Below, piece after piece: positions 1-37,271 of a stretch of DNA of 37,271 nt. The position numbers and the translations under genes were made by a program. The stretch's first letter is position 1; each line of letters starts with the position of its first letter. Below the pieces are notes generated by a model, which was not told the origin of the DNA, searched no databases, and was given only the letters and a program-made list of their open reading frames with translations. The DNA comes from Emticicia sp. (lineage in GTDB: Bacteria; Bacteroidota; Bacteroidia; Cytophagales; Spirosomataceae), in contig JALQYE010000020.1 of assembly GCA_023254245.1 (NCBI GenBank), positions 1 through 37,271 of the forward strand. Reading direction: 5' to 3'.

Positions 1-4
1 AGAA

Positions 5-781
5 GTGAGTAAATACGCAACCACCGAAATCACCAGTGCCGAAATTCCATCGGATAATCCTGTTCATCAACGTTTATATTTTCCGTATGTAGAGGCGGCA
101 AAAATAATTCATGGAAATGTGTTAGAATTGGGCTGTGGCTGGGGACGTGGTGTAGAAACGCTCATCGAAAAGTGTGACCATTACACGGGGCTCGATAAAA
201 ATCAACCGTTGATTGACCAACTTCAAGCGGCGTACCCAAAACATACTTTTCAAACGGCTGATTTGCCGCATTTATCTGCCTTCAAAGATAATACTTTCGA
301 TTATGTCGTGACTTTTCAGGTTATCGAGCATATTCAAGATGATAATAAATTTCTTTCAGAAATTGCTCGTGTATTAAAACCAAACGGACGTGTGTTGCTC
401 ACTACCGTCAACCGACCATATTCATTGAGCCGTAATCCTTGGCACGTGCGTGAATATGATACGCAAGAATTACGTTCACTCATGCAAAAATATTTCTCGA
501 AAGTAGAGACCATGGGTGTGGGTGGCAATAAAAAAGTATGGGATTATTACGAAGAGAATAAGCAATCGGTAAATAAAATCATGCGTTTTGATATTTTCGA
601 TTTACAACATCGTTTGCCAGCTTGGATGCTTCGAGGGCCATACGAATTTTTGAACCGTTTCAATCGAAATAAGCTCATGGCTGAAACGGGTAGTTTGGCA
701 GCTTCGATAGACGTGACTGATTTTCATGTTTCAAACGAACCAGAGAAGTGCATTGATTTCTTTTTTGTGGCTACTAAGTAA
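5..781 (+). CDS. class I SAM-dependent methyltransferase
   Basis: ORF with motif I VLELGCGWGRG and downstream FDYVVTFQVIEHIQD / LKPNGRVLLTT typical of Methyltransf_11/25. Confidence 0.9.
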   Translation: MSKYATTEITSAEIPSDNPVHQRLYFPYVEAAKIIHGNVLELGCGWGRGVETLIEKCDHYTGLDKNQPLIDQLQAAYPKHTFQTADLPHLSAFKDNTFDYVVTFQVIEHIQDDNKFLSEIARVLKPNGRVLLTTVNRPYSLSRNPWHVREYDTQELRSLMQKYFSKVETMGVGGNKKVWDYYEENKQSVNKIMRFDIFDLQHRLPAWMLRGPYEFLNRFNRNKLMAETGSLAASIDVTDFHVSNEPEKCIDFFFVATK

Positions 782-793
782 TAAGGATTGGTT

Positions 794-1246
794 ATGCACT
801 TAGTTTCGGATAGAACAACTTCTGAAAGTGCTGATTTTCAGGCACTTGTTCAAAGCCTTGATGCTTATTTAACGATTGTCAATGGCGAGAATCATTCATT
901 TTTTAACCATTATAATCAAATCAATAATCTTAAAAACTGCATCGTAGTTTATGCCGATGGTGAGCCTATCGGTTGTGGTGCAATGAAGGTCTTTGATAAT
1001 GAAACAATGGAGATAAAACGAATGTATGTGAAAGAAAACTATAGAGGCAAAGGTGTAGCGAAGTTTATCTTAGCATCTTTAGAACAATGGGCTAAAGAAA
1101 TGGGAAATAAGGCATGTGTCTTAGAAACCAGTAAAACCATGCTTGATGCTGTTAGTCTTTATAAAAGTTTTGGTTATTTGAGAATTCCCAATTATGGGCA
1201 ATATATAGGTGTAGAAGTAAGTATTTGCTTCAAAAAAATAGTATAG
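794..1246 (+). CDS. GNAT family N-acetyltransferase
   Basis: MKRMYVKENYRGKGVAKFILASLEQWAKEMG acetyl-CoA binding motif; ORF track starts at TTG 788, ATG at 794 more likely. Confidence 0.88.
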   Translation: MHLVSDRTTSESADFQALVQSLDAYLTIVNGENHSFFNHYNQINNLKNCIVVYADGEPIGCGAMKVFDNETMEIKRMYVKENYRGKGVAKFILASLEQWAKEMGNKACVLETSKTMLDAVSLYKSFGYLRIPNYGQYIGVEVSICFKKIV

Positions 1247-1259
1247 CAACCCATTTTCG

Positions 1260-2435
1260 ATGCACCTTTATCTTCATATTCCTTTTTGCCGTAGGGCGTG
1301 TCATTACTGTGATTTTCATTTCAGTACAAATCTTTCGTTGAAAACTACGGTTGTAGAAGCTATTTGTAGAGAAATAGACTTACAAGCTAATTACCTGAAA
1401 AATAAGCGATTAGAAACAATCTACTTTGGGGGAGGCACTCCTTCGTTGCTGAATATGAACGAATTGTATGATGTTTTTGAGACAATCAAAAAACATTATA
1501 CCTTCGCCGACGACATTGAGATAACTATGGAAGCCAACCCCGACGATATCACTCGTGACCGTTTGGCAATTCTTCAAAGATTTGGTTTTAATCGCCTTAG
1601 CATCGGAATTCAGTCTTTTGATGATAATCATTTGAAATACCTCAATCGTATTCATACTTCGCAGCACGCCGAAGATTGTGTGCGGTTGGCTCAAGAAATG
1701 GGGTTCGAGAATCTTACGATTGATTTGATTTATGGGATTCATCCATTGCTGACACTTCCCAAAAAACTACAAAAAACTCAGTCGGAATTTACCTCAGGTA
1801 TCCATCAGATTTGGCAACGAGATTTAGAAAAGGCAATTCAGCTAAATGTACCGCATATTTCCTCGTATTGCCTAACAATCGAGCCCAAAACTGTTTTTGG
1901 TAAATGGCTGCAAATCAATAAGATACCACCCATTGATGAAGAATTTGCTTCACAGCAATTTGATATTTTAGTAAATACGTTGGCCGAAGCGGGCTACGAA
2001 CAATACGAAATCTCTAACTTTTGCCGAGATAACCGCTATTCACGCCACAATACTTCCTACTGGAAACGCCATGAATACTTGGGCGTGGGACCATCGGCAC
2101 ACTCTTTTAATGGTGAATCTCGTCAATTTAATGTATCGAATAACCCTGCGTATATTAAAGCCCTTACGCTCGGTCAAGTTCCCGCCGACTATGAAGTTTT
2201 GACACCCGAAGAAAAAGTAAACGACTATATTATGACTGGGCTTCGCACCAAATGGGGCTGTGATTTAGCCGAGATTGAGAAAATGGTCGGGCAAAAATGG
2301 GTAAAATCTAATGAAGAAGTACTTCGACAAAATCTCTCTCAAAACTTCTTAAAACTTGATAGTCAGTTGCTTACACTTACGCAAAAAGGCAAATTATTTG
2401 CTGATAGAATTGCGAGTGATTTGTTTTTGGTGTGA
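1260..2435 (+). CDS. hemW: HemW-like radical SAM protein (coproporphyrinogen III oxidase-like, heme chaperone)
   Basis: Radical SAM CxxxCxxC in HIPFCRRACHYCDFHF, YFGGGTPSLL, EANPDD, GVGPSAHSF. Confidence 0.92.
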   Translation: MHLYLHIPFCRRACHYCDFHFSTNLSLKTTVVEAICREIDLQANYLKNKRLETIYFGGGTPSLLNMNELYDVFETIKKHYTFADDIEITMEANPDDITRDRLAILQRFGFNRLSIGIQSFDDNHLKYLNRIHTSQHAEDCVRLAQEMGFENLTIDLIYGIHPLLTLPKKLQKTQSEFTSGIHQIWQRDLEKAIQLNVPHISSYCLTIEPKTVFGKWLQINKIPPIDEEFASQQFDILVNTLAEAGYEQYEISNFCRDNRYSRHNTSYWKRHEYLGVGPSAHSFNGESRQFNVSNNPAYIKALTLGQVPADYEVLTPEEKVNDYIMTGLRTKWGCDLAEIEKMVGQKWVKSNEEVLRQNLSQNFLKLDSQLLTLTQKGKLFADRIASDLFLV

Positions 2436-2445
2436 TTTTTACGAA

Positions 2446-2471
2446 AAAAGCCACCTCGAAAGATGGCTTTT
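2446..2471. terminator. bidirectional intrinsic terminator between hemW and the LysM gene
   Basis: AAAAGCCA-N10-TGGCTTTT hairpin between convergent genes. Confidence 0.7.
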
Positions 2472-2493
2472 CTGAAATATTTTCGATTAAAAA

Positions 2494-3213
2494 CTACTGC
2501 TTTTCAGCAAATGGAATAATCAATTTTTCGCCACGAGCGGCATAGTTTTTAGTCTTCTTATTTGCTTGCATGATGAGTGTTTGCGAAACCCCATATTTGT
2601 TACTTACTACTCTAATAATATCACCTGGGCCTACTGTATGAATGGCTTTGATACGAACTTTGAGTTTCGTAACTCCAACCTTGATACCACTTTCATCAAC
2701 ACCAGGATTCATTGCTTTCAGTGTCTCTTTCTTAATATTATAACGATTGGCAATACCAAAGAAAGTTTCACCATCACCTACGGTATGTGTATAAGTTTCG
2801 CCACCTGATGGAATTTCAACTTTTGGTTTTTCTTCCTTCGGCTTTTCCTCTTTGGACTTCTCTTCTTTTGGTTTTTCTTCTTTTATGGCTGTTGCTTCAT
2901 TTTTATCGCCTACCTTTGGTACAGATACCTCTGGCAAACCATCGGTAGTTGGAGCAGCACTTCCTGATGATGCTTCAGCAGTAGCAGTGTCTTCTTCGGG
3001 CATATTACCCACTGCTTTTGAAACTGTATCGGCAGGAACTGCGGTTAGGTCATCACTACCCGTAGTATCATCTGACATATACTTCCAGCCAATGTAAAGC
3101 AAAGCACAAATAATACCCACAAGCACTAATAAAACCGCCATTGGCAGATTGCGGGCAGGCTCCTTGGGACGTTCATTACGTTGTTCTCGATTTTCTCGGT
3201 CTTCGAACTGCAT
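2494..3213 (-). CDS. membrane-anchored LysM peptidoglycan-binding protein with K/E/P-rich linker
   Basis: Single TM (NLPMAVLLVLVGIICALLYIGW), low-complexity KEEKPKEEKSKEEKPKEEKPK, two LysM-like modules (YTHTVGDGETFFGIANRYNI; HTVGPGDIIRVVSNKYGVS). Confidence 0.85.
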   Translation of the reverse strand: MQFEDRENREQRNERPKEPARNLPMAVLLVLVGIICALLYIGWKYMSDDTTGSDDLTAVPADTVSKAVGNMPEEDTATAEASSGSAAPTTDGLPEVSVPKVGDKNEATAIKEEKPKEEKSKEEKPKEEKPKVEIPSGGETYTHTVGDGETFFGIANRYNIKKETLKAMNPGVDESGIKVGVTKLKVRIKAIHTVGPGDIIRVVSNKYGVSQTLIMQANKKTKNYAARGEKLIIPFAEKQ

Positions 3214-3310
3214 GGGAAAAGGTGTTTTAATTTATAAATAGGAAAACAAGTATTTTTATTAATGTATAATTGAAAATGAATAATTAGATACAACTAAAAT
3301 ATCCATTAGT

Positions 3311-3820
3311 TCAATTTACCTCTATTTCAAACAAACTTAAACAAGCTCCTTCGTAATGTTTGGGTAAACCTTCGGATTTTTGTAAGGTTGTTAATCCTAA
3401 GAACTGAAATCCACAGCTTTGGTAATAAGCTATTAACGGCTCATTATCTCCCCAAGTGTCCATTCTGATAAACTTTTTGTTGTTGAGTTTACAGAAAGCA
3501 TTTGCCCAATTAATAATCGCTTTTACGAAATGTTGTCCTCTAAACGCTGGGTTTGTCGCAATCCGATGAATATAAATAGCTGGGTCATTACTTTTTTCGC
3601 CCCAAATCAAGACATCTTCATAGGTAACTGCAAAAATACAAGCAATCTGTTCGTCAATAACTATTTTCCATTGCCTATTTTCACTGATTTCGGTTTCTAC
3701 AAGTGTTCGCTCGAAGCCTTGCCAATGTTTATTAAACTTTGTTTTCTGAAAGATAATGGCTTCTTCATAAAGCTTAAAAATCGAAGCAATATCTTCGATA
3801 GAACTATTGAGTATTTGCAT
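3311..3820 (-). CDS. GNAT family N-acetyltransferase
   Basis: IYIHRIATNPAFRGQHFVKAIINWA...AYYQSCGFQFLG. Confidence 0.82.
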   Translation of the reverse strand: MQILNSSIEDIASIFKLYEEAIIFQKTKFNKHWQGFERTLVETEISENRQWKIVIDEQIACIFAVTYEDVLIWGEKSNDPAIYIHRIATNPAFRGQHFVKAIINWANAFCKLNNKKFIRMDTWGDNEPLIAYYQSCGFQFLGLTTLQKSEGLPKHYEGACLSLFEIEVN

Positions 3821-3826
3821 GCGAGC

Positions 3827-4312
3827 TTATACCGTTTTTTTCAGTTCTTCGTTCATTTCTTCTACCAAATCTTTCAACCCTTCGCTGTATGCTCTTAGTT
3901 TTTTTGCAATTTCTTCATCATTTGCTCCTAAGATTTGAGCGGCTAAAATTCCCGCATTTTTTGCACCATTCAACGAAACCGTCGCAACAGGTACACCCGC
4001 AGGCATTTGAAGAATCGAGAGAATCGAATCCCAACCGTCAATCGAATTGCTTGATTTGATAGGTACACCAATCACGGGCAAAGTTGTACTTGATGAAACC
4101 ATACCTGGCAAGTGAGCAGCACCACCCGCACCCGCAATGATTACTTTTAAGCCTCGACGACGTGCCGAATGGGCATAATCAAGCATTTTTTGTGGTGTAC
4201 GATGTGCCGAAACTACTTCTTTTTCGTAAGGAATTCCGAATTGTTCTAATATTTCAACTGCTGCCGACATTACTTTCCAGTCGGATAAACTACCCATTAT
4301 GATTCCAACCAT
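3827..4312 (-). CDS. purE: 5-(carboxyamino)imidazole ribonucleotide mutase
   Basis: [38 protein letters not shown]. Confidence 0.96.
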
Positions 4313-4370
4313 CTTCGTTAATTGTGAATGTTTAATTATTGATGCTTAATTACAAACATAGTGTTGTCTT

Positions 4371-4406
4371 TCATTAAACATTAATCATTTATCATTCACC
4401 ATTTAT
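4371..4406. repeat. iterated AT-rich short repeat (CATTAAACATTAATCATTTATCATTCACCATTTA)
   Basis: Tandem degenerate CATT-A/T-A units in the purE-purK gap; resembles dispersed intergenic repeats seen in Bacteroidota. Confidence 0.5.
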
Positions 4407-5590
4407 TTTGAGATTACTTTTAGTTTTTCTTTTACAAAAATGACCTTTTCTTTTAATTTATCAAAATTTTGGTCGATAATCGTTATATGTCCCATTTTTC
4501 GGAAAGGCTTTGTTATTTTCTTTCCATAAAGAAACGGATGCACACCCTCTATGCCCAAAACCTCATTCATGCCCTCGTACACCGCTTCTCCCGAATGGCC
4601 ATCTTCACCCAATAGATTTACCATTGCTGCTTTTGAGTGTGCTTTAGTACTTCCGAGGGGTAAATCAAAAATTGCTCTTAAGTGCTGCTCATACTGCGAA
4701 ACATCGTTGGCTCTGATACTCTGATGACCGCTGTTGTGTGGGCGTGGGGCTACTTCATTGATTAAGATTTTACCATCTTTGGTCAAGAACATTTCTACGG
4801 CCAATAAACCCACCACGCCAAAGGCTTCGGCGGTTTTGATGGCTACTTGCTCTGCTTGAGTTTCAATTTCAGCAGTGATTTCGGCAGGAGCGAAGAGGTA
4901 TTCAACCAAATTAGCTTCTGGATGGAATACCATTTCTACCACTGGAAAAGTCTTGATTTCACCACTGGCATTGCGGGCTACAATTACGGCCAGTTCTTTC
5001 TCGAAGTCAACCATTTTTTCCAACACACTTGGATGGTCGAAGGATTTCACCAAATCTGCTTCGGTGCGTAGAACCTGTACACCTTTGCCGTCGTAGCCAC
5101 CCGTGCCAAGTTTATGAACCGCAGGTAAAAAATCAACGTAGTTTTTTACATCGGCTTGGTTTTCAGTAAGTATAAAATCGGCTGTTGGTAAATTATTGTC
5201 TTTATAAAATTGCTTTTGAATACGCTTATCTTGAATTAATCGCAAAACTGAAGGTTGTGGATACACCAATTTACCTTGCTTCTCGAAGGCTTCGAGTGCT
5301 TCGATGCTAACATTTTCGATTTCAATCGTAATGATGTCGCAGTCTTGCCCAAAAGCCATTACTGTATCGAAATCTTTTAGCGAACCATTCACAAATTCGT
5401 GAGCAATGTGTTTGCAAGGTGCATCTGGGTCAGGGTCAAGCGATTTGATAGTGAAGTCGAAGTCGATGGCAGCTTGAATAATCATTCTGCCAAGTTGGCC
5501 ACCGCCAAGAATACCGAGTTTTTTTGAGTTATCGAATTGCACGAAGAAGTTTTTTTGTGCAAAGATAAGCATGGCATTATCGAAAAGCAA
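4403..5590 (-). CDS. purK: 5-(carboxyamino)imidazole ribonucleotide synthase
   Basis: KLGILGGGQLGRM, ATP-grasp core, NEVAPRPHNSGHQSI. Confidence 0.95.
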   Translation of the reverse strand: MLFDNAMLIFAQKNFFVQFDNSKKLGILGGGQLGRMIIQAAIDFDFTIKSLDPDPDAPCKHIAHEFVNGSLKDFDTVMAFGQDCDIITIEIENVSIEALEAFEKQGKLVYPQPSVLRLIQDKRIQKQFYKDNNLPTADFILTENQADVKNYVDFLPAVHKLGTGGYDGKGVQVLRTEADLVKSFDHPSVLEKMVDFEKELAVIVARNASGEIKTFPVVEMVFHPEANLVEYLFAPAEITAEIETQAEQVAIKTAEAFGVVGLLAVEMFLTKDGKILINEVAPRPHNSGHQSIRANDVSQYEQHLRAIFDLPLGSTKAHSKAAMVNLLGEDGHSGEAVYEGMNEVLGIEGVHPFLYGKKITKPFRKMGHITIIDQNFDKLKEKVIFVKEKLKVISK

Positions 5591-5592
5591 TC

Positions 5593-6405
5593 TTAATGCG
5601 AATGATTGAACTCATTTCCGCAGTGTGGACACTTAATTTTATGTTTTTGGCCACGCATTTGCTCCGCAAAACCCGATGCCAAGATACCCGTAGGCAAGGC
5701 AAAAAGTGCTACCCCCATAATGGCAATTAAACCTCCGATGATTTTTCCGATGGGCGTAATGGGCCGATAGTCAGCATCTCCGACGGTTGTCATGGCGTTT
5801 ACGCCCCACCACATGGCTTCGGGAATGCTCGAAAACTTGCTTGGTTGCACTTCATGCTCGAAATAATAAAGTGTACTCGACGAAATAATTAACACAAAAA
5901 CAATAAAGACAAAGCTCAGAACGAGTTCTTCCTGCTTTTCTTTCATTACCTTCTGAATTACCCGAAGGGCGTGAAAATATTTACTTACTCTAAATAAACG
6001 CAACATTCGGAGCAAGCGAAGAATCCGAACAAAGCCTAAGTCAGTAATGAAAATGGAAACGTAAAAAGGAGCAATAGAAAATAAATCGACTAAGCCCCAC
6101 GCCGAAAAAATAAATTTTAATCGTCCTTTGATTGGGTGCGAGAAATGCGGATTTTCGACACAAGACCATAGGCGTAAGCCATATTCAATCGTAAAAATAA
6201 TGACCGAAAATACCTCAAAATCAAGTAGAAGTTGGTGGTATTTGTGCTGAATACTCGGAACCGTATCTAAGATAATAGCAATGGCATTGAGCGAAATAAT
6301 GACCGTCAGGAAAATATTTACCCAGAAACTCAAACCGAGTTTTCGATGCCAAGTAATTTCGAGAATATTGTGTACGTGCTTGCGTAACGAAACCGTCGGA
6401 CTCAT
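5593..6405 (-). CDS. voltage-gated ion channel family protein (ion transporter)
   Basis: Six TM-like segments, S4-like RILRLLRMLRLFRVSKY, pore MWWGVNAMTTVGDADYRPITPIGK, C-terminal CPHCGNEFNHSH. Confidence 0.85.
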   Translation of the reverse strand: MSPTVSLRKHVHNILEITWHRKLGLSFWVNIFLTVIISLNAIAIILDTVPSIQHKYHQLLLDFEVFSVIIFTIEYGLRLWSCVENPHFSHPIKGRLKFIFSAWGLVDLFSIAPFYVSIFITDLGFVRILRLLRMLRLFRVSKYFHALRVIQKVMKEKQEELVLSFVFIVFVLIISSSTLYYFEHEVQPSKFSSIPEAMWWGVNAMTTVGDADYRPITPIGKIIGGLIAIMGVALFALPTGILASGFAEQMRGQKHKIKCPHCGNEFNHSH

Positions 6406-6536
6406 TAAATGTTAGGTAGTGTTTATTTGACCAAATTAAGAAAAAAAAGCTATTTGCTAAGATAAAAACGTAAAAAAGGTCAACGATTGCTCATTGACCC
6501 CTCTACTTACTCAATTGATTATAGAAAATAAGATTA

Positions 6537-6728
6537 TTATTCTGTTTTCTTTTCGCAGCAAGCTTTGCTTTCTTTTTTACATTCTTTGGCCATTTCTTTG
6601 TCGCAGCATTTCATTTCTTTTTTTGCTGCTTCTCGGCGAGCTTTACGGCCACCTTTTTCTTTCTCTACTGCCAAAACAACTGTGGTTGCCGATACCACCA
6701 ATGCGAAAACTACGATTAACTTTTTCAT
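6537..6728 (-). CDS. small secreted Cys/Lys-rich protein, possible metal binder
   Basis: Signal peptide MKKLIVVFALVVSATTVVLA then KCCDKEMAKECKKESKACCEKK. Confidence 0.6.
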   Translation of the reverse strand: MKKLIVVFALVVSATTVVLAVEKEKGGRKARREAAKKEMKCCDKEMAKECKKESKACCEKKTE

Positions 6729-6802
6729 GATAAAATATTTTAAGATTTTTAAACAGTAATAGATTACTTATTGAATCTCAAATATTATACCAATCTTGAT
6801 AA

Positions 6803-7222
6803 TTAATTGATGGCGAGTGTGTGCGTAATCTCGGCAGTTGGACTAAATTGAGCGGTTGCTGAGCAGTATTTCTCCATCGAAAGCTGAATAGCTCGCTCAA
6901 CTTTGCCTTGGTCGAGCTGGCCTTTGAAGGCAAAATGAATATTTATTTTGCGAAACGGACTCATTTCTGTTCCTTCGATTTTCACACGCTCGCCCTCAAC
7001 CGATATTCTAATATCATCAATTACTTGGCGTTGTTTTTTCAAAATCAAAATTACATCAATGGCTGTGCAGCCTCCCAACCCCATCAAGAGCATTTCCATG
7101 GGTCTTGCTCCTAAGTTATGTCCGCCAATATCTACATTAGCATCCATGTGGTTGACTGTACCCGCTGTTCCGATGGCTTCAAAATGGAAGGCGTCATCGA
7201 CTCTAACTAATTCTACTTTCAT
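6803..7222 (-). CDS. OsmC family protein
   Basis: GARPMEMLLMGLGGCTAIDVILILKKQR; second Cys in MEKYCSATAQF; likely start at internal Met (7222). Confidence 0.88.
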   Translation of the reverse strand: MKVELVRVDDAFHFEAIGTAGTVNHMDANVDIGGHNLGARPMEMLLMGLGGCTAIDVILILKKQRQVIDDIRISVEGERVKIEGTEMSPFRKINIHFAFKGQLDQGKVERAIQLSMEKYCSATAQFSPTAEITHTLAIN

Positions 7223-7605
7223 TCGATTACCTATGTCTGTTTTTTTGATAACATATTCAAAGTAAAAGAAAGTTTCTCTAAACAAGAAATCAATTCTTTA
7301 TAATCTTCGTTAAAATGATTTTTTGCGAATGGACTAATTGAGAAGAAGTATTTGTCGATAATTTAAAAGTATAGGATAATCTTTAAATAGTTATATTTAT
7401 TTGATTTGATGTAGATTTTGTTCTTAAACCTATTTTTGTGGTTTTTTATAATTTAATTTCAAAAGATAGTAAAAATTAAACCTATAAATCTAATTTTAAT
7501 AAAAATAATATTGTACTATTCTAATATTTTAATTTACTATAAAAAGAATATGTGCCAAATAATATTTGGTTATAGATGTATTTTGCAAAATAATTTAAAA
7601 AATAC

Positions 7606-7637
7606 TTGACAGGTGTCAAATTATTCTACTATATTTG
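7606..7637 (+). promoter_or_regulatory. Bacteroidota-type sigma-A promoter with overlapping inverted repeat TTGACA-GG-TGTCAA
   Basis: TTG (7606-7608), 21-bp spacer, TATATTTG (7630-7637) matching TTG-N19-21-TAnnTTTG. Confidence 0.65.
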
Positions 7638-7657
7638 TGTTACAAAACAGCAAAATC

Positions 7658-7948
7658 ATGAGAAATAACATAGACAAAGAAACTTACACGTGGTCATTTA
7701 AGGTATTCGCTCTTCTTGGAATCCTACTTTTGTTGGTAAATATCTTTTTATATTTTTCGAAAGAGCCTACGCACGTCATGGCATTTCAGTTTGCAAGTTC
7801 TACCTTCTGCTTGTTGTTAGCTGTTGGTGTTTGGATGCGTTTAGAATACTTAAAAGCATTCCAAGTAGCTACTTACAAGGCACGTCGTGTGCCAATGTGG
7901 GCTTCAATTTTCGTATTCGTATTCACTGCTTTTTCAAGATTCTTCTAA
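7658..7948 (+). CDS. small membrane protein of unknown function (2-3 TM)
   Basis: ORF; hydrophobic segments; start at ATG 7658 fits the promoter upstream. Confidence 0.65.
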   Translation: MRNNIDKETYTWSFKVFALLGILLLLVNIFLYFSKEPTHVMAFQFASSTFCLLLAVGVWMRLEYLKAFQVATYKARRVPMWASIFVFVFTAFSRFF

Positions 7949-7984
7949 GAGATTTCTCTAAACAAACTATATAACTATCCATGA

Positions 7985-8012
7985 GGGCAAAATGACTTTG
8001 GTTGTTTTGCCC
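7985..8012 (+). terminator. intrinsic terminator
   Basis: GGGCAAAA-N12-TTTTGCCC followed by TTTTC. Confidence 0.65.
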
Positions 8013-8223
8013 TTTTCATTTATGCAGTTTTGTCATTCTCATTTCCCCAAATTGCGTAATTCCTGCCTTTTTGTCGTTCGAGGTTAAAAGTTTTTAAGTG
8101 TTTTCGGTCATTTTTTCCGAAAAACTCATCTCTGCATACTTTTTGATGAATACTTCGGCGTAACACAACTAAACACATCAAGAAAAATAAGTGCACAGCT
8201 TGTTTCACAAAACATCAAAAGCT

Positions 8224-10851
8224 ATGAATTTTAACCAATATACCATCAAAGCCCAAGAAGTAATTCAGAAGGCTTCGGAGATTGCCCTCGGAAATGGTCA
8301 ACAGGCAATCGAAACGGGTCATATTCTGAAAGCGATTTTGGAAGAAGATGCCAATACTGCTACTTTTTTATTGAATAAAGCAGCAGCCAAGAAAGAAACC
8401 ATACAGCCCAAGCTCGAAAATATTGTGGCGGCTTATCCGAAAGTTTCGGGAGGAGCGGGTCAGGTGTATTTGAGCAACGATACTGCCCAAGCATTGAGTA
8501 AAGCCACCAACTTAATGAAAGAATTTGGTGATGAATACGTGAGTGTCGAACTCTTACTTTTAAGTTTGGCCGCAGGAAAAGACTCGGTAGCGAGTTTATT
8601 GAAAGAGAATAATTTGAATGAAAAAAACTTAAAAGTAGCCATTAAAGAACTAAGAGGAAACAACACAGTGAAAGACCAAAACGCCGAAAATACTTACCAA
8701 GCCCTTTCTCGATATAGCAAAAATCTGAATGATTTGGCACGAAAAGGCAAAATTGACCCCGTAATTGGCCGTGACGAAGAAATCCGCCGAGTTTTGCAGA
8801 TTCTCTCACGCCGTACTAAAAACAACCCAATCTTATTGGGCGAGCCAGGTGTCGGTAAAACCGCCATTGTAGAGGGTTTAGCCCAAAGAATTGTGTCGGG
8901 CGATGTTCCCGAAAATCTAAAATCTAAAACTATCGTATCGCTCGATATGGGTTTGTTGATTGCAGGTGCAAAATATAAAGGAGAGTTTGAGGAGCGTCTG
9001 AAAGCCGTAATCAAAGAAGTGACTGACTCAAATGGTGAGATGATTTTGTTTATCGACGAAATTCATACGCTCGTGGGTGCAGGTGCAGGAGGAGAAGGAG
9101 CGATGGATGCCGCCAACTTATTGAAACCAGCTCTTTCTCGTGGAGAACTACACACGATTGGAGCAACAACGCTCAACGAATACCAAAAATATATTGAGAA
9201 AGATAAAGCTCTCGAACGCCGTTTTCAGTCGGTAGTTGTTGATGAACCAAATGTGCAGGATGCGATTTCTATCTTGCGTGGTATCAAAGATAAATACGAG
9301 CTTCACCACGGTGTAAGAATTCAAGATGATGCCGTAATTGCTGCCGTTGAGTTATCGGATAGATATATTTCGGATAGATTCTTACCCGATAAGGCCATTG
9401 ATTTGATGGATGAAGCTGCTTCAAAGCTTCGCCTCGAAATGGATTCGATGCCCGAAGAGTTGGATGAGTTGAATCGTAAAATTATGCAGCTCGAAATTGA
9501 GCGTGAAGCGATTCGCCGTGAGAATAATCGTGAGAAAGAAGCTGTTTTGAATAAAGATATTGCTGATTTGAGCGAAAAACGCAATGATTTGAAGTCGAAA
9601 TGGGAAAATGAGAAAGGCTCATTGAACGAACTCCGATCATTGAAAGAGCAAGTTGAGCAATTAAAAATTGAAGCTGACCAAGCCGAACGTGCAGGCGATT
9701 ACGGAAAAGTAGCCGAGATTCGCTACGGGAAATTGATAGAAACAAATAATCGCTTAAACGAAATTCAAGCTAAAAATGACCACCAGCCAGCTAATTTGTT
9801 GAATGAGGAAGTTACGGCTGAAAATATTGCTGAAATTGTGGCTCGTTGGACGGGTGTTCCTGTAACGAAGATGCTACAAAGCGAGCGTGAGAAACTACTG
9901 CATTTGGAAGATGAACTTCGTCGCAGAGTAGCAGGGCAGGAGGAAGCCATTGAGGTTGTAGCTGATGCGGTGCGTCGTTCACGTGCGGGTATGCAAGACC
10001 CTAAAAAACCAATTGGTAGTTTCTTGTTCTTAGGTAGCACGGGTGTTGGTAAAACCGAATTGGCAAAAGCATTGGCCGAGTATTTATTCAATGATGATTC
10101 GGCAATGGTGCGTATTGATATGAGTGAATACCAAGAACGCCACGCTGTGAGCCGTTTGGTTGGTTCGCCTCCAGGATATGTAGGTTATGAAGAAGGTGGA
10201 CAGCTAACCGAGGCCGTAAGACGTAAGCCATACAGTGTGATTTTGTTAGATGAAATCGAAAAGGCTCACCCTGATGTATGGAATATTTTATTACAAGTGC
10301 TTGACGAAGGACGCTTGACCGATAATAAAGGCCGAACCGCCAATTTCAAGAATACGATTGTGATAATGACCTCGAATATCGGTAGCCATTTCATTCAAGA
10401 TAAATACCTCGAATCGAAAGGTGATGATAAGGCATGGCAGTTATTTTATAAAGAAGAAGCCAAAAACGATGTCATGAACTTGCTTAAAGCATCGGTTCGA
10501 CCTGAATTTTTAAATCGTATTGATGAAATCGTGTTGTTCGACCCATTGACCAAAATCAATATTCGTCGAATCGTGCAGATTCAGTTCAAACAAATTCAAG
10601 CCCGTTTGGCAGAGCAAGGCATTACGCTTGAAGCCTCAGATGCGGTATTGGATAAACTGGGCGAAGAAGGCTACGATATTACATTCGGAGCAAGACCGCT
10701 CAAGCGTGTGCTTCAACGCCGAGTTTTGAACGAACTATCGAAAGAGATTTTGGCTGGAAAAGTGCAGAAAGACTCGGTAGTAATGATGGAACTCACTCCA
10801 GAAGGTGAAATTTTATTTGAAAATATAACTTCAGTTGAAGAGGTCTTATAA
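8224..10851 (+). CDS. clpB: ATP-dependent chaperone ClpB
   Basis: Two AAA modules ([31 protein letters not shown]), Clp_N domain, middle coiled coil. Confidence 0.97.
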
Positions 10852-10888
10852 GTAGTATAGGGTAAATTAGATTAGGTTTAGTAGGATG

Positions 10889-10926
10889 AACTCCTGCGAG
10901 ATGATTTTCTTGCAGGAGTTTTTTTT
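10889..10926 (+). terminator. intrinsic terminator of clpB
   Basis: AACTCCTGC...GCAGGAGTT followed by T-run. Confidence 0.7.
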
Positions 10927-11016
10927 GTAGTTAACAAAAAAAGACGAAGCACCTTTCGATGTTCCGTCCTCATACTCAGTTCATTAATTTACTCAAATAT
11001 TGTTTGAGACCTTAAA

Positions 11017-12186
11017 TCATTTATCCAATTTCGTTAACTCACCTTTACTGTAAGGTTGGGTTTCAACGAAAATTTCTTTACCTTTTTTGTTGACGAATCC
11101 ACTCCTACCGAAGATACTCACACGAGCCATTCCTTCCGAAAAATTATAAGCTTCGTCATAAATCATTGGAATAATTTCTTCGCCCGATTTATCAATAAAA
11201 CCATATTTATTGCTGATTGATACACGAGCTACACCTTCTGAGAAACCCCAAATATTGTCGTATTTTACGGGAGTTATTTCTTTACCTGTTTTATCAATCA
11301 CACCGTATTTACCTTTTATGCTCACAACCATCAAACCCTCCGAAGAACCCTCGATGAAATCGTAGATAACTGGCACAACTTCGTTGCCTGCTTTATCAAT
11401 CATTCCCCATTTACGTTTGCTGCGAACAACCGCCAAGCCTTCCGTAAAATTATCTACTTCATCAAAAGCATCAATCACAAACAGAGCATCGTTTTTATCA
11501 ATAAAACCCCATTTTTTGTTGTCGGTTTTTACTGCCGCACGGCCTTCTGCAAAACTTTTGGCTGATTTATATCTCAACGGGATAATCTGAACTCCTTTCT
11601 TATCGATGAAACCATATTTGTTTTCGATAGCCACGCAGGCCATTCCTTCCGAAAAACTCTCGGCTTTATCGAATTGTGGATGTGCCACATAATTATTCTT
11701 ACCGTCAATTACACCCCATTTTCCGTATTGCTTCACAAACGCTAACCCTTCGCTGAAACTCAACACATTTTCGTATTGTGGCGTGATTTTTAATTTCCCT
11801 TTTTTATCGACAAATCCCCATTTCTCGCCCAGTCTCACGGCTGCCATCGACTGCGAAAAATTAAGAGCTTCGTCGTAAACGAAAGCAATTTTTTCTTTAC
11901 CTGCTTTATCAACAAAACCCCATTTGCCATTTTTTTCTACGGCTGCTAAACCTTCGCTCATATCGTAGGCATTTTCGTATTTGGCTGCCACAACTTCTCT
12001 GCCTTTTTTGTCAACGAAGCCAACTTTATCTTTACTTTCAACACGTGCAATACCTGATTGAAAATCACTTGTTTGTGTGGCAGACGCAAATTTCATTTTT
12101 GCTTCTTGGGCAAAAATATTACCCGAAAGCAAGACAAGACCCAAAAACAGACTTTTATGCAAGTTGTTGTTAAGAAAATTATTCAT
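11017..12186 (-). CDS. secreted WG-repeat protein
   Basis: Signal peptide plus about a dozen WGFVDKKGK..-F.EGLA.V repeats. Confidence 0.9.
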   Translation of the reverse strand: MNNFLNNNLHKSLFLGLVLLSGNIFAQEAKMKFASATQTSDFQSGIARVESKDKVGFVDKKGREVVAAKYENAYDMSEGLAAVEKNGKWGFVDKAGKEKIAFVYDEALNFSQSMAAVRLGEKWGFVDKKGKLKITPQYENVLSFSEGLAFVKQYGKWGVIDGKNNYVAHPQFDKAESFSEGMACVAIENKYGFIDKKGVQIIPLRYKSAKSFAEGRAAVKTDNKKWGFIDKNDALFVIDAFDEVDNFTEGLAVVRSKRKWGMIDKAGNEVVPVIYDFIEGSSEGLMVVSIKGKYGVIDKTGKEITPVKYDNIWGFSEGVARVSISNKYGFIDKSGEEIIPMIYDEAYNFSEGMARVSIFGRSGFVNKKGKEIFVETQPYSKGELTKLDK

Positions 12187-12276
12187 GGGATTATATGGTT
12201 ATTAGGAAAACAAACTTGTACATTACTATATATTATTCTGCCAAACCTGTGCCAATCGACTCTTTTTGAGGAGAAT

Positions 12277-12411
12277 CTTACCCAGCGGATACATTTACCG
12301 ATTAGGCAGTTTTATGAATACTATTTGGTTGATTCAATTTTAATTTCACAGAAGGGTCAAACTCAGTGCCAAGCTCACCCGAAAAAACATAAACTTACCC
12401 AACGGATACAT
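12277..12411. repeat. direct repeat pair CTTACCCARCGGATACAT (12277-12294 and 12394-12411)
   Basis: 17/18 identical, same orientation, 117 bp apart in noncoding DNA. Confidence 0.6.
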
Positions 12412-12422
12412 ACGTAAAATTT

Positions 12423-12455
12423 AAGGAAGGCTTCCCTCAAAGGGAAGCCTTCCTT
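12423..12455. terminator. strong hairpin AAGGAAGGCTTCCCT-CAA-AGGGAAGCCTTCCTT
   Basis: Perfect 15-bp stem, 3-nt loop, T-rich flank. Confidence 0.7.
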
Positions 12456-12484
12456 TTGTTAACCATCAAAAAATATTACCTTTG
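12456..12484 (+). promoter_or_regulatory. candidate promoter of pheT
   Basis: TTG-N18-TACCTTTG about 32 bp upstream of the pheT ATG. Confidence 0.5.
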
Positions 12485-12515
12485 TGCAAATTATCGGATA
12501 GCAAATAGAGCATAA

Positions 12516-14948
12516 ATGAAAATTTCGTACAATTGGTTAAAGGGGTTGATTGATATTCAGGAATCGGCCGAAGAAATTGGTAAATTATTGACCGCTACTG
12601 GCTTAGAAGTAGAAGGCATCGAAGAAATAGAGTCTATAAAAGGTGGCTTGAAAGGTTTTGTGGTGGGAGAAGTACTTACGTGTGAGCCTTTTATGGTGAA
12701 AGAAAAACAACTCAGCCTCACAACCGTAAGCATAGGTGCTGAAACGTCTTCGACGATTGTTTGTGGAGCTGCCAACGTACGAGCAGGACAAAAAGTGATT
12801 GTTGCTACGCTCGGAACAACCATTTACTTTGAAGATGGAAAATCCTTTATCATCGAAAAACGTAAAGTTTATGGGCACCCGTCAGAGGGAATGATTTGTG
12901 CCGAAGACGAAATCGGAACGGGACATTCGCACGATGGAATCTTGGTTTTAGATACTGATTTGCCAAATGGTACACCAGCGATGGCGTATTTCAAATCAAT
13001 CGGAAAATCTTTTGAGGCTGATTATCAAATAGAAATTGGCCTTACACCAAACCGTGCTGATGCGGCTTCGCATTTAGGCGTTGCTCGTGACTTGCGTGCA
13101 GTTTTGGGTCGTGAAATTAAAATGCCTTCTATCGAAAACTTTAAGCCAGTTTCTCAACCGACAGATTTTAAAGTAGTTTTAGAAAATACCGAAGCGTGTC
13201 CACGTTTTTGTGGCTTAGAAATTCGCGGAATTACGGTGAAAGAATCTCCAGAATGGTTAAAAAATGCGTTGTTGGCCATCGGTTTGAATCCAATCAGCAA
13301 TATCGTTGATATTACAAACTATATCTGTCACACACTTGGCCAACCGATGCACGCTTTTGATGCTGATGAAGTAAAAGGGCATAAAATTGTAGTGCGTGTG
13401 CCAGAAAAAGGTACAAAATTTACTACCCTTGATGGTACAGAACGCACACTTTCGGGAAGCGATTTGATGGTTTGTAACGAAGCAGAACCAATGGCAATTG
13501 CAGGTGTTTTTGGTGGCCAAAAGTCTGGTATTAAAAACTCTACGCAGAATGTATTCTTAGAAGTGGCTTATTTTAGTCCAGTTTGGGTGCGTCGCACTGC
13601 CACTTTCCATGGTTTGAAAACCGATGCTTCGTTCCGTTATGAGCGTGGTACTGACCCAAATATGCCTCCGTTTGCGATTCGTTTGGCGGCAGTTTTGATT
13701 CAAGAATTAGCAGGCGGCGAAGTTATAGGTGAACCAATCGATGTTTATCCAAATCCGATTGCTAATTTTGAGATAACCGTTAAGCATAAAAATATCAATC
13801 GTTTAATTGGTAAAAATTTAGACGACCGTTTGATTCACAAGATTCTGAAAAGTCTTGATATTGAGATTTTGAGCGATAACGGCAGCGAAATGCAAGTAAG
13901 CGTGCCGCCATACCGAGTGGATGTAACTCGTGAAGCCGACGTAATCGAAGAAATCTTGAGAATTTATGGTTTTGATAATATTGAGTTATCGGAAACACTT
14001 CAAACTGATTTCTTATCATCGTTTGCGGAGAAAGATGCCGATAAATTGCAGTTCCGAATCATTGAATTGTTGGCAGCGAATGGCTTCAACGAAATTCAGA
14101 CGCTTTCAATTACTCGACCTGCCTATAATCAGGCACTTGAAGCAACGGCAAAGGGTGAAACTGTCACTTTGCTAAATCCGTTGAGCGAAGAACTTTCAGT
14201 GATGCGTTCGAGTCTTTTATTGACTGGAATGGAATCGGTGGCATATAATATTAACCGCCGTCAGAAAGATTTGAAATTATTTGAGTTTGGTCGTAGTTAT
14301 TTCAAGAAAGATGATAAATATAAGGAGAGCAAACATTTGGGTATTTGGATGACAGGAAACCGTCAGTCAGAATCTTGGGCGAGTCCGAGTATACCATTGG
14401 CATTTCATGACTTAGCCTTGGTTGTGCAGAAGGTTTTGAAGGCAATGAAAGTGGTGAAATTTGATACGCAAGAGGCAGATGATTCGGTGTTTCAATATGG
14501 CTTGACATATACAATCAATAAAAAACCTGTGGTAAGTTTGGGTTTAGTAAAACCACAACTTGCTAAATTAGCGGATGTGAAACAAGCAGTTTTCTATGCT
14601 GATTTTGATTGGGAATATTTATTGAAACAATATTCTGGCAAGGTTGCCTTCGTTGAAATTCCGAAGTTTCCTGAAGTACGCCGAGACCTTTCGTTGGTGA
14701 TAGATTCGGAAGTGAAATTCGAGCAAGTAGCGGCTATTGCTACTAAAACCGAAAAGAATTTATTGCAAAGTATTAATGCTTTCGATGTCTATGCAGGCGA
14801 AAAATTGGGCGAAGGTAAAAAATCCTACTCGGTAAGTTTTACACTCATCGACAAAGAAAAAACTTTGACCGATGATGTAATTGATAAAACAATGCAACGC
14901 CTCATTGCCGCTTACGAAAAAGAACTGGGAGCGGTGATTAGAAAATAG
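12516..14948 (+). CDS. pheT: phenylalanyl-tRNA synthetase beta subunit
   Basis: MKISYNWLKGLIDI, tRNA-binding domain, B3/B4, FDX-ACB C-terminal domain; 810 aa. Confidence 0.97.
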   Translation: MKISYNWLKGLIDIQESAEEIGKLLTATGLEVEGIEEIESIKGGLKGFVVGEVLTCEPFMVKEKQLSLTTVSIGAETSSTIVCGAANVRAGQKVIVATLGTTIYFEDGKSFIIEKRKVYGHPSEGMICAEDEIGTGHSHDGILVLDTDLPNGTPAMAYFKSIGKSFEADYQIEIGLTPNRADAASHLGVARDLRAVLGREIKMPSIENFKPVSQPTDFKVVLENTEACPRFCGLEIRGITVKESPEWLKNALLAIGLNPISNIVDITNYICHTLGQPMHAFDADEVKGHKIVVRVPEKGTKFTTLDGTERTLSGSDLMVCNEAEPMAIAGVFGGQKSGIKNSTQNVFLEVAYFSPVWVRRTATFHGLKTDASFRYERGTDPNMPPFAIRLAAVLIQELAGGEVIGEPIDVYPNPIANFEITVKHKNINRLIGKNLDDRLIHKILKSLDIEILSDNGSEMQVSVPPYRVDVTREADVIEEILRIYGFDNIELSETLQTDFLSSFAEKDADKLQFRIIELLAANGFNEIQTLSITRPAYNQALEATAKGETVTLLNPLSEELSVMRSSLLLTGMESVAYNINRRQKDLKLFEFGRSYFKKDDKYKESKHLGIWMTGNRQSESWASPSIPLAFHDLALVVQKVLKAMKVVKFDTQEADDSVFQYGLTYTINKKPVVSLGLVKPQLAKLADVKQAVFYADFDWEYLLKQYSGKVAFVEIPKFPEVRRDLSLVIDSEVKFEQVAAIATKTEKNLLQSINAFDVYAGEKLGEGKKSYSVSFTLIDKEKTLTDDVIDKTMQRLIAAYEKELGAVIRK

Positions 14949-14966
14949 AAGCATCTAAGAAAATTT

Positions 14967-15005
14967 AATGAAGACTTCGCTCATGAGCGAAGTCTTCATT
15001 TTTTA
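14967..15005 (+). terminator. intrinsic terminator of pheT
   Basis: Perfect 34-bp palindrome AATGAAGACTTCGCTCATGAGCGAAGTCTTCATT followed by T-run. Confidence 0.8.
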
Positions 15006-15022
15006 TTCCTTTAGTAGATAAG

Positions 15023-15424
15023 TTAAATAGACTGACACAGTTCAATTAGAACTCCATTTGTGCTTTTTGGGTGCAAGAAACACACTAATTTATTATCCGC
15101 TCCACGCTTCGGAGTGGGGTTTAAAAGCGTAAAGCCTTCTCCTTCCAAACGTTTCATTTCGGTCAAAATATCATCTACTTCAAAGGCAATGTGGTGGATA
15201 CCCTCACCTTTCTTTTCAATAAATTTGGCTATCGCACTATCGGGATTTGTGGCTTCGAGTAGTTCAATTTTAGTCGCATTAATCTTGAAAAAAGAAGTTG
15301 TAACTCCTTCACTTTCAACGCTTTCTGATTTATAGGGGGCTATATTGAAAAGTTTTGTGAATAAATCATTTGAAGCTGTAATGTTTTTTACTGCAATACC
15401 TATATGTTCTACGTTTGTTAGCAT
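15023..15424 (-). CDS. mce: methylmalonyl-CoA epimerase
   Basis: VEHIGIAVKNI, GEGIHHIAFEVDDI, FLHPKSTNGVLIEL (VOC fold). Confidence 0.92.
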   Translation of the reverse strand: MLTNVEHIGIAVKNITASNDLFTKLFNIAPYKSESVESEGVTTSFFKINATKIELLEATNPDSAIAKFIEKKGEGIHHIAFEVDDILTEMKRLEGEGFTLLNPTPKRGADNKLVCFLHPKSTNGVLIELCQSI

Positions 15425-15574
15425 AATTTGTTGTTTAGGAAGATTGTGATTGAAGTATGTCTGTTAGAAATCGACTGTTGACTTTAAAAAAACTATCTCA
15501 AAAGAATGGAAATTTCATGGAAAAATCTAACTTACATCCCAAATAATCGCTAAAAGATATAGATATACTATTCC

Positions 15575-15928
15575 ATGACCTATTCAAAAGGTTTGCATAT
15601 ATTGGCAGAGATTGACACCGCTGTAATCGAAGCTCTGACAGATTATGCAGCAGCCAAGCTACTATTGCAAAAAATCATCGAAAAGCATCGACTGACGATT
15701 GTAAGTGAGGTTTTTACAAATTTTGAAGGCGGAGGTTTTACGGGTGTGTATTGTCTGACAGAATCTCATATTTCGATTCATACTTGGCCAGCGTTCGAGC
15801 GAGTTACGTATGATGTATTTTTATCGAACTTTAGGAATAACAACGAAGCAATCGTGCGAGACATTTATAAAGAACTCGTTACATTTTTTCAGCCGACAGG
15901 ATTAAATCTAAACGAACTTTATAGATAA
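15575..15928 (+). CDS. speD: S-adenosylmethionine decarboxylase-like (SpeD family) proenzyme
   Basis: LTESHISIHTWP autoprocessing/active-site motif; about 117 aa prokaryotic SpeD size. Confidence 0.85.
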   Translation: MTYSKGLHILAEIDTAVIEALTDYAAAKLLLQKIIEKHRLTIVSEVFTNFEGGGFTGVYCLTESHISIHTWPAFERVTYDVFLSNFRNNNEAIVRDIYKELVTFFQPTGLNLNELYR

Positions 15929-16762
15929 ATGAAGCAACGTATATGCACTAAGTGTACAAATCAGATTTCGGTAAACGATAACGATACATTTGTTGCGTGT
16001 CCGAAATGCTTTAGCTATCAAGAAGTTACCGAAGATGGAATGAAGTTTCTTTCTTCCTTCAAAAACTCTAATCGTCCGAAAGAAGTTTGCTTTGAACTTG
16101 GGCAAAGTATTAGAGTCAACGGTAGGACCTATACTATTACAGGAATTACGCAGAGAAATGTAATTTGGGCGGTTCCACAGATGCTTCGCCCGTATGTGAT
16201 GCCGCAACAAAAATCTGATTTTCTTAAAGATTTTTCGTATTCGCCGTGGATGGTGGCTAATATTCAAACTAAACCGTTTGATACGGGTAGGGGACAAGCT
16301 CCTTCGTGGGATAATGTGATTTACGAAGGTAATGGTTTGGGTTATGTTTTATCGAATCATCAAGAGTTAGCTCAATACCCAAAAACTTGGCAACTAACTT
16401 ATTATAAGCCACTTGCCGACCTTGAGCCTGCCGAAGAACGCAAAAGAGCCATAGCGAAAACCCACGAAGAGTGGAAAAATGAGGTGTTGAATGATTTAAG
16501 AAAAGCACACCCAAAAATTGAAGAATCAATCTTGAAAATAGATATAAAATTGTGGGGGCACGCCATGATTCGCCCAATAATTGGTTTTATTCATGGGCAG
16601 GCTCGTCACGAAGCCCAGCAATCGCTCAATAATAAGATACATTTTGCCCATTCTGACCTATCGGGCGTTTCCATTTTTGAAGAGGCGTTTTTTTATGGGT
16701 ATGAGGCGGCAGGGAAAGTGATTTCAAATACTCACCACAAAGGCACAAATTATCACGGATAA
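15929..16762 (+). CDS. chimeric ORF: CxxC/CxxC zinc-ribbon plus DUF4178-like N-terminus (about 75 aa) fused to the C-terminal part of an FAD-dependent amine oxidase
   Basis: ATG directly abuts speD stop (TAA|ATG). N-term CTKC...CPKC...FELGQSIRVNGRTYTITGI. From about residue 75: RNVIWAVPQ...SPWMVANI...WDNVIYEGNGLGYVLSNHQ...WGHAMIRPIIGFIHG...IHFAHSDLSGVSIFEEAFFYGYEAAGKVI, with no N-terminal Rossmann GxGxxG. Confidence 0.7.
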   Translation: MKQRICTKCTNQISVNDNDTFVACPKCFSYQEVTEDGMKFLSSFKNSNRPKEVCFELGQSIRVNGRTYTITGITQRNVIWAVPQMLRPYVMPQQKSDFLKDFSYSPWMVANIQTKPFDTGRGQAPSWDNVIYEGNGLGYVLSNHQELAQYPKTWQLTYYKPLADLEPAEERKRAIAKTHEEWKNEVLNDLRKAHPKIEESILKIDIKLWGHAMIRPIIGFIHGQARHEAQQSLNNKIHFAHSDLSGVSIFEEAFFYGYEAAGKVISNTHHKGTNYHG

Positions 16763-16772
16763 AAATCTGAAA

Positions 16773-16803
16773 CCGTTGTCAGTGTCTCCACTGACAAGCA
16801 CGG
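16773..16803. repeat. palindromic short repeat CCGTTGTCAGTG-TCTC-CACTGACAAgcaCGG
   Basis: Perfect 9-bp stem TTGTCAGTG/CACTGACAA, 4-nt loop, no T-run. Confidence 0.65.
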
Positions 16804-16826
16804 TATAGTCAAACTTTGAAAATATC

Positions 16827-17849
16827 ATGCAAACTCAACCCTGGATTCGCTCAGCTAAATACGATTTGAGTTTTATTATTGCTCCCTCGTTTTTGGCGGT
16901 TTTATTACTCTTTTTCTTTCCCGAAAGCTGGCTTTGGTCAAACGAAATGCCTAATTGGGCGTGGTTTGCTATGGTGTTATTGATTGATGTTTCGCATGTG
17001 TATAGTAGCCTTTATCGAACTTATTTTGATAAAATTTCGCTACAAAAACATAAAAAACTACTATTTTTTACGCCAATTTGGGTGGTTTTAGTGGCTGGTG
17101 GAATTCATTATTTTTCGGAAGGATTCTTTTGGCGGTTGGCTGCTTATTTGGCGGTTTTTCATTTTATTCGCCAACAATATGGTTTTCTGAGACTTTATAC
17201 CCGTGCTGAAGGAATCAAGCAACTTGATGTTTGGATGATTTATAGCGTTACGGTGTTTCCGATGCTCTATTGGCATTTGTCGGAGCCTCGCAATTTCATG
17301 TGGTTTACGGCTAAAGATTTTTTGTTTTACACCAATCAGGATTTGGCCGATTTACTTAAATATGCTTTTTGGGTTTGGGTAGCAATCTATTATATTTTGG
17401 TTGTTAAAGAGTATCTCAAAACTCGAAAAATCAATTTACCAAAAACATTACTGATTTTATCTACGATGCTCACTTGGTATCTCGGCATTGTTTATTTCAA
17501 TGGAGATATGGCGTTTACGATGCTCAATGTCGTGGCACACGGCGTGCCGTACATGGCCTTAGTTTATGCTGCTGAACAAAAGAAATCCTATAAGAAAACG
17601 GGTTTTTGGAAATTGCTGTTTTCAAATTTCGGAGTCTTGATTTTTATCGGAATTCTATTCGCATTCGCCTACATCGAAGAAGGTTTTTGGAATGGACTCG
17701 TTTGGCACGAATACGATGAGTTTTTTGCACTTTTTCCAACAATTACCCTCACTGATAATCTTTGGCTTTCTATTGTAATCACCTTATTATCAATGCCTCA
17801 GCTTACGTATTATATTCTTGATGGCTATATTTGGAAACGAGATTTTTAG
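16827..17849 (+). CDS. polytopic membrane protein of unknown function
   Basis: Long ORF with about 8-9 hydrophobic segments; conserved-looking His/Trp-rich loops. Confidence 0.7.
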   Translation: MQTQPWIRSAKYDLSFIIAPSFLAVLLLFFFPESWLWSNEMPNWAWFAMVLLIDVSHVYSSLYRTYFDKISLQKHKKLLFFTPIWVVLVAGGIHYFSEGFFWRLAAYLAVFHFIRQQYGFLRLYTRAEGIKQLDVWMIYSVTVFPMLYWHLSEPRNFMWFTAKDFLFYTNQDLADLLKYAFWVWVAIYYILVVKEYLKTRKINLPKTLLILSTMLTWYLGIVYFNGDMAFTMLNVVAHGVPYMALVYAAEQKKSYKKTGFWKLLFSNFGVLIFIGILFAFAYIEEGFWNGLVWHEYDEFFALFPTITLTDNLWLSIVITLLSMPQLTYYILDGYIWKRDF

Positions 17850-17857
17850 GTTGACAT

Positions 17858-19396
17858 TTATTGGGTAATTTCTTTTACTTTTTGTAACCATCCAGCATAC
17901 CCTGTTTTTACAGTTTGATTGGTTAAATTGGGCGAAATGCTGCTTATTTTCCTTGCATTTAGTTCGTTTAGATGCTCAATATCTCTGTAAACACCACTTT
18001 TTAAGCCAGACAGATATGCAGCTCCAAGTGCCGAAACGTCGGGGTTTTGTTGTTTTTTGAGCGGTACACCTAATAAATCGGCTAAGAAATGCAGCACAAA
18101 GCCATTGCGGGTAAGTCCACCATTCACCGAAATAGCTTTTAAATCAACGCCCATATCTTTGTTCATGGCCATGATTACATCTTTGATTTGATACGGAATA
18201 CTTTCGAGAGCGGCTCTTACAATATGATTTTTGCTGGTACCGAAAGTCATGCCTTCGATGGAAGCCCTACGATTCATTTGCCAATGTGGAGCCCCCAAAC
18301 CACTAAATGCTGGAATAAGATATACACCTGCGTTATCAGCAATTTTTAAGGCCATTTCTTCAGTTTCGGCTACATCTTTAAATAAATTTAGCTCATTTTT
18401 TATCCATTCTATGGTCGAACCACAGGCTACGATTGCTCCTTCGAGAGCAAAATCAATTCTATTTTCGGTACTCCAACAAATCGTAGAGAGCATGCCATGT
18501 TCTGAAATAATGGGCTTTGAACCCGTATTCATCATGATTGAGCTTCCAGTTCCGAGAGTTACTTTTGCTGTGCCTGTTTCAAAGCAACCTTCGCCAAAGG
18601 TGGCCGCATGAGAGTCGCCAATCATGGCAGTAATTGGCAATATACGATTTACGATTTGGGATTTACGATTTAGATTTATTATGTCCAATTCAAAATCGCC
18701 AAACTCCGAACTTGACGCATAAACTTCGGGTAAGTTCAATTTCTCTAAGCCCCAAAGTTTCAGAATATCTTTATCCCATTGGAGCGTATGAATATTGAAG
18801 AGTAATGTTCGATGGGCATTCGTATAGTCGGTTTTGAATGATTTTCCGTTGGTCATTTTGTATAACAACCAGCAATCAACCGTTCCGAAGTAAACTTCTC
18901 TGTTTTCAAGTTTTTGCTTTAAATTTGCATCATTTTCGAGTAACCAAAGCAATTTCGTAGCCGAAAAATAGGGGTCAATGATAAGCCCTGTTTTTTGACG
19001 AATTAAAGCCCCCCAGCCCCCAATGGGGGAGTTTTCATATTGGTCTGAAATGAGTTTTTGGCAGATTTCTATTGACCGCTTACATGCCCAAACTATTGCA
19101 GGAGCAAGCGTTTGTCCTGTACTATCCCAAAGTACAAACGTTTCACGTTGATTACTGATACCACAAGAGGCTATTTCGGAAGTATTAAAACCCTTGCTTT
19201 GAAAATCTTGTAAGCAAAACGAAACAGAATCTAAAACATTTTGATAAATTCCTTCGGGGTCTTGCTCAACAAAGCCATTATCAAAATAATTAGTATGTAA
19301 ATCGGCGTGACCTTTGGCAACGGCATTTCCTTCTTCATCAAAAATGATACTTTTGGTACCTGATGTGCCTTGGTCTATTGAGAGGATATATTTCAT
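17858..19396 (-). CDS. FGGY-family carbohydrate kinase (glycerol-kinase-like; possible ketopentose/apulose kinase)
   Basis: ILSIDQGTSGTKSIIFD, GISNQRETFVLWD, DYTNAHRTLLFNIHTLQWD, LGTGSSIMMNTG, GGLTRNGFVLHFLADLL. Confidence 0.9.
   Translation of the reverse strand: MKYILSIDQGTSGTKSIIFDEEGNAVAKGHADLHTNYFDNGFVEQDPEGIYQNVLDSVSFCLQDFQSKGFNTSEIASCGISNQRETFVLWDSTGQTLAPAIVWACKRSIEICQKLISDQYENSPIGGWGALIRQKTGLIIDPYFSATKLLWLLENDANLKQKLENREVYFGTVDCWLLYKMTNGKSFKTDYTNAHRTLLFNIHTLQWDKDILKLWGLEKLNLPEVYASSSEFGDFELDIINLNRKSQIVNRILPITAMIGDSHAATFGEGCFETGTAKVTLGTGSSIMMNTGSKPIISEHGMLSTICWSTENRIDFALEGAIVACGSTIEWIKNELNLFKDVAETEEMALKIADNAGVYLIPAFSGLGAPHWQMNRRASIEGMTFGTSKNHIVRAALESIPYQIKDVIMAMNKDMGVDLKAISVNGGLTRNGFVLHFLADLLGVPLKKQQNPDVSALGAAYLSGLKSGVYRDIEHLNELNARKISSISPNLTNQTVKTGYAGWLQKVKEITQ
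18642..18676. repeat. ATTTACGATTT-type iterated repeat within the kinase CDS
   Basis: TACGATTTACGATTTGGGATTTACGATTTAGATTT; same unit at 24487-24507 and 28430-28450. Confidence 0.7.
19004..19036. repeat. GC-rich short repeat (AAGCCCCCCAGCCCCCAATGGGGGAG) within the kinase CDS
   Basis: CCCCCA-AT-GGGGG partial palindrome with strong local composition shift, typical of dispersed repeats in Bacteroidota. Confidence 0.7.
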
Positions 19397-19463
19397 TTTT
19401 TACTTTAATTCTCCTTTAAGGGTTAGGGCGACCGTCGCTACGGGTCTTACTTTTTACTTTTTT
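19395..19463. repeat. kinase/permease junction: TTTTTACTTT units flanking GGGCGACCGTCGCTACGGGTC
   Basis: TTTTTACTTT repeated on both sides of a GCGAC-C-GTCGC palindrome. Confidence 0.5.
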
Positions 19464-20403
19464 TATCAATAATTACGGCCAGTAAAATGACTAAACCTTT
19501 CACCACTTGCTGCCAAAATGGCGAAACATTGAGTAGTACCAAACCGTTGTTAAGGACTCCAATAATAACCGCCCCAATGACTGTACCCGTGACTGTTCCT
19601 ACTCCGCCCGAAAGTGAAGTTCCGCCAATTACAACGGCAGCAATCGAATCTAACTCATAGCTCGTGCCAGCGTTTGGTTGGGCAGAATTAAGGCGTGAAG
19701 TTACCAAAACTCCACCAATGGCTGCCATCATACCAGCAATTCCATAAACGGCCAGTTTGATGTTATTGATATTAATTCCTGATAAAAACGCCGCTTTTTC
19801 GTTGCCACCGATGGCATATATGTAGCGTCCGAAGGCAGTTTTCTTAGTAATAAAAACTACTATCAAAACCATAATGGTAGAAATCCAAACGGGAACAGGG
19901 ATACCCAGTAACCAACCCGAACCGATAAATTCAAAACTTGAACCGAGGTTTGAAATCGGAATACCTTGTGTATAGAGCATGGTTGCTCCACGGGCAATTG
20001 TCAGCATGGCAAGCGTGGCTACGAATGGCGGTAATGAAAACTTTGTAATAACCCATCCATTAAAAATCCCCATCATTAGCCCGATAATTAAGGCCGATAA
20101 AACGCTACCTAAAACCGTAAAGCCAATGAATAAATCAAGTGATTGGATAGCAATGCCATTTTTGAGTAAACCAGCACATACGGCTGATGTAAACGCCAAA
20201 ACCGAACCCACCGAAAGGTCGATTCCTGCCATCAGAACAATCAAAGTCATGCCCACCGAAATACAAATATTGACTGAAATTTGTCGGAGAACATTCCACA
20301 AGTTATTGGTTGTTAGAAACTTATCTGATAAAACACTAATGACCAAACAAAGCAAGAAAAGAGCAATGAGTGATTGTGATTTTTTGAGTAATTCTTTGTT
20401 CAT
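19447..20403 (-). CDS. RbsC-like sugar ABC transporter permease
   Basis: GMTLIVLMAGIDLSVGSVLAF, AIGGNEKAAFLSGI, GGTSLSGGVGTVTGT. Confidence 0.93.
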   Translation of the reverse strand: MNKELLKKSQSLIALFLLCLVISVLSDKFLTTNNLWNVLRQISVNICISVGMTLIVLMAGIDLSVGSVLAFTSAVCAGLLKNGIAIQSLDLFIGFTVLGSVLSALIIGLMMGIFNGWVITKFSLPPFVATLAMLTIARGATMLYTQGIPISNLGSSFEFIGSGWLLGIPVPVWISTIMVLIVVFITKKTAFGRYIYAIGGNEKAAFLSGININNIKLAVYGIAGMMAAIGGVLVTSRLNSAQPNAGTSYELDSIAAVVIGGTSLSGGVGTVTGTVIGAVIIGVLNNGLVLLNVSPFWQQVVKGLVILLAVIIDKKSKK

Positions 20404-20412
20404 CTCTTTATT

Positions 20413-21897
20413 TTAGATTGCGTATTTCAATAGTATGTCCTCGTTGGCTTCAGAGGTAAGTAATGTCGCTTTCATTTGTCCTTCCGACATTACCAAGATT
20501 CTATCAGAAAGGGCCAGTATTTCGGGAATTTCCGACGAAACCACTACGATACTTTTACCTTCATGAGTTAGTTTTTTTATAAGCTCATAGATTTCGTTTT
20601 TGGCATTGATATCTATACCACGAGTGGGTTCATCGAGTAGCAAAACTTTTGGGTTGGTTGACAGCCATTTGGCTAATACCACTTTTTGTTGATTTCCACC
20701 GCTCAAATTCACGCAAAGTTGGCTTTCAGATGGCGTTTTAATACCCAATTGTTTAATGTAATCATGAGCAACTGATTTTTCTTGGCTCTCGTTGAGTAAT
20801 TGGGTTGTTTGGAGGGTTGTTAGGCTAATATTAGAGCTAATACTCATTCCCAAAATAAGGCCTTCAGTTTTGCGGTCTTCGGTAGCAAAGGCAATCCCGT
20901 ACTGAATAGCATCTTTTGGAGATTTTAAGCTAACTGTTTGATTATCAATAGTAATCTCTCCCGTCATGCTGGCAGGATTCATACCGAAGATAGTTTCTAA
21001 AAGTTCGGTTCGTCCTGCACCCATAAGCCCAAATATGCCGAGTATTTCGCCTTTTTTTACATTAAATGAAATATCCTTGAGTTGGTCTTTGTTGGTAATA
21101 TGTGGGTGTTTGAGGTTGAGATTTTTAACTTCCAATATATTTTCATTCGAAAAATTAGTGGCAGTTTTCTTTTCAATCTTCACTTCTCTGCCAACCATTT
21201 TACGGATTAAATCCTGCTCAGAAGCTTGTGCCATTTCACCTGCATCAATGCTATTGCCATCTCGCATCACGTTGTAGGTATCAGCAATTTGAAAGAGTTC
21301 GTCCATTTTGTGCGAAATGTACACAATGGTTTTGTCTTCGTTTTTTAGCTCATGAATAATTCGATGCAGGTTATCAATTTCTTTATCGCTGAGTGCCGAT
21401 GTGGGCTCATCCATTAAAATGATTTGAGCATCAGTCAATAAGGCTTTAGCAATTTCAATGAGTTGTTGTTCGCCAACTTTTAGGTTTTGTATCAGCGTCG
21501 TTGGCGAGCTATTGAGTTGTAGTTTCTTTAGTAATTCTTCGGCTTTTTGATTCATTTTTTTTGAATCGAGCAAGCCCCATTTGGTATAGATTTCTTGTCC
21601 GAGAAAAAGATTTTCGGTGATGCTTAACGTGGGAATCAAGTTTAATTCTTGATGAATAATGGCGATTCCTGCTTTTTGTGCATCTTTAATAGTTTTAAAT
21701 TTTACTGTACTCTCATTCAATCGGATTTCTCCTTCATACTCCGTATAAACACCCGTGAGAATCTTCAGTAGCGTAGATTTTCCAGCACCATTTTCGCCCA
21801 AAATTGCATTTACTTTCGATGGGTAAAAGCTTAGATTTACCGCATTGAGAGCCTTTACGCCTGGAAATGACTTCGATATATTGATTGCTTGTAGCAT
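20413..21897 (-). CDS. RbsA-like sugar ABC transporter ATP-binding protein (two ABC domains)
   Basis: GENGAGKSTLLKIL, VGEQQLIEIAKAL, second domain GLMGAGRTELLE, NLSGGNQQKVVLAKWL, LLDEPTRGID. Confidence 0.95.
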   Translation of the reverse strand: MLQAINISKSFPGVKALNAVNLSFYPSKVNAILGENGAGKSTLLKILTGVYTEYEGEIRLNESTVKFKTIKDAQKAGIAIIHQELNLIPTLSITENLFLGQEIYTKWGLLDSKKMNQKAEELLKKLQLNSSPTTLIQNLKVGEQQLIEIAKALLTDAQIILMDEPTSALSDKEIDNLHRIIHELKNEDKTIVYISHKMDELFQIADTYNVMRDGNSIDAGEMAQASEQDLIRKMVGREVKIEKKTATNFSNENILEVKNLNLKHPHITNKDQLKDISFNVKKGEILGIFGLMGAGRTELLETIFGMNPASMTGEITIDNQTVSLKSPKDAIQYGIAFATEDRKTEGLILGMSISSNISLTTLQTTQLLNESQEKSVAHDYIKQLGIKTPSESQLCVNLSGGNQQKVVLAKWLSTNPKVLLLDEPTRGIDINAKNEIYELIKKLTHEGKSIVVVSSEIPEILALSDRILVMSEGQMKATLLTSEANEDILLKYAI

Positions 21898-21910
21898 CTT
21901 TTTAGAAAAG

Positions 21911-22531
21911 CTATTGTTCGCTTTTTGAGATTTTAATAGGTAAAATATTGAGTATTTGATTTTTAGTTTTACCTTTTTTGAGTTTGATAGCTCCAGTTAC
22001 ACTAATAATATTTCCGTTGATGATATTATTTAGATTTTTAGGAATGGCTTTTTCTCGAATAACTGTATTTAATGCCTCAGAAACTTTATTAAAATCAGCG
22101 TTGGTTTTGAAGTCAGTTAATTTTACTAATCCCGAAGCATCTCTGATGGCATTACCGAAAATATATTTTGTGTCGATGATTAGGGTTGTACCGTTTTGGG
22201 TAATGACTTTTAATTCACCTTCGTTTTTCTCAATTATTTTACCAGTGGCATTTACCATAAAGTAGGCCGATTCGCCAATTCCTAAGCGATTACCGTAGGT
22301 TTTGAATGCTGAGTCGGCATTTACTTTAGTAAGTGCAAGTAACTGATTGATTTCTATTGCTTGAGTGCTTTTCAGAATACCGTTGTAATAAAGCGAGTCG
22401 GCAAAGGTATTGAAATCGAATTTGGCATTTTTTTGAGAGTTTCTTTTGCTCAATTTTTCAAAATAAACCGAATTATAGAGCAACACGCCCAACAAAATGG
22501 CCAGAATTGTATATAAATAGCTTTTCTTCAT
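21911..22531 (-). CDS. DUF2291 family periplasmic/lipoprotein-like protein
   Basis: N-terminal TM, FGNAIRDASGLVKLTDFKTNADFNKVSEALN; position between SBP and ABC ATPase. Confidence 0.75.
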   Translation of the reverse strand: MKKSYLYTILAILLGVLLYNSVYFEKLSKRNSQKNAKFDFNTFADSLYYNGILKSTQAIEINQLLALTKVNADSAFKTYGNRLGIGESAYFMVNATGKIIEKNEGELKVITQNGTTLIIDTKYIFGNAIRDASGLVKLTDFKTNADFNKVSEALNTVIREKAIPKNLNNIINGNIISVTGAIKLKKGKTKNQILNILPIKISKSEQ

Positions 22532-22532
22532 T

Positions 22533-23438
22533 TTAATATTCGTTAGCGTTTGTAGCAGTTACTAATTCGACTTCAACGGGTACTCTTTGTGGGAATGTTT
22601 TTCGACCTTTAAAGTATTCATCGGCATATTGAGCGGCAGTTTTGGCCATTATTTTTGGGTATTGCATTCCTGTGGCAATGATTTTCTTCTCCTTTATTTT
22701 CTCAACAACTTCCGACGCTCCATCAAATCCAAACACTTTCACCTTATCGGCTTTTCCTGCTGATTGAAGAGCCTGATAAGCTCCCATTGCCATGGCGTCG
22801 TTTCCACAAAATACCGCATCAATGTCGGGGTTAGCTTGCATAATAGTTTCTAAAACTTCCATGGCTTTGTTGCGGTCGAAATCGCCACTTTGTTGAGCCA
22901 ACATTTTTAAATCAGGAAATTTATCAACCACCGAATGAAACCCACCTGACCTCGCCCAAGTATTATTATCACCAACTAAACCGATAATTTCAACATATTT
23001 CCCTTTACCGTTGAGAGCTTTTACAAATTCAATTCCGATTTCTACACACCCCGAATAATTATCCGAAAGAATCTGACTCGTAGCGGCATCGTCGACATTT
23101 ACTTCTCGGTCCATGCAAAAAACTGGGATTCCTGCTGTTTTGGCCTTCAAGATATTAGCGATTGAGCCATCGGCATCAGTAGGATTGAAGAGAATAGCAT
23201 CAAACCCCGAAGAAATAAGGTTCTCAAAATTATCAGCTTCGGTAGCTGGATTATTTTGAGAATCAAAGATTTTTGCATCATATCCCAATTTTCGAGCATT
23301 TTCGGCGGCTGATTCTGCCAAAACTACAAACCACGGATTATTGAGCGTAGAGATTACAACCGCTACTTTGGGTTTCTCTTGGTCTTTTTTGGGCGAACAA
23401 GAAAGAAACAAAATGAAAATGATGGATATATATTTCAT
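22533..23438 (-). CDS. RbsB-like sugar-binding lipoprotein
   Basis: Lipobox FILFLSC, VAVVISTLNNPWFVVLAESAAENARKLGYD, FCGNDAMAMGAYQAL. Confidence 0.93.
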   Translation of the reverse strand: MKYISIIFILFLSCSPKKDQEKPKVAVVISTLNNPWFVVLAESAAENARKLGYDAKIFDSQNNPATEADNFENLISSGFDAILFNPTDADGSIANILKAKTAGIPVFCMDREVNVDDAATSQILSDNYSGCVEIGIEFVKALNGKGKYVEIIGLVGDNNTWARSGGFHSVVDKFPDLKMLAQQSGDFDRNKAMEVLETIMQANPDIDAVFCGNDAMAMGAYQALQSAGKADKVKVFGFDGASEVVEKIKEKKIIATGMQYPKIMAKTAAQYADEYFKGRKTFPQRVPVEVELVTATNANEY

Positions 23439-24484
23439 TAATCAAATATTTGATATGGTGCCGATGGAGATGTTAGAGACAAGGCATGCCTTGTCTCTAC
23501 TGTATCAATAATTTTTAATGCCATTTCGGTTAAACCCGATTTTGAAATGCCATAATGCTCGAAAATCTCATTTTGTGAACCCGAAACGGTATGGTCGTCG
23601 GGTAGGCCGACTATTTTGAATTTGTTTCGGAAACCATTTTGCATTAAAAATGAAGCAATGGCTTCTCCTAAGCCTCCGTAAACTGAATGTTCTTCAACAG
23701 TAATAATAGGTTTGCCATTTTCGGCCAAATTTCCAAGTAGCCCAATATCCAAAGGTTTGATGGTGTGCATACTAACGACCGTTGCTTCAATACCATTCTC
23801 TTTTGAAAGTTTCTCTGCAGCTTCAAAAGCAGGTAGAACACCCTCGCCAGTAGCGATGAATGTCAAATCTGAACCGTCTCTTATGATTCTTCCTTTTCCA
23901 AATTGAAAAGAATTAAATGCAGATTTTTTTAGCCCGTTTGAATCAGCGTTGCTTGCATCAGCGTTATCTGCGTGCAATCTTGAAGGCATAGATTTTTTTC
24001 CAAATCTAATGTAGATTGGTTCATTAAATGAAGTGGCAGCTTGAATAGCCTGTTCTGTTTCGTAATTGTCAGCAGGAGCTACGATAGTAATATTATTGAT
24101 GGCTCTCAAAACCGCAAAATCGTGTAAACTATGATGGGTAGAACCCAACGCACCATAGCTCACGCCGGCTGAAATACCAATGAGTTTTACGGGATTATCA
24201 GAATAACAGACATCATTTTTGATTTGCTCCAATGAGCGAGCCGTCAGAAAACAAGCTGGCGAAACAGCAAACGTTTTTTTCTCCATGCTTGCCAACCCTG
24301 CTGCCACACCTACTAAGTTTTGTTCGGCAATACCTACCTCGACGATTTGTTCAGGGAAACGCTGCCCAAAAGGTACGAGTTTTCCCGAACCTCTTGAGTC
24401 AGAAGTAACAACGTATAAGTTTTTGTCTGTTTCTGCTAAATTTTGCAGGGTTTCAGAGAATACTTCTAAATTTGGTTTACTCAT
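23438..24484 (-). CDS. split transketolase, C-terminal subunit
   Basis: FVVTSDSRGSG..., VEVGIAEQNLVGVAAGLA, SYGALGSTHHSLHDFAVLRAI, FIATGEGVLPAFEAA; stop overlaps next start (TAATG). Confidence 0.92.
   Translation of the reverse strand: MSKPNLEVFSETLQNLAETDKNLYVVTSDSRGSGKLVPFGQRFPEQIVEVGIAEQNLVGVAAGLASMEKKTFAVSPACFLTARSLEQIKNDVCYSDNPVKLIGISAGVSYGALGSTHHSLHDFAVLRAINNITIVAPADNYETEQAIQAATSFNEPIYIRFGKKSMPSRLHADNADASNADSNGLKKSAFNSFQFGKGRIIRDGSDLTFIATGEGVLPAFEAAEKLSKENGIEATVVSMHTIKPLDIGLLGNLAENGKPIITVEEHSVYGGLGEAIASFLMQNGFRNKFKIVGLPDDHTVSGSQNEIFEHYGISKSGLTEMALKIIDTVETRHALSLTSPSAPYQIFD
23474..23499. repeat. perfect 26-bp palindrome TAGAGACAAGGCATGCCTTGTCTCTA inside the 3' end of the transketolase C-subunit gene
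   Basis: Read directly from sequence; encodes VETRHALSL. Confidence 0.8.
23935..23985. repeat. iterated (A)TCAGCGTT/ATCTGCGT repeat inside the transketolase C-subunit CDS
   Basis: AATCAGCGTTgcttgcATCAGCGTTATCTGCGTGCAAT; encodes LHADNADASNADSN. Confidence 0.7.
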
Positions 24485-24486
24485 TA

Positions 24487-24507
24487 AATTTACGATTTAC
24501 GATTTAA
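24487..24507. repeat. AATTTACGATTTACGATTT repeat in the gap between transketolase subunit genes
   Basis: Same unit as 18642-18676. Confidence 0.6.
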
Positions 24508-24566
24508 AAATGACGATTCTTCGCAATCTTTTGACAAGATACGAGTCTAAAATTGCCTTTTTTCAA

Positions 24567-25373
24567 TCATTTTAATTCTTCTAAAGCTAACTCATATTGC
24601 TCTTGACTTGGTACGCCATGATGCCATTTAAGTACATTTTCCATATAGCTTACACCTTTTCCTTTTACGGTATGAGCAATAATAAAGGATGGCTTTCCTG
24701 GTTCTAAAGGCAAACTTCTCAAAGTTTCAGTTAATTCTTCGATATTATGACCATCTACCTGACGAACTGCCCAGCCAAATGCTTCGAGTTTCTTTTCGAT
24801 GGGTTCCAGTCCCATTACTTCGGCGTTTGGAGCGGTTATTTGTAATTTATTGTAATCAAGAATGGCACAAAGATTATCGAGTTTGTAATGTGCCGCAAAC
24901 ATCATTGCCTCCCAGTTTGAACCTTCGGCCATTTCGCCGTCGCCTAAAACCGTAAAGACTTTTACAGGAGAATTATCTTTTTTTGCTGCCAGTGCCATTC
25001 CCGAACACATCGAAAGACCATGACCTAATCCACCCGTATTTTGCTCCATCCCTTTGATGTATTTAGTCGGGTGCCCAATGTATGGCGAATTATATTGGCA
25101 GAGAGTCAGTAAATCTTCTTCTGGGAAAAAACCTTTGTCAGCCAGTACTACATAAAGTGCTTCTACACAATGTCCTTTACTCTGCACGTATCGGTCACGG
25201 AGATTTGAATGAAAGTTTTCGGGCGAGACATTTATTATCTCGTTGTATAAGACATTTAAAATATCAATAATCGACAAACTTCCACCCGTATGCCCAGCTT
25301 TGGCATTGAAGATATATTTGAGGATTTTCCTTCGGTATTCTTTCGACTTTTCTTTTAATTCTACAACTGTCAT
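24567..25373 (-). CDS. split transketolase, N-terminal (TPP-binding) subunit
   Basis: GHTGGSLSIIDIL, QNTGGLGHGLSMCSGMALA, VLGDGEMAEGSNWEAMMFAAHYKLDNLCAILDYNKLQ. Confidence 0.94.
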   Translation of the reverse strand: MTVVELKEKSKEYRRKILKYIFNAKAGHTGGSLSIIDILNVLYNEIINVSPENFHSNLRDRYVQSKGHCVEALYVVLADKGFFPEEDLLTLCQYNSPYIGHPTKYIKGMEQNTGGLGHGLSMCSGMALAAKKDNSPVKVFTVLGDGEMAEGSNWEAMMFAAHYKLDNLCAILDYNKLQITAPNAEVMGLEPIEKKLEAFGWAVRQVDGHNIEELTETLRSLPLEPGKPSFIIAHTVKGKGVSYMENVLKWHHGVPSQEQYELALEELK

Positions 25374-25435
25374 TTTTATTTTTCTTTGGTAAAAGCTACT
25401 TTTAAATGCCGTAAAATTCTTAAAACTGGGCCTAT

Positions 25436-26995
25436 TTACCTGTTTTTTCTGATTGTAACAATAACTCGCTGATACCTTGTGAGAGCAGGAGAACCATTGT
25501 CTGTTGCCTCAAAAACCAAATGGATTGTTTGTCCAGCTACAGCATCTTTTGGAATCTGAATCTCGGTTTGTAGGGCTTCTGGTTTTGTAATAGTTACTCT
25601 GTTCGGATAACTTCCCACTTCTAACTGCCACCATTTAGTAGAAATCTTATTTCCATCGACATCCGAAACAGACCCATTTAGTCGAATTTTATCTCCAGCC
25701 GCAGCCATAATGTTTAGTGGGCCTTCAACCTTTACGATTGGCTCGTGGTTCGCATCCGTAAATTTTGGTGTAACCGACCATTTTAAGCGTGCAGCAAAAT
25801 CAGCCTGAGCATTTGGAAAAAAGTTAGGAAAGGCATTGGTTCGTTGTTGAGCATTGACATTACTGAGTGTATTGGCCATTGCAGCGGCACTGGTATCGCT
25901 CACCGAAAATGAAATATTCAAACCATCTCGTCCGCCAGTGCTTCGACCTCCCCAACCGCCATAAGAGCCTGATTCATAAGCACGCAGACCATTCCCGAGC
26001 ATATTCATAAATGTATGATTATCGCCTTCGCCCAGCCACGAACCTTTTGTTTGCACGGGCATCCAGACGGCGTAGCCCATTTTCTTTAGTTCTTCGTTTG
26101 AGTATCCTGACAAACCAAAATAATCTAAAATATCGCCTTTAACCATTTGCTTACCATCGCCCCAAACCCTGTATAGTGCTCCTAATGCTCCACGGTCACT
26201 TACATTTTCTTTCATCCAAGAAGCAGTTAACAAGGGTGCATCTTCTTCTTTCGCTCGGAGTTGAGCCCCGTAACCATAATTAGGCCCACCACTAAACTGA
26301 CGGTATTCTATTTCTGGCCAGTTGGGTTTTATGTAGGTTGCATAGGTATCATCTTGGTCGCCAGAGGGCAATAAGACTACTTTTCGTGCTATTTTATTTT
26401 TAATTGCCTCCCATTCGGTGGTATATTCGTATTGATTCTGAATTGATTTCAAGGCACGAGCAATCGTGCTTTGTCCGCCCCAAGCTGTGATGAAAAGCTG
26501 TCCAGGCTTATTATCTAAAATCAAGGATTTAATGAGGTTAGAGCCAGGTGTATCTTTAGAAATATCGCCGTCGAACTCAATATTTCCGAATCTGATTTTT
26601 GATTTTAGCAAACTCGGAGCAGGATAATTGGGGTTATGAATTTTCAGATTTGGATATACTTTTTCGTAGGCATCAACAATATCATGAATAAATCTTTCGT
26701 CTTTAGCCCATCGCCACGAGTCACACGGGCACATGTTTAGTCCAAAACGAGCATATTCTCGGCCAGGAACAAACCATTTCGTGCCTTTACCATCGCCTTT
26801 CCAATGAAACCCACTACTGGCATAAATTAGCCCTTCGATGTTTAAGTCGGAACTATAGAGTAAAAAACGAATGAGTGAATTATTATCATCTAACTCTGGG
26901 TCGGCGGTGATAATGATGCGAGGCTTTTCTTGAGCATTCACAATAACAGAAATACTCATTAGCAGATACAGAAGCACCAGTAGTTTATTTTTCAT
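25436..26995 (-). CDS. secreted DUF1593 (Sde182-like, nucleoside-hydrolase-like) protein, paralog 1
   Basis: Signal peptide, ITADPELDDNNSLIRFLLYS, ITAWGGQSTIARALKSIQ, C-terminal Ig-like DVDGNKISTKWWQLEVGSYP. Confidence 0.85.
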   Translation of the reverse strand: MKNKLLVLLYLLMSISVIVNAQEKPRIIITADPELDDNNSLIRFLLYSSDLNIEGLIYASSGFHWKGDGKGTKWFVPGREYARFGLNMCPCDSWRWAKDERFIHDIVDAYEKVYPNLKIHNPNYPAPSLLKSKIRFGNIEFDGDISKDTPGSNLIKSLILDNKPGQLFITAWGGQSTIARALKSIQNQYEYTTEWEAIKNKIARKVVLLPSGDQDDTYATYIKPNWPEIEYRQFSGGPNYGYGAQLRAKEEDAPLLTASWMKENVSDRGALGALYRVWGDGKQMVKGDILDYFGLSGYSNEELKKMGYAVWMPVQTKGSWLGEGDNHTFMNMLGNGLRAYESGSYGGWGGRSTGGRDGLNISFSVSDTSAAAMANTLSNVNAQQRTNAFPNFFPNAQADFAARLKWSVTPKFTDANHEPIVKVEGPLNIMAAAGDKIRLNGSVSDVDGNKISTKWWQLEVGSYPNRVTITKPEALQTEIQIPKDAVAGQTIHLVFEATDNGSPALTRYQRVIVTIRKNR

Positions 26996-27026
26996 GATTT
27001 TATTGTTTTATAGCCGAATATCTCGA

Positions 27027-28421
27027 TTAGTGTTTATAAACTTCCCAACCCATGTAATTGCTAAGAGCTTCTTCTAAAATCGAAGCAGTTTTTGAGGCAT
27101 TCATCACCACGTGATGCTCGAAACCATTGCGACAAACGAATTTCATTAGCCCTTGCAAATCATTGATTTGTGCAACGGCACGATTACCAAATGTAGTAAG
27201 TGGGTCGTTGGTCAATTCTCCTTCGCCAATGTATGCCTTGATAATTCCTTTGGGGTCATCGGTGCTGATTCTTCCGTAAGTGAGTGGCATGGCTGGTGTG
27301 CGGCCATCTAAGGCACCGTAGGTATTTTCTACGCCTACGCTTGTTCCGAGAATCGGAGCGTTTGAAATTTGAATATCGGGTAAGAACGATTTTGCCCAGT
27401 TGCCACAGTGAAACAATACACATTTTTCGGGGTCGTCGGCGTAGTTATTGTTCCAATCAACCAAGGCACTTGGCGAACCACTTGCCAACTGCATAGCATA
27501 CATACTGAGTGTTCCTGTAACATCTACTTCGCAAGCCGATGGTAACATATTTTCTGACATGATACTCATGCTTGTGCATACATTGCAACCATAATTTTGC
27601 TGAAGCGAGGTCCAACATTGAATGGCCGTAGCATCCAGAGCATTTTCTTCCATTATCTCTTTTAAAACCACATCGAGTTTGGCAATTTGAAGCATCGCTT
27701 CATTTGGAGTTTTGCCTTTAGAAGCATACGCATTGATTGACTCGATGTGTTGTTTTACCTTGGCATCATCGGCCATGAGCTTGTTGGCTCTACCCAAAAT
27801 TTCCGATAAATCGAATGTTGTTACGGTAATGCCATTGCGTTGAAGGATTTTTTCTGAATATCGTACGGTGTTGAATGCCCCAGGTCTTGCCCCAATGGCT
27901 CCGATTCTTACATTTTTTAAGCCTTTTACCACTCGGCATACGGCCACAAAGTCCATTAGGTCTTTCTGGAATTCGGCAGAAGATGGCAAGCTAACGTGCT
28001 GACTTGTAAGCGAATATTTGATGCCATATTGATAAAGATTATTACAAACCGAAATCTTACCACACCACGAATCACGACGATTGATGACATTCATTTTGCT
28101 TAGGTCGTCGGGGTAGGCTTGAATCAAAACAGGTACATTTAACCCCGAAAGTTTTAGTGTATCTGCCACCCCTTTTTCATCGCCGAAGTTGGGTAAAAGT
28201 ACCAAAACTCCCGCAATATCTTCACGGTGTTTTTTGAATAATTCGGCACATTTCTGAGCATCTTTAAAGGTTTCAACACCGCCCAGTTTTGAGTCAGTTG
28301 TTTCTAAAAGAATCGGTTTTAGATTCAATTTTGCAAAAACATCGATAATTTCGGTTCTTGCTTTCTCTACTAAACTATCTGGAAAAAAATCTCTGTTTCC
28401 GATGATTACGCCTAAGGTCAT
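27027..28421 (-). CDS. L-fucose/L-arabinose isomerase family sugar isomerase
   Basis: RIGAIGARPGAFNTVRYSEKIL, ATAIQCWTSLQQNYG, MLPSACEVDVTGTLSMYAMQLASG. Confidence 0.85.
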   Translation of the reverse strand: MTLGVIIGNRDFFPDSLVEKARTEIIDVFAKLNLKPILLETTDSKLGGVETFKDAQKCAELFKKHREDIAGVLVLLPNFGDEKGVADTLKLSGLNVPVLIQAYPDDLSKMNVINRRDSWCGKISVCNNLYQYGIKYSLTSQHVSLPSSAEFQKDLMDFVAVCRVVKGLKNVRIGAIGARPGAFNTVRYSEKILQRNGITVTTFDLSEILGRANKLMADDAKVKQHIESINAYASKGKTPNEAMLQIAKLDVVLKEIMEENALDATAIQCWTSLQQNYGCNVCTSMSIMSENMLPSACEVDVTGTLSMYAMQLASGSPSALVDWNNNYADDPEKCVLFHCGNWAKSFLPDIQISNAPILGTSVGVENTYGALDGRTPAMPLTYGRISTDDPKGIIKAYIGEGELTNDPLTTFGNRAVAQINDLQGLMKFVCRNGFEHHVVMNASKTASILEEALSNYMGWEVYKH

Positions 28422-28450
28422 TTTATTTATGATTTACGATTTATGAGTTA
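28422..28450. repeat. TTTATGATTTACGATTTATGAG repeat upstream of the isomerase gene
   Basis: Same TTTACGATTT unit as 18642 and 24487. Confidence 0.5.
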
Positions 28451-28504
28451 TAATTTTTCGGTTGGGTGATAGATAAGCATCATTTCCCGATTGTCTTTCA
28501 TAAA

Positions 28505-29311
28505 TCAAGCTATTATTACTTCAATTTCGTTATCTCTAAATACTTCTTTGTGTTTTTCTTCGATGCCCGAATCAGTAATGATATAATCAATCAGACCTAA
28601 GGCACCGAGGCTCGCCAAAGCACTTTTTCCAATTTTTGTGCTATCGGCTACTAAGTATGTTACTTCAGCAGCATCAATCATGGCCTTTTTTACTACTAAA
28701 TCACTAATTGATGGGTAAGTAAGGCCTGATTTTAGAGAAATTCCCGCCGTAGCCAAAAATAGTTTTTGTACGTTTAAACCCTTGAAGAAATCCGCAGCTT
28801 TTTGTCCTGTTAATGAAAGCGTAGGAGGCTTAAACTCTCCGCCTGTCATAATTACTTCAATGTTTAAACCCGTTCCCAGCATCAAAGCTATGTTTAGAGC
28901 ATTGGTAATTACGGTGAGGTTTTTTATACCCGAAGCCTTTATTTTTTTTGCAATTTCGGTGGTGGTACTTCCCGAGTCGAGAATAATTGTATCGCCGTCT
29001 TCGATAAACTCCATGCACTTTTGGGCAATCATTTCCTTTTTATCGAGGTTGTCTTGATGCACCAGCGAAAAACTCTTTACTTGGGCTTCAACGTTTTTTA
29101 GGTAAGCCCCGCCATGCTCTTTAATAATCAAGTCTTCGGCTTCGAGTTTTTCTAAATCTTGCCGAATCGTTACTTCGGTTACTTTAAAGAGGCGAGCCAA
29201 ATCGGCTACTTTTGCTGAGCCATCTTCCTTCAATAACTCTATAATTCTTTCTCTTCTCTGGTTGGGTAGCATGGTATATTTTTCAATGTTTAATGATTTG
29301 GCTTCAATCAA
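28505..29311 (-). CDS. DeoR/GlpR family transcriptional regulator
   Basis: NQRRERIIELLKEDGSAKVADLARLFKVTEVTIRQDLEKLEAEDLIIKEHGGAYL; DSGSTTTEIAKKI sugar-phosphate binding motif. Confidence 0.93.
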   Translation of the reverse strand: MIEAKSLNIEKYTMLPNQRRERIIELLKEDGSAKVADLARLFKVTEVTIRQDLEKLEAEDLIIKEHGGAYLKNVEAQVKSFSLVHQDNLDKKEMIAQKCMEFIEDGDTIILDSGSTTTEIAKKIKASGIKNLTVITNALNIALMLGTGLNIEVIMTGGEFKPPTLSLTGQKAADFFKGLNVQKLFLATAGISLKSGLTYPSISDLVVKKAMIDAAEVTYLVADSTKIGKSALASLGALGLIDYIITDSGIEEKHKEVFRDNEIEVIIA

Positions 29312-29335
29312 AAATCATTTTCTTGAAGCAAAGCT

Positions 29336-29371
29336 AAAAGAAAATAAACGAAATAAAAAGAAAATAAACGA
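29336..29371. promoter_or_regulatory. candidate DeoR-type operator: two direct copies of AAAAGAAAATAAACGA at 20-bp pitch
   Basis: Exact 16-bp repeats at 29336-29351 and 29356-29371 in the divergent regulator/esterase intergenic region. Confidence 0.6.
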
Positions 29372-29461
29372 TAATATTTGTTTGTTAATTTTTTGCTTTT
29401 ACTTTCGTGTTCAAAAATAAGTTAAATTATTTCTTTGAATAACACATTCAATCCTAAAAAT

Positions 29462-30646
29462 ATGAAAAAAGGTAGTTTTCTTTTACAAAAAATCAAAAAT
29501 GGGCTTTTGGGGGCTGCCATTCTTGTGACACCCTACTTGGCAGAGGCTCAACGTCGCCCGAGCAATATCAGCTCGCCTGAAGTATTACCCGACAATTCGG
29601 TCATTTTCAGAATCAAAGCCCCAAATGCTACAAAAGCACAAGTGGTTGGCACTTGGTCGAGAGGTTTTAAACCCAACGAAATGGTGAAGAAAGATTCTGT
29701 TTTTGAAGTAAAAGTTGGACCAATTCAATCGGATATGTACGAATACGACATCATTGTTGACGGATTGCCGATGCTCGACCCGCTCAATAAAACTGTAACT
29801 CGTGATGGAGCTTGGATACAAAGCCGTTTGATGGTACCAGGTGGATTGGGCGATATTATTGATGTTAAACCTGTTCCGCATGGCGATTTAAAAGCAGTTT
29901 GGTATGATTCGCCGACGGTTGGTACCGAACAAAGACGTATGTTTATTTACACGCCACCAGGCTATGATAAGAGTAATAAAAAATATCCTGTGATGTATCT
30001 ACTACATGGTGGTGGCGGCGATGAAGAAGGGTGGGTGAGCCGTGGCCGAGCGAATTACATTTTAGATAATTTGATTGCTGCCAAAAAAACCGAACCTATG
30101 ATAGTTGTCATTACGAATGGCGATGTAAACAACATTGGTGCTCCACTTGACCGCCCCGCAAATTTGCCTAAAAAAGATAATACAGGTATCGGAGCAATGG
30201 CTGCGGGAGTATTCGAGAAAAGTTTGGTAAAAGATGTAATTCCGTACATAGAAAGTAATTATCGAGTAATAGCCGATGCTGACCACCGAGCCGTAACAGG
30301 TTTTTCGATGGGAGGTTTTCATACGCAAAATATCACTAATGCAAACCCTACGATGTTTAAATACATTGGTGTGATGAGTATGGGGCTTTGGTCAGCCGCA
30401 AGAAATGACCCCAACTTTGATAAAACTGCTTATATCGCACAGTTAAAAGCTCTTCAAAAAGCTAATCCAAAAGTCTATTGGATTGGTATGGGAACCGATG
30501 ATTTTCTCTATAAAAGTTGTGTTGAATTAAGAAAAGTTTACGACGAAATCGGGTTCAAATATATTTACCGTGAAAACATCGGAAACCACGATTGGAACTC
30601 TTGGAGATTGTATTTATCAGAGTTTACTCCACTGTTATTTAAGTAA
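29462..30646 (+). CDS. secreted esterase with N-terminal E-set/CBM48-like domain (esterase D / feruloyl-esterase-like)
   Basis: Signal peptide, VIFRIKAPNATKAQVVGTW, YPVMYLLHGGGGDEEGW, AVTGFSMGGFHTQ nucleophile elbow. Confidence 0.88.
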   Translation: MKKGSFLLQKIKNGLLGAAILVTPYLAEAQRRPSNISSPEVLPDNSVIFRIKAPNATKAQVVGTWSRGFKPNEMVKKDSVFEVKVGPIQSDMYEYDIIVDGLPMLDPLNKTVTRDGAWIQSRLMVPGGLGDIIDVKPVPHGDLKAVWYDSPTVGTEQRRMFIYTPPGYDKSNKKYPVMYLLHGGGGDEEGWVSRGRANYILDNLIAAKKTEPMIVVITNGDVNNIGAPLDRPANLPKKDNTGIGAMAAGVFEKSLVKDVIPYIESNYRVIADADHRAVTGFSMGGFHTQNITNANPTMFKYIGVMSMGLWSAARNDPNFDKTAYIAQLKALQKANPKVYWIGMGTDDFLYKSCVELRKVYDEIGFKYIYRENIGNHDWNSWRLYLSEFTPLLFK

Positions 30647-30693
30647 GGTTTGGAAGGCCATTTTGAAGCCAGATTCATAAAGATTACTTGAAA

Positions 30694-31980
30694 ATGAGAA
30701 TCAATATCAACGTTTTTTATCGTATTTTTTGCTTTTTATTGCTATCGGCCTCGTTGGGTTTTTCTCAAAAAAAAGAAAAACCCCGAGTGCTGATAAGTAC
30801 CGATATTGGTGGCACTGACCCCGATGATTTTCAATCAATGATTCATTTATTGATGTATTCTGATTTATTCAAAATCGAGGGTTTGATTTCTTCTCCCTTT
30901 GGAAATGGCAAGAAACAAGATATACTTGATATGATTGCTCTTTATGAAAAAGACCGCCCTCAGCTCTTGAACAACTACAAAGAATTGGCTACTCCACAAG
31001 CCTTGCGTGAAGTTTGCAAGCAAGGTTCAAAGCCTTCTGCACCTTATGCGGGCTACTCAAAACCAACTGAAGGCTCAGACTGGATAATAACGTGTGCAAA
31101 AAAGCAATCGAAAGAGCCTCTTTGGGTGTTGGTTTGGGGTGGAATAGAAGATTTGGCTCAAGCCTTGCATGATGCACCCGAAATTGAGCAAAAGATACGT
31201 GTATTTTGGATTGGTGGCCCTAATAAAAAATGGAGTATTAATGCCTATTCATACATCGTTGAGCATCACCCAAACCTTTGGATAATAGAATCGAATGCCA
31301 CTTACCGAGGCTGGTTTATGGAAGATGAAAATGCTCCCAAAAACATGCACGATGCGGCCTATTATGAGAATTTTATCAAAGGTCATGGGGCCATGGGTAC
31401 TGATTTTATCAAATATTATAACGGGCACATCAAAATGGGAGATACCCCTTCGTTGGCTTATCTGATGAATGGAAAACCCAACGACCCTACGCAAGAGAGT
31501 TGGGGCGGACAGTATAAACCTATTGCGTACAGTTCAAGGCATATTTTTGAGAGAAATACCAGTAAATTAGATAGTTTTCCAGCCTACGGGGTTGTTGAGT
31601 GGAGATTTAAAGGCCCAGCTATTTCGATTCCTGCCGATTCAGCGTGCTTTACACTTGAAATTCAAAAGCAAGAATGGGCTGGTTATTATTTGGGCAATGG
31701 CATTTACGGAGTACGCTATTCTTCCAAAAAGCCAGAAGTAAGTTCATACATTGTTCACAGTAAAATTAAGGAGTTAGATGGGCAAAAGGGCGAATATACC
31801 AGCACCGCACCGTGGCCAAGCAAACCGAACAAAGATGACTATCAACTCGGGAAAAACTGGTATGGTGATTTGCCTAACCCAGAACTTTTTTTAGCCGACC
31901 AACAAGGAGCAAGAACAATCTCAAAACACAGACAAGCCTACCTTGCTGACTGGGCAAAACGTTGGGCTTTATTGAAATAA
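30694..31980 (+). CDS. secreted DUF1593 (nucleoside-hydrolase-like) protein, paralog 2 (short form)
   Basis: Signal peptide, STDIGGTDPDDFQSMIHLLMYS, LVWGGIEDLAQALHDAPEIEQKIRVFWIGG. Confidence 0.85.
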   Translation: MRININVFYRIFCFLLLSASLGFSQKKEKPRVLISTDIGGTDPDDFQSMIHLLMYSDLFKIEGLISSPFGNGKKQDILDMIALYEKDRPQLLNNYKELATPQALREVCKQGSKPSAPYAGYSKPTEGSDWIITCAKKQSKEPLWVLVWGGIEDLAQALHDAPEIEQKIRVFWIGGPNKKWSINAYSYIVEHHPNLWIIESNATYRGWFMEDENAPKNMHDAAYYENFIKGHGAMGTDFIKYYNGHIKMGDTPSLAYLMNGKPNDPTQESWGGQYKPIAYSSRHIFERNTSKLDSFPAYGVVEWRFKGPAISIPADSACFTLEIQKQEWAGYYLGNGIYGVRYSSKKPEVSSYIVHSKIKELDGQKGEYTSTAPWPSKPNKDDYQLGKNWYGDLPNPELFLADQQGARTISKHRQAYLADWAKRWALLK

Positions 31981-32010
31981 GAATAGTCAAAAAAACGTAA
32001 AACTACAACC

Positions 32011-33429
32011 ATGAAAAATTGTATCATTTCGCTATGTTCACTGGCATTACTACTGGTCAGTTCATCTCATACAACCGCACAGGAAAGTAAACCCCGTATA
32101 GTTGTATTGACTGATATCGAAAACGAACCCGATGATGCCATGTCGATGGTGAGGTTTTTGACATATTCTAACCAATTTGATATTGAAGGCTTAATTGCCA
32201 CTACTTCTATTCATCAGAAAAAGAAAGTTGCTTCGTGGCGAATCCGTGAAATTGTTAGTGCGTACGGGCAAGTACAAGCTAATCTATCAAAACACGAAGC
32301 TGGGTATCCAAGCACCGAGTCGCTGCTTTCACGTATAAAAGATGGACGACCAGATTTTGGCATGCAAGCTGTGGGTAAAGGCATGGATTCTGATGGCTCG
32401 GAATTGCTCATTAAAGCCATTGACCGTGCCGATAATCGCCCCGTTTGGGTATTAGTTTGGGGTGGGCCTAATTGTTTAGCTCAAGCCCTTTGGAAAGTAA
32501 AAAATACTCGTACTGCTCAAGAAATCGATAAATTTGTGGCAAAAATTAGAGTTTATACCATTTCGGACCAAGATGATAGTGGCCCTTGGATTAGAAAGAA
32601 TTTTCCGAAGCTATTTTATATCGCAAGTCCAGGCGTGCACGATTTAGGTGGTTACCATTACGCCACTTGGAGCGGCATCAGTGGCGATAAATTTCATGGG
32701 CGTTTTGCGGGCGGCAACTTCACTATCGTGAGTAATCCGTGGCTCGATAGCCACATTCGTAACAAAGGGCCATTAGGAAAACAATATCCGTTTGCTCCTT
32801 TTTTAATGGAGGGCGACTCGCCAAGTTTTATGTATTTAATCAATAATGGGCTTGGTAGTGCGGAGCATCCAGATTGGGGAAGTTGGGGCGGACGTTATGA
32901 ATTTTATCAGCCACGAACCGAAAAATGGTTTTCAGAACCTGAAACTCGCCCACTTTGGACGAATGCCGATGATGAAGTTTTTGGTATGGATAGTAGCTGG
33001 CATACCTCAAACCATGCTACGATTTGGCGATGGAGAGAAGCCTATCAGAATGATTTTGAAGCACGTATGGACTGGAGCATAAAGCCTTATGCAGAAACTA
33101 ATCATCCGCCCGTAGTAAAACTTAACGGACAAGCAGTTATCAAAGCAAGAGTAGGCGATAAAGTAAATTTGAGTGCTACAGCCACCGACCCCGACGGAAA
33201 TCAACTAAGTTATCAATGGTTTTATTATGGTGAAGTTGGAACATTTACGATTACTACGGGAAGAACTGGGAATCCACTAAAAGTTGAAGAGGCCGATAAA
33301 GCAAATGCGTGGTTTGTGGTTCCTAAAAAAGAACGACTCGGAACGATGCACTTCATTGTGGCCGTCACGGATAATGGTAAACCCGCTCTCACGCGTTACC
33401 AGCGAGTGATTGTTGAGGTAGAGCCTTGA
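32011..33429 (+). CDS. secreted DUF1593 (Sde182-like, nucleoside-hydrolase-like) protein, paralog 3
   Basis: Signal peptide, [38 protein letters not shown]-terminal Ig-like [20 protein letters not shown]. Confidence 0.88.
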
Positions 33430-33436
33430 TGATACG

Positions 33437-33473
33437 TTAAGGAAGCCTTCGTTCAGTCCGAAGGCTTCCTTAA
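33437..33473. terminator. bidirectional terminator between convergent DUF1593 and GMC genes
   Basis: TTAAGGAAGCCTTCG-N7-CGAAGGCTTCCTTAA. Confidence 0.75.
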
Positions 33474-33480
33474 AATACTC

Positions 33481-35196
33481 CTATAAATTCTTCTTTTTCA
33501 ATTCACTAACTGCAAAATTGGCTGCACGAGCAGTAAGTGCCATGAAAGTAAGCGATGGATTCTGATTTCCTATAGAGGTCATGCAAGCACCGTCGGTAAC
33601 GAATACATTTTTGCACGTATGTAGCTGATTCCACTCATTCAGTAGTGAGGTTTTTGGGTCTTTGCCCATTCTTACGCCACCCATCTCATGAATATCTAAG
33701 CCTGGGTTTTGCTTACTATCAAACATATTGATGTTTTTACAACCTGCTTTTTCGAGCATTTCTGAGGCTTGCACATGAAAATCTTTCATCATTTTGTGGT
33801 CGTTTTCATCATATCCAATCGAAGTAATGAGCTGAGGCACGCCCCACGCATCAGTTTTGTCTTTACTTAGGCGTACATGATTTTCTTTTTTCGGAATCGT
33901 CTCGCCTTGCATCTGTATATACACGCCCCAAGTATCACCTGGGTTGGTTAAACTTTCCTTAAAATCAGCTCCAAACGCTTCGGGTTGCGAGCCACGTTGC
34001 CAAGAGCCACGCCCTGCCGAAAATGCCACCATATACCCGCGTTGAAAATTGGTTTCTTGTTTCTCCACATTTCTAAACGAAGGCATAAATGCTGAAGTCG
34101 GTCGGCGGCCGTAGTAATATTTATCGGTATAGCCCTCAAAAGTAGCTCCGCCCTGCCCACGATACTGATGAAAAGCAATATACTGCCCCAAAACGCCACT
34201 ATCATTGCCAAGTCCATTCGGGAAACGATTAGAAGTGGAATTTAATAAAATCAAATTAGAATTAAGAGCCGCCGCATTGACAAAAATGATTCGGGCTTTA
34301 TACTCGATTACCTCTTTGGTGTTTGTGTCAATTACCTGCACGCCCGAAGCTTTCCCCGCCTTTTCATCATAAATAATCGAATGGACAACTGAATTGGGTC
34401 GAATGGTAAGTTTTCCAGTTTTAGCTGCCCACGGTAGGGTAGAAGAGTTTGAGCTAAAATATCCACCAAACGGACAACCACGCTCACACAAACTACGAGC
34501 TTGACATTGCCCACGGCCTTGTTTTGCGTGAATCTCGTTGGGCTTGGTCAGATGGGCACATCGACCGATAATCACTTGGCGGTCTTGGTAGTTTTTCTTT
34601 ACCGCCGACTGAATGTGTTTCTCCACACAGTTCAACTCCCAAGCGGGCAAAAAATCACCATCGGGCAGGTTTTTGATGTTATCTTTATTGCCCGAAATTC
34701 CTGCAAAACGCTCTACATGGCTGTACCATGGAGCAATATCTTTATATCTGATTGGCCAATCTACCGCAAAACCATCACGGGCAGGGGCTTCAAATTCGTA
34801 TTCACTCCAACGCTGGGTTTGTCTGGCCCAAAGTAACGACTTCCCACCAACTTGATAGCCACGAATCCAATCGAAAGGTTTTTCTTGTATGTAAGGGTGT
34901 TGTTCGTCTTTTACAAAAAAGTGCTGAGTAGCTTCTGAGTAAGCGTAGCAACGATTCACGATGGGGTTTTTCTGTAAATCTTCTTTGGTATCTCGTAGTC
35001 GATGCTCAAACTCCCAAATATTGGTCATGGCGGTTGGGTAGTCTTTTACGTGTTCTACCATTCCGCCACGCTCCAAAACTAATGTTTTTAGTCCTTTTTC
35101 ACAGAGTTCTTTGGCAGCCCAGCCTCCGCTGATGCCCGAGCCTATCACGATTGCATCATAAGTTGTGTTTTTGTCGGCGTCGATATTGAAATTCAT
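33481..35196 (-). CDS. GMC-family FAD oxidoreductase (gluconate/glucose dehydrogenase alpha-subunit type)
   Basis: YDAIVIGSGISGGWAAKELCEKGLKTLVLERGG, HEMGGVRMGKDPKTSLL, GNQNPSLTFMALTARAA; likely start at internal Met (35196). Confidence 0.9.
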   Translation of the reverse strand: MNFNIDADKNTTYDAIVIGSGISGGWAAKELCEKGLKTLVLERGGMVEHVKDYPTAMTNIWEFEHRLRDTKEDLQKNPIVNRCYAYSEATQHFFVKDEQHPYIQEKPFDWIRGYQVGGKSLLWARQTQRWSEYEFEAPARDGFAVDWPIRYKDIAPWYSHVERFAGISGNKDNIKNLPDGDFLPAWELNCVEKHIQSAVKKNYQDRQVIIGRCAHLTKPNEIHAKQGRGQCQARSLCERGCPFGGYFSSNSSTLPWAAKTGKLTIRPNSVVHSIIYDEKAGKASGVQVIDTNTKEVIEYKARIIFVNAAALNSNLILLNSTSNRFPNGLGNDSGVLGQYIAFHQYRGQGGATFEGYTDKYYYGRRPTSAFMPSFRNVEKQETNFQRGYMVAFSAGRGSWQRGSQPEAFGADFKESLTNPGDTWGVYIQMQGETIPKKENHVRLSKDKTDAWGVPQLITSIGYDENDHKMMKDFHVQASEMLEKAGCKNINMFDSKQNPGLDIHEMGGVRMGKDPKTSLLNEWNQLHTCKNVFVTDGACMTSIGNQNPSLTFMALTARAANFAVSELKKKNL

Positions 35197-35378
35197 AGTT
35201 TTGTTAAGTTGAAGAATAACAAATATAAATAAATTTGCCATACAAGGTATAAATTCTTAATACAGATACTTTGGCTTTACTAAGAGACTACTTCTTTTGC
35301 TTTAAAAAATCGGGTATTAATGGATATTTTCTCCTAAATTTGGGCTAAATTTTACAAACATTTAGCAAGAATAGAAAC

Positions 35379-37271
35379 GTGGCCCGACCTTCAAAAGAAG
35401 AATTAGTAAAGCAAATCAAGGAAACTCCCTTAAACCGTCAATATAACCAAATCAAGTCAAAATACCCTGGAGCAATGTTGTTGTTTCGGGTCGGTGATTT
35501 TTACGAAACATTTGGTGAAGATGCCATTCGTGCCTCAAAAATTCTCGGAATCGTACTTACTCGCCGCAATAATGGGGGAGCACAAGAAGAATTGGCAGGG
35601 TTTCCGCATCACTCGCTCGATACGTATTTGCCAAAACTTGTTCGTGCGGGCGAGCGTGTAGCTATCTGTGACCAGCTCGAAGACCCCTCAACTGCCAAAG
35701 GCATTGTGCGTCGTGGCGTTACCGAACTCGTTACGCCTGGGGTTTCGTTCAATGATAATGTTTTGAACCACAAACAAAACAACTATTTGGCTTCCATTCA
35801 CTTTGCTAAACCCGATTATTTTGGAGTTTCGTTTCTCGATGTTTCAACGGGCGAATTTCTAACTACCGAAGGAAATACGGCTTACATAGATAAATTATTA
35901 CAGAGTTTTGCACCGTCAGAAGTGCTCTATTGCAAAAAGCATCGTGGTGAATTTCAAACACTTTTCGGTGATAAATTCAATGAATTTACGTTTGAAGATT
36001 GGGCTTATAAATTTGATTTTGGCTATAATTTGCTCTTAAATCATTTCAAAGTCGCTACTTTGAAAGGTTTTGGCGTAGAAACCATGCCTGATGGAATCAT
36101 TGCGGCTGGTGTAATTCTGCGTTATTTGTCCGATACCGAGCATAAAGAAATGGGACATATTTCTCGCATCACTCGCCTCGATGAAGACAAATACGTTTGG
36201 CTCGATAAGTTTACCATTCGTAATCTCGAACTGGTTTTTGCCCAACACGATGGCGGCGTTCCGCTCATTCAGGTACTCGACCAAACCATTACGCCGATGG
36301 GAGCAAGGTTACTCCGTAAATGGTTGGTTTTACCACTAAAAGAGCGTTCGTTGATTCAGGAAAGACTCGATACCGTTGAGTTTTTTGTGAAGAATGACGA
36401 AATTTTGGAGCAACTTTCTTTACTCCTCAAACCCATCGGAGATTTAGAACGATTGATTTCAAAAGTGGCCGTTAGACGCATCAATCCACGGGAATTAGTT
36501 ACGCTCAAAAGAGCGTTGGTTCAAATCGAACCCATCAAAAAACAGTTAGCTTTGGGCGGAGAAAAGTTCTCGGTGCTTCAAAAATACATCAATCAACTCA
36601 CTGATTGTCAGTATTTAATAGATAAAATCGAAAAAGAATTGCGTGACGATGCTCCTGTAGTAACAAACCAAGGAAACATGATAAAATCAGGCGTTGATGC
36701 CGATTTAGATGAGCTTCATAAAATTGCTTTTTCGGGAAAGGACTTCTTGATTGAAATTCAAAACCGTGAATCTGCTCGCACGGGTATTCCTTCGTTGAAG
36801 ATTTCCTATAATAAAGTCTTTGGTTATTACCTCGAAGTCTCCAATTCACACAAAAGTAAAGTTCCACCCGAATGGATTCGTAAACAAACCCTCGTAAATG
36901 CCGAGCGATACATTACGGAAGAATTAAAGATTTACGAAGAGAAAATTCTGACGGCCGAATCAAAGATATTTGAAATCGAATACCGAATCTTCAACGAATT
37001 AGTTATTACAGCGAATGAATTTGTGGCACAAATTCAGCAAAACGCTCGTGTGATTTCGATTCTTGATGCTCTTTCATCGTTTGCCAAAGTGGCTCAGAAG
37101 AATAATTACTGCAAGCCACAAGTGTCTGATAATAAGGTGCTTAATATTAAAGAAGGTCGCCATGCTGTAATCGAGCAACAACTTCCTTTGGGCGAAGCCT
37201 ACATTCCGAATGATTTGTATTTGGATGACCAAACCCAGCAAATTATTATCATTACGGGGCCAAATATGGCG
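35379..37271 (+). CDS. mutS: DNA mismatch repair protein MutS (3'-truncated by window end)
   Basis: Open frame from GTG 35379: ARPSKEELVKQIKETPLNRQYNQIKSKYPGAMLLFRVGDFYETFGEDAIRASKILGIVLT...; ends IIITGPNMA (Walker A). Not in ORF track because no stop lies within the window. Confidence 0.93.
   Translation, partial: MARPSKEELVKQIKETPLNRQYNQIKSKYPGAMLLFRVGDFYETFGEDAIRASKILGIVLTRRNNGGAQEELAGFPHHSLDTYLPKLVRAGERVAICDQLEDPSTAKGIVRRGVTELVTPGVSFNDNVLNHKQNNYLASIHFAKPDYFGVSFLDVSTGEFLTTEGNTAYIDKLLQSFAPSEVLYCKKHRGEFQTLFGDKFNEFTFEDWAYKFDFGYNLLLNHFKVATLKGFGVETMPDGIIAAGVILRYLSDTEHKEMGHISRITRLDEDKYVWLDKFTIRNLELVFAQHDGGVPLIQVLDQTITPMGARLLRKWLVLPLKERSLIQERLDTVEFFVKNDEILEQLSLLLKPIGDLERLISKVAVRRINPRELVTLKRALVQIEPIKKQLALGGEKFSVLQKYINQLTDCQYLIDKIEKELRDDAPVVTNQGNMIKSGVDADLDELHKIAFSGKDFLIEIQNRESARTGIPSLKISYNKVFGYYLEVSNSHKSKVPPEWIRKQTLVNAERYITEELKIYEEKILTAESKIFEIEYRIFNELVITANEFVAQIQQNARVISILDALSSFAKVAQKNNYCKPQVSDNKVLNIKEGRHAVIEQQLPLGEAYIPNDLYLDDQTQQIIIITGPNMA

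Follow-up and report, generated by a model that had tools for sequence, protein, structure and literature searches.

We found that a 277-aa open reading frame in a draft genome of Emticicia sp. joins the start of one operon gene to the end of another, and we consider it highly likely to be what a single deletion left of a six-gene operon, the loss being genuine and recent and the product inactive. The window is the whole stretch of DNA analyzed, 37,271 nucleotides of contig JALQYE010000020.1 (assembly GCA_023254245.1). Within it, the open reading frame (positions 15929-16762) starts directly behind the stop codon of speD and consists of 77 codons from the start of a zinc-ribbon/DUF4178 gene followed in frame by 200 codons from the end of an FAD amine-oxidase-type gene (Table 1). 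Such a fusion had been proposed in an earlier note, based on two CxxC pairs and a DUF4178-like start in the first part, an amine-oxidase C-terminus lacking its Rossmann half in the second and a switch near nt 16150. Comparison with intact relatives supported each of these points: the CxxC pairs are present, both parts align closely with the proteins named, and the switch lies within about 10 nt of the proposed position. The note had left the choice between a new protein, a decaying locus and an assembly collapse. Our results favor a genuine loss of the operon, while no decay is visible in the pieces that remain.

Table 1. Positions and supporting matches of the operon remnants in the window.
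Feature	Position	Strand	Evidence
speD-type S-adenosylmethionine decarboxylase, 117 aa, frame intact, operon gene 1	15575..15928	+	PF02675, E = 1.1e-19, 71.2 bits (cut-off 25)
First 77 codons of DUF4178 gene (zinc ribbon and first ~20 DUF4178 residues)	15929..16159	+	Residues 1-77: 82-92% identity to N-termini of intact 424-436-aa proteins (E. aquatilis, Emticicia EMPMRC01); weak zinc-ribbon matches only
Deletion junction	16159..16160	.	Left and right blastn pieces meet at 16160 in comparisons with each of the three intact relatives; 1-bp overlap
C-terminal 200 codons and stop of FAD amine-oxidase-type gene, without N-terminal FAD Rossmann half	16160..16762	+	Residues 78-277: 80-85% identity to residues ~350-553 of intact 551-553-aa oxidases (E. 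aquatilis, Emticicia EMPMRC01)
340-aa membrane protein, last operon gene, intact	16827..17849	+	89%, 89% and 76% identity to orthologues in the three intact Emticicia operons

Domain content of the two parts

Profile searches of the separate halves recovered the oxidase assignment weakly and the DUF4178 assignment not at all. The PigB-type oxidoreductase profile of NCBIfam matched the oxidase half with E = 4.7e-6 (profile positions 454-655 of 659), and Pfam returned neither an oxidase match on the fusion (PF01593 or NAD_binding_8) nor an informative match for either half. No match to DUF4178 (PF13785, ~136 positions) was found in the fusion or anywhere else in the genome. An intact DUF4178 orthologue matches this profile over residues 57-186 (30.7 bits, cut-off 25), and the domain falls below detection in the window because the deletion took almost all of it, leaving ~20 residues. 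In the intact oxidase, the FAD-binding Rossmann motif sits at residues 73-139 (PF13450, 42.4 bits). The oxidase-derived part of the fusion starts at about residue 350, so that this motif of flavin amine oxidases is absent and homology to their C-terminal half is retained. A search of the PDB with the fusion gave nothing significant; with the intact oxidase it gave mainly FAD-domain matches to amine oxidases, the best being 2b9w. AlphaFold models built from shallow alignments were of low confidence and do not discriminate for the fusion (pLDDT 45), since the intact oxidase used as control scored equally low (43.5).

The intact operon in related genomes

Alignment of the locus to close relatives revealed the intact genes in three Emticicia genomes: Emticicia aquatilis (L001), Emticicia EMPMRC01 (L002) and a third genome, G003 (L013). 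All three carry the order speD, DUF4178, DUF350, membrane speE, FAD oxidase and 340-aa membrane protein, the zinc-ribbon/DUF4178 protein being 424-436 aa long, the membrane spermidine-synthase-like SpeE 505 aa and the FAD oxidase 551-554 aa. The E. aquatilis operon (NZ_BMKK01000008.1) and its relatives share with the window the gene order and the upstream pheT and 133-aa gene, the latter read as methylmalonyl-CoA-epimerase-like, and the remnants are 80-92% identical to them. Unlike the E. aquatilis operon, the window does not present the full six-gene order: DUF350 and speE are absent altogether, and the DUF4178 and oxidase genes are cut short, with most of the former and ~350 codons of the latter missing. 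The suggestion of the earlier note that one deletion, with its ends inside the DUF4178 and oxidase genes, had removed a speE-like gene is thus supported by three intact relatives, which add DUF350 to the genes lost.

Operons of similar content have been described in association with PspA (PMC11237479, mSystems 2024). These combine a 7TM-spermidine synthase-like protein, DUF350/YjfL and DUF4178, with related variants that include AdoMet decarboxylase and polyamine oxidase, and the authors suggested a link between membrane structure and either polyamine level or the aminopropylation of other substrates. The intact Emticicia operon resembles them in bringing together a membrane-fused spermidine-synthase-like protein, DUF350 and DUF4178. 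In contrast to these PspA-associated systems, the window operon is broken, and no PspA or CesT/Tir gene was recognized by eye among the open reading frames around the Emticicia operon.

The operon is not confined to this genus. A full-length relative of speE (E<1e-100) was found in 35 of 201 genomes of the family, and the order DUF4178, DUF350, speE, oxidase was present in all 30 family loci fetched. The oxidase also has relatives in one Flavobacteriales and one Bacteriovoracaceae assembly, in the latter next to a speE-like gene and the membrane protein. The fused architecture, on the other hand, was found in one genome only, with no second case among the genomes searched, including 12 of Emticicia. 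Among these 12, three are intact, the window genome is collapsed, another (G010) is collapsed differently and seven gave no trace of the operon in four protein searches. The junction 22-mer was absent from viral contigs, a result of little weight since the host is a bacterium.

The gene nspC belongs to the carboxyspermidine pathway, another route to spermidine. Each of the 12 Emticicia genomes carries it (in G002 as two parts on separate contigs), which is consistent with spermidine being made in Emticicia by a route other than speE.

The deletion junction

The missing block is single and uninterrupted, with a length of about 4033 bp when E. aquatilis is taken as the reference and about 4091 bp when EMPMRC01 is, and the breakpoint is identical against all three intact relatives. 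The reading frame is kept across the join, for which the chance expectation is one in three. A scan of E. aquatilis detected no direct repeat linking the two breakpoint ends. We therefore consider recombination through direct repeats an unlikely cause, and an assembler would likewise have had no repeat to jump across.

Nonetheless, it has to be weighed whether the organism carries the intact operon and 4 kb dropped out during assembly or through a chimeric amplification product, an explanation that we regard as unlikely. The genome is a fragmented, incomplete draft, the join is known from the assembled contig alone, and a chimeric molecule would also produce a nearly blunt join. Against this, the junction is not bridged by a run of N, the breakpoints offer no repeat, and the lost DNA does not turn up on another contig: when the 4-kb missing segment was searched against the entire assembly, it matched nothing except the 30 bases to the left of the junction, and no match to speE was obtained, although in a draft of 531 contigs that is 81.6% complete such absence falls short of proof. 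Neither would an artefact cause the unusual changes at conserved sites of the neighboring speD that are described below. The strongest reason to read the deletion as biological comes from a sister species, G010, which lost the same operon separately.

A second loss in a sister species

In G010 (99% complete; L055/L056), codons 1 to about 54 of speD run in frame into the oxidase at codon ~40, with about 3.5 kb lost. A TAA interrupts speD at codon 29, and the oxidase remnant is cut again, similarity stopping ~340 nt further on. Like the window locus, the remnant adjoins pheT and the 133-aa gene. The two loci share their chromosomal position, and in each a large deletion within this operon is closed by an in-frame join. 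They differ in their breakpoints, which in G010 run from speD to the oxidase N-terminus, in the stop codon within speD and in the 340-aa membrane gene, which was not found in G010. Because the breakpoints differ, the two losses are independent, and we infer that the window deletion took place in the organism rather than in the assembly. The window case is an ordinary operon-loss remnant, one of at least two independent losses in the genus.

Taken together, the events may be reconstructed as follows. An ancestral, vertically inherited operon would have comprised speD, DUF4178, DUF350, membrane speE, the FAD oxidase and the membrane protein. A single deletion of ~4.0-4.1 kb, from DUF4178 codon 77/78 to about oxidase codon 350, would then have left a nearly blunt join that happens to stay in frame, giving the 277-aa chimera. 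The operon would be dispensable in Emticicia and lost more than once, the window genome being a recent case. Here, the deletion of an operon can be followed cleanly down to the breakpoint, and a sister species provides an independent second case. This suggests that some lineages can do without this polyamine/membrane operon, which is widespread but poorly understood. Emticicia species with intact and with broken copies offer a natural contrast from which its role could be worked out.

Divergence, selection and the fate of the product

The dS of the remnants relative to E. aquatilis (0.55-0.72) falls among the values of the flanking genes (0.49-0.82), indicating that the locus was inherited together with its surroundings and is not foreign; horizontal transfer of the operon is therefore not supported. 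Both remnant halves have a dN/dS of 0.06-0.14 against the nearest relative. The operon remnants accumulated more amino-acid changes on the window branch than on that of E. aquatilis, and the excess over the prediction from control genes was not significant (p=0.21). It was strong only when all controls were pooled, a test that is unreliable because several G009 control genes have a much longer branch, and we dropped a lineage-specific excess of substitutions as proof of decay. Decay of the remaining pieces is not demonstrated, and the simplest reading is probably that the deletion is recent.

The 277-aa product would probably still be translated behind speD, but without a working domain. Catalysis by the fusion appears very unlikely, because the FAD Rossmann domain and nearly all of DUF4178 beyond the zinc ribbon are lost, and judging from its sequence the product is most likely a non-functional, presumably inert remnant. 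Several observations run counter to this: dN/dS is low, the invariant columns of the oxidase are intact, with zero departures in the oxidase half of the fusion, and the reading frame survives, as would be expected of a hidden function too. A new small zinc-ribbon protein could instead have arisen by a random in-frame deletion, the zinc ribbon and a fragment of the former oxidase substrate domain being expressed and kept for a new role. This would fit the open frame, the start directly behind the speD stop and the low dN/dS of both halves, but is highly improbable given that the fusion occurs in one genome only, that the FAD-binding half and nearly all of DUF4178 are gone and that the low dN/dS averages a branch most of which may be older than the deletion. 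As an operon remnant, the 277-aa product does not warrant annotation as a novel domain architecture.

Neighboring genes

The window SpeD scores below the equivalog cut-off of NCBIfam TIGR03330 (61.9 against 75.65). In an alignment with 23 operon relatives it differs at 3 positions that are invariant among them, two of the changes being non-conservative (G44S and E73A). These departures are only suggestive; another, more divergent SpeD departs at 4 invariant columns. At residues ~80-85, all 24 aligned operon-type SpeD proteins carry DVFLSN or DIFLSN, where class 1 AdoMet decarboxylases presumably have DVFTCG with the catalytic cysteine. The operon-type SpeD may thus differ in mechanism or substrate.

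Between the stop codon of the fusion and the 340-aa membrane gene, a gap that is longer in the window than in E. aquatilis, lies a palindrome with a perfect 9-bp stem, TTGTCAGTG-TCTC-CACTGACAA (16776-16797), the sole copy in the genome. Downstream, a ~15.6-kb block of sugar-type genes (17850-33430) separates the operon from a GMC-type oxidoreductase gene. From the reading of its open reading frames, the block contains an FGGY-like kinase, an ABC transporter, transketolase halves, an isomerase-like protein and a regulator. In EMPMRC01 the operon adjoins the GMC-type oxidoreductase gene without this block between them, and in G003 much of the block is on a separate contig. Upstream, E. aquatilis has ~6.8 kb of extra DNA at the intergenic site between clpB and a WG-repeat gene (10934-10941), where no window gene is cut. 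Finally, a terminator-like hairpin upstream of pheT (12422-12457) has many similar copies in other Emticicia genomes.
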